This document shows, piece after piece, positions 1 to 64,000 of a DNA stretch of 64,000 nt (its first letter is position 1; each line of letters begins with the position of its first letter). Both the position numbers and the translations under genes were made by a program. This stretch comes from an uncultured Tateyamaria sp. GTDB lineage: Bacteria > Pseudomonadota > Alphaproteobacteria > Rhodobacterales > Rhodobacteraceae. The notes under the pieces were generated by a model. It ran no database searches. It was not told the DNA's origin and saw nothing but the letters and a program-made list of their open reading frames with translations. The DNA is taken from NCBI RefSeq assembly GCF_947503385.1, contig NZ_CANNDO010000005.1:124001-188000 (forward strand), read 5' to 3'.

Positions 1-1
1 C

Positions 2-919
2 GCGCTGCGGTCCGAGGCGGGCGCGGATTACACGCTGCTCTATGGCCGCGTCGCGCGGCACCTGCGGCCGGATCACGTGGACGCGCTTCTGCTCAATGCG
101 GAACTCCTTGATTCGCTGGGCCAGTACGAACTGGCCAATGCCGCCTACAAACAGATGTCGACCGACCACCCGGCCTATCACGCGGCCGAGCTGGGGCGCG
201 CATCCGCGCTGCGCCAATCGGGCAAGCCCGACGCCGCCATCGAGGTGCTGGAACAGCTGGCCAAACGCTATCCGAACCTCAGCATCGTGCATTCCACACT
301 CGGGGACGTGCTGCGCCAACAGGACCGGTTCGACGAGGCGATCCCCGCTTATGACCGCGCCATTGCGCTGACCGACGAGGCGGCGCGTGGGACATGGTTC
401 CTGCACTATGCCCGCGCAATCTGTCACGAGCGCAACAAGGATTGGCCCAAAGCCGAAGCAGATTTCCGCAAGGCACTGGAACTGAACCCCGGCCAGCCGC
501 AGGTGCTGAATTACCTTGGTTATTCGATGGTCGAAATGCAGATCAACCTCGACGAGGCGCTGTCGATGATCGAACAGGCGGTCGCGGCCAGCCCGGATTC
601 AGGATACATTGTCGACAGTCTGGGCTGGGTGCTTTACCGCCTTGGCCGTTACGATGAGGCGGTCGAACATATGGAGCGGGCCGTCGAACTGATGCCCGTG
701 GACCCGGTGGTCAATGACCACCTTGGCGACGTTTACTGGGCCGTGGGCCGCACGCGCGAGGCAGAGTTCCAGTGGATGCGCGCACTATCCTTTGTCGACG
801 AGGAAAACCCCGGAGACGCGCAGCCCGACCGCATTCGGCGCAAGCTTGAGGTGGGTCTTGACGTCGTGCTGGACGAAGAAGGGGCAGAGCCGCTTCGGGT
901 GGCGGATGACGACGCCTGA
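2..919 (+). CDS. Tetratricopeptide repeat protein, 5' end outside window
   Basis: The reading frame is open from the first bases of the window, so the gene begins upstream of it; the GTG at 77 is internal. The visible 305 residues are successive helix-turn-helix TPR units, with typical motifs such as NYLGYSMVE, DSLGWVLYRLGRYDEAVEHME and DHLGDVYWAVGR. Such proteins are protein-protein interaction scaffolds, and in this order they are often exported lipoproteins, but the N-terminus that would show this is missing. The last 14 bases overlap the start of ispE, so the two are translationally coupled. Function beyond scaffolding cannot be told. Confidence 0.85.
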   Translation, partial: ALRSEAGADYTLLYGRVARHLRPDHVDALLLNAELLDSLGQYELANAAYKQMSTDHPAYHAAELGRASALRQSGKPDAAIEVLEQLAKRYPNLSIVHSTLGDVLRQQDRFDEAIPAYDRAIALTDEAARGTWFLHYARAICHERNKDWPKAEADFRKALELNPGQPQVLNYLGYSMVEMQINLDEALSMIEQAVAASPDSGYIVDSLGWVLYRLGRYDEAVEHMERAVELMPVDPVVNDHLGDVYWAVGRTREAEFQWMRALSFVDEENPGDAQPDRIRRKLEVGLDVVLDEEGAEPLRVADDDA

Positions 920-1712
920 GGTCTTTGCCCCGGCAAAGATCAATCTGACACTGCATGTGACCGGCCAACGGGCGGATGGGTATCACCTGCTCGACAGTTT
1001 GGTCATGTTTGCTGATGTCGGCGACACCCTGCGTCTGACGCCTGCATCCCAATTGAGCATGAGTGTGACCGGGCCCCTGTCCGATGGCGTGCCGTCAGAT
1101 CACCGAAATCTGGTGTGGCAGGCGGCAATTCATGCCCGTTGGACCGGCCATATCGACTTGGAAAAACACTTGCCGCACGGGGCCGGAATCGGCGGGGGGT
1201 CTTCGGACGCGGCGGCGCTGTTGCGCGCGGCGAACTTTGCCGGAGACGCCAGCGCCCTCGGGGCCGACGTGCCTGTGTGCCTGCACGGGCGCGCGGCGCG
1301 CATGTCCGGGATTGGCGAGGTGATCCGCCCGGTAGATGGTCTGCCGCAGCTTCATGCAGTGCTTGTGAATCCCGGCGTCCACGTCCCCACACCGCGCGTC
1401 TTTGCGGCCCTGACGCACAAGGATAACCCCGCGATGTCGACGCTGCCGACCGCGCAGACAGCGGGCGCTTTCGTTCAATGGCTCCGGGATCAGCGGAATG
1501 ATCTGGAAGCGCCCGCAGTCTCGGCGCAACCCGTTATCGCGGACGTTCTCAAGGCGCTGACCAAGGTCGCCTGCGGTGGCGTTGTGCGCATGTCAGGGTC
1601 GGGTGCCACCTGCTTTGCCCTGTTCCAGAACAAAGGCCAGGCCGAATTGGCGGCAAAAGACCTTGCGGGCGTTCACCCGGACTGGTGGGTGCGCGCTTGC
1701 GCGCTCAGTTGA
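906..1712 (+). CDS. ispE: 4-diphosphocytidyl-2-C-methyl-D-erythritol kinase
   Basis: GHMP-family kinase of the MEP isoprenoid pathway; it phosphorylates CDP-methylerythritol at the 2-hydroxyl. The N-terminus MTTPEVFAPAKINLTLHV is the family hallmark (Lys and Asn of PAKINL). The ATP-binding glycine loop HGAGIGGGSSDAAALL and the C-terminal GGVVRMSGSGATCF motif are intact. The start at 906 gives 268 aa; the frame is open further upstream, but that part overlaps the TPR gene and lacks family similarity. It ends 8 bases inside the convergent polyprenyl synthase gene, another isoprenoid enzyme. Confidence 0.95.
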   Translation: MTTPEVFAPAKINLTLHVTGQRADGYHLLDSLVMFADVGDTLRLTPASQLSMSVTGPLSDGVPSDHRNLVWQAAIHARWTGHIDLEKHLPHGAGIGGGSSDAAALLRAANFAGDASALGADVPVCLHGRAARMSGIGEVIRPVDGLPQLHAVLVNPGVHVPTPRVFAALTHKDNPAMSTLPTAQTAGAFVQWLRDQRNDLEAPAVSAQPVIADVLKALTKVACGGVVRMSGSGATCFALFQNKGQAELAAKDLAGVHPDWWVRACALS

Positions 1713-2709
1713 TCCGTTCGACGACGTAGTCGGCCAGATCCAGCAGCATGTCCTTGAGCGCGTGACCGGGCAGCGGGTCAAGCGCCGCCTTGGCCTTGGA
1801 AGCCCAGCCAATTGCACTGTCCTTGGTGTAGGTCAGCGCGTCGTGCTTGGCCAAGAGGCGCAGCGCGTGGTCAAGATCGCCGTCGTCCTGCTTGCCGCGC
1901 TCGATGGTGCGGGACCAGAACGCGCGTTCTTCGGCATCGGCCAGAGCCACCGCACGGATCACCGGCAGCGTCAGCTTGCGCTCGCGGAAATCGTCGCCCA
2001 CATTTTTGCCCGTTGCCGCCGACTGTCCCTGATAGTCCAGCAGATCGTCCACGATCTGGAACGCAATGCCGAGTGCGTCGCCATAGTCAAACAGCGCGCG
2101 CACCTGCGCCTCTTCGGCCCCGGCGATCACGCCGCCCACCTCAGTCGCGGCGGAAAACAGCGCCGCCGTCTTGCCCCGGATCACCTGTAGGTAAATGCCT
2201 TCGTCCGTGGCCAAATCCTGCGCCGCTGTCAGTTGCAGCACTTCGCCTTCTGCGATGGTGGCAGAGGCGTCCGACAGGATGCGCAGCACCTCCATATTGC
2301 CCGTCTCGGTCATCAGCTGGAACGACCGGGAAAACAGGTAGTCCCCCACCAGCACCGAAGATTTGTTGTCCCACAGCAGGTTGGCCGTAGGCCGCCCGCG
2401 GCGTTGCGCGCTTTCGTCGACCACATCGTCATGCAGCAGGGTTGCGGTGTGAATGAACTCAACCGTCGCTGCGAGGTGTACGTGAAACGGACCGTCATAA
2501 CCGCACATACGTGCTGCAGCGAGTGTCAGCATCGGGCGCAGGCGCTTGCCGCCCGCCTCGACCAGATGCTGCGTCACCTCCGGAATGCGCGGGGCGTGTT
2601 TCGACGCCATCTTGGTCCGGATCAGGCCGTTCACGGCCTCTAGGTCGTCGGCCAGATAGGTTGCCAGCCGGTCATGTGGTTTTGCGATTGCAGACGCGTC
2701 CATTGCCAT
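1705..2709 (-). CDS. ispB: Polyprenyl (octa/decaprenyl) diphosphate synthase
   Basis: A 334-aa trans-prenyltransferase that elongates the isoprenoid side chain of ubiquinone. Both aspartate-rich Mg-diphosphate sites are visible: LLHDDVVDES (first DDxxD-type) and QIVDDLLDYQG (second), plus GGKRLRPMLTL near residue 53. Length fits long-chain synthases. Chain length cannot be fixed from sequence; Rhodobacterales usually make ubiquinone-10, so decaprenyl is possible. It is convergent with ispE (8-base overlap) and divergent from the DUF2007 gene, with about 50 bases between starts. Confidence 0.93.
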   Translation of the reverse strand: MAMDASAIAKPHDRLATYLADDLEAVNGLIRTKMASKHAPRIPEVTQHLVEAGGKRLRPMLTLAAARMCGYDGPFHVHLAATVEFIHTATLLHDDVVDESAQRRGRPTANLLWDNKSSVLVGDYLFSRSFQLMTETGNMEVLRILSDASATIAEGEVLQLTAAQDLATDEGIYLQVIRGKTAALFSAATEVGGVIAGAEEAQVRALFDYGDALGIAFQIVDDLLDYQGQSAATGKNVGDDFRERKLTLPVIRAVALADAEERAFWSRTIERGKQDDGDLDHALRLLAKHDALTYTKDSAIGWASKAKAALDPLPGHALKDMLLDLADYVVERIN

Positions 2710-2758
2710 CCCCGATGCCCACTCGACAAGTAGGCCATATTGCCCCTACATCCATGAT

Positions 2759-2974
2759 ATGAAGGAACTTTTGCGCAGCACTGACCCGACGATCATCGCC
2801 TTTGCCTCCGCCCTTCTTGAGGGCGAGGATATAGACTGCTTTCAGATGGACGTAAACATGAGCATCCTCGAAGGTGGCATCGGAATTTTTCCGCGCCGTC
2901 TGATGGTCCATGCGGACGATTATGACGACGCGCTCAAGGTGATAACCGACAACGAGATCGACCTTGGACGATGA
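2759..2974 (+). CDS. DUF2007 family small protein
   Basis: 71 aa. The opening MKELLRSTDPTIIAFASALL and the pattern DCFQMDVNMSILEGGIGIFPRRLMV match DUF2007, a small ferredoxin-like-fold domain annotated as a putative signal-transducing or PII-like protein. No catalytic residues are evident. Its last 11 bases overlap the following methyltransferase gene, and this pairing recurs in Rhodobacterales in my recollection. Exact role unknown. Confidence 0.88.
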   Translation: MKELLRSTDPTIIAFASALLEGEDIDCFQMDVNMSILEGGIGIFPRRLMVHADDYDDALKVITDNEIDLGR

Positions 2975-3695
2975 CCTGACCCACGACGCCTTTCTGGGCG
3001 GACGGCTGCACCTGTGGCAGCCGCGCCGGGGGTATCGGGCAGGGGTAGATCCGGTGCTGCTGGCGGCCTCTGTTCCGGCCCGTGCAGGCCAAAGCGTGCT
3101 TGATCTGGGATGCGGGGCGGGCGCTGCGGCTTTGTGTCTGGGCGCGCGTGTGCCCGGGCTTGTGCTGACGGGGGTGGAGCGGCAGGCAGATTACGCGCAG
3201 CTTGCCGCGCGCAACGGGCTTGACGTTGTGACAGCCGATCTGGCGGATCTGCCCGAACCGATCAAGCAACAGAGCTTTGATCATGTGCTGGCCAACCCGC
3301 CATATTTTGACCGCAGCGCGGGACGCGAGGCGGCAGATTTGGGGCGCGAAGGGGCGCTTGGGATCGACACGCCGCTCTTGGATTGGGTTGATGTGGCGGC
3401 CCGCAGGCTGAAGCCAAAGGGGTATATGCACATGATCCACAGGGCCGAACGGGTGCCGGACCTGCTGGCGGCGACGCAACCGCGTCTGGGCAGTATCGAG
3501 CTGTGGCCAATTTGTCCGCGGCGTGGAAAAGCGGCAGAACTGGTGATTCTGCGGGCACGCAAGGACGGGCGCGCGCCTTTTTGCCTGCACGCGCCAGTCA
3601 TTTTGCACGCAGCACCGCGCCATGAACGTGACGGGGACGACTACACCGCTGAGATACAAGCGGTTTTACGGGACGGGGTGTCTTTGTTCTCTTAA
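2964..3695 (+). CDS. tRNA1(Val) adenine-N6 methyltransferase-like (TrmN6/YfiC family)
   Basis: Class I SAM-dependent methyltransferase of 243 aa. Motif I is VLDLGCGAGAAALCLG (about residues 44-59), and the amino-methyltransferase signature NPPYF follows at about 111-115, indicating methylation of an exocyclic nitrogen. GYRAGVDPVLLAAS near the N-terminus is typical of TrmN6. The best start is TTG at 2964, overlapping the previous gene by 11 bases. Substrate assignment (tRNA A37) is by family only. Confidence 0.85.
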   Translation: MDDDLTHDAFLGGRLHLWQPRRGYRAGVDPVLLAASVPARAGQSVLDLGCGAGAAALCLGARVPGLVLTGVERQADYAQLAARNGLDVVTADLADLPEPIKQQSFDHVLANPPYFDRSAGREAADLGREGALGIDTPLLDWVDVAARRLKPKGYMHMIHRAERVPDLLAATQPRLGSIELWPICPRRGKAAELVILRARKDGRAPFCLHAPVILHAAPRHERDGDDYTAEIQAVLRDGVSLFS

Positions 3696-3794
3696 GCTTT
3701 CGTTAAAGTTGTATGTGTTGAGTTGTCCACATGCTGCGCCTGCGGCGTGACTTGCGCGTCAAGTTGTGGTTCGCTGACGGGGCACTTTATCAGC

Positions 3795-3801
3795 AAGGAG
3801 G
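3795..3801 (+). promoter_or_regulatory. Strong ribosome binding site of the DUF465 gene
   Basis: AAGGAGG lies 6 bases before the ATG at 3808 and fixes the start of the 54-aa ORF that follows. It is one of the strongest Shine-Dalgarno matches in the window. Confidence 0.8.
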
Positions 3802-3807
3802 ACCCGC

Positions 3808-3972
3808 ATGAGCGTCACCGCCCATCTCGAAGAGTTGAAAAAGAAGCACCAATCCCTGAGCGAACAGGTCGACGTGGCCCAACGCTCCCCCGCGATAGAT
3901 CAGATCGAGATCGCGGCGATGAAAAAACAAAAACTGAAGCTGAAAGAAGAAATCACGCGCCTGTCGGGCTAG
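3808..3972 (+). CDS. YdcH-like DUF465 protein
   Basis: 54 aa, a charged helical hairpin: MSVTAHLEELKKKHQSLSE, then IDQIEIAAMKKQKLKLKEEI, ending RLSG. This is the DUF465/YdcH pattern, small coiled-coil proteins of unknown function common in proteobacteria. The start is set by the AAGGAGG at 3795. Its stop overlaps the convergent transporter gene by 4 bases. Confidence 0.85.
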   Translation: MSVTAHLEELKKKHQSLSEQVDVAQRSPAIDQIEIAAMKKQKLKLKEEITRLSG

Positions 3973-4838
3973 TCGTGACGCCTTAGGCTGGCGCGCGCCG
4001 CCAACAGTGCCCCTGCCGTGATCAACACGGCGGCGAGGGCAAGTGACCACGTGGCTTGTGCGACGCCAGCCAGCACCAATACGATCGTCGACAAGAGCGG
4101 CGCAGCATAGGATGCTGTTCCGAGCAGTTGGATATCGCCGCGCTTCACGCCGATGTCCCAGACGTAGAACGCGGCCCCCACGGGGCCCAGACCTAGCAGC
4201 AGCGCGCTGGTCCAGGCCAGTGTTGTGTCAGGCCATACCGGTTCTTCCAGCATCACATGCAGCGGCACGGACAGCGCCGCACTGGCCAGACAAAACACCG
4301 CGACCGACGCGGTCGGCACCGCGCCAAAGGCGCGTGACGTCACCGAATACCCAGACCATGTCAGGGCGCAGGCCGCCGCCAGCAGGTAGCCCGGCAGGGC
4401 GTCCGCCTGAAAACCCGCGCCGCCGCCGGTGACAATCAACGCGGCTCCGGCAAATCCCACCAAGGCGCCCGCCACATGCCCCCCACGCAGCCGCTCGCCC
4501 GGCAGCAACCCGGAAAACACGACGATCAGAAGGGGCCACAGATATGCGATCAGGCTGGCTTCGGCCGCGGGCGCCAAGCGCAACGCGGAAAAGTAAAGGG
4601 CGTGATAGCCAAACAGACCCAAGGTGCCAAACGCATAAACCCGCAGCGGCACCGCGCGCAGCGTAGTCAGCGCGCCGGTTGCCCCCATCCAGATCAGCCC
4701 AAGCGTGCCCCCCACCGCAAAGCAAATGGCGTTCAGCAAAAAGGGCGGCGTCGGCGCTGCACCCACCGTCAGCAGCGCCAGCACCCCCCACAGCAATATC
4801 GCAACAAAACCGAGCCATGTCGCACGGGTCTGCGTCAT
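3969..4838 (-). CDS. EamA/DMT-superfamily transporter
   Basis: 289 aa with about ten hydrophobic helices in two repeats of five (two EamA domains), starting TRATWLGFVAILLWGVLALL. Proteins of this family export small metabolites or amino acids. The substrate is not readable. The gene starts inside the last 4 bases of the LysR gene, so regulator and transporter form one operon and the regulator probably controls it. Confidence 0.88.
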   Translation of the reverse strand: MTQTRATWLGFVAILLWGVLALLTVGAAPTPPFLLNAICFAVGGTLGLIWMGATGALTTLRAVPLRVYAFGTLGLFGYHALYFSALRLAPAAEASLIAYLWPLLIVVFSGLLPGERLRGGHVAGALVGFAGAALIVTGGGAGFQADALPGYLLAAACALTWSGYSVTSRAFGAVPTASVAVFCLASAALSVPLHVMLEEPVWPDTTLAWTSALLLGLGPVGAAFYVWDIGVKRGDIQLLGTASYAAPLLSTIVLVLAGVAQATWSLALAAVLITAGALLAARASLRRHD

Positions 4839-5770
4839 TCTGAAACGTCCACCAATGTCATTCCGTCGGTGATATGGCCGGTCTTACTGATCTCTGCGAC
4901 AACCCAGTCGCGGAAAGCCGCGATATGCGGCCTCTCTTCGGCACCTTTGGCGCAGAGAAAGCGAAACCGGACACCGGTTTTCAGCGCAGTCGGAAACGGC
5001 GCGACAAGCCGCCCGTCGTCCAGATCCTTGACCACCAGCGACCGGCGGCCAAGGGCAACACCCACCCCGGCAAGAGCGGCGTCCACCGCGTGGTCTGCCT
5101 GACTGAACCGCAGTCCATGCGTCGCGCTGTGGTCCACGCCCATAACCCGGAACCACGTTGTCCAGTCCGCAGGTGGGATGAGAAAACTGATACTGTCATC
5201 AAACACCAGCGGTGCGTCAACGAGGCTGTCCAACGTCGGAAACCGGGTCGCCATTTCGGGTGTCATCACCGGGCAGACCCATTCTTCGGCAAGGGGCAGC
5301 ACGTAATGATCCTCTTCGTTGCCGTGACCAAAGCGGATCGCCACGTCGATGCCATCGCGGGCAAGGTCCATCATCTTGAGGCTCGCAGCAAAGCGCAATT
5401 CCACATCCGGATGCGCCTGCGCAAATTCGAACAGGCGCGGCGCCATCCATTTCGCGGTAAAAGCGGGCCCAGCCGTCACCGTAAGTGTCTGATTATCCTG
5501 CACCCGTTCCGCCGACCGCCATGCAGCGGCAAGGGTTTGAAACCCATCCGCCACGCCCGGGGCCAACGCCTTGCCCGACTCGGTCAACTCAACCGCGCGG
5601 TTCAAACGGCGAAAGACCTGTGTGCCCAAATGCTCTTCGAGCGACTTGATCTGAAAGCTGAGCGCGGCAGGGGTCACGTGCAACTCCTCCGCAGCCTTGG
5701 CAAAAGACATGTGCCGTGCGGCGGCATCGAAGGCGCGCAAAGCGGTGAGCGGTGGAAGGCGATCTGACAT
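4835..5770 (-). CDS. LysR family regulator (GcvA-like)
   Basis: 311 aa. The N-terminal winged helix reads PLTALRAFDAAARHMSFAKA and AAEELHVTPAALSFQIKSLEE (about residues 6-45), followed by the periplasmic-binding-like effector domain. The opening LPPLTALRAFDAAARH is typical of the GcvA/AmpR branch. It is operonic with the downstream EamA transporter (4-base overlap). A TTAAGT-N3-ACTTAA dyad lies just before its start codon and is the likely autoregulatory site. Confidence 0.92.
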   Translation of the reverse strand: MSDRLPPLTALRAFDAAARHMSFAKAAEELHVTPAALSFQIKSLEEHLGTQVFRRLNRAVELTESGKALAPGVADGFQTLAAAWRSAERVQDNQTLTVTAGPAFTAKWMAPRLFEFAQAHPDVELRFAASLKMMDLARDGIDVAIRFGHGNEEDHYVLPLAEEWVCPVMTPEMATRFPTLDSLVDAPLVFDDSISFLIPPADWTTWFRVMGVDHSATHGLRFSQADHAVDAALAGVGVALGRRSLVVKDLDDGRLVAPFPTALKTGVRFRFLCAKGAEERPHIAAFRDWVVAEISKTGHITDGMTLVDVSE

Positions 5771-5776
5771 AGTCGC

Positions 5777-5791
5777 TTAAGTACAACTTAA
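5777..5791. promoter_or_regulatory. Inverted repeat, likely LysR operator
   Basis: TTAAGTACAACTTAA is a perfect 6-bp dyad with a 3-base centre, 6 bases upstream of the LysR start codon and about 90 bases before the divergent 39-aa ORF. It contains the T-N11-A spacing of LysR sites. Assignment as operator is inference from symmetry and position. Confidence 0.5.
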
Positions 5792-5882
5792 CTGAGGCGC
5801 TGAAAAGTCTCGTTTGTCGGAAACGGCGGTGGCAGCCATATTGATCGCAAGACGACACACACCAGCACACCGGAGACACGCC

Positions 5883-6002
5883 ATGTTCGAGACATCTGCA
5901 AACCCCACCATCCGCAACGCAATGGTCAAAGCCCACGCCGAACGCGGCGCGGCACTGGCCGACGCATGGGGCTGGCTGTTTGGGACAAAGACTTCCCGCT
6001 GA
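5883..6002 (+). CDS. Small Trp-containing helical protein, 39 aa
   Basis: The ORF reads MFETSANPTIRNAMVKAHAE then RGAALADAWGWLFGTKTSR. It lies between a divergent LysR gene and a strong terminator that starts 30 bases after the stop, which suggests a transcribed unit. Upstream AGACACGCC is only a weak ribosome site (GGAGAC at 5872). Composition suggests an amphipathic helix ending in an aromatic patch; similar 40-60-aa proteins occur in Rhodobacteraceae, but I cannot name a family with certainty. Confidence 0.6.
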   Translation: MFETSANPTIRNAMVKAHAERGAALADAWGWLFGTKTSR

Positions 6003-6031
6003 TGGGCGCGCGCCATCTTACGGGATACGAA

Positions 6032-6063
6032 AAGGGCCGGTGCAATCTGCACCGGCCCTTTTT
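6032..6063. terminator. Bidirectional rho-independent terminator
   Basis: A 13-bp perfect stem, AAGGGCCGGTGCA (6032-6044) and TGCACCGGCCCTT (6048-6060), with a 3-base loop. It is followed by a T run on the + strand and preceded by an A run, so it works both ways: for the 39-aa ORF and for phbB on the minus strand. Confidence 0.9.
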
Positions 6064-6103
6064 GTGTTTCTGGGCGGTCACATGCCACGCAAGGAATTGC
6101 GCG

Positions 6104-6826
6104 TCAGACGAAGAACTGCGCGCCGTTGGCGGAAATTGTCGAGCCGTTGATAAACCCGGAATCATCCGATGCGAGGAACACGACGCAGCGCGCAATCTCT
6201 TCGGGTTCACCCAAGCGGCCTGCCGGGATTTGCGCAATGATGCTCTCGCGTACTTTCTCGGGGACGGCCATCACCATGTCGGTGCCGATATAGCCGGGGC
6301 AGATCGCATTGGCGGTGATGCCTGCGCGCGCGCCTTCTTGAGCCAGTGACTTCACGATGCCAAGATCACCCGCCTTGGTTGCGGCATAGTTCACTTGGGC
6401 AAACTGACCCTTTTGGCCGTTGATCGAAGAGATCACGATGACGCGGCCAAATTTGCGCTCGCGCATACCGGGCCAGACCGGGTGGACGGTGTTGAATACG
6501 CCGGTCAGGTTTGTGTCGATGACTTGATGCCACTGCTCGGGCGTCATTTTGTGGAACGGCGCGTCGCGGGTGATGCCCGCATTGGCCACGACCACGTCAA
6601 TGGGGCCAAGGTCCGCTTCGACCTGTTCGATCCCGGCTTTGGATTCGTCGTAATCGGCGACGTTCCACTTGTAGGTCTTGATGCCGGTTTCATCGGTGAA
6701 CTTCGCGGCGGCTTCGTCGTTGCCGGCATAGGTGGCCGCAACGGAATAGCCTGCGTCTTTGAGGGCCTTAGAAATGGCCTCGCCGATGCCGCGGGAACCG
6801 CCGGTGACAAGTGCTACACGGGACAT
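6104..6826 (-). CDS. phbB: Acetoacetyl-CoA reductase (PHB synthesis)
   Basis: Short-chain dehydrogenase of 240 aa that reduces acetoacetyl-CoA to (R)-3-hydroxybutyryl-CoA with NADPH. TGGSRGIG at 8-15 is the cofactor loop, ANAG at 81-84 the structural motif, and Y147-xxx-K151 the catalytic pair. VVISSINGQKGQFAQVNYAA is characteristic of PhaB rather than FabG. phbA lies immediately upstream on the same strand with a 146-base gap, so the two form the usual PHB precursor unit; no PHB synthase gene is present in the window. Confidence 0.95.
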   Translation of the reverse strand: MSRVALVTGGSRGIGEAISKALKDAGYSVAATYAGNDEAAAKFTDETGIKTYKWNVADYDESKAGIEQVEADLGPIDVVVANAGITRDAPFHKMTPEQWHQVIDTNLTGVFNTVHPVWPGMRERKFGRVIVISSINGQKGQFAQVNYAATKAGDLGIVKSLAQEGARAGITANAICPGYIGTDMVMAVPEKVRESIIAQIPAGRLGEPEEIARCVVFLASDDSGFINGSTISANGAQFFV

Positions 6827-6940
6827 GGGGTGAACTCCTTTGGGATGTATGTCATATTGTTTCGCTCATATCCCCGGATTGCGCAACTTTATTACGCAGT
6901 CCGAGGGTATTTTAGCGGGAATGTGGGGTGGATTTAGGGT

Positions 6941-6962
6941 GGCGGTGCCGTTGGGCACCGCC
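6941..6962 (-). terminator. Hairpin between phbA and phbB
   Basis: GGCGGTGCC (6941-6949) and GGCACCGCC (6954-6962) form a perfect 9-bp stem with a 4-base loop, 10 bases after the phbA stop on the minus strand. No U run follows, so this is more likely an RNA stabilising or partial-termination element that sets the phbA/phbB ratio than a full terminator. Confidence 0.4.
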
Positions 6963-6972
6963 GTGGTTCGGC

Positions 6973-8148
6973 TCAGTCGCGCTCAAGGCACATGGCAACG
7001 CCCATGCCGCCACCGATGCAAAGCGTGGCGAGGCCTTTTTTCGCATCGCGCCGCTTCATTTCGAACAGGAGGGTGTTGAGCACCCGCGCGCCGGACGCGC
7101 CGATGGGGTGACCGATGGCGATGGCGCCGCCGTTCACGTTCACGATCTCGGGGTTCCAGCCCATGTCCTTGTTCACAGCGCAGGCTTGCGCGGCAAAGGC
7201 TTCATTGGCTTCGACCAGATCGAGGTCATCGACGGACCAGCCCGCCTTTTCCAGTGCCTTGCGGCTTGCATAGATTGGGCCGACGCCCATCACGGACGGG
7301 TCCAGACCGGCCGTTGCGTAGGATGCGATGCGTGCCAGCGGCTCAATCCCGCGCTTTTCGGCGTTGGCTGCGGACATCAGCAGTGCACCTGCCGCGCCGT
7401 CGTTCAGGCCGGATGCGTTGGCGGCCGTGACCGACCCGTCTTTGGCAAAAGCGGGGCGCATTTTGGCCATCGCTTCGAGGTTGGCACCGTGGCGGATGTA
7501 TTCATCGCTGTCCACCACGATGTCGCCCTTGCGGGTCTTGACGGTGAAGGCGGTGATCTCGTCGGCAAACTTGCCAGCCTTTTGGGCGGCTTCGGCCTTG
7601 TTCTGCGATCCGACAGCGAACTCGTCCTGCATGTCGCGGGTGATCTGCCACTGATCGGCAACATTCTCTGCCGTTTGGCCCATGTGATAGCCGTTGAAGG
7701 CGTCCCACAGACCGTCGCGGATCATCGTGTCGATATACTGCATGTCGCCCATCTTGTGACCGGCCCGCAGGGCGGCGGCATGAGGGCTGAGCGTCATGTT
7801 TTCCTGACCACCGGCGGCGACGATGTCGGCATCACCCAGTTGGATGTGCTGTGCACCAAGCGCCACGGCGCGCAGACCGGAGCCACAGACCTGATTGATC
7901 GACCATGCCGCGGCTTCTTTGGGCAGGCCCGCGTTGATGTGGGCCTGACGGGCAGGGTTCTGACCTTGGGCGGCCGTCAGGACCTGGCCCAGGATGGTTT
8001 CGGACACTTCGCCCTTGTCGATCCCGGCGCGCTCAACGACCGCTTCAAGCACGGTTTTGCCAAGGTCATGTGCGGGTGTGTTTGCGAATGAGCCGCCAAA
8101 GCTGCCTACGGCAGTCCGGGCAGCAGAAGCGATGACAACATTTGTCAT
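6973..8148 (-). CDS. phbA: Acetyl-CoA C-acetyltransferase (beta-ketothiolase)
   Basis: 391-aa biosynthetic thiolase that condenses two acetyl-CoA to acetoacetyl-CoA. The nucleophile is C88 in [12 protein letters not shown]347 in [12 protein letters not shown] and C377 in TLCIGGGMG complete the catalytic set. It begins [20 protein letters not shown], as in other PhaA proteins. It precedes phbB on the same strand. Confidence 0.95.
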
Positions 8149-8281
8149 AAGGTCAGATCCTCTGTTCGGTTGCGCGAGAGGGTCATCCGAGACTGCACAT
8201 GATGGACGTGCGGGCCCCAGAATCCCCGCGTCGCGTGTCGCTTAAAGGATTCTTTAACGAGCCTCAAAGAGACACGGTGTC

Positions 8282-9145
8282 TCAGGCACGCGCTTGAACG
8301 GTTTGAGCGGTCCGCCGCTCACCGAACATCCAGTTGGGACGCACGGTCGGTGCGTCAAAGTAATAGCCTTGCAAACAATCGGTGCCAAGTTCCGCCATAA
8401 CGGCCACGTCTTCGGCACGTTCCAACCCTTCGCCCACGACCAGCATGTCGAAATGGTGCCCGATGCCCAGCATCGCCTTGGTCAGCGCGCGGATGTCGGG
8501 GTCGTCGGCGATTCCGTGGCAGAACTGCATGTCGATCTTGAGGATGTCGAAATAGAAATCCTTGAGATAGCGCAGCGCGGTATAGCCCGCGCCAAAGTCG
8601 TCTAGCGCAAAGCAGATGCCCTGCTGGCTCAGCCGATCCATGAAGTCGATCACCAGTTCGGGCTGGTCCATGGCCGAGCTTTCCGTGATCTCAAGGATCA
8701 ATCGCTCACCCAATGTCCTGTCCCGCTTGAGCCAGCGGTTCAGCGTTTTCATCCAGTTCTGATACCCGATTGAGCGGGCGGACATATTGATGGAAAGGCG
8801 GACCGACGGGTTTTCCGCCAACGTCCGCAGGCCCATGTTCAACGCCAGCGTATCAATTTCCCGCCCCAGTTCGGTTTTTTCGACCACGGGCATGAAATCC
8901 TTGGCCGGGATAACCCGGCCGGTATCGTCCATAATACGGATCAGCCCCTCGTAGAACCCGACCTGACGGCTGTGGGTGATCACAATCGGCTGGAACGCCA
9001 GCAAAGTCTGGCTATGTCGCACCGCTTCGGACACCATATGCAACGTGCCCTTGTCCCGCGCGGACACGGCGGCATTCAAAGGATTGTCCGTCCCCGGCGG
9101 AATGTCGGCGAATTTTGAGGTGCGCATGTCTGTGCCTTGACCCAT
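8282..9145 (-). CDS. EAL-domain cyclic-di-GMP phosphodiesterase
   Basis: A stand-alone EAL domain, with no GGDEF or sensor domain. The signature is EGLIR (E66), a common EAL variant. The other metal and catalytic positions are present: N in RLSINMSA, E in LILEITES, DD in FALDDFGAGY, K in LKIDMQF, E in VGEGLE and Q in DCLQGYYF. It should therefore be able to hydrolyse c-di-GMP. Two starts are possible: 9145 (287 aa) or ATG at 9127 (281 aa), which has a better ribosome site (CAAGG). It is cytosolic. Confidence 0.9.
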   Translation of the reverse strand: MGQGTDMRTSKFADIPPGTDNPLNAAVSARDKGTLHMVSEAVRHSQTLLAFQPIVITHSRQVGFYEGLIRIMDDTGRVIPAKDFMPVVEKTELGREIDTLALNMGLRTLAENPSVRLSINMSARSIGYQNWMKTLNRWLKRDRTLGERLILEITESSAMDQPELVIDFMDRLSQQGICFALDDFGAGYTALRYLKDFYFDILKIDMQFCHGIADDPDIRALTKAMLGIGHHFDMLVVGEGLERAEDVAVMAELGTDCLQGYYFDAPTVRPNWMFGERRTAQTVQARA

Positions 9146-9235
9146 TTGACGTGGTCAGATTGGACCGGAAGCCGTAAAGATGTCCTTAATGTTGGCATTT
9201 TGTTCCAAATTGGAACTTTAACCATTTCGGGGGGG

Positions 9236-9814
9236 ATGATGGGTGAACGATGCGGGTGGGCCGGGCCGGAACCCATCTATGTGGACTATCACGACACCGA
9301 GTGGGGCGTGCCGGAATATGACCCCCGCGCGCTGTGGGAAAAGCTGATCCTCGACGGGTTCCAAGCGGGGCTCAGCTGGATCACCATATTGAAAAAGCGG
9401 GATAACTTTCGCCACGCCTTTGCAGGGTTCGATCCCGAGATCATTGCCGAATGGGGCACGGCAGAGGTGGACCGGCTGGTCGCGGACCCCGGCATCATCC
9501 GTCACCGCGGCAAGATCGAGGCGACGATCAAGAATGCCCGCGCCTATCTCGAGGTTAACGCGACCACCGGCTTCGACCAATTTTTATGGAATTACTTTGA
9601 CGGGGTGCCATTGCAGAACCGATGGTCCTGCGACGCGGATGTGCCCGCATTCACCCCCCTGTCCACGCAAATCTCCAAGGACCTCAAGGGCGCCGGGTTT
9701 ACCTTTTGCGGGCCGACCATCGTCTATGCGTGGCTCGAAGCGTGCGGGCTGATCAACGACCACCTGATTGGCTGCCCGCGCCACGCCGCATGTGCCGCCC
9801 TCGCAAAACGTTGA
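9236..9814 (+). CDS. tag: DNA-3-methyladenine glycosylase I
   Basis: 192 aa; removes 3-methyladenine from alkylated DNA in base-excision repair. It starts MMGERCGWAGPEPIYVDYHD; C6, the early His and the C-terminal HLIGCPRHAAC provide the zinc-site residues of the Tag family. The core W-x-ILKKRDNFRHAFAGFD is typical. The frame is open upstream to 9137, but family similarity and the GGGGG ribosome-site-like run at 9231 favour 9236 (or 9239). It is divergent from the EAL gene. Confidence 0.93.
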   Translation: MMGERCGWAGPEPIYVDYHDTEWGVPEYDPRALWEKLILDGFQAGLSWITILKKRDNFRHAFAGFDPEIIAEWGTAEVDRLVADPGIIRHRGKIEATIKNARAYLEVNATTGFDQFLWNYFDGVPLQNRWSCDADVPAFTPLSTQISKDLKGAGFTFCGPTIVYAWLEACGLINDHLIGCPRHAACAALAKR

Positions 9815-10002
9815 CTCTGCTGATTCTGCCCGTATAAGCGCGGCTTCATTGGTGTTGGTGGTCCCCGCGAGGGGGTTCCTGTCGTCCCGGCCAAATCCGG
9901 GGAGAGGACAACGCCCTTTGGATGCGCGTTTCGCCCTGAAAATCGGGTACCGGATTTCGGACAAGGTGAAGCGGCAGTAAACTGAACCGAAGGAGATCAG
10001 CC

Positions 10003-10623
10003 GTGACAAAACGCACGTCTGCCAAGTACAAAATCGACCGCCGTATGGGCGAAAACATCTGGGGCCGCCCCAAATCCCCCGTCAACCGTCGTGAATATGG
10101 CCCCGGCCAGCACGGTCAGCGCCGCAAGGGCAAGCTGTCCGATTTCGGTATCCAGCTGCGCGCCAAGCAAAAGCTCAAGGGCTACTATGGCGACCTGACC
10201 GAAAAACAATTCCGCCGCATCTATGCCGAGGCCGAGCGTGTCAAAGGCGACACCGGTGAAAACCTGATCGGCCTGCTGGAGCGCCGTCTGGACGCCGTGG
10301 TCTACCGCGCGAAATTCGTGCCAACCGTCTTTGCCGCCCGTCAGTTTGTGAACCATGGCCACGTCCGCGTGAATGGCCGCAAGGTGAACATCCCCTCCTA
10401 CCGCGTGAAGGAAGGCGACGTGATCGAAGTCCGTGACCGGTCCAAGCAGATGGCCGCGATCCTTGAGGCTGTGCAACTGCCCGAGCGTGACGTGCCGGAC
10501 TATATCGACGCCGATCACTCCAAGATGACCGCGACATTCGTGCGCACACCCGGTCTGGGCGACGTGCCGTATCCGGTGATGATGGAACCCAATCTTGTCG
10601 TCGAATTCTACGCCAAAAACTAA
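10003..10623 (+). CDS. rpsD: 30S ribosomal protein S4
   Basis: 206-aa primary 16S rRNA-binding protein. It starts with GTG, preceded by GAAGGAGAT. The N-terminal [20 protein letters not shown] and the S4 RNA-binding domain ([37 protein letters not shown]) are full length. The 188-base leader contains a CCCC-GCGA-GGGG hairpin at 9863-9874; S4 represses its own mRNA in enterobacteria, but whether this leader is used that way here is unknown. A strong terminator follows. Confidence 0.97.
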
Positions 10624-10659
10624 GGTTTGATGGGCCAATTGTCCATCCAACGCACAAAG

Positions 10660-10693
10660 CAGGCCGTCCCGAACCGGGGCGGCCTGTTTCGTT
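10660..10693 (+). terminator. Rho-independent terminator of rpsD
   Basis: CAGGCCGTCCC (10660-10670) pairs with GGGGCGGCCTG (10676-10686), 11 bp with one G-T wobble and a GAACC loop, followed by TTTCGTT. It lies 36 bases after the rpsD stop. Confidence 0.85.
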
Positions 10694-10768
10694 GTGGCCA
10701 TCTGCCACGGCGCGCACGGGCTGCGACAGGCATAGGTTTTCTTTAGCAAAGCAGACCGGAGCGTACCC

Positions 10769-11236
10769 ATGCTGTTTCAGACCAAAGTGTCCGCCACCAC
10801 CTTGCCACCCGAAAGCGTCCTGCACGCGCGTGTCGGTGCGGGTGATTTTGTGGATTGTTATTCGGTGACCGCGGATGTGCCTGCGCGCAAAGCGGCGGAG
10901 ATCATCACTGATTTTCCCGGCTGGGCGCGCCTGCTCTTGCTGATCCGGCATGTCGTGACTGCACCGTTCGGCCTGTCGCAGGATGGGCCCGAAGCGGATG
11001 ACAAAGTGGGGCCGTTCCCGGTGGAATACGACACCGACAGCGAAATGATCGCGGGTTTTGACGACAAACACCTCGAATTCCGCGTGTCGGTCCTGTCACG
11101 CGACGGGCGGGTGTCGCTGGCCACTTGGGTGCATCCGCACAATGTGGGCGGGCGGCTCTACCTCGCGGCGATCATGCCGTTCCACATCATGGTGGCGCGC
11201 AATGCGCTGGCGCGGGTGGCCCGGCAAAGCGTTTAG
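10769..11236 (+). CDS. DUF2867 family protein
   Basis: 155 aa starting MLFQTKVSATTLPPESVLHA. The body (DFVDCYSVTADVPARKAAEI, DDKHLEFRVSVLSRDGRVSL, then LAAIMPFHIMVARNALARV) fits DUF2867, a START/SRPBCC-like lipid-binding-fold family of unknown role. No membrane helix or signal peptide is apparent. It overlaps the convergent XRE regulator by 4 bases. Confidence 0.8.
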   Translation: MLFQTKVSATTLPPESVLHARVGAGDFVDCYSVTADVPARKAAEIITDFPGWARLLLLIRHVVTAPFGLSQDGPEADDKVGPFPVEYDTDSEMIAGFDDKHLEFRVSVLSRDGRVSLATWVHPHNVGGRLYLAAIMPFHIMVARNALARVARQSV

Positions 11237-11982
11237 CCTGCCATCGCTCTCAACGCTGTTTCGGTTGCGGCGTCCGCGGGAAAGAACAGCTCGACCTTCA
11301 TCTCTTCCAGCGCGACATCTTCGGGCGTGCCGAACTGTGCGATGGTGGCAAACAGTGATAGGCGCAGATCACCCGCGCGCAGAACTGTCGGCACAACGGG
11401 GTTGCGCGTTTCTGGCGGTGCCATCGCACTCTTCCCCAGATGATCTGCGGCGCGGTCAAGGTCGGGCACACCACCTTGGGCCGCACTTTCCGTGCGCAGG
11501 CGCAGGCAACTGTGATAGGCGACCTGCGCCCAGTTTTCGACCAGCGGGGGCAAATGGTCGGACATCAAAAGGTCAAGCAGACTGCCGCCCACACGGACCC
11601 CCAGCATCGCATAAAGCCGCGTGGCGGCGGCGTTCATATCAAGCACGGTCCAGAGCCGGTCCAGCGCGAGCGCGGGGTAGGGGTCATGCACGGCCAGCAT
11701 GTGGTCAACAGCTGCGCGGATCGGGGCCATATCTGCCGCGTCCCATGCGCGCGCGGGGTAGCGCGCGGCAAAGCCTGCATGGGTCAGCATCTGGTTGCGC
11801 GCGTCCAGCGGCAAGGTCAGCGCATCTCCCAGCCGGGCGATCATGTCGCGACTGGGACGCGCCCGCCCGCTTTCCAGAAAAGAGATGTGGCGCGCCGACA
11901 CATCTGCCTCGCCTGCAAGGTCCAGCTGGCTCAGACGCCGCGCTTTGCGCCATGTGCGCAATGTTCCGGGAAAATCACTCAT
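11233..11982 (-). CDS. XRE-family regulator with MmyB-like ligand domain
   Basis: 249 aa. The N-terminal helix-turn-helix covers about residues 7-62 (LRTWRKARRLSQLDLAGEAD, SARHISFLESGRARPSRDMI). The rest matches the MmyB-type PAS-like ligand domain, whose family binds fatty-acid-like ligands. It is divergent from a small membrane protein gene, with a TTACCT/AGGTAA dyad in between. Its likely job is to repress that gene and itself; the ligand is unknown. Confidence 0.88.
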   Translation of the reverse strand: MSDFPGTLRTWRKARRLSQLDLAGEADVSARHISFLESGRARPSRDMIARLGDALTLPLDARNQMLTHAGFAARYPARAWDAADMAPIRAAVDHMLAVHDPYPALALDRLWTVLDMNAAATRLYAMLGVRVGGSLLDLLMSDHLPPLVENWAQVAYHSCLRLRTESAAQGGVPDLDRAADHLGKSAMAPPETRNPVVPTVLRAGDLRLSLFATIAQFGTPEDVALEEMKVELFFPADAATETALRAMAG

Positions 11983-12017
11983 GCCCCCACCTTACCGCGC
12001 CCCGTGCGGCGCGTCAG

Positions 12018-12032
12018 TTACCTGCGAGGTAA
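12018..12032. promoter_or_regulatory. Inverted repeat, likely operator of the MmyB-type regulator
   Basis: TTACCTGCGAGGTAA: a perfect 6-bp dyad with a 3-base centre, 36 bases before the regulator start and 61 bases before the divergent membrane protein gene. The position suits control of both genes. Confidence 0.55.
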
Positions 12033-12092
12033 TTGATTGGCACAGCCCGGCTCCGCTAGCGGTTGGGTCAAGTGCAATCCACGGAGGGTCCG

Positions 12093-12515
12093 ATGACCTA
12101 TGCGTTTCAGAAGAACTGGCTGCTGGTGACGGGGTTCGTCATCGCATCCTTTGCCCCGGTGATGTTTCTGGGGGCGATGCAGGCCACGTCCGCGCCGCTG
12201 CAATTCACGCTCGATCTGCTGGGGCTGCCGCTGGACGGTCTGCCAGTGCATGGCGACCCGGCCAGCCGCTTTCTGGCGGCGATCATGGGCGGGCTCTTGC
12301 TGGGGTGGGGTGCATTGATCTGGTGTCTGCGGGCATGGGTGTTCGACGCAGCCCCCGAGGGCGTGCGCCGGTCCGTCGTGATGAGTGTCGTGCTGTGGTT
12401 CGTACTGGACGGCGCGGGGTCGGTTGCATCGGGGCACGCGTCCAACGTGCTTTTCAACATCGCAATTCTTGTGGCGGCTGTTGGCCCGCTGTGGCGGCCC
12501 GCGCCGGCGGCGTGA
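12093..12515 (+). CDS. Small integral membrane protein, unknown
   Basis: 140 aa with about four hydrophobic segments: LLVTGFVIASFAPVMFLGAM, FLAAIMGGLLLGWGALIWCL, SVVMSVVLWFVLDGAGSVA and a last one before LWRPAPAA. GGAGGG at 12083 places the start at 12093. No family is recognised. The divergent XRE/MmyB regulator and shared operator suggest it is inducible. Confidence 0.75.
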   Translation: MTYAFQKNWLLVTGFVIASFAPVMFLGAMQATSAPLQFTLDLLGLPLDGLPVHGDPASRFLAAIMGGLLLGWGALIWCLRAWVFDAAPEGVRRSVVMSVVLWFVLDGAGSVASGHASNVLFNIAILVAAVGPLWRPAPAA

Positions 12516-12962
12516 TCAGCCGGTTTCGACGTCAAAGCCCTCGTGCGCGATCACGAGCGTGTCGACAGTGATTTCATCGCCACCGGTCTTGAGGTCGGCG
12601 CCGCCGATTTTGACTGGAAAGGCGTTTGGGACGTGCCACTGCATGACCACCGTACCGCCGTCATCCAGCAGCGATATCGTCATCGCCTTGCGGGCGATCG
12701 TGTTCATCTTGATGTCCGAGAACCAGTCGAACAGACCGCTGCTTTTGGCGGCGACACCTTTGCGCATGGTGATGTTCGACGTTTCCGTCAGGCCGGGCAT
12801 CTTGATGGTGGAAAAGACCGGGTTGTTGCCCGCGCGGTATTCCAGCGTTTGGGCCTCCGTGTCCAGTCCGGTCACCTCCTGAAACGCCATCGTGACCCCG
12901 TCAAAGGAGACCTCAAAGTGAAACTTGGGCAGCGGCCAAACCGCACTTGGGTCATCGGTCAT
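12516..12962 (-). CDS. gp19-like phage tail protein (orphan)
   Basis: 148 aa from MTDDPSAVWPLPKFHFEVSF. The pattern FQEVTGLDTEAQTLEYRAG, then IKMPGLTETSNITMRKGV, SDIKMN, and W-x-VPNAFPVKIGGADLKTGG is that of T4 gp19-like tail-tube proteins (conserved phage tail region family, also used in contractile injection systems). No sheath, baseplate or other phage gene is near, so it is an orphan. The frame is open to 13232, but the homologous part begins at 12962. Confidence 0.85.
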   Translation of the reverse strand: MTDDPSAVWPLPKFHFEVSFDGVTMAFQEVTGLDTEAQTLEYRAGNNPVFSTIKMPGLTETSNITMRKGVAAKSSGLFDWFSDIKMNTIARKAMTISLLDDGGTVVMQWHVPNAFPVKIGGADLKTGGDEITVDTLVIAHEGFDVETG

Positions 12963-13095
12963 ACGGTGTGTCCATGTGTCCTGTTCCGCCTGTCCTAGCA
13001 CAGATGTCATTGCCATGCGCGGTTGCACCCTTACTTTTGGCTCTGGCGCACGCACCGCGCGGGGCCTAAAACCGCTGCAAAGCAAGAGAGGCCAC

Positions 13096-14184
13096 ATGAC
13101 CACGCCCACACCACAGCCAGGGATTATGGAGATTGCGCTATACCAAGGCGGGCAGTCCCATTTGGCCGGTGTGCGCGATGTGCTCAAGCTCAGCTCGAAC
13201 GAGAACCCGGCGGGGCCGCCCCCCGCCGCCATCGACGCGCTGAGCGCTGCGGGGCGGCATATGCACCTCTACCCGTCGACCGATCACGCGGCGCTGCGCG
13301 CAGCCATTGCCGAGGTCTGGGGCGTGGATGCGGAACGGGTCATTTGCGGGGTTGGATCGGACGAGGTGTTGCAGTTCGTCACCCAAGCTTATGCGGGGCC
13401 CGGAGACGAGATCATCCATACCGAACACGGGTTTTCCATGTACCCGATCCTGACGCATATGTGCGGTGCAACACCCGTGCGCGTGGCCGAGGTCGACCGG
13501 GTTGTCGACGTGGACGCCATCCTGCGCGCGGTGACGGCGCGCACGCGGATTGTGCTGCTCACGAACCCCGGCAACCCCACAGGCACGCGGATCGCCGATG
13601 CCGAGATCACGCGGCTGGCCGACGGCCTGCGCGAGGATATCATTCTGGTGATTGACGGGGCCTATACCGAATATGCAGCGGGCTATGACGGCGGGCTGCC
13701 GCTGGCTGAAACACGCCCCAACGTGCTGATGACGCGGACCTTTTCCAAGATTTACGGGCTTGGTGGCCTGCGGGTCGGCTGGGGATACGGGCCGCAGGCG
13801 ATGATCGATGTGATGACGCGCATCCGCCAGCCGTTCAACCTGTCGGTGCCCGCGCTTGCCGCGGCAGAGGCTGCGGTGCGGGACACCGCATGGCGGGACA
13901 GTTGCGCGGCGCTGAACGCCGAACAACGCGCGCGCCTGATCGGAGCGTTGCGCCAGCAGGGACTGGCCTGCGATGACAGCGACACAAATTTTGTGCTGGC
14001 CCGTGCGGCCACGGTCGCAGAGGCGGACGCGGCAGAGGCGGCACTGAATGCGGAGGGCATCCTGATCCGCCGCGTCGGTGGTTACGGGTTTCCCGAAGGG
14101 TTGCGGATCACCGTGGGGGACGCGGCCCAGACGGGCCGTGTGATAAATGTGCTGACCCGCTGGCGCACGGAGGATGTGGCGTGA
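13096..14184 (+). CDS. hisC: Histidinol-phosphate/aromatic aminotransferase
   Basis: 362-aa class I/II PLP aminotransferase. K218 in TFSKIYGLGGLRVGW is the Schiff-base lysine; TNPGNPTG and LKLSSNENPAGPPP are HisC hallmarks. It converts imidazole-acetol phosphate with glutamate to histidinol phosphate, and many HisC proteins also transaminate aromatic keto acids. Its 4-base overlap with tyrC (GTGA) and lack of other his genes suggest the aromatic role may dominate here. The chosen start begins MTTPTPQPGIMEIALYQGG. Confidence 0.9.
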   Translation: MTTPTPQPGIMEIALYQGGQSHLAGVRDVLKLSSNENPAGPPPAAIDALSAAGRHMHLYPSTDHAALRAAIAEVWGVDAERVICGVGSDEVLQFVTQAYAGPGDEIIHTEHGFSMYPILTHMCGATPVRVAEVDRVVDVDAILRAVTARTRIVLLTNPGNPTGTRIADAEITRLADGLREDIILVIDGAYTEYAAGYDGGLPLAETRPNVLMTRTFSKIYGLGGLRVGWGYGPQAMIDVMTRIRQPFNLSVPALAAAEAAVRDTAWRDSCAALNAEQRARLIGALRQQGLACDDSDTNFVLARAATVAEADAAEAALNAEGILIRRVGGYGFPEGLRITVGDAAQTGRVINVLTRWRTEDVA

Positions 14185-15092
14185 TCTACAAACGGGTTGC
14201 CCTGATTGGTCTGGGCCTGATCGCATCGTCGATGTTCTGGGGGATGAAGCGCGGCGCGCTGGCCGGCGAAGTCACCGGCTATGCCCGCAGCGCCGAGACG
14301 CGCGACACCGCGCGCCGGATCGGCCTGTGCGACCGTGTCTGCGACAGTTTGGCCGAAGCGGTCCAAGGCGCCGACCTTGTGGTGCTGTGTGTGCCGGTGG
14401 GCGTGATGGGCGCGGTTGCTGCGGAGATGGCCGCGCATCTCGCGCCCGGTGCCACGGTCACGGATGTGGGATCGGTCAAGCGCGAGGTGATCAACGCCGT
14501 GGGTCCGCATCTGCCCCACGGCGTACATTTTGTGCCCGGCCACCCGCTGGCCGGGACCGAGCATTCGGGGCCCGAAAGCGGCTTTGCCGAGTTGTTCGAC
14601 AACCGCTGGTGCCTGCTGGTGCGGGTGCCGGGCAGTGATCCCCAAGCCGTCGCGCAACTGCACGCCTTCTGGGAAGGTCTGGGATCGAATGTCGAAACGA
14701 TGGACGCCGATCACCACGACCTTGTGCTGGCAGTCACCAGCCACGCGCCGCACCTGATCGCCTACACGATGGTGGGCGTCGCCGACGACCTTGGCCGGGT
14801 GACCGACGGCGAGGTCATCAAATACTCCGCTGCGGGCTTTCGTGATTTTACCCGGATTGCGGCCAGCGATCCGACCATGTGGCGCGACGTGTTTCTGAAC
14901 AACAAGAAAGCTACGCTGGAAATCCTCGGACGCTTTACCGAAGAACTGTTTGCGCTACAGCGGGCCATTCGCACCGGCGATGGTGACCACCTGCACGCCT
15001 ATTTCACCCGCACACGTGCCATACGCCGCGGCATCATTGAGGCGGGTCAGGACACCGATGCCCCCGACTTTGGCCGCGGGAGCACGCGGTGA
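14181..15092 (+). CDS. tyrC: Prephenate/arogenate dehydrogenase
   Basis: 303 aa. The Rossmann start IYKRVALIGLGLIASSMFWG holds GLGLIASS for NAD(P). The catalytic part reads VGPHLPHGVHFVPGHPLAGT with the conserved His, and SHAPHLIAYTMVGVAD. It makes the tyrosine precursor. The first LIG repeat is GLGLIA instead of the usual GxGLIG, a mild change. It is coupled by 4-base overlaps to hisC before and the extensin-like gene after. Confidence 0.93.
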   Translation: MIYKRVALIGLGLIASSMFWGMKRGALAGEVTGYARSAETRDTARRIGLCDRVCDSLAEAVQGADLVVLCVPVGVMGAVAAEMAAHLAPGATVTDVGSVKREVINAVGPHLPHGVHFVPGHPLAGTEHSGPESGFAELFDNRWCLLVRVPGSDPQAVAQLHAFWEGLGSNVETMDADHHDLVLAVTSHAPHLIAYTMVGVADDLGRVTDGEVIKYSAAGFRDFTRIAASDPTMWRDVFLNNKKATLEILGRFTEELFALQRAIRTGDGDHLHAYFTRTRAIRRGIIEAGQDTDAPDFGRGSTR

Positions 15093-15940
15093 AGCGGATT
15101 GTGCTCGCACTGTCCGTCGTTTTGGCGGGCGCTGCGGTGGCGGCACCCGAGGCGTCGAAGCGCCCCGTGGCCCGCGCAGGCACCGACGCACCATTGTCGG
15201 TCACACGCATCGACAACCCGTCGCTTGCCCGCGTGCTGGGGGCGGTGCAGCGGCCCGTGTCGCGGCCAGGCACCAACGCCCGAAACCCCGGCGCGCCGGT
15301 GCCTGCACTGGAACAGGTCGTGGCCGCATCCAGCCTGCCGCGCGCCACGTCCCTGCGGCCCAGCCTTCGGCCCCGGTCGGTGGTGCAAAAGGCGATGGCG
15401 CGGCGCGAAGCACGCCGCAAGGGGCAGGTTTGTGGCGATCCTGACCTTCAGGGGGACGTGGTGGGCTATGTGCCCGGACGGCTGAGCGCCTGCGGCATTT
15501 CGGAGGCGGTGCGGCTGCGGTCCGTGTCCGGCGTCACACTGAGCCAGAGCGCGTTGATGGATTGCAAGACCGCCAAGGCGCTCAAGCGTTGGACCGAAGC
15601 CGGGGCCAAGCCCGCATTGCGGGGCAACGGCGGCGGGCTGGCGGGCTACCGGGTTGCGGCACACTATGCGTGCCGGACGCGAAACAACCAGCCCGGCGCG
15701 CGCGTGTCCGAACACGGCAAGGGGCGGGCAATCGACATCTCGGGCTTTTCTCTGCGCGACGGCACACAATTGACGGTGCTGAATGACTGGAACTCCCGGC
15801 ACCGCACCGCGCTGCGGTCGATGCACAAAGCGGCGTGCGGACCGTTCGGCACCGTTTTGGGCCCGAACTCGGACCGGTTTCACCGCGACCACTTTCACTT
15901 CGACACGGCCCGCTATCGCAACGGACCATATTGTCGGTAA
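15089..15940 (+). CDS. Extensin family secreted protein
   Basis: 283 aa with a signal peptide (MKRIVLALSVVLAGAAVAAP). After a low-complexity Pro/Arg region, the C-terminal half holds the extensin-like domain: CGISEAVRLRSVSGVTLSQS, then ARVSEHGKGRAIDISGFSLR and DRFHRDHFHFD. The conserved His/Asp set resembles the metal-binding fold of DD-peptidase-like proteins, so a periplasmic cell-wall role is plausible but not shown. It is the third gene of the hisC-tyrC operon. Confidence 0.88.
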   Translation: MKRIVLALSVVLAGAAVAAPEASKRPVARAGTDAPLSVTRIDNPSLARVLGAVQRPVSRPGTNARNPGAPVPALEQVVAASSLPRATSLRPSLRPRSVVQKAMARREARRKGQVCGDPDLQGDVVGYVPGRLSACGISEAVRLRSVSGVTLSQSALMDCKTAKALKRWTEAGAKPALRGNGGGLAGYRVAAHYACRTRNNQPGARVSEHGKGRAIDISGFSLRDGTQLTVLNDWNSRHRTALRSMHKAACGPFGTVLGPNSDRFHRDHFHFDTARYRNGPYCR

Positions 15941-15950
15941 GGGTGGTGGG

Positions 15951-16003
15951 GACTGGACTGGGGCGCTGCCCCAGACCCCGTGGTATTTTTGGTCAGAAGA
16001 AAC
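15951..16003. repeat. Short intergenic hairpin repeat of the Rhodobacterales type
   Basis: CTGGGGC-GCT-GCCCCAG (15958-15974) is followed by ACCCCGTGGTATTTTTGGTC and AGAAGA. I recognise this block from gene ends in Roseobacter-group genomes. It lies between the convergent extensin and DUF2125 genes and, having a stem followed by T5, probably also acts as a terminator for the + strand. Confidence 0.6.
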
Positions 16004-16009
16004 AGAAGC

Positions 16010-17011
16010 TTAGCGCAGGATCAGGCGGGGTGCAGGGGCAATCGGGATAAAGCCGATCAGGACCGCGCCGCCTTTGAGCGTCAGATCCACGTCCAGCGTT
16101 GTATCGTTGCCCGATGCGCGGGCCATCGCGCCAAGGATACCTTCGGCCTGACCGCGCAGGTTCGAGGGCAGGGTGCCGGTGCTTTGGGCGATGTCGAGCA
16201 TGGTTTGCCAGTTTTCGGCTTGCAGGCTGACCGTGCCTTCGGGCGTGCCGTTCGCGTCGACAGTGAGATCAGCGGCGAGGTTGAGGCTCAGATCGCCCCA
16301 GCGTGCTTCGGCGAGGTGCAGCGTGATCTGGCGCGGCTGTGGGCGGCGCTCGTTCAGGGCGCGCCGGTCCCAGGGCCGGTCAAAGGTGACATCCGCGCGC
16401 AATTGCAGGCTGTCAAAGGCATCCGGAAACCCGTCTGGCAGGCGCAGCCCGCGCCGGGTGGCGTCCCCCGGTGAAAACTCTCGCGCACTGGCGACAAAGG
16501 CATAGGCGGGCCCGTCTGTCTGGGCCATCGTCAGTGTGAGGTCCTGCGCTTGTGCCTGCACGCCTTGCGCATCCGTCACCTGCCACGGCCCGGCGGTCCA
16601 GCCCAAAGCCTCAAGCGTCAGCGCGCCGCCGGGCCGCAGTTCCATCGCCATGACGCCGTCGGTCATGGTCAGCTCCGACACGCCGTAAGGCGAGGCCAGC
16701 GCAATTGGGGCGTCGTCCAGCGTGACCGTCACGTTCCCCGGCCACCACGCCGGTGCGGACAGGGCGAGCGCGCGGGTGCGCAACGCCAGACCCGTTTCAG
16801 GGTCCGCGAGGGCCAAATTGTTCAGGCCTGCGCGCAGCTGTGTCGGAAACCCGCCGCCCGAGATGCCTGACACTTCGGCCTGCCACCCTTCGTCGGCGCG
16901 CTCGGAGAGCCACTGGTCCACCCCGCGCTGCAATCCGGTCGAGGCGGCCCACCACCACCCGCACCACGCCAGCAGGGCAAGTGCGAAAATCCAGATCAGC
17001 CTGCGCATCAA
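16010..17011 (-). CDS. DUF2125 domain protein
   Basis: 333 aa. An N-terminal hydrophobic helix (RLIWIFALALLAWCGWWWAA) acts as signal anchor, followed by a beta-rich periplasmic domain with SGFPTQLRAGL-like text (GISGGGFPTQLRAGLNNLAL), the DUF2125 hallmark. The function of the family is unknown; it is widespread in alphaproteobacteria. It is divergent from chaC with 63 bases between starts. Confidence 0.9.
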   Translation of the reverse strand: MMRRLIWIFALALLAWCGWWWAASTGLQRGVDQWLSERADEGWQAEVSGISGGGFPTQLRAGLNNLALADPETGLALRTRALALSAPAWWPGNVTVTLDDAPIALASPYGVSELTMTDGVMAMELRPGGALTLEALGWTAGPWQVTDAQGVQAQAQDLTLTMAQTDGPAYAFVASAREFSPGDATRRGLRLPDGFPDAFDSLQLRADVTFDRPWDRRALNERRPQPRQITLHLAEARWGDLSLNLAADLTVDANGTPEGTVSLQAENWQTMLDIAQSTGTLPSNLRGQAEGILGAMARASGNDTTLDVDLTLKGGAVLIGFIPIAPAPRLILR

Positions 17012-17074
17012 GGCCCCTTTCCCTTGGTCTGATTTTGAGGTCTACCGCAGCACGCAACAAAAGGACCAGCGGCA

Positions 17075-17617
17075 ATGGCACAGAGCGGCGAGATGTGGGT
17101 TTTTGGCTACGGCAGCTTGCTGTGGAACCCCGGTTTCGACGTGGCCGAAACCGTGCGGGCGACGCTGAACGCCTATCACCGGTCGTTCTGTATGCGCTCC
17201 ATCCACCACCGTGGGTCGGAAACTGATCCGGGGTTGGTGCTGGCGCTGGATGCCGCACATGGGGCCACCTGCGCAGGTGTCGCCCTGCGCGCGGCCCCCG
17301 GCACAGAAACCCGGACCCTGACCTATCTGCGCGAACGCGAGCTGATCTCCTCCGCCTATCTGGAGCGGCGGCTGGACATCACGCTGGAGGATGGGCGCAT
17401 CGTCGCGGCGCTGGCCTATGTGATTGACCCCGACCACGTGCAATATTGCGGCAACCTGCCACTCGAAGAGCAGGCGCAGATCATCGCCCATGCCACGGGC
17501 GGGCGCGGACCGAATCACGAGTATCTGGACAACACCGCGCGGCATCTGGCCGAATTGGGCATCCCCGATCCGGACATGGACTGGCTGGTACGCCGCGTCG
17601 CAGCGATCCGGGCATAA
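17075..17617 (+). CDS. chaC: Glutathione-specific gamma-glutamylcyclotransferase (ChaC family)
   Basis: 180 aa. WVFGYGSLLWNPGFD contains the YGSL substrate-binding loop; LRERELISSAYLERRLDI carries the catalytic-region Glu. ChaC enzymes cleave glutathione to 5-oxoproline and Cys-Gly in the cytosol. Full-length relative to the family. The start is supported by its closeness to GYGSL, as in other ChaC proteins. Confidence 0.92.
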   Translation: MAQSGEMWVFGYGSLLWNPGFDVAETVRATLNAYHRSFCMRSIHHRGSETDPGLVLALDAAHGATCAGVALRAAPGTETRTLTYLRERELISSAYLERRLDITLEDGRIVAALAYVIDPDHVQYCGNLPLEEQAQIIAHATGGRGPNHEYLDNTARHLAELGIPDPDMDWLVRRVAAIRA

Positions 17618-17686
17618 ATCCTTGGCGCTTCTGCTGAAAACCCGGTAGATTGCGCCAAAGAGCAGGCAAAGACAGGGATTTGGGGC

Positions 17687-18910
17687 GTGGCCGTAGCGCA
17701 GACGACACCCGAGGCACAACCGCATTTCTCCCAGCCATTCCGGCAGATCGCATTGATGCTGATCGTGCTGGGGCTGTCGGGGTTCGGTGCCATTGTGGCT
17801 TTGCCCCGCGTGCTGCCGGTGTTTGAGGCAAACCCGTACCTGAACGGCTTTATCATGTTCGTCTTTGTGATCGGCGTGCTTGCGTGCTTTTTCATGGTGC
17901 TGCAACTGATCGTGTCGGTCCGCTGGATCGAGGATTTCGCCTCGGGCACGCCGGGTGCCCAAGCCAAGGCGCCGCAGCTTTTGGCGTCGCTGGCGTCGCT
18001 CTTGCGGTCGCGGGGCGCGCGAATGCAGCTATCGGCCTCGTCCACGCGGTCGATCCTCGATTCGGTTGCAACCCGCATCGACGAGGTGCGCGAGATCACG
18101 CGTTACATCGTCAACATGCTGATTTTCCTTGGCCTTTTGGGCACGTTCTACGGTCTGGCCACAACCGTCCCGGCGGTGGTGGACACCATCCGCAGCCTCG
18201 CCCCGCAAGAGGGCGAAGGCGGGGTGGAGGTGTTCAACCGCCTGATGACAGGCCTTGAGGCGCAGCTGGGCGGCATGGGTGTCGCTTTTGCGTCGTCGCT
18301 GTTGGGTCTGGCCGGGTCGCTGATCGTTGGGCTGCTTGAGCTTTTTGCCGGGCACGGCCAGAACCGCTTTTACCGCGAGCTTGAGGAATGGCTAAGCTCC
18401 ATTACCCGCGTGGGCCTCACCCACGAAAGCGAAGCGGGCGGCGAAAGCCACGCCATGGCGGGCGTGATCGACCATCTGGCGGAACAGATGGAAAGCCTGC
18501 AAACCATGTTCACCCAATCGGATGTGAGCCGGTCCATGGTGGACGAAAAGCTGGGCAAACTGGCCGACGCGGTGGACCGCATGACGCGCACCATGGAAGG
18601 GCAGGCGCAAGGCGCAGAAACCGGCGCGCTGCTGCGCGTGGCCGAGGGGCAGGAACGCCTGATCGCCCTCATTGAGGCGCAAGGCACCGGCGACGGCATC
18701 GACGCCGAAAGCCGGATGCGCCTGCGCTCCATCGACGTGCAGATGCTCCGTATCCTTGAGGAAATCAGCGCCGGGCGTCAGGAAAGCATGGCAGAGTTGC
18801 GCACTGACATCTCGGCGCTGGCCCAAGCGCTCAGCCAGCCGCGGGGGCAGGATCGCAAACCCGGCACCGGGCGACGCCCCGGTCAGGGCCAGGTGGCGGG
18901 TAAGGGCTGA
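17687..18910 (+). CDS. MotA/TolQ/ExbB-type proton channel subunit
   Basis: 407 aa with four predicted membrane helices: ALMLIVLGLSGFGAIVA, FIMFVFVIGVLACFFMVLQL, VNMLIFLGLLGTFYGLATTV and ASSLLGLAGSLIVGLLELF. The third and fourth carry the conserved LGLLGT and small-residue packing of ExbB/TolQ/MotA. The last ~150 residues form a charged coiled coil in the cytoplasm. It starts with GTG. It pairs with the MotB-like gene 2 bases downstream, making a stator-like unit driven by ion flow; its target is unknown. Confidence 0.85.
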   Translation: MAVAQTTPEAQPHFSQPFRQIALMLIVLGLSGFGAIVALPRVLPVFEANPYLNGFIMFVFVIGVLACFFMVLQLIVSVRWIEDFASGTPGAQAKAPQLLASLASLLRSRGARMQLSASSTRSILDSVATRIDEVREITRYIVNMLIFLGLLGTFYGLATTVPAVVDTIRSLAPQEGEGGVEVFNRLMTGLEAQLGGMGVAFASSLLGLAGSLIVGLLELFAGHGQNRFYRELEEWLSSITRVGLTHESEAGGESHAMAGVIDHLAEQMESLQTMFTQSDVSRSMVDEKLGKLADAVDRMTRTMEGQAQGAETGALLRVAEGQERLIALIEAQGTGDGIDAESRMRLRSIDVQMLRILEEISAGRQESMAELRTDISALAQALSQPRGQDRKPGTGRRPGQGQVAGKG

Positions 18911-18912
18911 GC

Positions 18913-21153
18913 ATGGCGCTGTCTCGACGCACCGGGCAACGGTTCCAGAATTCGATCTGGCCGGGCTTTGTCGACGCGATGACGGGCTTGCTGCTTGTCC
19001 TGATGTTCGTGCTGACGATCTTTATGGTTGTGCAATTTGTGCTGCGCGAAACGATCTCGGGGCAGGAAGACGAACTGAACCAACTCGCCGGAGAGGTCGC
19101 AGCGCTGGCGCAGGCGCTGGGGTTGGAAGAAAACCGCGCCGACACTCTGGACGCGCGGGTGAATACGCTGACCAGCACCTTGGGCGATGCCGAGGCGCGG
19201 ATTGCCGCGCTGACCGCTGACCGGGATGCGCAACTGGCCGCGCTGACCGAGGCGCGCACGCGCATCACCAGCTTTGAGGCGCAGGTGGCCGCACTCATTG
19301 CCGAACGCGACGGCGCGCTGGAAACGGTCGCCGGCCTCGAAGGGGCGCAGGCAGAGCTTTTGTCAGAGCAGGAGGCGCTGAACCTTGCCCTCGCGCAGGC
19401 GCGCGACGAAATCGACGCCGGAACCGAAGCGGCACGACTGGCCGCAGCCCGCACCGAGGCGTTGCAGGCGCTGATCGCCGATCTGCGCAGCCGCAACGCC
19501 GACAGCGCAGCAGAAGCGACCGCCTTGCAGGCCGATCTGGACGCCGCCCGCGACGCGCTCAGCGCCGAAGAGGCGGCGCGCCTGACCGAAGCGGCGGCGG
19601 CAGAAGCGTTGCGCGCACGTCTGGAAAATGCGGATGCGGAACTGACCGCGATGACCCTCGCGCTTGAGGCGCAGCGGCAAGAGGCGGAGGATACGCTGAC
19701 GCTGCTGGCCGCTGCACGGGCCGCCAATGACGATCTGGATGCGCAACTGGCCGCCGCTTTGTTGGCCACTGACAGCGCGCAAGGCTCCGCCACAGCCGCA
19801 GAGGCACAGATCGCCGCGCTGGAGGCGGACGTGGCCACGGCCCTCGCGGCGCTGGAGGCTGCAAAATCCGACAACACCCGGCTTGAGACGGCCCGCACGA
19901 GCCTTGAATCGCAACTGGCCGCCGCTCTTTTGTCAGCGCAAGAGGGCGAAACCTCTGCCGCGCAGGCCGCCGAACTGACGGCACGGCTGGCCACGGTCGA
20001 GGCGCAGCTTGACGCGACAACGCTTGAGATGTCGCAGGTGCGTGACCAACTGGCTGCCGCTCTTGCTGAACGTCTGGCCGCCGAGGCGCGGGTGACCGCA
20101 CAGGCCACGGACCTCGACGCCTTGCGCACGCAGCTTGCTAGCGCCATCGCGGCGCGGGATGCCGCCCTTGCCGATGCGGATGCCGCAGGCAGTTCCAACG
20201 CCGATGTGCGCGCGCAACTGGCCGCCGCATTGGCCGCACGTCTGGCGGCAGAGACGGAACTGGACAGCCTGTCGGCAGACACCGCCGAGGTGCGCGCGCA
20301 ATTGGTGGCGGCGCTTGCCGCCCGTGCACAAACCGATGCAGCGTTGGCCGAGGCGCGCACCAACGCCGAAGAACGCGCGGCCCTGCTGGCCGCCGCCCGC
20401 GACGCGCTCTCGGCGGAAGAGGCTGCAACTCTTGAGGCGCAGCGGCAGACGGAATTGCTGAACCAGCAGGTGTCCGCGCTTAGGGAACAATTGGGGCAAT
20501 TGCAGGCACTTTTGGACGATGCGGTGGCGCGGGATGCCGCACAGGACGTGCAACTGGCGACGCTGGGGCAGGACCTCAACACCGCGCTGGCCCGCGCAGC
20601 CCTCGAAGAACGCCGCCGCCGCGCGCTCGAAGAGGCAGAGCGCAAGCGGTTGGAGGAAGAGGCGCGCGCGCTCGAAGCGCAGGCACAGGATCTGGAACGC
20701 TACCGCTCGGAATTCTTTGGCCAGTTGCGCGATGTGCTGGGCGCGCAGGACGGCGTGCGGATCGTCGGGGACCGCTTTGTCTTTTCGTCAGAGGTGTTGT
20801 TTGCGCCGGGTGCGGCAGAACTGTCCGAAGCGGGCCGGGCCGAGATCGCCAAAATCGCCAGCATCCTGCGTGACATCGCGGACGATATCCCCGCAGGGAT
20901 CGACTGGGTTTTGCAAGTGGACGGGCACACCGACAACATCCCGCTGTCCGGTTTTGGCGCCTTTGCCGACAATTGGGAACTGAGCCAGGCGCGCGCGCTG
21001 TCGGTGGTGCGCTATATGATCAACTTCCTCGGGTTGCCGCCCGACCGCCTGTCGGCCAACGGCTTTGGGCAGTACCAGCCGATCAACACCGACGACACGC
21101 GCGAGGCGCGCGCGCAGAACCGGCGGATCGAACTGAAGTTTACTGAGAAATAA
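18913..21153 (+). CDS. MotB/OmpA-like protein with very long coiled coil
   Basis: 746 aa. One N-terminal membrane helix (GFVDAMTGLLLVLMFVLTIF) has Asp21 at its start, placed like the proton-binding Asp of MotB/ExbD. Residues about 50-596 are an almost pure Ala/Glu/Leu coiled coil. Residues 597-746 are an OmpA-like peptidoglycan-binding domain (VLQVDGHTDNIPLSG, ELSQARALSVVRYMI, QNRRIELKF). It forms a stator with the ExbB-like protein. The combination recalls ZorAB, but no ZorC, D or E is nearby. The coil is far longer than a periplasm if extended. Confidence 0.85.
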   Translation: MALSRRTGQRFQNSIWPGFVDAMTGLLLVLMFVLTIFMVVQFVLRETISGQEDELNQLAGEVAALAQALGLEENRADTLDARVNTLTSTLGDAEARIAALTADRDAQLAALTEARTRITSFEAQVAALIAERDGALETVAGLEGAQAELLSEQEALNLALAQARDEIDAGTEAARLAAARTEALQALIADLRSRNADSAAEATALQADLDAARDALSAEEAARLTEAAAAEALRARLENADAELTAMTLALEAQRQEAEDTLTLLAAARAANDDLDAQLAAALLATDSAQGSATAAEAQIAALEADVATALAALEAAKSDNTRLETARTSLESQLAAALLSAQEGETSAAQAAELTARLATVEAQLDATTLEMSQVRDQLAAALAERLAAEARVTAQATDLDALRTQLASAIAARDAALADADAAGSSNADVRAQLAAALAARLAAETELDSLSADTAEVRAQLVAALAARAQTDAALAEARTNAEERAALLAAARDALSAEEAATLEAQRQTELLNQQVSALREQLGQLQALLDDAVARDAAQDVQLATLGQDLNTALARAALEERRRRALEEAERKRLEEEARALEAQAQDLERYRSEFFGQLRDVLGAQDGVRIVGDRFVFSSEVLFAPGAAELSEAGRAEIAKIASILRDIADDIPAGIDWVLQVDGHTDNIPLSGFGAFADNWELSQARALSVVRYMINFLGLPPDRLSANGFGQYQPINTDDTREARAQNRRIELKFTEK
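20047..20382 (+). repeat. Four 84-bp (28-residue) repeats in the coiled coil
   Basis: Within the MotB-like gene, units starting QLAAALAER (20047), QLASAIAAR (20131), QLAAALAAR (20215) and QLVAALAAR (20299) follow each other at exactly 84 bp. 28 residues equal four heptads. Earlier copies of the QLAAAL core lie at 19744 and 19912. The coil has thus grown by in-frame duplication. Confidence 0.8.
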
Positions 21154-21160
21154 CAGCGCC

Positions 21161-22135
21161 CTAGCGGACCTCCAGTTCTGCGGTCTTGACGCTGATCTCT
21201 TGCCCGTCGCGGACCATCGTGACCGTTGCCCGATACTGACCGGCAGGCCACGCTGCGTCGCGCAACCGCTTGCCCGTGGCGCGGAACAGCAGGGCCTGCG
21301 TCCGGTCCAGCGTGGCCACGTGTTCAATGACAGTGCCAACGGGGCCATCAATACGCAGATGCATCTCATCCCCCGCTTGCGATCCAAAGGCATAGCCAAA
21401 CACGACCAGCGCAGGTGCGGTCACGGGCAGTTGCGCGCGCGCGGCCTCACCCGCCTTGATCGCGTCGTATTCCGGCACGGCATCGGAAAACCCGACATCC
21501 AGCAGACCGCCGGGCCGGTAGGCCGGAGGTGTCTCCCACAGGGTGTGATCCGAGGGCGCGCCGCACGTGATCTGGCCGTCCGGGTCAAACGGATCAACCG
21601 GTGCATCGTCCTTGCGCAGGATAAGTTCCAAGTGGGGAAAGTCAGCCCGCCCGGACATGCCGATCTGTCCCAGCACCGTGCCCGCCGCGACCCGGTCGCC
21701 CGACCGTACCGTGACCGATCCGCGTTTGAGGTGGCAATACTGCGTGCTCCACCCGTCCGCATGGTCCACAACCACGCCGTTCCCGCAGCCCCGACCCGCC
21801 ACCCGGGCCGAGTCGCCCGGCGCGTAAACCTTGTCCTGCATCCCGTCGCGCATCCCGCGCACCGTGCCGGGGGCGGCAGCGACGACATCGACGCCCTCTG
21901 CCATGTCGCGCCATGTCGGCAGCGCAAAATCGGTTCCGGTGTGCGTGTCATAGGACAACGGGGCACAGCGGTAATCCGATGCACCCGGGCCGGGGTCGTG
22001 ATCCACGTATTGCTGGATATAGCACGCGTCCCCAAGCGCGCAGTCCACCGGGGTTTGCAGAACGATTTCCGCCGCCACAGGCACCCCTGCGGCGGCGGCA
22101 AATGTCAGTGCGGCAAGGCGCGCCGCGCGCATCAA
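21161..22135 (-). CDS. M23-family (LytM-type) peptidase, altered metal site
   Basis: 324 aa with a signal peptide (LAALTFAAAAGVPVAAE). The M23 fold is recognisable: HTGTD gives the first His and Asp, YCHLKRG the conserved His, and VAAGTVLGQIGMSG the following loop. The final motif is PHLELILR rather than HLHFEVR, so the second His of HxH, a zinc ligand, is Glu. It may therefore be a weak or non-catalytic peptidoglycan-binding protein. It overlaps clpA by 4 bases. Confidence 0.85.
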   Translation of the reverse strand: MMRAARLAALTFAAAAGVPVAAEIVLQTPVDCALGDACYIQQYVDHDPGPGASDYRCAPLSYDTHTGTDFALPTWRDMAEGVDVVAAAPGTVRGMRDGMQDKVYAPGDSARVAGRGCGNGVVVDHADGWSTQYCHLKRGSVTVRSGDRVAAGTVLGQIGMSGRADFPHLELILRKDDAPVDPFDPDGQITCGAPSDHTLWETPPAYRPGGLLDVGFSDAVPEYDAIKAGEAARAQLPVTAPALVVFGYAFGSQAGDEMHLRIDGPVGTVIEHVATLDRTQALLFRATGKRLRDAAWPAGQYRATVTMVRDGQEISVKTAELEVR

Positions 22136-24453
22136 TCTGCGGTCAGCAGCGGCGGCTTGTCACCCGAAATGCGCGGCTTTTCCGGCCCTTCGAGCTTGAG
22201 GTCAAGCGCGCCGTTCTTCACGCCGACCTTGACCACGCCACCTTTCATCAGCTTGCCAAACAGCAACTCTTCGGCCAGCGGCTTCTTGATGTGTTCCTGG
22301 ATCACACGACCCAGCGGCCGCGCGCCCATCTTGTCGTCATAGCCCTTGTCGGCCAGCCATTCGGCCGCGGGCTTGGTCAGTTCGATGGTCACGTTGCGGT
22401 CCATCAACTGCGCTTCAAGCTGCAAAACGAACTTTTCGACCACGGACAGGATCGTATCCTTGCCCAGCGGACCAAAGCTGATCACCGCGTCCAGACGGTT
22501 GCGGAACTCGGGCGTGAACGTGCGTTCGATAGCCGCCGTATCCTCGCCCTCGCGCCGGTCGCGGCCAAATCCGATGGCCGCCTTGGCCATGTCCGCCGCC
22601 CCCGCGTTCGAGGTCATGATCAGGATCACGTTCCGGAAATCCACCGACCGCCCGTTGTGGTCTGTCAGCTTGCCGTGATCCATCACCTGCAACAGGATGT
22701 TGAACACGTCCGGATGCGCCTTTTCGATCTCGTCGAGCAGGAGCACGCAGTGCGGATGCTGGTCCACACCATCGGTCAGCATCCCGCCCTGATCAAAACC
22801 GACATAGCCCGGAGGCGCGCCGATCAGACGCGACACCGCGTGTTTCTCCATGTATTCCGACATGTCAAAGCGCAGCATTTCCACGCCCAGCGTATCCGCC
22901 AGTTGCTTGGCCACTTCGGTCTTGCCCACACCCGTGGGCCCGGCAAACAGATAGTTGCCGATGGGCTTTTCGGGCTCGCGCAGACCGGCACGGGCCAGCT
23001 TGATGGCCGAGGACAGCGCCTCGATTGCCGGGTCCTGACCAAACACCACGCGTTTCAGCGACACTTCGAGGTCCTTGAGGGTCTCTGCATCGTCCTTGGA
23101 CACGTTTTTCGGAGGAATGCGGGCAATCTTGGCCACGACATTCTCGATCTCCTTGGTGCCGATGGTCTTGCGCCGTTTGGCAGCAGCCACCAGATGCTGG
23201 GCCGCACCGGCTTCGTCGATCACGTCAATGGCGCTGTCGGGCAGCTTGCGGTCGTTGATATACCGGCTCGCCAGTTCGACAGAGGTCTTGATCGCATCCG
23301 AGGTGTATTTGACCCCGTGGTGATCTTCGAAATAGGGCTTGAGACCCCGCAGGATTTTCGTCGCATCCTCGACCGACGGCTCGTTCACGTCGATCTTCTG
23401 GAACCGGCGGCTCAGCGCGCGGTCCTTTTCGAAATGCTGGCGGAACTCCTTGTAGGTGGTGGAGCCCATGGTGCGCAGCTTGCCACCCTGCAATGCAGGT
23501 TTCAGCAGGTTAGACGCATCCATCGCGCCACCGGATGTGGCACCCGCACCGATCACAGTGTGAATCTCGTCGATGAACAGAACCGCGTCGTCGTGATCCT
23601 CAAGCTCGGTCACGACGGCTTTCAGCCGCTCTTCGAAATCCCCGCGATAACGTGTGCCCGCCAGCAATGCGCCCATGTCGAGCGAATAGATGGTGGTGCC
23701 GGACAGCACTTCGGGTGTCTCGCCGGCCACGATCTTGCGCGCCAACCCTTCGGCAATCGCCGTCTTGCCCACGCCGGGATCACCCACAAGCAGTGGGTTG
23801 TTCTTGCGACGGCGGCACAGCACCTGAATACACCGCTCCACCTCGCTGTCGCGCCCGATCAACGGGTCAATGTCGCCCTCGCGTGATTTTTCGTTCAGGT
23901 CCACGCAATATTTGGCAAGTGCGCTTTCCTTCTTGTCGCCTTCGGTGACGCCTTGCGCCTCTTCCTCGGCTTCGGGCGCGCCGGACACGGGCCGGCTTTC
24001 GCCAAAGGCCGGGTCCTTGGCCACGCCATGTGCGATAAAGTTCACCGCGTCATAGCGCGTCATGTCCTGCTCTTGCAGGAAGTAGGCGGCATTCGATTCG
24101 CGTTCGGCAAAGATGGCGACCAGCACGTTGGCGCCTGTCACCTCTGTGCGGCCCGAAGACTGCACATGGATGGCGGCGCGCTGGATCACCCGCTGGAACG
24201 CGGCTGTCGGGACGGCTTCGGAGCCGTCGATATCTGTTACAAGGTTGGACAGATCGTCGTCCACGAACTCTTCCAGAGTACCGCGCAATTCTTCCATATC
24301 CACCGAACACGCCTGCATCACGCGGCGGGCATCGGGTTCATCCAGAAGAGCGAGCAACAGATGCTCGAGCGTTGCAAATTCGTGCCGGCGTTCGTTGGCC
24401 AGCGCAAGCGCCTGATGGATCGCTTTTTCAAGGGTCGTCGAGAATGAAGGCAC
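22132..24453 (-). CDS. clpA: ATP-dependent Clp protease ATPase subunit ClpA
   Basis: 773-aa Hsp100 unfoldase for ClpP. The N domain ([20 protein letters not shown], the ClpS-binding surface) is followed by AAA1 ([32 protein letters not shown]) and AAA2 ([36 protein letters not shown]). The IGF-type loop MAKAAIGFG for ClpP docking is present. No clpS gene is adjacent in the window. The M23 gene follows with a 4-base overlap. Confidence 0.97.
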
Positions 24454-24649
24454 GGGCAGTGCTCCTTATCGCTCGGGGTCGGGGGGGCAACGAGGTATAT
24501 CGAGGCCCCGATCCAACCATGGCCTCATGTGTTTAAGTTTGGTTGAAGATTGCCAAGCTTCAAGGATTTTCTTGATCTTGACAGTCACAAAGGCGCGCAT
24601 CTGCGTGCGCATGGTATCGTTTTGAGGCAATAGCGGTGGCCAGATACCT

Positions 24650-25417
24650 CTAGAAGTTGTTCTTGCGGGTCCGGATTTCAACAAAAACGTCAACGGGGTC
24701 TGCATCTTCCATGCCCAGATGGGCTTGGATCGCGGGATCATCGGCGCGCAAGAAGGGGTTGGTGGCCAATTCCTCGGCCAAGGTGGACGGAACTGTCGGC
24801 GTGCCTTCGGCGGTGGCAGCATCAACCGAACGGACCCGCGATATAAGGTCGGGATTGTCGGGATCAATGGTCAGCGCGAATTTCCCGTTTGCGGCTGTAT
24901 ATTCGTGCCCGGAAAAGATCAGCGTATCCTCGGGAAGTGCCGCGAGCTTTTGCAGGCTGTCGTGCATCTGGGGCATCGTCCCCTCGAACACGCGGCCACA
25001 GCCAAGCGCCATCAGGCTGTCGGCGGTAAACGCGGCCCGCGCGTCGGGAAAGTAGAACGCGATATGCCCTTGGGTGTGGCCAGAGACGTCGATCACGCGG
25101 CCCTCGACCGATCCGATCTCCACCCGGTCGCCCTCCTTGACCGTGACGTCGAGCGCGGGCAGGCGCGGCACATCCGCCGCCGCCCCTGTGACCCGCGCCG
25201 GAAAGCGGGCGAGAATGTCGGCCAGCCCCTGCACGTGGTCGCCGTGGTGGTGCGTCAGGAACACATCCGAAAGCAGCCAGCCCGTCTCGTCCAGAAACGC
25301 CATAATCGGCCCCGCCTCGGGCGCATCAATCAGCGCCGTGGCACCGGTCGCGGTGTCATGGGCCAGAAAGGCGTAATTGTCGTCGAGGCAGGGGATGGTT
25401 GCGATCTCAAGGGCCAT
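24650..25417 (-). CDS. gloB: Hydroxyacylglutathione hydrolase (glyoxalase II)
   Basis: 255-aa metallo-beta-lactamase-fold enzyme that hydrolyses S-lactoylglutathione, the second step of methylglyoxal detoxification. THHHGDHVQG gives the binuclear metal site; VSGHTQGHIAFYF, DSLMALGCGRVFEG and SGHEYTAANGKFA supply the remaining ligands and glutathione contacts. It begins MALEIATIPCLDDNYAFL, as is standard for GloB. It is divergent from a methyltransferase gene. Confidence 0.95.
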   Translation of the reverse strand: MALEIATIPCLDDNYAFLAHDTATGATALIDAPEAGPIMAFLDETGWLLSDVFLTHHHGDHVQGLADILARFPARVTGAAADVPRLPALDVTVKEGDRVEIGSVEGRVIDVSGHTQGHIAFYFPDARAAFTADSLMALGCGRVFEGTMPQMHDSLQKLAALPEDTLIFSGHEYTAANGKFALTIDPDNPDLISRVRSVDAATAEGTPTVPSTLAEELATNPFLRADDPAIQAHLGMEDADPVDVFVEIRTRKNNF

Positions 25418-25487
25418 GGCAAAACGTCTTTCATCTTCGTAAGCTTACCTGAAAAGGTGGTGCGCTGGCACCGAAAGGGCAAGGCCG

Positions 25488-26231
25488 ATGCATCTGGATG
25501 TGCAGGATCTGCGGAACTTTTATTATCGCAGCCCCCTCGGACGGGCGGCGCAGGTGTCGCTGCGCGCCCGTTTGCGCCAAATCTGGCCCGAGGCCAAGGG
25601 GCAGACCGTGGCGGGCTTTGGTTTTGCCATTCCCCTGCTGCGGCCCTATCTGGCGGACGCCCGCCGGGTCATCGCCCTGATGCCGGGCCCGCAAGGGGTG
25701 ATGCCATGGCCAGCCAATGCGCCCAACGTGTCCGTGCTGACCGAAGAGACCCTGTGGCCCATTGAGACGGGCCATGTGGACAAGCTGATCATGCTGCACG
25801 GGCTGGAGACGTCCGAACGCGCCTTTGACCTGCTCGAAGAGGCGTGGCGCGTGCTGGGGCCGGGGGGCAAGGCGCTCTTTATTGTGCCGAACCGGGCCGG
25901 GCTGTGGTCGCGGCGCGACCGCACGCCCTTTGGCTTTGGCCGCCCCTATTCGGCGGGGCAGCTGGAAACCCAACTGCGCAAGCACCAGTTCCTGCCCGAA
26001 CGGCATGTGGGGGCGCTTTATCAGTTTCCATCGGCCAAACGGGTGTGGATGAAATCCGGGCCGATGTTCGAACGGGTCGGGCGCGCGATGCCGGGCATGT
26101 TTGCCGGGGGCGCGTTCATGGTGGAGGCGTCGAAACTGGTCTACCCGCCCAAGGGCAAGGTGGCCCGCAGCAAGGCCAAGAAACAGGCAATCCCGCAAGG
26201 CGTGCCCGCGCCAATTGCCGGGCGGGTGTAG
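25488..26231 (+). CDS. SAM-dependent methyltransferase, class I
   Basis: 247 aa starting [35 protein letters not shown] is a degenerate motif I, and [20 protein letters not shown] followed by [15 protein letters not shown] matches the Methyltransf_11-type core. A Lys-rich tail follows ([12 protein letters not shown]). The divergent neighbour is gloB, an arrangement common in this order. Substrate unknown. Confidence 0.8.
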
Positions 26232-26386
26232 CACGGGCCGCACCGTCGGTGGGTCGCGGCATGGCGATGGGGGCGGCGTTCGGGGCGATTCACGGCTGTT
26301 ATGGCGGCAATCTGTTGACGCAACGCGCAGCCGTCACCGTATCGCTGTGCGGGGGTGTGCGGCGGCCTTCGGCCCTGATCCGCCCC

Positions 26387-27352
26387 TCAGCCGGCAAAGT
26401 GACAGGCCACCCGCGCGCCGCGCACGTCGCGCAGTGTGGGCCGCTCTGTCCGGCACCGCTCCGCCGCCAAGGGACAGCGCGGGTTGAACGCACAGCCGGG
26501 CGGCGGGTTGATCGGGTCGGGAATCTCACCTTGCGGTGGCGGCACTTCGCGCCCGAACCCATCCAGCTTGGGTGCTGCCGCCAGCAACATCTGTGTGTAG
26601 GGATGGGCGGGGTGGTCAAACAGCGTGTCGGGGTCCGCTTCCTCGACCAGCCGCCCCAGATACAGGACGCCAATCCGGTCCGCCATATGCTGCACCACCG
26701 TCAGATCATGGCTGATAAACAGGTAGGTCAGCCCGAACTCATCCTTCAGGTCGCTCATCAGGTTCAGCACCTGCGCCTGCACCGACACATCCAGCGCCGA
26801 TGTCGGCTCATCGCACACGATCAGCTTCGGCTCTGACGCCAGTGCGCGCGCGATACAAATCCGCTGCCGCTGCCCGCCGGAAAACTCGTGCGGGAATTTG
26901 CCCGCGTCGCGCGCGCTCAGCCCCACCTGCTCCAGCAGCCGTTCCGCCAGCCCTTCGGTCTTGCCGCCGCGCGCCGCCACAGGCTCCGCGATGATGTCGC
27001 GCACCCGCCAGCGCGGGTTCAAAGACGCATAAGGGTCCTGAAAGATCATCTGGATGTCCGACCGAATGCTCTCGATCTTGTCGGCATCCGTCTCCTGCGC
27101 CAGATCAATCCCCCGGATTTCCACATGCCCCTCGGACGGCGGCAACAAACCCACCAGCATCTTGCCAATGGTCGATTTGCCCGACCCGCTTTCGCCCACC
27201 AGCGCATAGACCGTCCGCTCTTCGATCTCAAAGGACACATCCGACACAGCCGTCAGCAACGCCTTGGGTTTGCGCTCGATCAGCCGGTTCAGCCACGGTT
27301 TCGAGACGTCAAAGATGCGGGTCAGATTGCGGATCGACACCAGCGCCATCAT
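26387..27352 (-). CDS. dppF: Dipeptide/oligopeptide ABC transporter ATPase (DppF-type)
   Basis: 321 aa. Walker A GESGSGKST, signature FSGGQRQRI, Walker B LIVCDEPTSALD, and the oligopeptide-type C-terminal extension (GCAFNPRCPLAAERC) with conserved cysteines. It energises import through the dppB/dppC permeases. Last gene of a minus-strand operon, overlapping dppD by 4 bases. The substrate (peptide, nickel, other) is not determined by sequence. Confidence 0.92.
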   Translation of the reverse strand: MMALVSIRNLTRIFDVSKPWLNRLIERKPKALLTAVSDVSFEIEERTVYALVGESGSGKSTIGKMLVGLLPPSEGHVEIRGIDLAQETDADKIESIRSDIQMIFQDPYASLNPRWRVRDIIAEPVAARGGKTEGLAERLLEQVGLSARDAGKFPHEFSGGQRQRICIARALASEPKLIVCDEPTSALDVSVQAQVLNLMSDLKDEFGLTYLFISHDLTVVQHMADRIGVLYLGRLVEEADPDTLFDHPAHPYTQMLLAAAPKLDGFGREVPPPQGEIPDPINPPPGCAFNPRCPLAAERCRTERPTLRDVRGARVACHFAG

Positions 27353-28347
27353 GCCACCTCGGTGCGGCTGATGGGATGGAAACAGGCCGCGCGCCCGGCC
27401 CCGTCTTCGATCCGCGGGCCGGGATCGGCCCTGCAGTCGTCTTGGGTATAGGGACAGCGCGGATGGAACGCACAGCCCGGGGGCAACGCGTCGAGGCGCG
27501 GCATGGCACCGGGGATTTGGTGCAACCGGTCCTTGCCGCGCGAGGCCAGCGGGGTCGACCCCATCAGACCGTCGGTATAGGGGTGGATCGGGGCCGCCAG
27601 CACCTCGCGCACGGGGCCGATCTCGGCCAATTGGCCAGCATACATGACCGCCACGCGGTCTGCGGCTTCGGCAATCACGCCCATATCATGCGTGATCAGC
27701 ATCACCGCCGTACCGCGTTCGCGGCAAAGCCGTTTCAGGAGCGCAATAATCTGCGCCTGCACCGACACGTCCAGCGCGGTTGTGGGCTCGTCCGCGATGA
27801 TCAGGCTGGGTTCGGCACACAGCGCCAGCGCGATGACCACCCGCTGCCGCATCCCGCCCGAGAATTCATGCGGATAGCTGTCCACCCGCTGCGCGGCACC
27901 GGGAATGCCCACCTCTTCGAGCGCGGCAATGGCACGCTTGCGCGCCTCCGACGGCGAGATGTCCAGATGCGCCAGCATCGTCTCGGTCAGTTGATCCCCG
28001 ATGCGCAGCAGCGGGTTGAGCGAGGTCAGCGGGTCCTGAAACACCACCCCGATCTGCTTGCCCCGAAGCCGCCGCATCTCGTCGCGCGGAAGGGTGTCGA
28101 TGCGCTGCCCGTTCAGCAGGATTTCCCCTGAGGCGATATGCGCCGGCGGGTTGAGAAGCCCGATGACCGCATTCCCCGCCATGGACTTGCCCGCCCCGGA
28201 TTCGCCCACCACGCCCAGAATTTCGCCCGCCGCAACGTCGTAGGACACGCCGTTCACAGGCCGCAAAACGCCGTGGCGTGTGGGGATATCGACGGTGAGG
28301 TTGCGGATGGAGAGGATGGGGGTGGTCATAATGTGCGTCTGCTTCAT
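27349..28347 (-). CDS. dppD: Dipeptide/oligopeptide ABC transporter ATPase (DppD-type)
   Basis: 332 aa. Walker A GESGAGKSM, signature FSGGMRQRV, Walker B LIIADEPTTALDV and GCAFHPRCPYTQDDC at the C-terminus. Two starts are possible: 28347 (MKQTHIMTTP) or 28329 (MTTPILSIRNLTVD), the latter matching family length best; neither has a strong ribosome site. Partner of dppF. Confidence 0.92.
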   Translation of the reverse strand: MKQTHIMTTPILSIRNLTVDIPTRHGVLRPVNGVSYDVAAGEILGVVGESGAGKSMAGNAVIGLLNPPAHIASGEILLNGQRIDTLPRDEMRRLRGKQIGVVFQDPLTSLNPLLRIGDQLTETMLAHLDISPSEARKRAIAALEEVGIPGAAQRVDSYPHEFSGGMRQRVVIALALCAEPSLIIADEPTTALDVSVQAQIIALLKRLCRERGTAVMLITHDMGVIAEAADRVAVMYAGQLAEIGPVREVLAAPIHPYTDGLMGSTPLASRGKDRLHQIPGAMPRLDALPPGCAFHPRCPYTQDDCRADPGPRIEDGAGRAACFHPISRTEVA

Positions 28348-28411
28348 GTACCGGGTTTGCGAGGGGGCGCGCCATGTGCCCGGCGCTTATGCGCGGCGTG
28401 GCGTGTTCCCA

Positions 28412-29371
28412 TCACCGCAGCCTCGGGTTCAGCGCGTCGCGCAGCCAGTCGCCCAGCAGGTTCACACTCAGCGCCAGCGCAAGAAGGGTCGCCGCCGGGA
28501 AGAACAGAATCCACCACTCGCCCGAAAACATAAAGTCCTGACCGATGCGGATCAGCGTGCCCAGCGACGGCTTGGTCGCGGGCGCACCCACACCGAGGAA
28601 GGACAAGGTCGCCTCTGCAATGATCGCCAGCGCCAGCGAAATCGTTGCAATTACCAGAACGGGGCTCAGCACGTTGGGCAGAATGTGGCGGACCATGATG
28701 GCGGGGCCAGACCGTCCGATCAGACGGGCGGCGGCCACGTATTCCTTGTTCTTCTCCACCAGAGTCGCGCCGCGCACAACGCGGGCAAATTGCACCCAGT
28801 CGGACAGGCCAATCGCGATGATCAGCACCCAGATCGCCATCTGGTCACGGTATTCCACCGGGGTGATCCCCTTGGCGATGCCAAAGATCAGCATGGCCAC
28901 AAGGATGCTCGGAAAGGTCAGCTGCACATCCGCCACGCGCATGATGATCGTCTCGGTCCAGCCACCGACATAGCCTGCCAGCAGGCCCAGCGTGATCCCC
29001 AGAACCATCGCAAACAGCACCGCCGAAGCACCGACAAACAGCGATATCCGCATCCCGTAGAGGATCGTGGAAAACACGTCGCGCCCCTGATCATCCGTGC
29101 CCAGCCAAAAGCTGTCGCCGGTAAACGCATTGGGCGTCATAGGCCGGGAAAACCCGTTCATTAGGTTCAGGGACGCCGGATCAAAGGGATCAAATGGCGC
29201 GATGAGCGGAGCGAAGAGCGCCCCCAGAACCAGCACCAGCGTCACCGCAAAACTGACCACCGCAACCGGCGCGCGGCGGAACTGGTAGGCAAAATCCGAC
29301 TGCAACGCCAGCGCCAGACGCGAACGGTCCCCGGTCACAAGCTCTTCGGGTGGCAAACGCATATCAACCAT
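28412..29371 (-). CDS. dppC: ABC transporter permease (DppC-type)
   Basis: 319 aa. An N-terminal cytoplasmic stretch precedes the first helix (VVSFAVTLVLVLGALFAPLI). The permease core has the EAA-type loop VRGATLVEKNKEYVAAARLI and GRSGPAIMVRHILPNVL. The OppC N domain text FWLGTDDQGRDVFSTILYGM is standard for the family. Its start shares one base with the stop of dppB. Confidence 0.93.
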   Translation of the reverse strand: MVDMRLPPEELVTGDRSRLALALQSDFAYQFRRAPVAVVSFAVTLVLVLGALFAPLIAPFDPFDPASLNLMNGFSRPMTPNAFTGDSFWLGTDDQGRDVFSTILYGMRISLFVGASAVLFAMVLGITLGLLAGYVGGWTETIIMRVADVQLTFPSILVAMLIFGIAKGITPVEYRDQMAIWVLIIAIGLSDWVQFARVVRGATLVEKNKEYVAAARLIGRSGPAIMVRHILPNVLSPVLVIATISLALAIIAEATLSFLGVGAPATKPSLGTLIRIGQDFMFSGEWWILFFPAATLLALALSVNLLGDWLRDALNPRLR

Positions 29372-30351
29372 CAGTGCGCCCCCGTCCGGTCCGCCCGCAG
29401 CCGCGGGTCAATGGCAAAATACAGCATGTCCACGATCAGGTTGATGCCCACGAACATCACCGAAATCAGCATCAGATACGCCGCCATCACCGGGATATCC
29501 ACAAACTGGATCGCATTGATAAATAGCAGCCCAACACCCGGCCACTGAAACACCGTCTCGGTGATGATCGCGAACGCAATGATCGACCCCAACTGCAACC
29601 CCGTCACCGTGATCACCGGCACCAGCGTGTTCTTGAGCGCGTGGCGAAAATTCACCGCCCTTTCGCGCAGGCCACGGGCGCGGGCAAAGCGGATGTAATC
29701 CTGCCGCAGCACCTCCAGCATCTCGGACCGCACCAGCCGCATGATCAGCGTCATCTGATACAGACCCAGCGTGATCGCAGGCAGGATCAACGCCTTCAGC
29801 CCGCTTTCCGTCAGGAAGCCGGTGGACCAGTTGCCGATCTTCACCGTTTCGCCCCGCCCGAAACTCGGCAACCAACCCAGTTCCACAGAAAACAGGTAAA
29901 TCAACAGGATACCGATCAAAAACGTGGGCAGCGACACCCCGATCAGCGACACCGTCATAATCGCATTGGCCGCAAACCCGCTCCGCCGGATCGCGGTGAA
30001 CACCCCCAGCGCAATGCCAAAGCCAATCGCCAGAAACCCGCTCACGGCGGCCAGTTCCAGCGTCGCCGGCGCGCGTTCCAGCAGGATCTCGGCCACTGGC
30101 CGCCCCTGCCGGTAACTGACCCCGAAATTGCCCTGCACCGCCCCTTCGAGGAACCGGAAATACTGCACGACAAATGGCTGATCCAAACCCAGCTGCCCGC
30201 GCAGCCGCTCCACATCCTCGATGGTGCGTTCCTGCCCCAGCATGTTGTCGACCGGATCGCCGACAAAGCGGAACATGGAAAACGCGACCAGCCCCACGAC
30301 AAGCAGGACAATCGCACTCTGAAAGATTCGCTGGAGGGTGTAGGCGAGCAT
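29371..30351 (-). CDS. dppB: ABC transporter permease (DppB-type)
   Basis: 326 aa. Begins MLAYTLQRIFQSAIVLLVVG, and has the permease loop RSEMLEVLRQDYIRFARARG with LRERAVNFRHALKNTLVPVI. About six membrane helices. First permease gene of the transporter operon, followed by dppC with a 1-base overlap. The binding-protein gene is upstream at 33.3-34.8 kb, separated by small genes and an aminotransferase. Confidence 0.93.
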   Translation of the reverse strand: MLAYTLQRIFQSAIVLLVVGLVAFSMFRFVGDPVDNMLGQERTIEDVERLRGQLGLDQPFVVQYFRFLEGAVQGNFGVSYRQGRPVAEILLERAPATLELAAVSGFLAIGFGIALGVFTAIRRSGFAANAIMTVSLIGVSLPTFLIGILLIYLFSVELGWLPSFGRGETVKIGNWSTGFLTESGLKALILPAITLGLYQMTLIMRLVRSEMLEVLRQDYIRFARARGLRERAVNFRHALKNTLVPVITVTGLQLGSIIAFAIITETVFQWPGVGLLFINAIQFVDIPVMAAYLMLISVMFVGINLIVDMLYFAIDPRLRADRTGAH

Positions 30352-30401
30352 GGATCAAGCAGATATTGCCCGGCCCGGCGGGTCAAGTCGAAAGCCGCAC
30401 G

Positions 30402-30818
30402 CTACACCGCACGCACCCGATTGTTGCGCGCGTTGTGTTCCAGTTCGACCCGCCCCAACAGCTCCAGCGTGGGCGCTACATAATTCGCAAACCGCCCCCG
30501 ATAGCCCTTGCGCAGGCCGTAATAGCCGCCCACCGGGTTGTCCGCGGACCTTGCCCAATGCTCCAGCGTGCCCGGCTTGGTCGGTTTGCCCTCATCCGCA
30601 TTGCCCAGCAGCATCCAGTCGCCATGGGCTTTGAGCATCGCGTGCGCATCCTCCAGCGCGCGCAACTGATAAGACAGCCGTGTCTTGCCCACTTGCACCA
30701 CCAGCGCGGGCGGATCATGTGCCGCATCTGTCCAGACCTCGAACTCCGACGACAGGGGCGGGGTCTTCAAAATCCACGGATCATCTTGGGTGCCGGAGCC
30801 ATAGGTGACGTCTGTCAT
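30402..30818 (-). CDS. Conserved small protein, DUF6855-like
   Basis: 138 aa. The text MTDVTYGSGTQDDPWILKTP, then ALVVQVGKTRLSYQLRALED and NPVGGYYGLRKGYRGRF matches, from memory, the DUF6855 family of soluble proteins with no known function. It overlaps the SRPBCC gene by 4 bases, so the two form an operon under the divergent WYL-type regulator. Confidence 0.7.
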   Translation of the reverse strand: MTDVTYGSGTQDDPWILKTPPLSSEFEVWTDAAHDPPALVVQVGKTRLSYQLRALEDAHAMLKAHGDWMLLGNADEGKPTKPGTLEHWARSADNPVGGYYGLRKGYRGRFANYVAPTLELLGRVELEHNARNNRVRAV

Positions 30819-31234
30819 ACCTGTTCTGCCTTTGTCTTCAATGTGTGTGCAAATGTGGTGAAACTCGGGGTCAGGTCCGGCATCGTTGCCACGATCATAG
30901 CCGACAGCGGCCCGGAAAAATCCTCGCGCATGGAAAACCGTGCGCCGCCCGGCGCGGGGGTCAGCGTGAAGGTCCGCACGCCCGTGAACAGGCCCAGCGG
31001 CAGACCTCCACGCCAGACCATCCTGTGCGGCGCGTCAAACCGTGCCACGCGCAGGCCAAAGGCCCGGTTTGGGCTGGCCTGCGACCACAGCTTGATGCGC
31101 GCGCGCTCTTCCAGCGTGCCCTCCAGTCGCACAATGCCAAACGGCGCGGGGGTGCGCGGCATGACGTGGGTCAGCACGTGCCAGACGACGTCGGGCGTGG
31201 CGGCAATGTCTGTTTCTGTCTCATAAGTCTTCAC
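30815..31234 (-). CDS. SRPBCC family protein
   Basis: 139 aa starting with GTG at 31234 (VKTYETETDIAATPDVVWHV), preceded by AAGAGAGG as ribosome site. AATPDVVWHVLTHV and PGGARFSMREDFSG are standard for the polyketide-cyclase/START-like fold that binds hydrophobic ligands. The open frame further upstream runs through the divergent regulator and is not real. Its promoter holds a perfect ATATGACA/TGTCATAT dyad. Confidence 0.85.
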   Translation of the reverse strand: MKTYETETDIAATPDVVWHVLTHVMPRTPAPFGIVRLEGTLEERARIKLWSQASPNRAFGLRVARFDAPHRMVWRGGLPLGLFTGVRTFTLTPAPGGARFSMREDFSGPLSAMIVATMPDLTPSFTTFAHTLKTKAEQV

Positions 31235-31274
31235 GGGCGTGCCTCTCTTGACGACAGCAGGCCTACAGACCCTA

Positions 31275-31295
31275 ATATGACATCTCCTGTCATAT
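31275..31295. promoter_or_regulatory. Perfect inverted repeat, likely operator of the YafY-like regulator
   Basis: ATATGACA (31275-31282), five bases, TGTCATAT (31288-31295). It lies 40 bases before the SRPBCC start and 15 bases before the divergent regulator start, so one protein could control both directions. TGACA/TGTCA dyads are usual for HTH-WYL regulators in my recollection. Confidence 0.65.
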
Positions 31296-31310
31296 TTGAG
31301 GATGGTGCCC

Positions 31311-31934
31311 ATGCGCGCCGCACGATTGCTGCAAATCCTGCTCCTGCTGCAAAACCGGGGCCGCCAGACCTCGGGGCAACTGGCTGCGGAACTTGAGGTC
31401 GCACAGCGCACGATCCTGCGGGACGTGGACGCCATGACCGAAGCCGGGCTGCCGATCATCGTGCATCAGGGCAATCGCGGCGGGATCGAACTGGGGTTCA
31501 ACTACCGCACCCGCCTGACCGGGCTGGCCCGTGACGAGGCCGAGGCGCTGGGCCTGATCCTGTCCGCTGACAGCCCGATGATTTCCGCGCTGGGGCTGGG
31601 TCACGCCGCCAACCGCGCCCGGGCCAAGCTGGTCGAAAGCCTTCCCGACAAAACCCGGATGATCGTCAAGGACCGGATGGCGCAGTTCACCCAGACCCCA
31701 CCGGCACCTGTGGATGACGCGCGGGTCCTTGCGGTGTCACGGGCGGTGCGGGCGCGGACCATCATCCGCCTGCGCTTTGCGTCCCCGGCCGAACAGGTGA
31801 TCCACCCGGTTGGTCTGCATCTCGACGGGGCCACATGGCACGTGCAAGACGCGCGGGCGGGTTGCCGGATTGCGATGGCGGATTGGGGACGCATCAACGT
31901 ATCGGCCAAACGGTTTTCGGTGCCGGACGGCTGA
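31311..31934 (+). CDS. HTH_11/WYL (YafY-like) transcriptional regulator
   Basis: 207 aa from MRAARLLQILLLLQNRGRQT. The winged helix spans about residues 4-60 (SGQLAAELEVAQRTILRDVD), followed by a middle domain and a shortened WYL-type region (VIHPVGLHLDGATWHVQDAR). GAGG at 31298 favours ATG 31311 over 31302. It is divergent from the SRPBCC-DUF6855 pair and probably represses it. Confidence 0.88.
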   Translation: MRAARLLQILLLLQNRGRQTSGQLAAELEVAQRTILRDVDAMTEAGLPIIVHQGNRGGIELGFNYRTRLTGLARDEAEALGLILSADSPMISALGLGHAANRARAKLVESLPDKTRMIVKDRMAQFTQTPPAPVDDARVLAVSRAVRARTIIRLRFASPAEQVIHPVGLHLDGATWHVQDARAGCRIAMADWGRINVSAKRFSVPDG

Positions 31935-31939
31935 GGCGC

Positions 31940-33061
31940 TCAGGGATGCTGCGCCAGAAACCCGGACAGCCGCGCCAGCCCTTCGCGCAGGATGTCCGGG
32001 CTGTTTGCATAGCCGATGCGCAGATATCCTTCCATGCCCATGGCAGACCCCGGCGTCAGCAGCACGCCGGTCTTTTCCAGAAGCGCCACGCACACCGCCT
32101 GCGATGGCACGTCGATGTCGTATTTCAGCAGCGCGGTTGTGCCTGATTTGGGCCTGATCCAACTGATCCGCGGCTCCGCCGCCACCCATGCCGCCAGCGT
32201 GGCAAGGTTGCCGCGCGTGATCTGCTGGCTGCGGGCCAGCACCCTGTCCTTGTGCTCCAGCGCCAATGCGGCGAAATGATCGTCGATCATGCCCACCGAA
32301 ATGGTGTCGTAGTCGCGGTGTATCGTGATGTCTTGGATCAGGTGTTGCGGTGCTGCGATCCAGCCCAGCCTGAGCCCCGCCAGCGAAAACGCCTTGGACA
32401 TGCCTGCGGTGCTGATCCCCTTGTCATAGAGATCGGCAATGGACGCGGTGATCCCGTTGCCGGTCTGATCCGTGCCGCGATAGACCTCGTCACACAGGAT
32501 GTACGCATCCGCCGCGCGCGCGATTTCCACGATCTGCATCATCATCTCCCGGTCGATCAGGGCACCGGTGGGGTTGTTGGGATTGGTCAGCGCGATCAGC
32601 TTCGTGGCGGGCGTGACCATGGCGCGCAGCGCCGCGATGTCAGGCAGCCAGCCGTGCGCTTCGGTCAGGTGCAGCGGTTCGACATCCGCGCCGATGCTGG
32701 CGGGGATGGAGTAATGTTGCTGATAGGTCGGCACCACGGCGACCACATGATCCCCCCGGCTGACCAACGTCTTGTGAACCAGCATATTGGCCCCGATCGT
32801 GCCATGGGTGACAAGGATTCTGGCCGGGTCCTGATGTGCATAAAGCGCGGCAATGGCCTGCCGCAGCCGGGGCGAGCCTTCGATGTCGCCATAGGTCAGC
32901 TTCATGGGCAGCAGCGCGCTCAGGTCCGTATCGTTTTGTCCAGCCAGCGCCAGCAACTGCCGGAGCGTCAGGCTCTCTACGCAGGTCTCCGCAAGGTTCC
33001 AGTCGCATTTCGTCTCCCATGCGTTCATCCACAGCTCGACGCCAAAGGGTTCAATCCGCAT
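31940..33061 (-). CDS. PLP-dependent aminotransferase (class I/II)
   Basis: 373 aa starting MRIEPFGVELWMNAWETKCD. LTNPNNPTG, YILCDEVYRG and SKAFSLAGLRLGWIAAP (Schiff-base Lys) define the fold-type I core. It resembles the capreomycidine-synthase-like/aminotransferase branch more than AspC, by the text WMNAWETKCDWNLAET. Placed between the dpp operon and its binding protein, it may process an imported amino compound. Substrate unknown. An upstream extension to 33112 lacks similarity. Confidence 0.85.
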   Translation of the reverse strand: MRIEPFGVELWMNAWETKCDWNLAETCVESLTLRQLLALAGQNDTDLSALLPMKLTYGDIEGSPRLRQAIAALYAHQDPARILVTHGTIGANMLVHKTLVSRGDHVVAVVPTYQQHYSIPASIGADVEPLHLTEAHGWLPDIAALRAMVTPATKLIALTNPNNPTGALIDREMMMQIVEIARAADAYILCDEVYRGTDQTGNGITASIADLYDKGISTAGMSKAFSLAGLRLGWIAAPQHLIQDITIHRDYDTISVGMIDDHFAALALEHKDRVLARSQQITRGNLATLAAWVAAEPRISWIRPKSGTTALLKYDIDVPSQAVCVALLEKTGVLLTPGSAMGMEGYLRIGYANSPDILREGLARLSGFLAQHP

Positions 33062-33105
33062 GTCCGCTCTCCGGCTTGTGCAAGGGCTCGTCGCAGTTAT
33101 CGCAA

Positions 33106-33142
33106 GGCGCAAAGCAAAGGGCCAGACGCAGGTCCGGCCCTT
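33106..33142 (-). terminator. Terminator of the binding-protein gene
   Basis: On the minus strand, AAGGGCCGGAC-CTGC-GTCTGGCCCTT forms an 11-bp stem in which the one imperfect pair is a G-U wobble, followed by TGCTTTGC. On the + strand that pair is an A-C mismatch, which supports function on the minus strand, 110 bases after the stop at 33253. Confidence 0.6.
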
Positions 33143-33252
33143 CTGGATGTTTTGTGTGGCGCGGGGCTAATTGTTGCCAATTGCTTAATGCGCCTCTGTA
33201 ACCCATTGATTTTGGGTGGGCTGGATGGTGTCCCAGCATGGGACACCCCCGA

Positions 33253-34815
33253 TCAGTTCACCGTGACCCAGCGCAGAATAAAGAAGTTGTCGGGCCGCTG
33301 GGTGAGCTCAATATTGGCCGCCGCCCCCCAGACCAGAGGCTGCACATACATGGGCACATAGGCCACCTCATCCTGTAGAATTTTGGTGGTCTCATCCAGC
33401 ATTGCCTGCCGCTTGGCGTCGTCGATTTCCGACTGGATCATGGGCAAAAGTTCATCCACCCGCGCATTTGAAAAGCCTCCGAAATTCCAGCTGCCCAACT
33501 TCTTTTCCTCATTGGGCGTGGCGGCAAGAAAGCGGATCGGATGCTCCGCATCAAAGGTGCCCGGCGACCAGCCCAGCAGGTACATATCATAATTGTCGGC
33601 CCGCAACTCGGGCCAGTAATTCTGGACCGGCATCGCATCCAGCACGGCGGTGATCCCCACCTGCGCCAGCATCCCTGTGACCGCCTGACAGACCGCCTCA
33701 TCGTTGAGATAGCGGTCATTGGGGCACTTCAGCCCGAACGAAAATCCGTCGCCGTAGCCCGCTTCGGCGAGTAGGGCGCGGGCGCGGTCCGGGTCAAAGG
33801 CGGGCCGGTCCGCCCGCGCGTCCGAAAAGCCGCGCATCGCGGGGCTGACCAACTGGCTCGCAGGTTCCGCATTGCCGCGCATAATGGTTTGCAGGATCGC
33901 GGGGACATTGACGGCGTGGGCCACGGCCTGCCGCACGCGGACGTCCGCAAACGGGTTGGCCCCGTCTACGTCCGACGAGTATTTCAGCGCCTCCGCCTCA
34001 TGCGGGAAGCCCAGCATGATCACCCGCGCTTCGATCCCTTGGATCAACTTGACGCTGTCATTTCCGGACAGACGCGCCGCGTCCTGGATCGGCACCGGGT
34101 TGATCAGGTCCACGTCCCCCGACAAAAGCGCCGCCACGGCGGTGGCCGAGTTCTGGATCGGCGTCAGTTCGGCGCGGGTGATGTTGTGCGTGGCCGTATC
34201 CCACCAGCCCGCATGGGGCTCCATCACGGTGCGCAGGCCGGGTTCCCGCGTGGTGACGCGAAAGGCTCCGGTGCCGTTGGTGTTGAGCGTGGCATAGTTG
34301 CCGTTTTCCTTGTCGGGCAGGACAGCGTTGTTTGCCTCGGCCCAGCCGCTGTCCATGATCATCCAGTTGGCGATGCTGTCGGGAAAGATCGGGTTGGGGG
34401 CAGAGGTCATGATGTCGACAGTGTAGTCGTCCACCTTGATCACCTCGGAGACGGGCGCAAACCAGCTGCGCGTGTCCGACGCCTCGTCGCTGGCGCGCTG
34501 GTACGAGAATATCACGTCATCGGCGTTGAAATCCTCACCGCCATGGAAGGTCACGCCCTGCCGCAGATTGAACCGCCAGCCCATCCCGTCGCCGATAGGC
34601 TCCCACGAGGTGGCAAGCGCAGGCTCAATGGACATGTCCCGGTCCCGCCGCACGAGGCCCTCGTAGACGTTGTTGAGAAAGCCCAGAACGGCGGCAGAGT
34701 TCACCGCGTGGGGGTCCATGGTCTGCGGGTCGGTTGTTTCGGCCCACTTGAACTCTTCCGCAAGAGCGGGTGCCGCGCCGATACACAAGGCGACGGGAAG
34801 AACGTATCGGAACAT
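33253..34815 (-). CDS. ABC transporter substrate-binding protein (dipeptide/SBP_bac_5)
   Basis: 520 aa. The signal peptide MFRYVLPVALCIGAAPALAE starts at 34815, preceded by AAGGAT; the longer frame to 34857 is rejected for that reason. VTFHGGEDFNADDVIFSYQR is the family 5 signature. It is the likely periplasmic receptor for the dppBCDF genes further along the minus strand. A mobile element inserted about 146 bases upstream of its start. A related second receptor lies at 41.8-43.4 kb. Confidence 0.93.
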   Translation of the reverse strand: MFRYVLPVALCIGAAPALAEEFKWAETTDPQTMDPHAVNSAAVLGFLNNVYEGLVRRDRDMSIEPALATSWEPIGDGMGWRFNLRQGVTFHGGEDFNADDVIFSYQRASDEASDTRSWFAPVSEVIKVDDYTVDIMTSAPNPIFPDSIANWMIMDSGWAEANNAVLPDKENGNYATLNTNGTGAFRVTTREPGLRTVMEPHAGWWDTATHNITRAELTPIQNSATAVAALLSGDVDLINPVPIQDAARLSGNDSVKLIQGIEARVIMLGFPHEAEALKYSSDVDGANPFADVRVRQAVAHAVNVPAILQTIMRGNAEPASQLVSPAMRGFSDARADRPAFDPDRARALLAEAGYGDGFSFGLKCPNDRYLNDEAVCQAVTGMLAQVGITAVLDAMPVQNYWPELRADNYDMYLLGWSPGTFDAEHPIRFLAATPNEEKKLGSWNFGGFSNARVDELLPMIQSEIDDAKRQAMLDETTKILQDEVAYVPMYVQPLVWGAAANIELTQRPDNFFILRWVTVN

Positions 34816-34952
34816 GGGGTATCCTTTTCGCTTTAGTGGCAGAACTCTGAGGAACACTAGAGCCGAGCACGCGCGGAAAGGGAAGGGGTAGGGACTGAGG
34901 ATGGGGTCAAAGGTCGTTCAAAGGGCAGACGCTGTTTGGGTGGTCGGTTTGC

Positions 34953-34960
34953 GCAGGAAA
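34953..34960. repeat. Left direct repeat flanking the transposon
   Basis: GCAGGAAA here is repeated at 38898-38905. Read as 6 bp (AGGAAA, 34955-34960 and 38900-38905) it directly abuts the 26-bp inverted repeats; read as 8 bp, the usual IS1595 size, the right element end moves in by 2 bases. Either way it looks like a target-site duplication. Confidence 0.7.
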
Positions 34961-34986
34961 GCGGCCTTATGTATCAAACGCACCAA
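34961..34986 (+). repeat. Left terminal inverted repeat of the transposon
   Basis: 26 bases starting GCGGCCTTATG and ending ACGCACCAA, exactly complementary to 38874-38899. A match of this length at random is negligible. Confidence 0.9.
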
Positions 34987-35029
34987 CAATCTAGCTGAAC
35001 AATCGGGCCGCGTGAATCCATAATGCGGC

Positions 35030-35440
35030 ATGGAACACACGATATTCGGACTGATCAAAAAGCGCGGCGAGATAGCGGGACAGCACAAGGTCGCGCAGAA
35101 GGCCGCGGATGCCCTTAAGGCCGATCTCGACGCCGTAGATCGCACGCTGGTGCTGTGCGGCTATCAGGACGATCCCAAAGCCATAGCGCCACGCGGCAAG
35201 TATCGGCAGCTATTCGGGCGAAACGAGTTGAAGCTGACAATCATCAACATGCTGCGGGAAGCGCCTGCGGATGATGAAACGATAACCGCGCAGATCATCG
35301 CAGCGAAGGGCTGGCACGCTGACGACGCGTTGCGGGCAGATGTGCTAAAGCGGGTGCGTCACGCCATCCAGCGCCAGCAGAAAGACGGGCATGTGGTGCA
35401 GGACTTCGGGCCGGATGGGTGTTTGTGGCGGCTGGGCTAA
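35030..35440 (+). CDS. Transposon passenger protein of unknown function, 136 aa
   Basis: MEHTIFGLIKKRGEIAGQHK opens a helical N-terminal half (charged coiled coil, DALKADLDAVDRTLVLCGYQ), followed by RNELKLTIINMLREAPADDE and a winged-helix-like C-terminus ending CLWRLG. Similar proteins turn up in alphaproteobacterial accessory regions in my recollection, without known role. It starts 43 bases inside the left inverted repeat. DNA binding is possible but not shown. Confidence 0.75.
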   Translation: MEHTIFGLIKKRGEIAGQHKVAQKAADALKADLDAVDRTLVLCGYQDDPKAIAPRGKYRQLFGRNELKLTIINMLREAPADDETITAQIIAAKGWHADDALRADVLKRVRHAIQRQQKDGHVVQDFGPDGCLWRLG

Positions 35441-35522
35441 ATATAGCGTCAACCTTTACTCATTGCCTCTAATCTTGTGTGTGATACTCAGTTGAAAAGG
35501 CAACATCTTTTTGGGGAAGCGC

Positions 35523-36539
35523 ATGACGATTGAAGAAAGATCTGATCTTTTCAAGGCAATTGAGGCTGATAGAGGTTCGAAAGTAATTCTTTATGCAACA
35601 GGCAACCGGCCAAATATGGAAGCCCAGATTGCAAACGATGCTTTTGACTATTTTGTCCATCATCTTGATAAGATTTGGCCTGAAGAAACAAAGAAAATTT
35701 CCCTAATTTTGCATACCGCAGGCGGTGACAGCGCGGCGGCATGGAGAATTATTAACCTCTTGCGCATATTTTGTGATGATCTCGAAGTATTGGTACCTAA
35801 TCGTGCTCACAGTGCGGGAACTCTGATCAGCTTGGGGTGTGATCGAATAGTGCTTACGAAACAAGCAACTCTAGGGCCCATAGACCCCAGCCTTAGCGGC
35901 CCGCTGTCGCCTGCTGTGCCGAACAACCCAAATCAGCGAGTGCCTGTAAGCGTTGAAGCGGTGCAGGGGTATTTAGACCTGGCGAAAGAAGAGCTGGGGA
36001 TAGCAGATGGCCCAGCCTTGTCTCAAGTTCTTGTCAAGCTGACAGAACAGGTGCATCCGCTGGTTCTGGGACAGATTTTTCGAAGCCGGAACCAGATTAG
36101 AGCGCTTGCAGAAGGCTTGCTTGAACACCAAGGCGTTAAAAAAGACGACAGCGACAATATCGTAGATTTTCTATGTTCAGACTCAGGCTCACATGATCGA
36201 ACAATTAACCGGCGAGAGGCCGCAAAGCTGGGACTGAACGTCGAAAAACCATCACCGGAATTGTACAAACTGATGAACGATTTGTACGAAGACATTGCAA
36301 AGGATATGCAACTGAGATCGAAGTTTGACGCGATGCAAGAGTTGGGTGGACAGCCACAGGCAAATTTTGAGTGTCAGCGTGTTTTGATCGAGAGCGTGGC
36401 TGGGGGGAGCACTCAACAGTTGACTAAAGGAAGCATTCGTTTGATACAGAACCAACAGCAAATGGCCCCAAATATGCCACCTATGACCGTTACTGGTACG
36501 GAAGTTGGCGTAACATTTGATGGGTGGGAGCAGAAATAG
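35523..36539 (+). CDS. ClpP-fold serine protease, SDH (serine dehydrogenase proteinase) family
   Basis: 338 aa. LILHTAGGDSAAAWRI (oxyanion glycines 67-68) and VPNRAHSAGTLISLGCDRIV with nucleophile Ser97, then LTKQATLGPIDP, match the SDH_sah/SppA-like clade of the ClpP-crotonase fold. No signal peptide or membrane helix, so it is cytosolic. GGGGAAG before ATG 35523 sets the start. Base composition is markedly lower in GC than the neighbours. The stop TAG overlaps the GTG of a 61-aa ORF by one base. Role in the element is unknown: cleavage of a partner protein is the obvious guess. Confidence 0.85.
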   Translation: MTIEERSDLFKAIEADRGSKVILYATGNRPNMEAQIANDAFDYFVHHLDKIWPEETKKISLILHTAGGDSAAAWRIINLLRIFCDDLEVLVPNRAHSAGTLISLGCDRIVLTKQATLGPIDPSLSGPLSPAVPNNPNQRVPVSVEAVQGYLDLAKEELGIADGPALSQVLVKLTEQVHPLVLGQIFRSRNQIRALAEGLLEHQGVKKDDSDNIVDFLCSDSGSHDRTINRREAAKLGLNVEKPSPELYKLMNDLYEDIAKDMQLRSKFDAMQELGGQPQANFECQRVLIESVAGGSTQQLTKGSIRLIQNQQQMAPNMPPMTVTGTEVGVTFDGWEQK

Positions 36540-36724
36540 TGGACCAATTCATAGTTGTACCTCTAAAGAGTGATGAGAGCGCTATGCCGATCTACGGTAC
36601 AGGAGTACCCCAGACTGCTACCGTTAATACAAGCCACTATGTCACTGATTACCAGGACGTTCGCCTAGACGACTCAAGCAGATATGCGACCGTGCCGATG
36701 GTACTTGTGGACAACTTGCGCTAA
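36539..36724 (+). CDS. Small ORF coupled to the SDH-family protease
   Basis: 61 aa starting with GTG inside TAGTG: VDQFIVVPLKSDESAMPIYG, then TGVPQTATVNTSHYVTDYQD and a tail ending VLVDNLR. Beta-rich, no known domain. Single-base overlap with the protease gene implies translation by the same ribosomes. Its stop overlaps the transposase stop by 3 bases. It may be a regulator, adaptor or substrate of the protease, or only a by-product frame; coding status is moderately supported by its tight fit. Confidence 0.5.
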   Translation: MDQFIVVPLKSDESAMPIYGTGVPQTATVNTSHYVTDYQDVRLDDSSRYATVPMVLVDNLR

Positions 36725-37683
36725 GCCGCTCGCTGCCAGTAACCCTTCCACTGGCGCGACACTGGCGACCCCATGGCGTTGCTGACGATGATCTGAGCCA
36801 GCGTCCCGTTGTCGGTGCGGCGGTTGTCTTCCAGCCAAGCAGCGTGGTTTGCATACTGGTGCAGATATTGCGGGCTGACGTGGTGGTGCTGGCCTTGGAC
36901 CATGCGGCGCAGTCGGGAAAAATAGCTTTCGACCATGTTCGTGTGCTTGCCGTGGTCACTGTATATCTCGGAGTGGTTCACGCGGTCGACATGGTACCCC
37001 ATGTGCAATTCATCCCAATGGCTGGCTTCATCGGCTGACATAGTGGACAAGCGGGATACGTTCTCGCTTGCCAGCGCAACGCCTTCACCCTCATTTAGGG
37101 TAACAAATGGCAGGGTGCGGCCCTCACGCTCACGCATGGCAATAACAACGCGGCGCTTGCCTGTCTGGTGGCGCTTCAAGCGGCGGTCTTTGCGGTCGGC
37201 CTTGGCATTCTCAGGGCGGATATGACCGCCAAAGTAAGCGCCATCAATCTCAACATGACCTTCCAACACTTCGCCTGTGTGGACTTCCAACGCCATTGCT
37301 TCGCGCAGCTTGTGGGCCAACACGAAAGCGGTCTTGTATTGGCAGTCCAGATCACGGGAAAGCTGCACCATAGACACGCCCTTGGATGCGTTCACGATGA
37401 TGCAGATCGCGGCTAGCAGGTCCACGAAGTCCATCTTGCGGCTGGCGAAGATCGTGCCGCTGGTGACGCTGAACTGGTGGTGACAGGCCTTGCATTTGAA
37501 CTTGCGGCGCGTGATGATCTTGTAAGCCTCGTCAAAGCCACAGCAGGGGCATACCGCCTCGCCATCCGTCTCAGGCCAGCGCATCTGACAGAACGTCTCG
37601 TAAGCCGCTTCCTCGCCCGCTTTGTAGATCGAGCGCAGGCTCAGTGTGCGGGATGCTGCGGAAAGGAGGAAGTGTTGTGCCAT
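36721..37683 (-). CDS. IS1595-family transposase
   Basis: 320 aa from MAQHFLLSAASRTLSLRSIY. A CxxC zinc ribbon at the N-terminus (CPCCGFDEAYK and CKACHHQF) is followed by the ISXO2-type DDE domain: GHVEIDGAYFGGHIRP, then INHSEIYSDHGKHTNMVES-like text (NHSEIYSDHGKHTNMVESYF). All parts are intact, so the enzyme may be active. It is divergent from the DUF6471 gene, with two palindromes in the 102-base gap. Confidence 0.95.
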   Translation of the reverse strand: MAQHFLLSAASRTLSLRSIYKAGEEAAYETFCQMRWPETDGEAVCPCCGFDEAYKIITRRKFKCKACHHQFSVTSGTIFASRKMDFVDLLAAICIIVNASKGVSMVQLSRDLDCQYKTAFVLAHKLREAMALEVHTGEVLEGHVEIDGAYFGGHIRPENAKADRKDRRLKRHQTGKRRVVIAMREREGRTLPFVTLNEGEGVALASENVSRLSTMSADEASHWDELHMGYHVDRVNHSEIYSDHGKHTNMVESYFSRLRRMVQGQHHHVSPQYLHQYANHAAWLEDNRRTDNGTLAQIIVSNAMGSPVSRQWKGYWQRAA

Positions 37684-37706
37684 TGTCATTACCTATGATG
37701 TCTATA

Positions 37707-37720
37707 CCCTATAAACAGGG
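37707..37720. promoter_or_regulatory. Palindrome 1 between transposase and DUF6471 gene
   Basis: CCCTATAAACAGGG: half-sites CCCTAT and ACAGGG around AA, one mismatch from perfect symmetry. It lies 24 bases before the transposase start. Confidence 0.55.
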
Positions 37721-37749
37721 GTTACACATCATCATTACAAGGGCTATAT

Positions 37750-37763
37750 CCCTATAAATAGGG
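37750..37763. promoter_or_regulatory. Palindrome 2 between transposase and DUF6471 gene
   Basis: CCCTATAAATAGGG, perfect CCCTAT/ATAGGG halves around AA, 43 bases from the first copy and 23 bases before the DUF6471 start. Each palindrome is next to one of the divergent start codons, as expected for a shared repressor. Confidence 0.6.
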
Positions 37764-37785
37764 TTTTATCCACTGAGGTAATGAA

Positions 37786-38016
37786 ATGCCAAAGGCACAA
37801 ACGGACGCGGAATGGTCGGACCGAGCAAAGAACTTGCTACGTTCTGAACTAAAGAGAAAGGGTGTGACTTATGCCCAATTATCTGATTTACTTGAGAAAA
37901 TAGGCGTTCAAGAGAACGAAAAGAACATTGCGAACAAGATTAGCCGTGGTGTGTTTACAATGGCTTTCTTCCTGCAATGTATGGCTGCAATCGAGGTCAC
38001 AGAATTGAGGCTCTAA
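37786..38016 (+). CDS. DUF6471 protein, probable small DNA-binding protein
   Basis: 76 aa: MPKAQTDAEWSDRAKNLLRS, then KRKGVTYAQLSDLLEKIGV and ANKISRGVFTMAFFLQCMAA. This is the DUF6471 pattern, resembling a helix-turn-helix of the phage-repressor type. The paired palindromes upstream make it the best candidate for the repressor that limits transposase expression. The next gene begins 1 base after its stop, so both are one operon. Confidence 0.8.
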   Translation: MPKAQTDAEWSDRAKNLLRSELKRKGVTYAQLSDLLEKIGVQENEKNIANKISRGVFTMAFFLQCMAAIEVTELRL

Positions 38017-38017
38017 A

Positions 38018-38872
38018 ATGGTTTCTTATGACGTGAAAGAGGAAGGCGACAGGTTGATCATCACGCTTGATCCCGGCCAGCCAGTTGAACTGACTGACTT
38101 GGCAGACAGCTTTGCGGCCCTTTCTCGCATTTATGAGCGCCACTATCGTAGCGGTTCGGATGATGCGCCCCGTCTCTTTGTGACCAAGCTCGAAACCGGG
38201 TCAGTCATAGCCGAGATCGCGCCTTACGGTATTATGATGGGCGGCATCGCCATGATGGATGGCGGCATGATCGTGACCGATTTTGCCAATCGCGTTTGGC
38301 GCGGTATTAGCTATTTCACTGGAGGGGGCAAGGACACAAAGCTGCTCGAAGCACCCTCCAAAGAAGACGCCGCCGACCTCAAAGAGTTCACACGACCATT
38401 GGTCGGAAAGACGGGCGCAAGGCTTGGCATCAAGCAAGCCAGGTATGAAAAAACTGACGGTGAAAAGAAGACAGTTGTTGAGTACAAATTTGATGAAGCT
38501 GAATTGAACAAGGCGTCAGTCAACATAGACAAGGCGCTGGCCCTGCCTGCACCGAAAAAGCCTGAGGAAGAGGACCAAGACGACAAGATACGCTCAGAGG
38601 TGATGCTTTTTCTTGAGCAAGCCAATCGCGGCCCCGGCAAAGAAAGAGGCCGCACTGGCGACAGGGGGCGTGTGCCTGATATTTCAGACAAAGTGCTGCC
38701 TGTCTATTTTAGGCAAAGCATCCAAGGGCTGAAGGAGAAGATGCTACAGGGCAAGGACAACCCATTCGCAATGGTCTTTGTGGTGGATATCTACGCAACT
38801 CGCATGGACGATGAGATCAAGGGCTACACCGTCACTGAAATTCACGACAGCTTTGAACGAGACGACGAATAG
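38018..38872 (+). CDS. Transposon cargo protein of unknown function, 284 aa
   Basis: Not recognised. The N-terminus (VELTDLADSFAALSRIYERH, then RLFVTKLETGSVIAEIAPYG) is a compact alpha/beta part; IMMGGIAMMDGGMIVTDFAN is a hydrophobic stretch that could insert in a membrane; an acidic/basic linker (PKKPEEEDQDDKI) leads to a C-terminal part ending TVTEIHDSFERDDE. It is operonic with the DUF6471 gene, and its stop codon ends 1 base before the right inverted repeat. Being carried by the transposon, it may serve element fitness or host defence; there is no direct evidence for either. Confidence 0.75.
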   Translation: MVSYDVKEEGDRLIITLDPGQPVELTDLADSFAALSRIYERHYRSGSDDAPRLFVTKLETGSVIAEIAPYGIMMGGIAMMDGGMIVTDFANRVWRGISYFTGGGKDTKLLEAPSKEDAADLKEFTRPLVGKTGARLGIKQARYEKTDGEKKTVVEYKFDEAELNKASVNIDKALALPAPKKPEEEDQDDKIRSEVMLFLEQANRGPGKERGRTGDRGRVPDISDKVLPVYFRQSIQGLKEKMLQGKDNPFAMVFVVDIYATRMDDEIKGYTVTEIHDSFERDDE

Positions 38873-38873
38873 C

Positions 38874-38899
38874 TTGGTGCGTTTGATACATAAGGCCGC
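38874..38899 (-). repeat. Right terminal inverted repeat of the transposon
   Basis: Exact reverse complement of the 26 bases at 34961-34986. Confidence 0.9.
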
Positions 38900-38905
38900 A
38901 GGAAA
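38898..38905. repeat. Right direct repeat flanking the transposon
   Basis: GCAGGAAA, same as 34953-34960. Its first two bases are also the last two of the right inverted repeat as drawn here, so the true boundary is uncertain by 2 bases. Confidence 0.7.
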
Positions 38906-39050
38906 GGGACATTGCAAAGTCTGAGTACAATATCCGCTTTCAGCCCAAAGTACTAATTGCTGCGATTGGAACGAATGTCGGTTTTGGTCTATTCGCGCGG
39001 CTCAGCGCACATCTGAAGCGTTAAGACCGGCAAAAAAAGCGGAACCACGG

Positions 39051-39971
39051 TCAGGATTTTCTTACGTCCTTGCGAAATGCGCCGGGACTATCGCCGGAAG
39101 TTGCTTCGAATGCGCGGCTAAAGGCACTCCGGCTGGAAAACCCGACAGTTTCAGCCACTCGTTTGATGGGCAAATCTGTGTTGCGCAGCAAGTCGCCCGC
39201 TTTGCGCACCCGCAGACTGCGCAGCAACTCCATCGGCCCTGCGCCATAGGCTTCGGCAAATCGCTTGGCAAAGGCGGCCCGGCTCATGCCGGCAATGTCC
39301 GCAAGGGATTCCACGGAATACGGATTGCCCGGGTTGTCCAGCATTGCGTTCAAAGCCTTCCAGAGCATCGGGTCGCGCAACGCTGCCATCCAGTCCAATG
39401 GCCCGCCCTGCTCTGTTATCCTCTTGCGCATCATAACGATCAGCGCTTGCATCAACAGAACCCGGATCAGGGCACGGCTGCCCACGCTTGGCTCGCACAC
39501 TTCGTGCATCAGCGTGTCAACCAATGCCATGAGGTCGCTGCCGGGTTCGGCGCGTGTCACCAGCGGTTCGCGGATCAGGTTGACCACGTCCGTGGCGCCC
39601 ATCAGCCCGATATTGACGTGCGCACACAGTGCGATCAGGCGGCTGGCGCCGCCCTCACTTTCATCAGGGGCAGACTTGAGAACTTGCGCGAGGTTCAGCG
39701 CAGCAGGTTTGCACGATGGTCCGGGCACGATCACCGCGCCATCATTCAAGACCTCGTGGCTGTTCAGCGATGGGATCAAAACCAAGCTGCCCTTGGATAT
39801 CCTGATCGGAGCCTGCCCCCGCATCGTGATCTGGCCCTGGCCGCACAGAATATAGTGCAGGGTCACCGCGGCATCTGGTTTGAGGCCAACATGACATGTC
39901 CCATGGATTTCACAGACCGCAAACGGTTCCGTACGGATGTCGAGTTGATCGAAAATGTGGTCGTAGCTCAT
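39051..39971 (-). CDS. AraC-family transcriptional regulator
   Basis: 306 aa from MSYDHIFDQLDIRTEPFAVC. An N-terminal cupin (TLHYILCGQGQITMRGQAPI, then LVLIPSLNSHEV) is followed by the two-helix-turn-helix AraC domain (SVESLADIAGMSRAAFAKRF and IKRVAETVGFSSRSAFSRAF). The upstream frame to 40049 has no similarity. It is divergent from the Tat-exported hydrolase with 128 bases between starts and probably regulates it. Confidence 0.9.
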   Translation of the reverse strand: MSYDHIFDQLDIRTEPFAVCEIHGTCHVGLKPDAAVTLHYILCGQGQITMRGQAPIRISKGSLVLIPSLNSHEVLNDGAVIVPGPSCKPAALNLAQVLKSAPDESEGGASRLIALCAHVNIGLMGATDVVNLIREPLVTRAEPGSDLMALVDTLMHEVCEPSVGSRALIRVLLMQALIVMMRKRITEQGGPLDWMAALRDPMLWKALNAMLDNPGNPYSVESLADIAGMSRAAFAKRFAEAYGAGPMELLRSLRVRKAGDLLRNTDLPIKRVAETVGFSSRSAFSRAFEATSGDSPGAFRKDVRKS

Positions 39972-40099
39972 TGCGGGACTTTGACCGTAAACACCTTTGC
40001 AGTCATGTAAATTTTCGTGATCGGTCCAATTCAAGACGAAAAAGCACACAGACTATCGCACGAAGGGCTTCTCGATAAACACAAAGAAAGAACGACCCT

Positions 40100-40936
40100 A
40101 TGTGCAATTGTGATGACCACGATCATGGCGACAGAAAACTGTCTCGCCGTCAGGCTTTGACCACCGGGCTGGCCGGGACTGCGGCGGCTGCAGCAACAGC
40201 GCTTGGCGGAACCGCTCAGGCGCAAGAGGCAGCCAACCCCTATGCCGAACCGGCAGAGCCCGGACTGCCACCCTCTGACATGAAGCTCGACCTGAGCCGC
40301 GCGGCCCTCGTGGTGACCGATCCCCAAAATGACTTCCTCAGCCCCGACGGGGTAACCTGGGGTGTCATCGGCCCATCCGCCACCGAACTGAACACGGTAG
40401 AAAACATCGAAACACTGTTCCGCACGGCCAAGGAACACGACATCACGACCGCCGTGTCGCCGCATTACTACTTTCCCACCGACCATGGTTGGAAGTTCGA
40501 AGGCGCCTTGGAAAAACTGATGCATCAGATCGGCATGTTCGACCGCAAGGGCCAGCTGAATGTTGACGATTTCGAAGGCTCGGGCGCGGACTGGCTTGAG
40601 CGGTACAAGCCCTACATCAACGACGGCAAGACCATCGTGACATCCCCCCACAAGATGTACGGCAACGACACCAACGATCTGACGCTGCAGCTGCGCAAGC
40701 AAGGCGTGGATCAGGTCATTCTGGCAGGGATGTCGGCCAACCTGTGCACGGAATCCCATATGCGCGAACTGATCGAAAACGGGTTCGAAGTGGCGGTCGT
40801 GAAGGACGCGACGGCTGCGGCGCAACTGCCGGAAGGTGATGGATACCTGGCGGCCCTTATCAACTTCCGCTTCATCGCCAACGCGGTCTGGAGCACCCAA
40901 GAAGCTGTGGCGCAAATCAACGCGGCCGCGCGCTAA
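40100..40936 (+). CDS. Tat-exported isochorismatase-family cysteine hydrolase
   Basis: 278 aa. DRKLSRRQALTTGLAGTAAA is a twin-arginine signal, so the protein is exported folded; a CNCDDHDHGD stretch precedes it. The catalytic triad of the family is visible: Asp in VVTDPQNDFL, Lys in TSPHKMYGND-type text, and Cys in ILAGMSANLCTESHMRELIE. Such enzymes hydrolyse amides, ureides or isochorismate; periplasmic members are uncommon. The substrate is unknown. The AraC regulator is divergent. Confidence 0.88.
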   Translation: MCNCDDHDHGDRKLSRRQALTTGLAGTAAAAATALGGTAQAQEAANPYAEPAEPGLPPSDMKLDLSRAALVVTDPQNDFLSPDGVTWGVIGPSATELNTVENIETLFRTAKEHDITTAVSPHYYFPTDHGWKFEGALEKLMHQIGMFDRKGQLNVDDFEGSGADWLERYKPYINDGKTIVTSPHKMYGNDTNDLTLQLRKQGVDQVILAGMSANLCTESHMRELIENGFEVAVVKDATAAAQLPEGDGYLAALINFRFIANAVWSTQEAVAQINAAAR

Positions 40937-40959
40937 ACCAACCCTTTCCCCAGGGGGCT

Positions 40960-40973
40960 CTGATCCAGATCAG
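40960..40973. promoter_or_regulatory. FNR/FixK-like box upstream of the Dps-like gene
   Basis: CTGATCCAGATCAG has the TGAT-N4-ATCA core of FNR/Dnr sites with C and G instead of the outer T and A; the full dyad CTCTGATC-CA-GATCAGAG (40958-40975) is perfect. It lies about 96 bases before the Dps-like start. It may also be a weak 3' structure of the preceding gene. Confidence 0.4.
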
Positions 40974-41062
40974 AGTTCTGCCGTACCCGCTATCCACATG
41001 TGAGATGGCGGGCACGGTCACAGTCTTGTTCGCGCAAGCCTACAGAAATCAAAGGACAAAGA

Positions 41063-41506
41063 ATGAAATCAAACTCAGTCAAGGAAGACACGATCAGGGC
41101 AGTCCTCGGCAAGGTTTTCCGCCTCTACCTGCAATCCCAGTGCTATCATTGGAACGTGGAAGGCCCGAATTTCCACAATTTGCATGCCATGTTTGAGGTC
41201 CAATACCAGGCGTTGAATGGGTTCCTGGATGCGGTCGCAGAGCGGCTGCGTGTTCTGGGTGTGAACGCACCCGCATCGTTGGATGAGCTACTTGCTGGCG
41301 GCGAGGGACCCCAATTGTCTGCGGCCAAGACTGCCAATGAAATGCTGGCGAACCACTGCGCTGATTTCTTGAGCTTCATCGATACTCTCCGCAATGCAAT
41401 TCAGGTTCTAGCTGATGTCCGGGACGACGGCACAGTCGGAGTTCTTACCGACATTCTAGAATGGAGCGAAAAGCAGCATTGGATGATGTCAGCCGCTGCG
41501 AAATAG
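41063..41506 (+). CDS. dps: Dps-like ferritin (DNA protection in starvation)
   Basis: 147 aa. The ferroxidase region QSQCYHWNVEGPNFHNLHAM, FEVQYQALNGFLDAVAERLR and VLGVNAPASLDELL match Dps: His and Asp/Glu ligands at the dimer interface. It would store iron and quench peroxide, forming dodecamers. Starting at 41063 (MKSNSVKEDTIRAVLGKVFR) fits the usual length. No long Lys-rich N-terminal tail, so DNA binding is not obvious. Confidence 0.9.
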   Translation: MKSNSVKEDTIRAVLGKVFRLYLQSQCYHWNVEGPNFHNLHAMFEVQYQALNGFLDAVAERLRVLGVNAPASLDELLAGGEGPQLSAAKTANEMLANHCADFLSFIDTLRNAIQVLADVRDDGTVGVLTDILEWSEKQHWMMSAAAK

Positions 41507-41740
41507 AGGGCGGTACTGTATTGAGGCGCACAATTCTGCCTAAATCAGATTGAACACCAGAAAAGAGTACAGTTGGAAAGGTGGGCGCCAAGCCGACATT
41601 GGCGCAGCCGCCGCGAAAGTACGCTTTGTCCCGCAATACGGACGCAAAAAGCGCTCAAGATCAACGACTGCTCCGGCATGAAACCCGATGTCTGCGACGC
41701 ACAACCCTGCTGCCGAACCCTTGTGCCACTCGCGAGGGCA

Positions 41741-41773
41741 ACAAAAAAAGGCGGCACTTTTCGTGCCGCCTTT
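41741..41773 (-). terminator. Terminator of the second binding-protein gene
   Basis: AAAGGCGGCAC (41747-41757) and GTGCCGCCTTT (41763-41773): an 11-bp perfect stem with a 5-base loop, and on the minus strand followed by a T7 run. It lies 21 bases after the stop at 41794. The remaining 230 bases up to the Dps-like gene hold no convincing gene. Confidence 0.93.
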
Positions 41774-41793
41774 CCCAACGCGTCGTGCGCAAA

Positions 41794-43371
41794 TCAGTTC
41801 ATCGTAAAATACTTCACCTTCGGTTGATCCTCGGGATCAACCTCGATGCCCACGCCGTCGGCCATGCCCCAGTTCAGGACCTGGTGGTGGATGGGGATGT
41901 AGAGCGCTTCGTCCTGCACCACGCGCCAGATGTCGGCGATGTCGGCGTTGCGGGCCTCGAGGTCGGTGTTGGAGGCCAGTGACTTGATCTTGGCGTCGAT
42001 CTCGTCGTTGTCGAACCCGGTGCCGTTCCACGTGCCGACATCGCTTTCACGTCCGTGGACGAGGAAGTTGAAGATGTACTCGGAATCGTAGGTCGGCACA
42101 CCCCAGCCCAGCATGTAGAAGTCGGTCTTGCCGTCTGTGATCTTGGGGAAATGCTGTGCCTTGGGGATCGCATCAAGGTTCACCGTGACGCCAATCTGGC
42201 CCAGCATCCCAACAGCGGCCTGACAGATCGCCTCGTCGTTGATGTAGCGGTCATTGGGGCAGTCCAAGCGGATGGAGAAGCCGTCGCCATAGCCTGCCTC
42301 GGCCATCAGCGCCTTGGCACCTTCGATATCGGTGCTCGACTCACCATCCATCTCGGCCGTCCAGCCATTGACAAACGGCGGCGCAATCATGCCCGCAGGC
42401 TCGGATTGGCCGCGCATGACAACCTGACGGATGGCGTTACGGTTGATGGCCATGGACATCGCCTTGCGCACGCGCACGTCGGCGAGGGGGTTCTTGCCAT
42501 CGACGTTGTCGGCCTCCAGATCATCCGCGCCCTGGTTCATACCAAAGAAGATCACGCGGTTCTGCGGCGCCTGCTTGACGGTCAGACCCTCGGCTGCGTT
42601 CACACGTTCGAGGTCCTGCACCGGCATGTCCTGAAGGAAGTTCACTTCGCCGGACAGCATCGCGGCCACGCGGGTCGCGGCGTTTTGGATGGGAGTGTAG
42701 ACAATTTCGGACACTTCCATCGGGAACTGGTCGCGACCCCAATAGGCCTCGTTGCGGGTCATGACGGTTTTAACGTCAGGCTCGCGGCTGGTCAGGGTGT
42801 AGGGACCCGTGCCGTTGGCGTTCGTGGTGGCATAAGTGATCTCGCCGCCCTCGAAATCCTGCACGTTCACGGTGTTGTTCGCCTCGGTCCAGCCCTTGTC
42901 CATGATGAACAGGTTGGTCAGGTTCGAGGGCAGGATCGGGTTCGGCCCGTCTGTCACGATCTCGACGGTATAGTCGTCAACGGCGCGCACTTCGGTGATC
43001 GAACCGATCAGTTCTTTCATGTCCGAGTTTGGCTGCTTGGCCCGCTCAAAGCTGAATACGACGTCCTCGGCGTTGAAATCTTCGCCGCCATGGAACTTGA
43101 CGCCCTCACGCAGCTTGAACACCCAGACGTTCGGATCGTCGGTCTTGGGCGCCCATTCGGTCGCCAGCGCGGGTTCAAACGCGCCGGTGACATCACGGAT
43201 GATCAGCGGTTCGTACATCTGGTGGCGGATCGTGTGCGTCGGCCCTTCGTTCTGGGCGTGGGGGTCCAGCGTCAGGGCGTCGCCCGCGCGCGCCCACTTG
43301 AGCGTCTCGGCGCTGACAAGGCCGGTGGATCCCAGCAGCAGCGCAGTCGAAAGCAATGTGGTGAATCTCAT
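41794..43371 (-). CDS. ABC transporter substrate-binding protein (SBP_bac_5)
   Basis: 525 aa with signal peptide MRFTTLLSTALLLGSTGLVS. VKFHGGEDFNAEDVVFSFER is the family motif. It is clearly related to the receptor at 33.3-34.8 kb, with near-identical motifs (DRYINDEAICQAAVGMLGQI against DRYLNDEAVCQAVTGMLAQV). No permease or ATPase gene accompanies it, so it is an orphan receptor that may share the dpp transporter. Confidence 0.93.
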   Translation of the reverse strand: MRFTTLLSTALLLGSTGLVSAETLKWARAGDALTLDPHAQNEGPTHTIRHQMYEPLIIRDVTGAFEPALATEWAPKTDDPNVWVFKLREGVKFHGGEDFNAEDVVFSFERAKQPNSDMKELIGSITEVRAVDDYTVEIVTDGPNPILPSNLTNLFIMDKGWTEANNTVNVQDFEGGEITYATTNANGTGPYTLTSREPDVKTVMTRNEAYWGRDQFPMEVSEIVYTPIQNAATRVAAMLSGEVNFLQDMPVQDLERVNAAEGLTVKQAPQNRVIFFGMNQGADDLEADNVDGKNPLADVRVRKAMSMAINRNAIRQVVMRGQSEPAGMIAPPFVNGWTAEMDGESSTDIEGAKALMAEAGYGDGFSIRLDCPNDRYINDEAICQAAVGMLGQIGVTVNLDAIPKAQHFPKITDGKTDFYMLGWGVPTYDSEYIFNFLVHGRESDVGTWNGTGFDNDEIDAKIKSLASNTDLEARNADIADIWRVVQDEALYIPIHHQVLNWGMADGVGIEVDPEDQPKVKYFTMN

Positions 43372-43518
43372 GGAAGTCTCCCCTTTGGTTGTTTGGCGAG
43401 AGTGTTTGCCACCCGCGCGCGTTTGTCCACCAGTTAGGTACGGCTTGCGAATTCGCTAGGATGCGCCGCACATTTTTTGGCGGCGTGGGCTGCGCGGGCT
43501 TGTCCTGCGACACAAACG

Positions 43519-43534
43519 GTATACAATCGTATAC
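43519..43534. promoter_or_regulatory. GTATAC dyad, likely GntR/FCD operator
   Basis: GTATAC-AATC-GTATAC, 16 bases before the start of the 79-aa ORF. Related dyads lie in front of the GntR/TcuA pair (46406-46425) and of the second GntR gene (55661-55678). TGTATACA-like sites are typical of FCD-type GntR proteins. Confidence 0.6.
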
Positions 43535-43549
43535 AGATAGGAGGGAGCC

Positions 43550-43789
43550 ATGATTGAGACCTATTCCGAGTGTTTGCACGTGGCGCGGGCCGAGTTGTCG
43601 ACGGCGCGGCGTTTGCTGAGCGCTGAAATCCGCGATTACCCGACACCCATCTCGGGCTGCGACGCACAGTTCAACCATCTGCTGGCGGAACGGGCGCGCG
43701 TTGCGGGCGCGTTGGCCGAACTGGACGCGGCGGTGTTCGTGCCCACGCCGCGCACACCCACGGCATCAAGCGGTGTTGAAAGCCGGTGA
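43550..43789 (+). CDS. Conserved small protein coupled to D-2-hydroxyacid dehydrogenase
   Basis: 79 aa: MIETYSECLHVARAELSTAR, then YPTPISGCDAQFNHLLAERA. AGGAGGGAGCC gives a strong ribosome site. Helical, soluble, no named domain. Its stop overlaps the start of the dehydrogenase gene by 4 bases. It may be an accessory subunit, but nothing in the sequence shows it. Confidence 0.75.
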   Translation: MIETYSECLHVARAELSTARRLLSAEIRDYPTPISGCDAQFNHLLAERARVAGALAELDAAVFVPTPRTPTASSGVESR

Positions 43790-44751
43790 AAGTTCATATT
43801 CTCGACGACTGGTTCGACACGCTGCGCGGGCTGCCCTGTTTCGCCAAACTGGCGGGACACAACGTAACCGTCTGGACCGATCACGAGCCGGACCCGGCGG
43901 CGCTGGCCAAACGGGTGCAGAACGCCGAAGGCCTCGTGCTGTTTCGTGAACGGACAAAGATCACCGCCGACCTGCTGGACCGCCTGCCAAACCTTCGGCT
44001 GATCTCACAGCGCAGTGTGTACCCCCATATTGACGTCGAAGCCTGCACCCGTAATGGCGTTGTGCTGTGTTCGAACATGCACTCCGACACGCCGTCTTAC
44101 GCGGCGGCGGAGATGACGCTGGCGCTGATGCTGGGGCACTATCGTCAGATCCCGCAACAGGCCGCATCGCTGCGGGCCGGGACCTGGCAGATGGGTGTGG
44201 GACGCACGTTGCGGGGGCGGACGCTGGGCCTTTATAGCTATGGGCGGATTGCGGGCGCCGTCGCGGAATACGCGCAGGCGCTGGGGATGAATGTGCAGTG
44301 GTGGGCGTCCGACGACGGACGGGCACGGGCCGCGGCGGATGGGCTGCGGGTGGCCGACAGCCGCGCGGCGTTCTTTGCCACCTCCGATATCGTCAGCCTG
44401 CACGTGCGGCTGAAACCCGAAACGCGCGGCCTCATCACGGCAGATGATCTGGCCGCGATGCAGCCGCGCAGCCTGCTGGTCAACACGTCACGGTCAGGTC
44501 TGATTGCGCCCGGCGTGCTGGAGGCCGAGATCGCGCAGAACCGGATATGCGCGGCGGTCGATGTGTTCGACCACGAACCCATGACCGACACGGCCAACAT
44601 CCTTGCCACCCATCCGAATGTGCTGGCCACCCCGCATATCGGCTATGTGACCGAAGACGAATTTGACCTGCAATTCAGTGACATCTTTGATCAGGTCAAC
44701 GCATTTTCCGATGGTGCGCCCATCCATGTGATCAACCCGTCGGCGCTTTGA
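43786..44751 (+). CDS. D-2-hydroxyacid dehydrogenase (NAD-dependent)
   Basis: 321 aa starting with GTG (VKVHILDDWFDTLRGLPCFA). The cofactor loop reads GLYSYGRIAGAVAEY, in place of GxGxxG. The catalytic Arg is in LLVNTSRSGLIAPGVL, Glu in the VFDHEPM region, and His in LATPHIGYVTED. It oxidises or reduces a 2-hydroxy acid; the family (PGDH-like) covers many substrates. The context (AbrB-like membrane protein, TcuA) suggests a carboxylate catabolic pathway. It overlaps the convergent membrane-protein gene by 20 bases. Confidence 0.88.
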   Translation: MKVHILDDWFDTLRGLPCFAKLAGHNVTVWTDHEPDPAALAKRVQNAEGLVLFRERTKITADLLDRLPNLRLISQRSVYPHIDVEACTRNGVVLCSNMHSDTPSYAAAEMTLALMLGHYRQIPQQAASLRAGTWQMGVGRTLRGRTLGLYSYGRIAGAVAEYAQALGMNVQWWASDDGRARAAADGLRVADSRAAFFATSDIVSLHVRLKPETRGLITADDLAAMQPRSLLVNTSRSGLIAPGVLEAEIAQNRICAAVDVFDHEPMTDTANILATHPNVLATPHIGYVTEDEFDLQFSDIFDQVNAFSDGAPIHVINPSAL

Positions 44752-45757
44752 ACAGCCGCGCAAAAAGCGGCGCACCAAGGATTACCACAAAAATACGCAA
44801 GACGTGGTGCGCAATGACAAAGGCCACATCGGCCCCGACGATCAGCGCCAACACCGTCAGTTCCGCCTGACCGCCGGGCGCAAAGGCCAGCAGCGCCTCC
44901 ATTCCGGGGGCAAGGCCCAAGCCATAGACAAACTCGACAAAGATCACCGTCAGCACCATCAGGATCACGCAGAACCCAAAGCTCGCCGCGAGGTCGCGGC
45001 GCACTTCGGCCATTGTGATGCCGCTGTATTTGGTGCCGACCGTTAGGCCGATAAAGAACTGCGCGGCCCAGATCGCCTCTGCTGGGGGGCGGTGGTGCAG
45101 CAAACCGGCCAGCGCGGCGACCGCCGCCACGATCAAAGGCCCAAGGATTGAGGCCCCGAACATGCCCAGCTTTTTGGCGCCCTGCCAGCCGATGAGCGCA
45201 CAGGCGACCATCAGCAGCAGTTGCGCAGGTGCGATGCTGGTTACGGGCGCGCCGGGTGCGTTGCTCAGATCCGCGCCCCAGATGCCTTGCAACAAAAACG
45301 GCAGAGCCGCCACAATGACCATCACCCGTGTCGCATGGATCAGCGACAGGCTGCGCGGGTTGCCGCCCGCCTCTTCGCCAAAGACCAACATATCCTGAAG
45401 GCCGCCGGGCATGGCGCTGTAGTAGCTTGTGGCGAAATCATAGCCCCAAAGGCGCTGGAAATACGGCACACCGACGAGGCCAATGGCGGCGATCATCACA
45501 GGGATCAGCAACAGCGTCGGCCACATGCTCGCCATGCTCATCAGCAGCACCGGTGTAAACGTCGCCCCCACGGCCACCCCAAGTACGGTGCGCATCCCCT
45601 CATTCACCACCGCGATGCCCCGCAGGCGCGCACCGGCGAGCGACGCGATCAGGCAGCCGGTGAGAGGGCCAAGCAACCACGGCAAGGGCAGGTTAGCCAA
45701 ATGGAACAGGGCGACCCCGACAAGAGCGATGGCAAAGGTGGCGGCAATGTGGATCAC
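44732..45757 (-). CDS. AbrB-family (PF05145-type) membrane protein
   Basis: 341 aa with about nine hydrophobic helices in two similar halves, e.g. LPLPWLLGPLTGCLIASLAG and GWQGAKKLGMFGASILGPLI. YYSAMPGGLQDMLVFGEEAG is the family hallmark, with the second-half counterpart LAFAPGGQAELTVLALIVGA. Despite the name, it is a membrane protein, probably a transporter. It begins in the last 4 bases of the GntR gene, so both are one operon; carboxylate transport is a reasonable guess. Confidence 0.85.
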   Translation of the reverse strand: MIHIAATFAIALVGVALFHLANLPLPWLLGPLTGCLIASLAGARLRGIAVVNEGMRTVLGVAVGATFTPVLLMSMASMWPTLLLIPVMIAAIGLVGVPYFQRLWGYDFATSYYSAMPGGLQDMLVFGEEAGGNPRSLSLIHATRVMVIVAALPFLLQGIWGADLSNAPGAPVTSIAPAQLLLMVACALIGWQGAKKLGMFGASILGPLIVAAVAALAGLLHHRPPAEAIWAAQFFIGLTVGTKYSGITMAEVRRDLAASFGFCVILMVLTVIFVEFVYGLGLAPGMEALLAFAPGGQAELTVLALIVGADVAFVIAHHVLRIFVVILGAPLFARLFKAPTG

Positions 45758-46374
45758 GCGTTGAGCACTTTCAGCCGGTAACGCAGCGAGGTTTGCAGGT
45801 GCACTTCTGCCGCTTCTCCAGCCGCGGCCACGTCGCCGATGGCGATGGCGTGCAGCATCTCTTCGTGCTGGTCTGCGACAATGCGGATGCGTTCAGGGTC
45901 TGCGAGCGTTGTGGGGCGCAGCAGCAAGAGCGCGTTGTTGAGACTGCGCGCCGCCTCCAGCAAAAATCGGTTCCGCGTGGCGTGATAGATGCCCCGGTGA
46001 AAATCTTGGTTAAGGGCAGGGGCCTCGTCCGGGGCGCTTGCCGCGATGGCTGCGTTGATGTCGCGCAAGGCGTCGATTTCGGCGGCAGCGGCGTGTTTGG
46101 CCGCCATTTCGGCAGCGGTGCGTTCCAGCACGATCCGCATCTCATAAAGCTCGACCAGTTCGGCATGGCTCAGTTGCCGGATCACGGCGCCCAGACGGGG
46201 ACGGTGTTCCACGATCCCGTCTGCCTCAAGCCGCCGCAAGGCCTCGCGCACAGGCGTGCGCGACAGCGACAGCCGCTCTGCCACCTCGACCTCGCGCAGC
46301 CGGTCACCGGGCTGAAACGCGCCACAGCGGATTTCTTTTAACAGGCGGGCATAGGCGGCCTCGCCCTGATTCAT
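45754..46374 (-). CDS. GntR-family regulator (FCD domain)
   Basis: 206 aa from MNQGEAAYARLLKEIRCGAF. Winged helix (GDRLREVEVAERLSLSRTPV, REALRRLEADGIVEHRPRLG), then an all-helical FCD effector domain with metal-site residues (QDFHRGIYHATRN, ADQHEEMLHAIAIG). The frame upstream to 46458 overlaps the operator and tcuA start, so it is rejected. It likely controls the AbrB-like gene, the divergent tcuA-like gene and the hydroxyacid dehydrogenase pair through GTATAC-type sites. Confidence 0.9.
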   Translation of the reverse strand: MNQGEAAYARLLKEIRCGAFQPGDRLREVEVAERLSLSRTPVREALRRLEADGIVEHRPRLGAVIRQLSHAELVELYEMRIVLERTAAEMAAKHAAAAEIDALRDINAAIAASAPDEAPALNQDFHRGIYHATRNRFLLEAARSLNNALLLLRPTTLADPERIRIVADQHEEMLHAIAIGDVAAAGEAAEVHLQTSLRYRLKVLNA

Positions 46375-46405
46375 GTCGGGCTCTGACAAATCGACGCTTT
46401 CAAAT

Positions 46406-46425
46406 CTGTATACACTTGGATACAG
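46406..46425. promoter_or_regulatory. CTGTAT-N8-ATACAG dyad, likely GntR operator
   Basis: CTGTATACACTTGGATACAG: perfect 6-bp arms between the divergent GntR and TcuA-like genes, 32 bases before the GntR start and 27 before 46452. Similar to the GTATAC dyad at 43519. Confidence 0.6.
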
Positions 46426-46451
46426 GATGAACGTAGCGAGGGAGAATGCGG

Positions 46452-47921
46452 ATGTCAAAACAGGTTATCGTCGTGGGATCGGGCAATGCCGCGCTTTGTG
46501 CGGGTATCGCGGCACTTGAGGCGGGCGCGCAGGTGCTGATGCTGGAAAAGGCCGGGCCTGATCTGGCGGGCGGCAACACAAAATACACCGCAGGTGCGAT
46601 GCGGTTCGCCTATGACAGTGGCGCGGACCTGAAACCGCTGTTGCGCGACCCGGATGACCCGCGCCTGCTGCGCACGGAATTCGGCAGCTACACGCAGGAC
46701 AAGTTTGGCGCGGACCTTCTGGGGTTCAACGATGGCCGCCCCCTGTCGCCAGAGCAGGACAAGCTGATCCGCCGATCTGGTGAGACGATGCAATGGCTGG
46801 CACAGCACGACGTGACGTTTGAGCCGATCTACAGCCGCCAGAGTTTTGAAAAAGACGGGCGGTTCGTCTTCTGGGGCGGTTTGACGCTGGCTGCCGACAA
46901 CGAAGGCGTCGGTCTCTTTGATATGGAGATGGCCGCGTTCCGGCGTCTGGGCGGCACGGTCCGCTTTGACAGTGCCGTGACGGGTCTGGTGCAGGACAAT
47001 GGCAAGATCACCGGCGTCCGTGTGGGTGACACGGAAATCGCCGCCGATGCGGTCATTCTTGCCTCCGGCGGGTTCGAGGCCAGCGCGGACATGCGCGTCA
47101 AACATATTGGTCCCGACTGGGCAGAGGCCAAGGTGCGCGGCACGCCGATGAACACCGGCGACGGGTTGGTCATGGCGGTCGAGGCCGGCGCGCAGGAATA
47201 CGGGCTTTATGGTGGGTGTCACGCGACGCCGATGGACCTTCACATGGCCAATTACGGCAACCTCGATCTGCCGCATGGGGACCGCAAAAACTACCGCAAA
47301 ATCTGCTATTTCCTTGGGCTGATGCTGAACGCCCGCGGCGCGCGGTTTGTGGACGAGGGCATCAACTTTCGCAACTACACCTACGCGCAGTTTGGTCGCG
47401 CGGTACTGGAACAGCCGGGGCATTTCGCATGGCAGGTGTTCGACGCCAAGGTGTTCGATCTGCTCTACGGCGAATACCACTTTCACGACGCGCATTTCGT
47501 CGAGGCGGATACGCTTGAGGCGCTGATCCCGATGCTGGACGGGGTGGACGCCGTCGCCGCCCGCCGGACGCTGGAGGCGTTCAACGCAGCCGTTGATGAC
47601 CAGACCGAATTCGACCCGACGATCTTGGACGGCAAAGGGACCATTGGGCTGCCGCTTGCAAAATCCAACTGGGCACAGCGGCTGGATCAGGGCCCGTTCC
47701 GCGCCTACCCCGTGACCGGGGGGATCACCTTTACCTATGGCGGGCTCAAGGTGGATGATGCGGGCGCGGTGATGGACCGGGCGGACGCGCCCATTCCGGG
47801 CCTCTACGCCTGTGGCGAGCTTGTGGGGGGCGTATTCTACAACGGGTATCCGGGCGGCTCCGGCCTCACCTCCGGTGCGGTGTTCGGACGGCAGGCGGGC
47901 TATGGTGCTGCACGCGCCTAG
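46452..47921 (+). CDS. tcuA: FAD-dependent tricarballylate dehydrogenase-like protein
   Basis: 489 aa. SKQVIVVGSGNAALCAGIAA is the FAD-binding Rossmann loop; VILASGGFEASADMRVKHIG and CGELVGGVFYNGYPGGSGLT (flavin contact) fit the fumarate reductase/TcuA family. TcuA oxidises tricarballylate to cis-aconitate. The gene context fits a di- or tricarboxylate, but no TcuB or TcuC is next to it. AGGGAG near 46439 favours ATG 46452 over 46446. Confidence 0.75.
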   Translation: MSKQVIVVGSGNAALCAGIAALEAGAQVLMLEKAGPDLAGGNTKYTAGAMRFAYDSGADLKPLLRDPDDPRLLRTEFGSYTQDKFGADLLGFNDGRPLSPEQDKLIRRSGETMQWLAQHDVTFEPIYSRQSFEKDGRFVFWGGLTLAADNEGVGLFDMEMAAFRRLGGTVRFDSAVTGLVQDNGKITGVRVGDTEIAADAVILASGGFEASADMRVKHIGPDWAEAKVRGTPMNTGDGLVMAVEAGAQEYGLYGGCHATPMDLHMANYGNLDLPHGDRKNYRKICYFLGLMLNARGARFVDEGINFRNYTYAQFGRAVLEQPGHFAWQVFDAKVFDLLYGEYHFHDAHFVEADTLEALIPMLDGVDAVAARRTLEAFNAAVDDQTEFDPTILDGKGTIGLPLAKSNWAQRLDQGPFRAYPVTGGITFTYGGLKVDDAGAVMDRADAPIPGLYACGELVGGVFYNGYPGGSGLTSGAVFGRQAGYGAARA

Positions 47922-50860
47922 GTGTTGACGTAGCCCGCCACCACCTGAAGCAGCCGGAACGCCGTGGCGGCGTCATTCTCGACCACGGCCATGAACTCTT
48001 CTTCGCCGATGCGCAGGCAGGTCAGTGCTGACCGCGCCCGCATATCAAGTGCGCGTGCCTCGCCCCGGATCAGACCCAATTCACCGACCAATGCACCGGC
48101 ACCGACAGTCGCAATCAGACGCTCTTCGCCATCATCTTCGGCGGGCAGAACAAGGTCCGCCTCGCCTTCGATAACCATGTAGGCGCCATCGGTCGGGTCG
48201 TCGTTCTTGTGAAACACGTAGTCGCCGGGCTGCGCGTCGTACCAGCGCGCACCAAAGGCCAGCAGACGCAACTGTTTGCGCTTGAGACCCGAAAACATCG
48301 GCGTTCTGCTCAGCGCGTCGACCTTGCGCGCCAGATCCGCGCCCACTTCACTGTCCGCCTCGGCCCGCGCCCCTTCGGCCCCGACAAGCCGCCCCTGCAC
48401 AATCTCGAAATGCTGGTCAAAGATGCTGTCATCCTCGAACGCGTCGTTGAGGTAGATGATTGTCGTCTCGGGCAGCAATGTCCGCAGGTTCTCGAACAGC
48501 CCCTGTTGCGCCTCCGCATCGTAGGACGCCAGCACCTTGTCGAGGATCAAGATGTCAGGCCGTTTGATCGCCGCACGGCCCACGGACAAAGGCTCCGCAT
48601 ACATCGCAGGCAGGTTGGCGCCCCCCAGCGCAATTGGCACCTCAAAGATCAGCTCAATCACCAGCGGCGTCACATCCGCCTCCGCCAACACGTCCCCCAC
48701 CAGCTTGCGCATGTCATCCGCCCGCGCGCCCGCCGTGTCCGAAATCTTGCCGAAAAGGGCATTTTCCAGAACGCTCAGACCGGCCACGTGGCTGTCTGCC
48801 CGGATCGGCACAAACAGGTCCTTCATCTGTTCGCGCAGGGTCTCGGAATGCAGGCGGCGCATCTCAAGGATCTGCCACGCCACGTTGTTGGGAAAGGATG
48901 GTCCAATCTGTTCCGCAGTGATCTTGGCAGGGATCGAGAACAGCAGCGCCAGTTCGCGGTCCTCCATATCGGCGCCTTGCGGTTTGCGTGTCACAAGGTC
49001 CAGCACATCCTCGTAGACCGACGCCTCAAGGCCGACCCGGCGAAACAGCGGATGGTCCGTGCCCGTCTGGCCAAAAATCTGGCGTAGCATTTCGATGATG
49101 TCGCGCGACATCGTCTCAAGCTGCGTGCCCAGTTCCATCTCGTGCAGGGTGCGCAGAAAATCCATTCGTTCGCCCAGCACTTCGGGCGTGATCTCGACAA
49201 TCGGTGCGGCGAACAGCAGGTTTTCGGACAAGGGCAGGGCGGGGTTGTATTTGTCCGGGTCAAAGCGAAAGACATAGCGGTCCAGACCGGCGGTCTTGAG
49301 CGCTTCGGCCACTTTGGGCCGCAACCGGATCAGCGCGTCCCGCAGCGTCGGATGCTCGTCTGGGTCAAAGCTCTGGTCCAGCGCGCGGCGCACAAGCGCG
49401 TCACTGCTGCCCATGCCCTGCACCAGCTGATACCAGAACCGGCGGATGTCGCCCTGATCCGAAAAGGCGCCGCGCATCGGGTCCAGCCAACTGGCGTGCA
49501 GATCGTCCGGGCTGTTGCCGACACGGGCCGCTTCGCGCATCGCCTCTGTCAGTTCGGTATCGGCTTGCGGGCAAAAGCGCATGGGCATCAGAACGTTGTC
49601 GCCAAAACTGCCCTGAAACATGATCGGGCGCGAACTGGCCTCACCCATGCGCTGGGCGATCACTGCCTGATGCAGAGCCCGCACATCGTGGCCCGAGATC
49701 GTGACCGTCCCGCTTGCGGCCATGCTTTCGCGGGTGATGACCTCGCCAAAGGCGCGGCGATCCTCGTCATTGGGCGCGGTAATGCCGACCGCGCTGCCCC
49801 CTTTGATTGTCAGGGAGATGTCTTCAAGCACCGGGTTGCCGTCGCCATCCCGCACCGTCACCTGATCCAGAACGATGTCGCCATGCAGATGCGGGATGTC
49901 GGTCGGATCTTCGTAGAACAGCTTTTCATCGACCATGCCCGAGGGCGCGAAACGCTCGGTGATTGTGTCCCAGCGCAGCGACATGTCGGCGCTCTGGTTG
50001 TAATAGGCCAGCAGCTCCTTCCACGGTGACGACAGGTCCTTGTAGGCGGCAAGCGCGGCCACCAGCGCACCCAGCGTCACGTCGCCCCGGATCACCAGAT
50101 AGCCGCCGATGGAAAAGAAAAAGAACGGCGTCAGTTGCGTGATGAAGTTGTTGAGGAACTTCATAAAGAATTTCTTCTGATAGATATCGAAGCGTATCTT
50201 GAAAAGCCGCCCCAGCCGGTCCCCGACCATCGCCATCCGGTGCCGCCAGCCGCCATGCTTGCGCAGCGTGCCCGCGCCCGCTGCGGCCTCGCCGATCTCT
50301 GCCGCCAGCGCGCGCACCTGAATGACGCGCTTTTTGTTCAACTGGTTGATCTGGCGTTGCAGCTTGGGAATCAGCCATGCCTGTAGGGGGATCAGCGCAA
50401 TCGCCGCCAACCCAAACGCCACCGACTGGAAAAACAAAAACCCGAGGATCGTCAGCATTTGCCCCGCTTGCAACACGGGCTGTGCCACCGCATCGCCCAT
50501 CAGCCCGCCCATCGGCTCGCTCTCGGCTGTGACCATGCTGACAAGCTCGCCTTGGCTGGTGCGCTCGAAATAGGGCTGGGGAAACCGCAGGATGCGCGCG
50601 ATCAGCGTATAGCGGAACCGGCGCAAGAGCCGTTCGGCCAGCACGCCCTTCATCGTATTGATCCGCATTTTCAGCAGACCGTGGCACAGCACCGCCAGCA
50701 GGAACAGGCCGCACAGGATCATCAGGTAGGTGATCTGGTCGAACTGATAGCCGTAGACTTCGATCGTGCTCGATCCTGCGCCGATCGCCTCGTTGATGAT
50801 GCGCTTGGGCAGCTCCAGCGTCAGATACAGCAGCGGGAATAACGTCAGCGTCACACACAA
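47918..50860 (-). CDS. ABC exporter-like protein with cyclic-nucleotide domain, degenerate ATPase
   Basis: At least 980 aa. Residues 1-300 are an ABC membrane domain (LELPKRIINEAIGAGSSTIE, FFMKFLNNFITQLTPFFFF). One nucleotide-binding domain follows but is split by an insert of about 300 residues. Walker A reads GITAPNDED (359-367), lacking GK[ST]; the signature is LSVGR; Walker B is ILILDK (Glu to Lys); the switch reads YLND instead of His. Residues ~850-975 form a cNMP-binding domain. The TTG at 50860 lies inside the first membrane helix. The frame continues 43 codons upstream with matching text (RSLFAFIWKFSKRDQ) but no ATG, GTG or TTG; ATA at 50920 would give MERSLF. Confidence 0.8.
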   Translation of the reverse strand: MCVTLTLFPLLYLTLELPKRIINEAIGAGSSTIEVYGYQFDQITYLMILCGLFLLAVLCHGLLKMRINTMKGVLAERLLRRFRYTLIARILRFPQPYFERTSQGELVSMVTAESEPMGGLMGDAVAQPVLQAGQMLTILGFLFFQSVAFGLAAIALIPLQAWLIPKLQRQINQLNKKRVIQVRALAAEIGEAAAGAGTLRKHGGWRHRMAMVGDRLGRLFKIRFDIYQKKFFMKFLNNFITQLTPFFFFSIGGYLVIRGDVTLGALVAALAAYKDLSSPWKELLAYYNQSADMSLRWDTITERFAPSGMVDEKLFYEDPTDIPHLHGDIVLDQVTVRDGDGNPVLEDISLTIKGGSAVGITAPNDEDRRAFGEVITRESMAASGTVTISGHDVRALHQAVIAQRMGEASSRPIMFQGSFGDNVLMPMRFCPQADTELTEAMREAARVGNSPDDLHASWLDPMRGAFSDQGDIRRFWYQLVQGMGSSDALVRRALDQSFDPDEHPTLRDALIRLRPKVAEALKTAGLDRYVFRFDPDKYNPALPLSENLLFAAPIVEITPEVLGERMDFLRTLHEMELGTQLETMSRDIIEMLRQIFGQTGTDHPLFRRVGLEASVYEDVLDLVTRKPQGADMEDRELALLFSIPAKITAEQIGPSFPNNVAWQILEMRRLHSETLREQMKDLFVPIRADSHVAGLSVLENALFGKISDTAGARADDMRKLVGDVLAEADVTPLVIELIFEVPIALGGANLPAMYAEPLSVGRAAIKRPDILILDKVLASYDAEAQQGLFENLRTLLPETTIIYLNDAFEDDSIFDQHFEIVQGRLVGAEGARAEADSEVGADLARKVDALSRTPMFSGLKRKQLRLLAFGARWYDAQPGDYVFHKNDDPTDGAYMVIEGEADLVLPAEDDGEERLIATVGAGALVGELGLIRGEARALDMRARSALTCLRIGEEEFMAVVENDAATAFRLLQVVAGYVNT

Positions 50861-51083
50861 TAGGATCAGCTGATCGCGCTTTGAAAACTTCCAGATAAAG
50901 GCAAAAAGTGAGCGTTCTATGAGACGTGTCCGATCCTGAATGCGTGGCGGCTGTGGTCTGGACGCGACACTACGCGCGGGTCGGGCCGAAAATCAATGTA
51001 CGACATGTGCGGCGACAGCACATGCGTTGCAGGGCGCGGCGATGCGCCCTAGGATACCGCCATCCGCAACCAAAGGACCGCGC

Positions 51084-51464
51084 GTGGCCGATCCTGTGAC
51101 GTTCTTCCTCGTTCTGCTGTTCCTGCTGCAGGCCAAGCACCTGTTTGCGGATTTTTACTTGCAAACCCCCCGCATGTTGCGCGACCGCGGGGTCTATCTG
51201 CATCTGGGCCGATTGCAACATGCGGGGCTGCACGCCGTGGGCTCGCTGGTGGCGTTTGTGCTGGTCGGGGTGCCGATTGTCACGGCACTGACCATCGCGC
51301 TCATCGAATGGGCGGTCCATTTTCACATCGACTGGGGCAAGGGGCGCTGGTCCGATCACACCGGGCACGGCCCGGATCAGGCAGGCTACTGGCGCGCTTT
51401 CGGGGTCGATCAGGCGTTGCACCAGTGGACGTACCTGATCATGGCTTGGGCCGCTTTAGCCTAG
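51084..51464 (+). CDS. DUF3307 membrane protein
   Basis: 126 aa from GTG 51084 (VADPVTFFLVLLFLLQAKHL), preceded by AAAGGACCGCGC. FADFYLQTPRMLRDRGVYLH with three to four hydrophobic helices matches DUF3307. ALIEWAVHFHIDWGKGRWSD has conserved charged residues in a loop. Function unknown. The longer frame to 50940 is unsupported. Confidence 0.85.
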   Translation: MADPVTFFLVLLFLLQAKHLFADFYLQTPRMLRDRGVYLHLGRLQHAGLHAVGSLVAFVLVGVPIVTALTIALIEWAVHFHIDWGKGRWSDHTGHGPDQAGYWRAFGVDQALHQWTYLIMAWAALA

Positions 51465-51599
51465 GCACGGACGCACCCGTCTCTGTCCCCAAAAAATCCC
51501 CCCCGGAGGGTCGGGTTGCCAATATCCCGAACGCTTTTCATTGACAGGACAGGCCGTGCTTGCCCTTGATGGGCCAAAGACCAACGCAAGGACAGACCC

Positions 51600-52715
<1,116 letters not shown>

Positions 52716-52740
52716 TCCAGCGCGCCGTCACGCAGTAACG

Positions 52741-52784
52741 CGACCCGGTCCACACGCACCTGTGGGCCGGGTCGTTTGCATTTT
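52741..52784 (+). terminator. Rho-independent terminator after frmA
   Basis: CGACCCGGTCCACA (52741-52754) pairs with TGTGGGCCGGGTCG (52761-52774), 14 bp with one wobble, loop CGCACC, followed by TTTGCATTTT. Confidence 0.9.
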
Positions 52785-52892
52785 CGGGCCTTGGCGCGTT
52801 TCGTCACGTCATTTGGCGCGATCTGCAGGTTTCGTGGGTCGCCAGATGCCCTATCCTGTTTCCCGAACCGATCTGTAGCTCAGGAGCGCGCG

Positions 52893-53351
52893 ATGAAACT
52901 GACTGTGAACGGCACCGAACACGAGGTGGATGTCGAGGACGACATGCCCCTGCTGTGGGTCCTGCGGGACGAGTTGAACATCAAGGGCGTCAAGTACGGC
53001 TGTGGCGTGTCGCAATGCGGGGCCTGCACCGTGCACATCGACGGCGAAGCGGTGCGCTCGTGCCAGACCGCAGCGGCGGATGTTTGGGGCGCGGTGACAA
53101 CAATCGAGGGCTTGGGCTCCCCGGACGCCATGCACGCCGTGCAAACCGCATGGCTGGAGCATCAGGTGGCGCAATGCGGCTACTGTCAGGCCGGGCAAAT
53201 GATGCAGGCTGCCGCCCTCGTGGCGGAAAACCCCGCACCCACCGACGACGAAATCGACACCGCGATGAGCGGGAACCTCTGCCGGTGCGGCACCTATCCG
53301 CGCATCCGCGCCGCGGTGAAAACCGCCGCCGCCAAGTTGCAGGAGGCCTGA
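52893..53351 (+). CDS. iorA: 2Fe-2S subunit of an isoquinoline 1-oxidoreductase-like enzyme
   Basis: 152 aa. The plant-ferredoxin cluster uses C37, C42, C45 and C57; the second cluster uses C95, C98, C130 and C132 ([21 protein letters not shown]). It transfers electrons from the molybdenum site in the partner subunit, whose gene begins 3 bases after the stop. Length and motifs are those of the small subunit of xanthine-dehydrogenase-family enzymes. GAGCG near 52885 precedes the start. Confidence 0.92.
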
Positions 53352-53354
53352 GCC

Positions 53355-55598
53355 ATGAGCCGCATCGGAAAGATTGCCCGCCGCACCTTCCTTGTCACCT
53401 CTGCCGCGATTGTAGGGGGCGTCGCCTTTGGCTACTACGCCTACAAGCGCCCGGTTGCGAACCCGCTGCTGGATGACCTCTCCGAAGGGGAGGCGGCGTT
53501 GACGCCCTACGTCAAGATCGACGCGCACGGCATCACCCTGATCACCCCGCGCGCCGACAGCGGGCAGGGGGCCTATTCGGTGCAGGCCGCCCTGATCGCC
53601 GAGGAACTGGACGTGGAACTGGATCAGGTCACTGTCGATCCCGGCCTGCCGGATCCGGCCTATTACAACACCGCGCTCAGCGCCGAGGCTGCGCCTTTCC
53701 GGTCCACCGATGACAGCTTTGCCGCCAATTCGACCCGCGGTGTCATGGACGCGATGATGAAGTTCATGGGGATGCAGATCACCGGCGGCTCGACCACGGT
53801 GCCCGACAGCTTTGAAAAGCTGCGGCTGGCGGGGGCCGTTGCGCGCGAAACGCTCAAGGCTGCGGCCGCACAGCAGACCGGTGCACAGGTGGCCGACCTC
53901 AAAACCGCCAACGGGGCGGTTGAACTGCCCGGCGGTGGCATGATCCCCTACACCGAACTGGCCGCCACCGCCGCCACGCTCGATCCGGTCAATGACGTCA
54001 CGCTGCGCGACCCGTCCACATGGCGGCTGATCGGCAAACCGATGGAACGCGTGGATATCGTGGCCAAGTCCACCGGAACCCAAGACTACGGTATCGACTT
54101 TGAGATTGACGGCATGGTGCACGCCACCGTCCTCACCAACCCGCGCCGTTACGGCGAGGTGATCCGCTTTGACGACAGCGCCGCGCGCGCGATGCGCGGC
54201 GTGCTCGACGTGGTGCCCGTGACGGGTGGGGTTGCCGTGATCGCCGACAATACGTGGCGCGCCATTCAGGCGGCGGGTGCCATCGACGTGGAATGGGGTC
54301 CGGCCCCCTATCCACCCAAGATGGATGGCCACTGGCAAGCCTTGTCCGACAGCTTCAATGACGATCAACTGGACAGCCAATTCCGTGATGACGGAGATGT
54401 GTCCGCTACGCTGGATGCGGCGGCGGAGGTGATCGAAGCCGAGTACCGCGCACCTTACCTCGCGCACCAACCGCTTGAGCCGATCAACGCCACCGTTCTC
54501 GTACAAGACAACCGCGTGGATGTGTGGACCGGCACGCAGATTCCGCGCTTTGTCCAGACCAACGTGGCCAAGATCACAGGCAAAGACACCGATCAGGTCC
54601 ACGTGCATGTGCTGATGATGGGCGGCAGCTTTGGCCACCGGCTTGAGGACCGCGTGGTGCGTCAGGCCGCCGAAATCGCGATGACCCGCCCCGGCACGCC
54701 GGTCAAGTTGACCTATAGTCGGGAAGAAGACTTTGCCCAGAACGACACCCGTCAGATCGCTATGGCCCGTGGGCGCGGCACGGTGCGCGATGGCAAGGTC
54801 GAGGCCTATGATCTGGGCATTGCCATGCCGTCGGTGATTGCCAGCCAGATGGGGCGGCAAGGCTTCCCGACGCCGGGACCCGACTTGCAGATTGTGGCCG
54901 GCGCGTGGGAGCAACCGTTTGATATCCCGCACTATCGCGTGTCGGGCTACCGCGCGCCCGAACTTGGGCCGATCTCGTCCTGGCGGTCTGTCGGGGCATC
55001 GACAAACGGGTTTTTTCACGACGTCTTTCTCGATGAGCTGATCGACGCCGCGGGCGCTGACCCGATGGAAGAACGGCTGCGCCTGATGTGGCATGACCCG
55101 TCCCGCAAGACGCTTGAGGCGGTGGCCGAGATGTCGAACTGGGGCAGCCCGCTTGCGCCGAACACCGGGCGCGGCGTGGCGTTCTGCATGTCCTTTGGTG
55201 TGCCCACCGCGCAGGTGATCGAAGTGTCTTCGACGGATGCGGGTATCATGATCGACAAGGTTTGGTGCGCTGCCGAAGTTGGGCAGGTGATCGACCCGAT
55301 CATGTTCGAGAATATGGTGCAGGGGGGCATCGTCTGGGCGCTGGGCCACGCGATGAACTCCGAGATTACCTATTCGGACGGCATGGTCGAACAGCGCAAC
55401 TATTACGACGCACCGGGGATGCGCCTCTACCAGTCGCCGCAGATCGAGGTGCGCGGGCTGGAGAATGGCCGCGACGTGCGCGGCATGGGTGAGCCGATGG
55501 TGCCCCCCGCCGCCGCGGCGCTGTCCAACGCGATCTTTGCCGCGACGGGCACGCGGGTGCGCGAGATGCCGATGGCGAAGGTCGTCGACTTCGCCTGA
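53355..55598 (+). CDS. iorB: Molybdopterin-binding subunit, xanthine dehydrogenase family (IorB-like)
   Basis: 747 aa. A twin-arginine-type N-terminus (KIARRTFLVTSAAIVGGVAF) implies export to the periplasm with the FeS subunit. MGGSFGHRLEDRVVRQAAEI and SWRSVGASTNGFFHDVFLDE contact the cofactor, and GMGEPMVPPAAAA carries the catalytic Glu (E713). It hydroxylates an N-heterocycle or oxidises an aldehyde; the substrate is unknown. No cofactor-maturation gene is adjacent. Confidence 0.92.
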   Translation: MSRIGKIARRTFLVTSAAIVGGVAFGYYAYKRPVANPLLDDLSEGEAALTPYVKIDAHGITLITPRADSGQGAYSVQAALIAEELDVELDQVTVDPGLPDPAYYNTALSAEAAPFRSTDDSFAANSTRGVMDAMMKFMGMQITGGSTTVPDSFEKLRLAGAVARETLKAAAAQQTGAQVADLKTANGAVELPGGGMIPYTELAATAATLDPVNDVTLRDPSTWRLIGKPMERVDIVAKSTGTQDYGIDFEIDGMVHATVLTNPRRYGEVIRFDDSAARAMRGVLDVVPVTGGVAVIADNTWRAIQAAGAIDVEWGPAPYPPKMDGHWQALSDSFNDDQLDSQFRDDGDVSATLDAAAEVIEAEYRAPYLAHQPLEPINATVLVQDNRVDVWTGTQIPRFVQTNVAKITGKDTDQVHVHVLMMGGSFGHRLEDRVVRQAAEIAMTRPGTPVKLTYSREEDFAQNDTRQIAMARGRGTVRDGKVEAYDLGIAMPSVIASQMGRQGFPTPGPDLQIVAGAWEQPFDIPHYRVSGYRAPELGPISSWRSVGASTNGFFHDVFLDELIDAAGADPMEERLRLMWHDPSRKTLEAVAEMSNWGSPLAPNTGRGVAFCMSFGVPTAQVIEVSSTDAGIMIDKVWCAAEVGQVIDPIMFENMVQGGIVWALGHAMNSEITYSDGMVEQRNYYDAPGMRLYQSPQIEVRGLENGRDVRGMGEPMVPPAAAALSNAIFAATGTRVREMPMAKVVDFA

Positions 55599-55615
55599 CT
55601 CGGAGCATCGCCGCT

Positions 55616-55647
55616 AAAACGGGCGCTGAAAACGTGCCCGTTTTTTT
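55616..55647 (+). terminator. Terminator after iorB
   Basis: AAAACGGGCGC pairs with GTGCCCGTTTT (one wobble) across a 7-base loop, followed by more T. It ends 14 bases before the operator of the next gene and separates the two units. Confidence 0.9.
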
Positions 55648-55660
55648 GTTTGCACCAAAA

Positions 55661-55678
55661 TGTATACGAAGTGTATAC
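55661..55678. promoter_or_regulatory. TGTATAC repeat, likely operator of the downstream GntR gene
   Basis: TGTATAC-GAAG-TGTATAC, 8 bases before the ATG at 55686. It overlaps the expected ribosome-binding region, so bound repressor would block expression of its own operon. Confidence 0.65.
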
Positions 55679-55685
55679 AATGTGA

Positions 55686-56390
55686 ATGCAGCCTGCCGAA
55701 AAGAAACAGACCGCCCTCGACAGCCTCAAGAACGCGATCCTGACGCTCGACCTTGCGCCCGGCTCGGATCTGGACGAGGCGGGGCTGTGCGCGCAATACG
55801 ATCTGTCGCGCACGCCGATGCGCGAAGTGCTGCGGCAACTGGCAGGTGAGGGCTACGTCACCCTGCGCCAGAACCGTGGGGCGCAGGTGTCGGAAATGTC
55901 GCATCGCAGCCTGCGCGCTTTCTTTATCGCGGCGCCCATGATCTATGGCGCGATCCTGCAACTGGCGGCCACGCACCGTACGGAGCCGCAGATTGCTGAC
56001 CTGCGCACGGCACAAGAGGCGTTTCGCGCCGCACTGACCAGCGGGACGACGGCTGCGCGCGCGCTGGCCAACAATCGCTTTCACGAGATCACAGGCGAAA
56101 TGGCGGACAACCCGTTCCTCGCCCCCAGCTTTAACCGGCTGCTGCTGGATCATGCCCGCATCTCGATGACCTTCTACGATCCCCGCGATTCTGCCGAACA
56201 ACGCAACGTCGACCTAGCCTGCCGCCAGCATGACCAGATCATCGCCGCCATCACCGCCCGCGACACGACCAAGGCCGTGCTACTGGCCGACGCCCATTGG
56301 CGGCTGTCGCGGGACCGGATTTCACAATTTGTGATGCCCGGCGGGCTGGACCTGCCGCTTGGCACCCCACCGCAGGAGGCCCGCGCATGA
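55686..56390 (+). CDS. GntR-family regulator (FCD domain)
   Basis: 234 aa. Winged helix LDEAGLCAQYDLSRTPMREV and LRQLAGEGYVTLRQNRGAQV, followed by an FCD domain with NNRFHEITGEMADNPFLAPS and CRQHDQIIAAITARD. First gene of an operon with the aldolase-like, aldehyde dehydrogenase and FAD oxidoreductase genes; its stop overlaps the next start by 4 bases. The TGTATAC repeat upstream suggests autoregulation; the inducer is likely a pathway intermediate. Confidence 0.9.
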   Translation: MQPAEKKQTALDSLKNAILTLDLAPGSDLDEAGLCAQYDLSRTPMREVLRQLAGEGYVTLRQNRGAQVSEMSHRSLRAFFIAAPMIYGAILQLAATHRTEPQIADLRTAQEAFRAALTSGTTAARALANNRFHEITGEMADNPFLAPSFNRLLLDHARISMTFYDPRDSAEQRNVDLACRQHDQIIAAITARDTTKAVLLADAHWRLSRDRISQFVMPGGLDLPLGTPPQEARA

Positions 56391-57304
56391 CGCCCGCCAT
56401 GGAATTCAACGGCATCTATACGCCTGTCGTCACGCCGTTCAACGCCGATTACTCCCCAAATTTCAAGGCTTTGGAGCTGGTCTTGGAGCGTCTGATCAGC
56501 GCCGGGGTGCATGGCGTGATCTCGGGCGGTTCGACCGGCGAAAACTATGCCATGACGGTGGAGGAGCGCCTGTCCGTGGCGCGCGAAACGGTGCGCGTTG
56601 TCGCGGGCCGTGTGCCGGTGATCATGGGCACGGGCGCGATGTTGCCTGCCGATATGCTGGCGCTGGCGCATGGGGGCAAGACGATGGGCGCCGACGCGCT
56701 TTTGGTCGCCACGCCCCCCTATGCCGTGCCGACCGAACGGGAAAACGCGCTGAACGCGCTGGCCATAGACGCCGCCGTGGACCTGCCCATCATGCTTTAC
56801 AACTATCCGGGGCGGATGGGCGTGAACATGGGCGAAGCGTTCCTAGACCGCGTGGGCCGGTCCCGCAATTTCTGCGCGATCAAGGAAAGTTCGGGCGATA
56901 TCAACCGCGTACACCTGCTGGCGCGCGACTATCCGCATATCCAGATGTCTTGCGGCATGGACGATCAGGCGCTGGAATTCTTTGCGTGGGGCGCGCGCAG
57001 CTGGGTCTGTGGCGGCTCGAACTTTCTGCCCGAGGAACATATCGCCCTCTGGCGCGCTTGCGTGGTCGAGGGCAATTTCGACAAGGGGCGGCGGATCATG
57101 TCAGCGATGATGCCGCTGATGCGCGTGCTGGAGCAGGGCGGCAAGTTTGTGCAGTGCATCAAGTACGGTGTGACCGTTCAGGGGATCGACACCGGTGCGA
57201 TCCGCCCACCGCTCAAATCCCTGAACAAGGACGACAAGCGCAGCCTCGAACAGGTGATCCGGGTGCTGCAAACCACCATCGCACGCATTGAACAGGAGGG
57301 CTGA
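56387..57304 (+). CDS. Dihydrodipicolinate synthase/N-acetylneuraminate lyase family protein
   Basis: 305-aa class I aldolase fold. K166 in FCAIKESSGDINR is the Schiff-base lysine, Y138 in MLYNYPGRMG the catalytic tyrosine, and GGSTGENYAMT the phosphate-like loop. Members cleave or dehydrate 2-oxo acids. With an aldehyde dehydrogenase and an amine-oxidising flavoprotein behind it, a role like hydroxyproline degradation (deaminating dehydratase) is plausible. It is unlikely to be DapA of lysine synthesis because of its operon. Confidence 0.88.
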   Translation: MTPAMEFNGIYTPVVTPFNADYSPNFKALELVLERLISAGVHGVISGGSTGENYAMTVEERLSVARETVRVVAGRVPVIMGTGAMLPADMLALAHGGKTMGADALLVATPPYAVPTERENALNALAIDAAVDLPIMLYNYPGRMGVNMGEAFLDRVGRSRNFCAIKESSGDINRVHLLARDYPHIQMSCGMDDQALEFFAWGARSWVCGGSNFLPEEHIALWRACVVEGNFDKGRRIMSAMMPLMRVLEQGGKFVQCIKYGVTVQGIDTGAIRPPLKSLNKDDKRSLEQVIRVLQTTIARIEQEG

Positions 57305-57308
57305 GACC

Positions 57309-58796
57309 ATGCTGACCCATGAGGAATACCGCGCCTTGGCCGACAGCCTGACCCCGGCCACGACCGCGTTTATCGACGGCGGCTTTCGCCCGGCGATCTC
57401 GGGCAAGACTTTTGCCAGCGTGAACCCCGCGACCGGCGCGCCTCTGGCGGATGTGGCCGCCTGTGGCCCCGAAGATGTGGAGATTGCCGTCGCAAAAAGC
57501 CGAGAGGCGTTCGACGATGGCCGCTGGTCGCGGCTGCACCCTGCCGCGCGCAAGGACGTGTTGATCCGCCTGTGCAAATTGATGACGCGCAACGCGCGCG
57601 AACTGGCGGTGCTGGAGAGCCTCGACAGCGGCAAGACGATCTTCGATTGCGAGACGGTCGACATCCCCGAGGCGATCCACTGCATTAAGTGGCACGCAGA
57701 GGCGATCGACAAGATCTACGATCAGGTGGCGCCTGCGTCAGATGACCATATCGCGCTGGTGGTGCGCGAACCGGTGGGGGTTGTGGGCCTTGTGCTGCCG
57801 TGGAATTTTCCCCTGCTGATGATGGCGTGGAAGATTGGTCCGGCGCTGGCGGCGGGCTGTTCTGTGGTGCTGAAACCGGCGGAGGAAACGTCGCTCACGG
57901 CGCTGCGGATGGCGGAACTGGCGATGGAGGCGGGCGTGCCGCGTGGTGTGCTGAACGTGGTGCCGGGTCTGGGCCCGGATGTGGGCGAGCCTATCGGGCG
58001 GCACATGGACATTGACATGGTCAGCTTCACCGGCTCCACCGAGACGGGGATGAAGTTCCTGACCTATGCCGCTGAGTCCAATGCCAAAGAGGTCGTGTTG
58101 GAGATGGGCGGCAAGAACCCGTGCATCGTCATGGACGACGCCGAAAACCTCGACCGCGTGGCGCAGCATGTGGTGAACGGGGCGTTCTGGAACATGGGCG
58201 AAAACTGCTCGGCCATCTCTCGACTGATTGTGCACGAGGATGTGCGGGATGCGCTTGTGCCCCGGATTGAGGTGCACCTGCGGCAGCTGCCCGTGGGTGA
58301 TCCGCTGGACCCGGAGACGCGGCAAGGCGCGCTGGTGAGTGCGGCGCACGTCGACAAGGTCTGTGAATATGTGGAGAAGGCTGGGGATATTCTTGTGGGC
58401 GGGACTGTGGACAAACCCTATGTCTCTCCGACCGTTGTGGCAGCAACGCCCGATAACCCGTTGGCACGGGACGAGATTTTTGGACCTGTGCTGACCGTCA
58501 TCACGGTCCGGTCCTTGGACGAAGCGATATCGGTGGCCAATGACACCGACTATGGCCTGTGCGCGTCGCTGTTCACGGCGAACGGCAAGCGCGCGCTGCG
58601 CGGTGCGCGGATGCTGCGGGCGGGCACTGTGACGGTGAACAGCTATGGCGAAGGGGATATCGCCACGCCGTTCGGAGGTATGAAAATGTCAGGCTTTGGC
58701 GGGCGCGACAATGGATTGCACGCGCATGATCAGTACACGCAGCTCAAGACGATCTGGCTGGACCTCACCGACGACGCGGATGAGGCGATGGAGTGA
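57309..58796 (+). CDS. NAD(P)-dependent aldehyde dehydrogenase
   Basis: 495 aa. Catalytic C300 in NMGENCSAISR and E265 in VVLEMGGKNPCIV; LVLPWNFPLLMMAWKIGPAL and TGSTETGMKF are standard. It oxidises an aldehyde made by a neighbouring enzyme, perhaps a semialdehyde. Betaine-aldehyde and gamma-aminobutyraldehyde dehydrogenases look similar, so the substrate cannot be fixed. Start 57309 (MLTHEEYRALADSLTPATTA) lies 5 bases after the aldolase stop. Confidence 0.92.
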   Translation: MLTHEEYRALADSLTPATTAFIDGGFRPAISGKTFASVNPATGAPLADVAACGPEDVEIAVAKSREAFDDGRWSRLHPAARKDVLIRLCKLMTRNARELAVLESLDSGKTIFDCETVDIPEAIHCIKWHAEAIDKIYDQVAPASDDHIALVVREPVGVVGLVLPWNFPLLMMAWKIGPALAAGCSVVLKPAEETSLTALRMAELAMEAGVPRGVLNVVPGLGPDVGEPIGRHMDIDMVSFTGSTETGMKFLTYAAESNAKEVVLEMGGKNPCIVMDDAENLDRVAQHVVNGAFWNMGENCSAISRLIVHEDVRDALVPRIEVHLRQLPVGDPLDPETRQGALVSAAHVDKVCEYVEKAGDILVGGTVDKPYVSPTVVAATPDNPLARDEIFGPVLTVITVRSLDEAISVANDTDYGLCASLFTANGKRALRGARMLRAGTVTVNSYGEGDIATPFGGMKMSGFGGRDNGLHAHDQYTQLKTIWLDLTDDADEAME

Positions 58797-60127
58797 TCTA
58801 CACCGCGCGGCGTCTGCCCCGGCACCGTGGGCCCGCGGCTTGGGCTGACATCCTTGGGCCGGGGCCCGCATTTCCACGGATCGACAGTAACATCGCGGCG
58901 GACGTTGCGATTGTCGGCGCGGGCTTTGCCGGATTGTCGGCGACCCGCCGTGTCCTGCAAATCTGGCCGCAGGCGCGGGTTGTGGTGCTGGAGGCATGGC
59001 GCGTTGCTGACGGAGCAGCGGGGCGAAACTCGGGCTTTATGATCGATCTGCCGCATGATCTGGCGTCCGAGGATTATGCAGGGGCCGGGGATGATCAAAG
59101 GCTGACGCGATTGAACAGACAGGCCATCGCATTTGCCGGTGCTGCCGCGGCGGACTACGGGATCGCGCCCGATTACTTTGATCCTGCGGGCAAGGTGAAC
59201 GGAGCCGCGACCGAGGCGGGTGATGGTCACAATCGCAGCTATTCCAGACACTTGGGCAATCTGGGTGAGCCGTCGGAATGGTTGGACGCGCAGGCCATGA
59301 CAGAATTGACCGGGTCGCGCCATTACCTGTCCGGTCTGTACACGCCTGGCACCGTGATGTTGCAGCCTGCGGGATACATCCGTGGGCTTGCCGCGGGATT
59401 GGCCGTGCAGGCAGACATTTTTGAGCACAGCCCGGTGCTGAATTTTCGGCGCGTCGGGGGGGACTGGATGCTGCGGACCCCCAAGGGGCAGGTCACGGCC
59501 AACCGCGTGATCCTTGGGGTGAACGGCCATCTCGAAAGCTTTGGCGTGGCCAAGGGACGTCTGGTGCAACTGTTCCTCTTTGCCTCAATGAGCGAGGAAT
59601 TGAGCCCGGAGGCGCGCACCGCACTGGGTGGCGCACCGCGCTGGGGGGTGACACCTTCTGACCCGATGGGCACCACGGTGCGGCGCATCGATGCCGGGCA
59701 GGGCGGGCACCGGATTGTCACGCGAAACTGCGCGGTGGTGCGCCCGGGATTGCAGCCGACTGACCGGGACATGGTCCGTGCGGCGCGGTCACATGCGCGC
59801 GCTTTTGCGCGGCGGTTCCCGCAACTGACCGGGATGCGGCAGGCGCAGGTCTGGGGTGGGCACCTGTGCCTGTCATTGAACGGTGTGGCGCACTCACGAG
59901 AGATCGAAGAGGGTGTGTTCAGCGCATGTGTCCAAAACGGCCTTGGAACGACGCGGGGGACGTTGACCGGGATTGCCGCCGCTGACAGGTGTTGCGGACA
60001 GGTCTCTGAAATAACGTCATATTTTGATGCCGAAAGCGATTTGAAGCCGCTGCCGCCCAAGCCATTCTCCACCTTCGGTGCTAACGCTTATCTGCGTTGG
60101 AAAGAATGGCGCGCCGGGGTTGAATGA
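58793..60127 (+). CDS. FAD-dependent amine/amino-acid oxidoreductase (DAO family)
   Basis: 444 aa starting with GTG in a 4-base overlap with the aldehyde dehydrogenase gene. VAIVGAGFAGLSATRRVLQI is the FAD loop; DGAAGRNSGFMIDLPHDLAS resembles PuuB-type gamma-glutamylputrescine oxidases. It should oxidise a C-N bond, giving the aldehyde or imine used by the neighbours. Alternatives include hydroxyproline dehydrogenase and N-methylglycine-type oxidase. Last gene of the operon. Confidence 0.88.
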   Translation: MIYTARRLPRHRGPAAWADILGPGPAFPRIDSNIAADVAIVGAGFAGLSATRRVLQIWPQARVVVLEAWRVADGAAGRNSGFMIDLPHDLASEDYAGAGDDQRLTRLNRQAIAFAGAAAADYGIAPDYFDPAGKVNGAATEAGDGHNRSYSRHLGNLGEPSEWLDAQAMTELTGSRHYLSGLYTPGTVMLQPAGYIRGLAAGLAVQADIFEHSPVLNFRRVGGDWMLRTPKGQVTANRVILGVNGHLESFGVAKGRLVQLFLFASMSEELSPEARTALGGAPRWGVTPSDPMGTTVRRIDAGQGGHRIVTRNCAVVRPGLQPTDRDMVRAARSHARAFARRFPQLTGMRQAQVWGGHLCLSLNGVAHSREIEEGVFSACVQNGLGTTRGTLTGIAAADRCCGQVSEITSYFDAESDLKPLPPKPFSTFGANAYLRWKEWRAGVE

Positions 60128-60247
60128 TCTTGCCTAAATGCAATGAAGTGGACATTGTTGCCCACCCCTCACTGTGCTGAATTGCATAAAACCGACAGGC
60201 GGCACGGTAATCCCCAGAGCGGGCTCACTTATGTCCACAATCACCCT

Positions 60248-61792
60248 TCAATGGTCTTGATTGAGGGCATCCGCGGCGGGAATTTCTCGCTCGCGCCGGG
60301 CGATATAGTCAAGCAGCGCCTCATTCACGCCGGGGTCCAGCGTGGGTTCCTCGTAGTGGTCCAGCAAGTTGCGCGCATGGGCGAGCGCGCGTTCCGTGAT
60401 CTCCTTGCTGCCCTCCGCCTGCCATTGTTCGATCGAATTGTTGTCGAACAGTTCGGGCATGAAGAACGCGGTCTGAAACGTCTCTTGGGTATGCGAATGG
60501 CCAAGGTAGTGGCCACCGGGGCCGATGTCGCGGACTGCATCAAGGGCTGTGTCAAAGTCATCCCATTGCAGACCTTCGGCCATGCGATAGGCCATGGCGC
60601 ATTGTTCGGCGTCCACGATGAATTTGGCCGTGGAACAGTGCATACCCGCCTCGTTCCACCCGGCTGAATGCCAGATGTAATTGGCCCCGGAATGCATGAC
60701 AGCCGACAGGGTTGTGGCGCTTTCATAACCTGCTTGGGCGTCGAACGTCTTGGCGCCGCCCAATGTGTTCGAGGTGCGCCATGGCACGCCGTAGTGGCGC
60801 GCCATCTGCCCGATCATAAAGTTCATCATGGAAATCTCGGGCGTGCCCGCCATGGGGGCGCCGGATTTCATCGACACGGTGGACAGGTAGTGCCCGTAAA
60901 TCGCGGGCGCGCCGCGACGGATCACCTGCGTGTAGGCCAGGGCCGACAGCGCCTCGGCGTTGAGTTGTGCCACGGATGCGGCCACGGACGCGGGCGTATT
61001 GGCCCCGCCCAGCACAAAGGGCGAGCACAGGACTGGTTGATTGCGGCGGCAAAAGGCGCGCATCGCGCCCAGCATCGTCTCGTCCCAGACCAGTGGTGAA
61101 TTGCCGTTGCAATTGCCAGTGGTGACCGGGTTTTTGTCAATGAAATCATCACCAAAGAGGATCGCGCACATTTCAATGACGTCTTCGGCGTTCTTGGGCG
61201 ACGTGGTCATGCCCATAAAGGTTTTGTCCGAATGACGCATGGATGAATAGGTGATCGCGAGATGCCGGTGGCTGATCGGATGGTCGTACGGCTCGACGAT
61301 GTGATGCGCGGATGAATGCAGCGCGGGCATCATATGGCTGAGCTTGTGGAACATCGCCAGATCGTCGAGCGTGGGATTGCGGCGGACATCATCCAGATCG
61401 CGCAGGAACGGCGCGCCGGTCATCGGCACAAAGATGCTGTTGCGCCCCCCCAAGGCCACGTTTTTGCGCGGATCGCGGGCGTGGTAGGTAAAGGTTTCGG
61501 GGATTGTTGTGATCAACTCACGAACGAGGCCACGGTCGAGGTAAACCGTGTCGCCATCGACCTTAGCACCGGCGTTGCGCCAATCGGCCAGTGCAATGTC
61601 ATCGCGAAACACCACCCCTACATTTTCGAGGATGTCCATCGAGGCGGTGTCGATCCGTTCGACCTGACTGCCGTCCATGATTTCACACCACGGCAAGGTG
61701 TTTTTCAGACCCGGCAGCATGGCGACGTCGGGCGTGCGGCGCGCGGCCCGGCGGCTGGCGCGGCCCCCGGATCGGGTGCGGGTCATGGTCAT
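60248..61792 (-). CDS. MttB-superfamily methyltransferase, non-pyrrolysine
   Basis: 514 aa. Text such as GGRNSIFVPMTGAPFLRDLD, TSSPKN-type loops (MGMTTSPKNAEDVIEMCAIL) and VLGGANTPASVAASVAQLNA matches the trimethylamine methyltransferase superfamily. No in-frame TAG occurs, so it lacks pyrrolysine and would act on betaines (like glycine or proline betaine) rather than trimethylamine. No corrinoid protein gene is near. It is convergent with the FAD oxidoreductase and lies 88 bases downstream of ureG, possibly with its own promoter. Confidence 0.88.
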   Translation of the reverse strand: MTMTRTRSGGRASRRAARRTPDVAMLPGLKNTLPWCEIMDGSQVERIDTASMDILENVGVVFRDDIALADWRNAGAKVDGDTVYLDRGLVRELITTIPETFTYHARDPRKNVALGGRNSIFVPMTGAPFLRDLDDVRRNPTLDDLAMFHKLSHMMPALHSSAHHIVEPYDHPISHRHLAITYSSMRHSDKTFMGMTTSPKNAEDVIEMCAILFGDDFIDKNPVTTGNCNGNSPLVWDETMLGAMRAFCRRNQPVLCSPFVLGGANTPASVAASVAQLNAEALSALAYTQVIRRGAPAIYGHYLSTVSMKSGAPMAGTPEISMMNFMIGQMARHYGVPWRTSNTLGGAKTFDAQAGYESATTLSAVMHSGANYIWHSAGWNEAGMHCSTAKFIVDAEQCAMAYRMAEGLQWDDFDTALDAVRDIGPGGHYLGHSHTQETFQTAFFMPELFDNNSIEQWQAEGSKEITERALAHARNLLDHYEEPTLDPGVNEALLDYIARREREIPAADALNQDH

Positions 61793-61879
61793 GGCGGCTC
61801 TCCTGTTGCCCCGACAGTGAACCGCGGCAATTGCAAGATAACCCGCCCAAGGGCGAACGCCCGTGTCGGTTTCAGACCA

Positions 61880-62506
61880 TTACGCGTGGGTGAGACCAAG
61901 GCCGGACAGGGCGCGGATCTGGTCAATCACCTCCTTCACGCCGGTGCCATGGCGCAGCGCCGTAAACACAAAGGGTCGGCCCGCACGCATCCGGGTCGCG
62001 TCGCGCTCCATCACGTCGAGCGATGCGCCCACATGCGGAGCGAGGTCGGTCTTGTTGATAATGAGCAGGTCGGATTTCGTGATCGCCGGGCCGCCTTTGC
62101 GCGGGATTTCTTCGCCCGCGGCCACGTCGATGACATAAAGGGTGATATCGGCCAGTTCGGGTGAGAAGGTGGCTGACAGGTTGTCCCCGCCGCTTTCGAT
62201 CAGGATCGCCTCGACCTCCGGATGGCGCGCGCGCATCTCGGCCACGGCGGCGAGGTTGATGGAGGCGTCCTCGCGAATGGCGGTATGCGGGCAGCCGCCG
62301 GTTTCCACGCCGATGATGCGATCTTGCGGCAGGATCTGCCGCCGCATCAACTCCTCCGCATCTTCGCGGGTGTAAATGTCGTTTGTGATCACACCGATGG
62401 AATGTTGATCCTTGAGCGCGGCGGCGAGGGCGGCAGTAAGCGTCGTCTTACCCGCGCCAACGGGGCCGCCGATCCCGATGCGCAGAGGACCGTTGAGCGT
62501 TGTCAT
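61880..62506 (-). CDS. ureG: Urease accessory protein UreG
   Basis: 208-aa SIMIBI GTPase that drives nickel insertion into urease. P-loop [11 protein letters not shown] (from residue 13), [16 protein letters not shown] with the nickel-binding CPH motif, and [11 protein letters not shown] for guanine recognition. AGGAT before ATG 62506 sets the start; the longer frame runs antisense through ureF and is not real. Overlaps ureF by 4 bases. Confidence 0.96.
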
Positions 62507-63132
62507 GTGCGAAATATCCTTGGTTGCAGGGTTTCGTGGCGCATGGCCGCGATGTCGGCGGCAAAGCAGGAGGAGGCGAGGTCGTCGAGGGTGGCGGTCG
62601 ACGCGGCGTGGGCCGTGGCGTCGATCACCGGAGCCAGCGCCGACAGCACCCGTTGCCCGTCGGTTTGCCCCAGCGGCATGGCCCGCTGCGCGACCGAGAC
62701 AAGGTTCGACACAAAGGCGTGCAGATATAGCGGCAGCGTGTCGGTCAGCGGGATGTCCATGGCGCGCGCGGCGGCACCGACGGCAACAGGGTAGGTGAGA
62801 CCTGTCAGGTCCAGCCCCCACACTGCCCGCGCCGTGTCGCAGAACGCGGCCCCTTGCAGGTCGGTTTCCTGCAAGCGCTCCGCACCGGCGGCAAAGGCGC
62901 GCGCAGTTGCGTCGACCTGCGCCGTGTCATCCGCCTGATAAGCCGCAGCCAGCAGCACTGCGTCGGCTCGACCCGAGCCATGTGCAAGCAGGGCCGACAG
63001 CCAGTCCTGAAGGGAGCGGGCCTCCGACACCGTGCCATCCGCAATCACCTGTTCCAGCCCATGCGAATAGGCAAAGGCACCCACCGGAAAGGCGGGCGAC
63101 AGCCATTGCATGAGCGTGAGGGCGTGGTTCAT
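62503..63132 (-). CDS. ureF: Urease accessory protein UreF
   Basis: 209 aa, all-helical. [20 protein letters not shown], then [15 protein letters not shown] and [20 protein letters not shown] are the UreF signatures. It bridges UreG to the urease-UreD complex and gates GTP hydrolysis. Start 63132 lies 4 bases inside ureE; the frame beyond belongs to ureE in another frame. Confidence 0.95.
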
Positions 63133-63584
63133 GTGTGGCTGTGGGAATGGTCGTGCCCGTGCGTGCGGCCATGTCCGTAAGCGCCGCCTTCGGGTGTAAA
63201 GGGTTCTGTCACCTCGCGCACAGTCGCGCCGATCTTGCCCAGCATGTCGGCCATGACATGGTCCCGCTGGATCAGCAGGCGGGTCTCCTCGATCTGGCAG
63301 GGCGTGTGGCGGTTGCCGATGTGCCAAGCGATGCGGTGCAGGCTGCCGCCCGTCACTTCGAGCAGGGGTTCAGGGGCGGCCTGCACCTCGATCTCTTGGC
63401 TGTCGGTCGTGATGAGCGCTCCACCGTGTTCGAGCGAGGTGGTCTGTGGCAGGTCCACGAGCAGTTGCGCGCCCGAGGCGAGGGTCAGCACTTTGCGCCG
63501 CAGGAACCGGTCCTCATAGGTCAGCAGAAGATGGTCAGCGGGAGAGCCGTGCGTATGGCTGTGGTAGGTTTGCGTGGTCAGCAT
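63129..63584 (-). CDS. ureE: Urease nickel-binding chaperone UreE
   Basis: 151 aa. The N-terminal peptide-binding domain (LTYEDRFLRRKVLTLASGAQ) is followed by the metal domain (WHIGNRHTPCQIEE) and a His-rich tail [14 protein letters not shown] that binds extra nickel. It also starts with a His-containing stretch (YHSHTHGS). It delivers Ni to UreG. Overlaps ureF by 4 bases. Confidence 0.96.
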   Translation of the reverse strand: MLTTQTYHSHTHGSPADHLLLTYEDRFLRRKVLTLASGAQLLVDLPQTTSLEHGGALITTDSQEIEVQAAPEPLLEVTGGSLHRIAWHIGNRHTPCQIEETRLLIQRDHVMADMLGKIGATVREVTEPFTPEGGAYGHGRTHGHDHSHSHT

Positions 63585-63660
63585 GTGTTTTCAGAACCAA
63601 GGGCGGACCCCGGCCGCCGGGTGGGGGAGAAGCCCCCGCCCGGGGGGGCGGTCGGGGGTT

Positions 63661-63679
63661 GCCCGGCGTTCCGCCGGGC
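63661..63679. repeat. GC-rich hairpin between ureC and ureE
   Basis: GCCCGGCG-TTC-CGCCGGGC, a perfect 8-bp stem, within the 225 bases between ureC and ureE. A second G/C-run pair lies at about 63630-63655 (GCCCCCG and CGGGGGGGC). No U run follows, so an mRNA stabilising or processing role is more likely than termination. No gene is seen in these 225 bases. Confidence 0.45.
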
Positions 63680-63809
63680 GCATGGAAAATCGTGGACAAT
63701 CACTGTGCCCCAGCCTTTCGCAGAAAGGCCACGCGCCGACCGCCCCGATGTGCGGCGTGTACCGCGCCACCCGCGATCGACTTGGTCAGAGCACATACCG
63801 GAGCGGCTC

Positions 63810-64000
63810 TCAAAACAGAAAATACCGCTGTGCCATTGGCAGCACCTCGGCGGGCTGACAGGTCAGCAATTCTCCATCGGCGCGCACCTCGTAGGTTTCG
63901 GGATGCACCTCGACCTTGGGGGTCGCGTCGTTGAGCTTGAGGTCCTTTTTGCCGATGGTCCGCGTGTTCTGCACGGCGACCGTATCCTTGGCGAGACCAA
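63810..64000 (-). CDS. ureC: Urease alpha subunit, C-terminal end only
   Basis: 63 complete codons before the right edge of the window, ending in TGA at 63810-63812. The text [20 protein letters not shown], then [20 protein letters not shown] and [14 protein letters not shown] is the well-known end of UreC. The catalytic part lies outside. It belongs to the same minus-strand operon as ureE, ureF and ureG. Confidence 0.95.

Follow-up and report, generated by a model that had tools for sequence, protein, structure and literature searches.

An IS1595-family transposon of Tateyamaria with a conserved core, two probable exchange bays and a protease gene pair

The 64,000-nucleotide stretch of an uncultured Tateyamaria genome analysed here (the window) carries what we read as a complete IS1595-family cargo transposon, built from a core and two bays and loaded with protective cargo that includes a ClpP-fold protease and its small overlapping partner; to this explanation as a whole we give a probability of about 0.6. 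That it is a mobile element is practically certain, and a core that stays fixed while two bays exchange their content is very probable. The two-bay layout, the sharp border of the cargo and the protease pair look new; passenger-bearing IS1595 elements as such are already known.

The element, its ends and its insertion site

The element occupies positions 34962-38898 (3937 bp; Table 1), its ends being set by comparison with 72 elements of other genomes. These were found among the best 80 of 246 relatives of the transposase (75-96% identical over the best segment): both ends were recognised in 72 of the 80 loci, which together with the window make 73 elements, and the eight loci in which no second end was recognised, several being located at contig edges, were omitted from the element counts. 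The terminal repeat is present at both ends of the 72 other elements with at most five mismatches in its 19-bp core, and CGGCCTTATG represents the ends fixed by this cross-genome comparison. Using these ends, the 8-bp target duplication is exact in 65 of the 73 elements and has at most one mismatch in 67, four elements lack it and two lie at contig edges. The search for the same ends elsewhere, which the sequence-only reading of this DNA had proposed, thus finds elements with matching ends and 8-bp duplications in many genomes.

That reading had placed the boundaries at 34961-38899, within a perfect 26-bp inverted repeat flanked by direct repeats of 6-8 bp. The 26-bp repeat is there (34961-34986 and 38874-38899; by our own arithmetic a perfect pair of this length is expected by chance about 4e-9 times in 6 kb), but each arm takes in one base of the target, so that the true arms are 25 bp and each boundary moves by one base, while the element itself is confirmed. 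The direct repeats are borne out as an exact 8-bp duplication. Repeats closer to the transposase, the alternative named at the time, did not appear: six inverted pairs (at least 14 nt) are listed, and not one flanks it more tightly. The transposase is intact, as had been claimed, with an open frame and scores above the cut-offs of PF12762 (the DDE_Tnp_IS1595 domain, 126.7 bits against 27), PF12760 (the N-terminal zinc ribbon, 51.7 against 25.4) and NF033547 (147.2 against 75), and all four zinc-ribbon cysteines are retained in 72-73 of the 73 transposases. The element shows the terminal inverted repeats and 8-bp target duplication of the IS1595 family, a family of seven subgroups, ISPna2 and ISNha5 among them, which is said to have been defined in a 2009 study by Siguier. 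The host genome contains two diverged relatives of the transposase, and a second pair of the element's ends was not found there at up to three mismatches.

Table 1. Features of the element and its target duplication (positions in the window)
Feature	Position	Strand	Details
Target duplication, left copy	34954-34961		8 bp, CAGGAAAG; from the sequence, end placed via the 72-element comparison
Left terminal inverted repeat	34962-34986		25 bp, CGGCCTTATGTATCAAACGCACCAA (window orientation)
Slot D, 136-aa core protein	35030-35440	+	winged-helix-like C-terminal half; one family in 65/73 elements
Bay C cargo gene 1, ClpP-fold SDH-type serine protease	35523-36539	+	338 aa; putative nucleophile Ser97
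Bay C cargo gene 2, small protein	36539-36724	+	61 aa; GTG start overlaps last base of protease stop
IS1595-family transposase	36721-37689	-	322 aa, frame open; PF12762, PF12760, NF033547
Gap between divergent transposase and DUF6471 genes	37690-37785		two near-copies of one palindrome
Palindrome near-copy 1	37707-37720		CCCTATAAACAGGG
Palindrome near-copy 2	37750-37763		CCCTATAAATAGGG
DUF6471 protein, core gene	37786-38016	+	76 aa; PF20075, 108.5 bits; 72/73 elements
p284, bay A gene	38018-38872	+	no known family
Right terminal inverted repeat	38874-38898		25 bp, perfect partner of left arm
Target duplication, right copy	38899-38906		8 bp, CAGGAAAG, exact

A comparison with an empty site had also been suggested. 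With the AraC-type gene as query, a close right-flank gene is found in 2 of 20 genomes of the genus, the host itself and one other (G590). The left side of G590 is rearranged, with a second substrate-binding-protein gene in between, and similarity on the right begins at about window position 38930, 24 bp outside the duplication; there is therefore no clean empty site among the 20 genomes. G590, the one flank relative found, has nothing element-like at this place, so passenger genes residing here without the repeats, which would have contradicted the transposon reading, are absent from it.

Core genes and exchangeable bays

The core consists of the two inverted repeats, the transposase, the divergent DUF6471 gene and, near one end, the winged-helix-like gene of slot D. 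Bay A lies between one inverted repeat and DUF6471 (here with p284), and bay C separates the transposase stop codon from the winged-helix-like gene (here with the protease and the 61-aa gene), so that genes other than those of transposition lie between the repeats, as in transporter ISs. Members of the IS1595 family usually have a single transposase gene (excerpts of PMC8101967); unlike these, the elements described here have two bays and also carry DUF6471 (72 of 73) and the slot D protein (65 of 73), and the "five passenger genes" of the sequence-only reading must be revised, since these two belong to the core. The known transporter ISs of the family, tISCpe8 and MTnSag1, share the transposase domains, the inverted repeats, the 8-bp duplications and possibly passengers (as far as excerpts of PMC8101967, PMC5704250, PMC3129680 and PMC8496243 describe them); a title cited in PMC5704250 names tISCpe8 as a lincomycin resistance element.

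The winged-helix-like reading of the 136-aa family draws on an alignment and on weak matches to winged-helix Pfam families among 61 members. DUF6471 is probably a regulator: its gene is divergent from that of the transposase in all 11 phylum-survey loci having both, the window included. In 15 of 26 loci, some of them weak or fragmentary, DUF6471 however occurs with no IS1595 transposase detected inside about 1.5 kb. The palindromes in the shared gap are a candidate operator for it. Among the 6-bp-arm palindromes listed, CCCTATttATAGGG is found only in the window and two other loci (L067 and L083), and the DUF6471 proteins of these three are most alike; the palindrome may instead have simply been inherited along with the neighbouring module. 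DNA folding of the promoter gap is unremarkable (z = -1.0). The nearest kin of the window's element differ from module to module, being L014 and L015 for the transposase (96%), L015 for slot D (86%) and L067 for DUF6471 (89%), which indicates modules with different histories.

In the 65 elements having slot D, bay C may be empty or extend up to about 1.5 kb, with 0.85 kb as the median, and in 62 of the 73 elements it holds at least one ORF of at least 78 aa. A bay C cluster is shared by 29 of 2628 element pairs, six of which also share bay A, and among the 25 closest transposase pairs bay C is common to none and bay A to eight. Transposase identity reaches 92% or more in 49 pairs; in 34 of them both partners carry bay C ORFs of at least 78 aa, and none of these 34 shares a cluster. 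In all 49 pairs nucleotide similarity stops between -10 and +4 bp from the transposase stop codon, and this border holds even where the transposases are 97-98% identical at the protein level. These comparisons show that turnover is much faster in the cargo than in the transposase. Bay C is common to 4 of the 69 pairs at 90-92% transposase identity, so the turnover is fast and not absolute.

What does bay C carry? The family scans used 89 of 112 ORFs of this slot, those under 78 aa being omitted and the window's protease being included; the ORFs were called mechanically and some may be spurious. Recognisable cargo of the relatives includes many toxin-antitoxin and abortive-infection families: SocA/Panacea (6 proteins), KilA-N, IrrE/M78 and NYN (3 each), and HicB, RelE, MqsA and RhuM (one apiece), with BstA (5) and HEC-09 (3) among the 25 of 71 matching PADLOC families listed, many of which are redundant RmrA models. 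The slot D family accounts for two of the 89, a PF01609 transposase is found once in bay C and once in bay A, and many ORFs matched no family. Among the families listed, this skew differs from the flank ORFs of the same loci, where 89 length-matched ORFs gave 20 PADLOC families with one member each, and none of the toxin-antitoxin or abortive-infection families of bay C is among the 25 of 53 Pfam families listed. The sequence-only reading had proposed a cargo set moving as a unit for host fitness, element stability or phage defence; a defence role is plausible from what bay C of the relatives contains, and the notion of a travelling unit fails, as the window's protease occurs in 1 of 73 elements, the window itself. 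If the bay model is true, searching for this transposase would yield candidate immune and toxin genes, and the gain and replacement of cargo in small transposons would become testable, because the border varies by no more than about 10 bp.

The occupant of bay A, p284, matches nothing in Pfam at E <= 1, in keeping with its earlier description as an unknown 284-aa protein, and gave no match in a plasmid search. Matches were found in 10 of 295 genomes of the family, the host genome among them; those outside it show 22-26% identity across most of the length or are confined to short stretches. Modelling gives weak hints of two parts, one alpha/beta and one OB-like. A common superfamily for the proteins of slot A was considered and rejected: when six classes and nine single proteins were compared profile against profile, no pair exceeded 40% probability, and split halves of two classes, used as positive control, gave 99.7 and 100%.

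The protease pair and its possible role

The ClpP-fold assignment proposed from the sequence holds: the protease scores 65.5 bits against PF01972 (cut-off 31.3), and its AlphaFold2 model (pLDDT 74.8, pTM 0.73) has the ClpP/SppA/NfeD fold, with matches to SppA, ClpP and PH1510. Ser97 and Asp225 are invariant in nine protease sequences, and we read Asp225 as the equivalent of the ClpP aspartate. Within the order, matches at E <= 1e-5 were found in 20 of 390 genomes, near full length only in the host genome and in G445, and 8 of 50,697 phage records match, none reaching 80% coverage.

At all 15 loci examined, the stop codon of the protease is overlapped by an ORF of 59-75 aa, giving a pair of overlapping genes in the same direction as in toxin-antitoxin layouts. 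These loci are mostly prophages; one adjoins an HsdR-like gene, with no M or S subunit among three proteins scanned. The 15 come down to about seven lineages: one E. coli type accounts for eight of them in closely similar copies (L118, L127-L133), and L134 and L135 nearly duplicate each other. Of 5426 complete E. coli genomes, 47 contain the pair. The window's small gene can also be read as 66 aa from 36524. A homologue of its 61-aa product is a 71-aa ORF in L124 (z = 19.9, 500 shuffles), and changes in the E. coli-type copies are mostly synonymous (14 to 4 codons in L128 against L132). Between lineages the small proteins show no recognisable homology (z = 0.5 for the window against E. coli and 0.2 against G445), so that a single partner family is not supported.

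Since the pair also sits in phages, it is a candidate for anti-phage defence, and we put the chance that it is a defence or toxin-antitoxin-like module at even; the small protein we take, by a slight preference, for an inhibitor or adaptor rather than a substrate. In the scheme that we favour, transposition would insert the complete unit at AT-rich 8-bp targets, while DUF6471 would bind the palindromes in the shared gap and repress the transposase. The cargo would protect the cell and hence the element, which would thereby persist. The small protein would restrain or direct the protease until phage infection upset the balance, when the Ser97 protease would cut a phage or host protein and the infection would be halted.

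Passengers have been described for the IS1 and IS1595 families (excerpts of PMC3129680 and PMC8496243), and it could be that the element is an ordinary transporter IS, with neutral or generally useful genes picked up and bay C taking whatever is tolerated, with no defence role; the many bay C ORFs matching no family, the transposase among them and the absence of PADLOC matches (2023 models, E <= 1) for the window's cargo, as for its DUF6471 and 136-aa proteins, agree with this. We consider it unlikely, however, in view of the skew of bay C cargo relative to flank ORFs among the families listed and of the recurrence of the protease pair in prophages and beside the HsdR-like gene. Many toxin-antitoxin operons consist of two overlapping genes, which the pair resembles, HicB, RelE, MqsA and SocA occupy the same bay in relatives, and in E. 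coli prophages the protease gene lies antisense between holin and antiterminator Q; all this would suit a maintenance (addiction) or regulatory device of the element or prophage instead of phage protection. Such a role also seems doubtful to us, as a single-copy chromosomal transposon would gain little from it unless lost by deletion. A displaced head-maturation (prohead) protease of ClpP fold is very improbable: a weak match to NF045542 (30.4 bits) speaks for it, as does the place in L134/L135, where the gene follows a terminase and precedes a gene read as portal, but the score falls short of the cut-off of 120 bits, L135 has a further ORF (8667-9257) read by eye as prohead protease, the phage-like plasmid of E. 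coli encodes a separate HK97-family prohead protease, the E. coli prophage copies shown lie away from the head genes, and the copies in L124 and L126 are near endolysin/chitinase and tail-fibre genes and near an integrase, respectively.

The exchange step can be weighed separately. Homologous recombination through the shared transposase and slot D could swap the bays, the sharp border then reflecting loss of unselected sequence, and we lean somewhat towards this: the blocks in common are conserved genes, the left and right modules of the window's element have histories of the mosaic kind that would fit, and some pairs at 90-92% have cargo in common. Recombination would, however, move existing cargo and leave the first arrival of new cargo unexplained, as well as the constant border in all 49 pairs, including those with nearly identical transposases. 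A bolder proposal, which we hold only tentatively and think unlikely, is a natural cassette system, in which the core, with DUF6471 as repressor, would load and swap immune cargo at the transposase stop by a dedicated step, possibly involving the winged-helix protein, and in which the window's cargo would typify a new two-gene anti-phage system of a ClpP-fold protease and a fast-evolving overlapping partner, common to transposon, prophages and a restriction-like locus. For assays of phage resistance the pair offers a compact target.

Comparison with known systems

BstA, SocA/Panacea, ImmA/IrrE and others occupy bay C, and some bay A, of sister elements; none is present in the window's element, and location alone is shared. 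Small toxin-antitoxin-like defence operons of E. coli, PD-lambda-2 (with an Xre-peptidase protein) and PD-T4-10 (two overlapping ORFs), are alike in description (excerpts of PMC9519451), while "protease" and "ClpP" are absent from the main text of that paper. IS1595 is not named in one set of matches listed from the open-access literature on defence, and DUF6471 is not mentioned in the open-access literature searched.

The protease is closest to the SDH-type Clp-fold proteases, as its PF01972 score shows; a relative in E. coli prophages is 48.7% identical, and the E. coli protein WP_044064371 is annotated "SDH family Clp fold serine proteinase". The corresponding equivalog, NF047768, gave 84.8 bits, below its cut-off of 250. 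Unlike these proteases, that of the window has C-terminal beta strands beyond the ClpP-like part and comes with the small overlapping ORF, which is unannotated in three E. coli records viewed. It differs from ClpP and PH1510-type (NfeD) peptidases in that its sequence match to the PH1510-type/ClpP group is weak (E 0.0036) and the element has no ATPase gene. "Clp fold serine" was not found in the open-access literature searched, and "sdh family" and "clpp-like" are likewise absent among the matches listed. The phrase "serine dehydrogenase proteinase" does occur there, in papers on eggplant and on a rhizosphere community.

Element ends, relatives and core

The sequence-only reading placed an IS1595-type transposon with five passenger genes at 34961-38899. 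The inverted repeat that it described is indeed present and perfect in the window sequence, and the transposase that it called intact has no internal stop and contains both IS1595 domains in a domain search, but related elements correct the exact boundaries to those in the table. Comparison with these elements in other genomes shows that the true ends start with CGGCCTTATG and that an 8-bp duplication lies directly outside them. A search allowing up to 3 mismatches found the matching pair of ends only once in the genome. The genome also holds two diverged relatives of the transposase, with 58% and 55% identity and different neighbour genes; DUF6471 accompanies the one on C2, and by our reading of the ORFs a helix-turn-helix-like gene appears to occupy the DUF6471 position beside the one on C1. 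When window positions 33248-42999 are compared with another genome (G590, locus L121), the substrate-binding-protein genes differ in order (SBP1-SBP2-AraC in G590), so one of the two genomes has undergone rearrangement around the insertion.

A transposase scan of genome contigs returned 246 relatives. The best 80 were retained, and both ends could be recognised in 72 of them, giving 73 excised elements with that of the window. Record names among these best 80 of 246 are mostly Rhodobacteraceae genera, with Phenylobacterium, Hyphomicrobiales and Rhizobiaceae also present, and a few metagenome bins with distant names (e.g. L016 Flavobacteriaceae, L087 Nitrospirae, L092 Pseudomonadales) may be mis-binned. 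The target duplication is exact in 65/73 elements and found in 67/73 with one mismatch allowed; four (L019, L024, L061, L086) have none and two more are at contig edges. Among the 67 scored targets, A is preferred at positions 2 (51) and 4 (50) and T at positions 5 (55) and 7 (43).

With the transposase read rightward, an element usually opens with a repeat followed by bay A and a left-pointing DUF6471 gene; then come the transposase, bay C, a left-pointing slot D and the second repeat. The two bays hold exchangeable cargo. DUF6471 is found in 72/73 elements and a single slot D family in 65/73, including the window's 136-aa protein; the conserved C-terminal half of this family looks like a winged helix.

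Across the phylum, DUF6471 matches in 24 of 299 genomes, 22 of them above the cut-off. An IS1595-type transposase lies within about 1.5 kb in 11 of 26 loci, including the window and its C2 relative, and the two genes are divergent in all 11. No such transposase was detected within that distance in the other 15 (L142, L143, L146, L147, L149-L151, L153-L159, L161), two of which are below the cut-off and some fragmentary. The window's divergent gap contains two near-copies of a palindrome whose form CCCTATttATAGGG occurs, among the matches listed from a scan of gaps, only in the window, L067 and L083; L067 and L083 also encode the DUF6471 proteins most similar to that of the window. DUF6471 may thus be a divergent repressor, and linkage could also produce this pattern.

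The element thus belongs to the IS1595 family, reportedly defined by Siguier in 2009, and acts as a transporter IS. Passenger-carrying ('transporter') ISs are known in this family (PMC3129680, PMC8496243, PMC5704250). No description of a layout with a fixed core, two bays and immune-type cargo was found among the matches listed in the parts of the literature searched, and the open-access literature searched returned no mention of DUF6471 or of 'Clp fold serine'.

Coordinates of the element, transposase relatives and protease-associated loci
Feature	Position	Remarks
Element	34962-38898	flanked each side by CAGGAAAG; ends set by related elements
Diverged IS1595-type transposase of same group	G000:C1:57201-58163	own genome; locus L165
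Diverged IS1595-type transposase of same group	G000:C2:971496-972449	own genome; locus L166
59-aa ORF overlapping prophage SDH-type protease	L118:8986-9165	E. coli
59-aa ORF overlapping prophage SDH-type protease	L167:6989-7168	E. coli
59-aa ORF overlapping prophage SDH-type protease	L168:6989-7168	E. coli
Shortened protease relative	L119:8001-8806	Rhizobium plasmid
Protease and 74-aa gene	L123:6001-7372	Chloroflexota plasmid

Exchange of cargo between elements

Bay A holds several protein families for which profile comparison, run with a positive control, found no relationship; that of the window's 284-aa protein occurs in 11/73 elements. Bay C is the most varied part: only 29 of 2628 element pairs have a cluster in common there, and six of these 29 also share bay A. 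In the 49 closest pairs, whose transposases share 92% identity or more, both members carry a bay C ORF of at least 78 aa in 34 cases, and none of these 34 pairs shares a cluster. The corresponding counts are 4/69 pairs at 90-92%, 12/608 at 85-90% and 6/1188 at 80-85% transposase identity, so in this set sharing is rare at all levels and absent at the highest. One protein cluster occurs in bay A (L019, L024, L034, L069) and in bay C (L054, L067, L080), which means that cargo is able to switch bay; from equal counts (four and three, respectively) these are probably IrrE/M78 peptidases.

The borders are sharp. In 49/49 pairs DNA similarity breaks off close to the transposase stop codon, no earlier than 10 bp ahead of it and no later than 4 bp past it, and in 11 of the 14 scorable pairs it restarts 25 bp or less from the slot D stop. 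Between the window and L015 the 26-bp end, the transposase ORF and slot D through the other end align, with nothing in between. Against L067, similarity covers the entire left half, from bay A through DUF6471 to the transposase, and also slot D, but leaves out bay C. The modules also have different nearest relatives (L014/L015 for the transposase, L015 for slot D, L067 for DUF6471), which together with these alignments identifies the window's element as a mosaic. Such borders and exchange could reflect selection for compactness, homologous recombination among elements or a dedicated step.

From 112 slot C ORFs, called mechanically and some possibly spurious, we scanned 89 proteins of at least 78 aa, two of which are slot D kin. 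Pfam matches include SocA/Panacea (6), KilA-N, IrrE/M78 and NYN (3 each), and HicB, RelE, MqsA and RhuM (one apiece); one protein is another transposase, and many have no family match in Pfam or PADLOC. PADLOC matches include BstA (5) and HEC-09 (3) among those listed (25/71 families, with many redundant RmrA models). The control consisted of 89 length-matched ORFs outside elements at the same loci; here the PADLOC matches fell into 20 families with a single member each, and the Pfam families among the matches listed (25/53) were mostly housekeeping. One bay C cluster of 252-324-aa proteins occurs in five sister elements (L022, L027, L041 and L064 along the transposase direction, L019 opposite); equal counts suggest that these are probably the five BstA-like members.

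The protease pair in bay C of the window

The 338-aa protease matches PF01972, and its model (pLDDT 74.8, pTM 0.73) has matches to SppA, ClpP and PH1510, a protease of the NfeD type. Ser97 is invariant in 9 sequences, with the SAGT motif lining up with SAGT of PH1510; Asp225, also invariant, may in our reading be the counterpart of the ClpP Asp. Relatives are found in genome G445 (52% identity), on phage-like plasmids of E. coli at 48.7% and, at 45-69%, on 12 viral contigs. Of 5426 complete E. coli genomes, 47 carry the protease and small-gene pair at 99% identity or more.

In 15/15 loci examined the longest 59-75-aa ORF begins 5-16 bases ahead of the protease stop codon; since eight of these belong to a single E. 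coli type as close copies and two others are near duplicates, about seven distinct lineages are represented. For the window's small gene we prefer a GTG start overlapping the last base of the protease stop. Its product is clearly homologous to the L124 counterpart (z = 19.9), with no recognisable homology to those of E. coli and G445. Among E. coli-type copies, synonymous to other codon changes number 14 to 4 (L128 vs L132) and 9 to 2 (L127 vs L132), but 2 to 2 for L127 vs L133; mostly synonymous change where copies differ much is the pattern expected of a real gene. The three E. coli records examined lack this conserved 59-aa ORF in their annotation.

The E. coli records place the pair in antisense orientation, with holin on one side and antiterminator Q on the other. 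The pair adjoins an integrase in L126, and in L124 an endolysin/chitinase gene and a tail-fibre gene are nearby. In L134/L135 it follows terminase and precedes a gene that we read as portal, with an additional ORF in L135 that we read as prohead protease. In G445 the pair and an HsdR-like gene are arranged convergently; the other two neighbours scanned are an HD-domain and a DUF6381 protein, neither an M nor an S subunit. These settings and the toxin-antitoxin-rich bays of sister elements point to a defence or toxin-antitoxin role, making the pair a candidate module of this kind through guilt by association rather than proof. The Rhizobium plasmid relative is annotated at 219 aa and apparently degraded; a MazEF-type pair is located about 4.4 kb away. 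On the Chloroflexota plasmid, a 30% identical protease and the 74-aa gene behind it closely precede the gene for a large AAA-domain protein, and this is perhaps a distant version of the protease pair.
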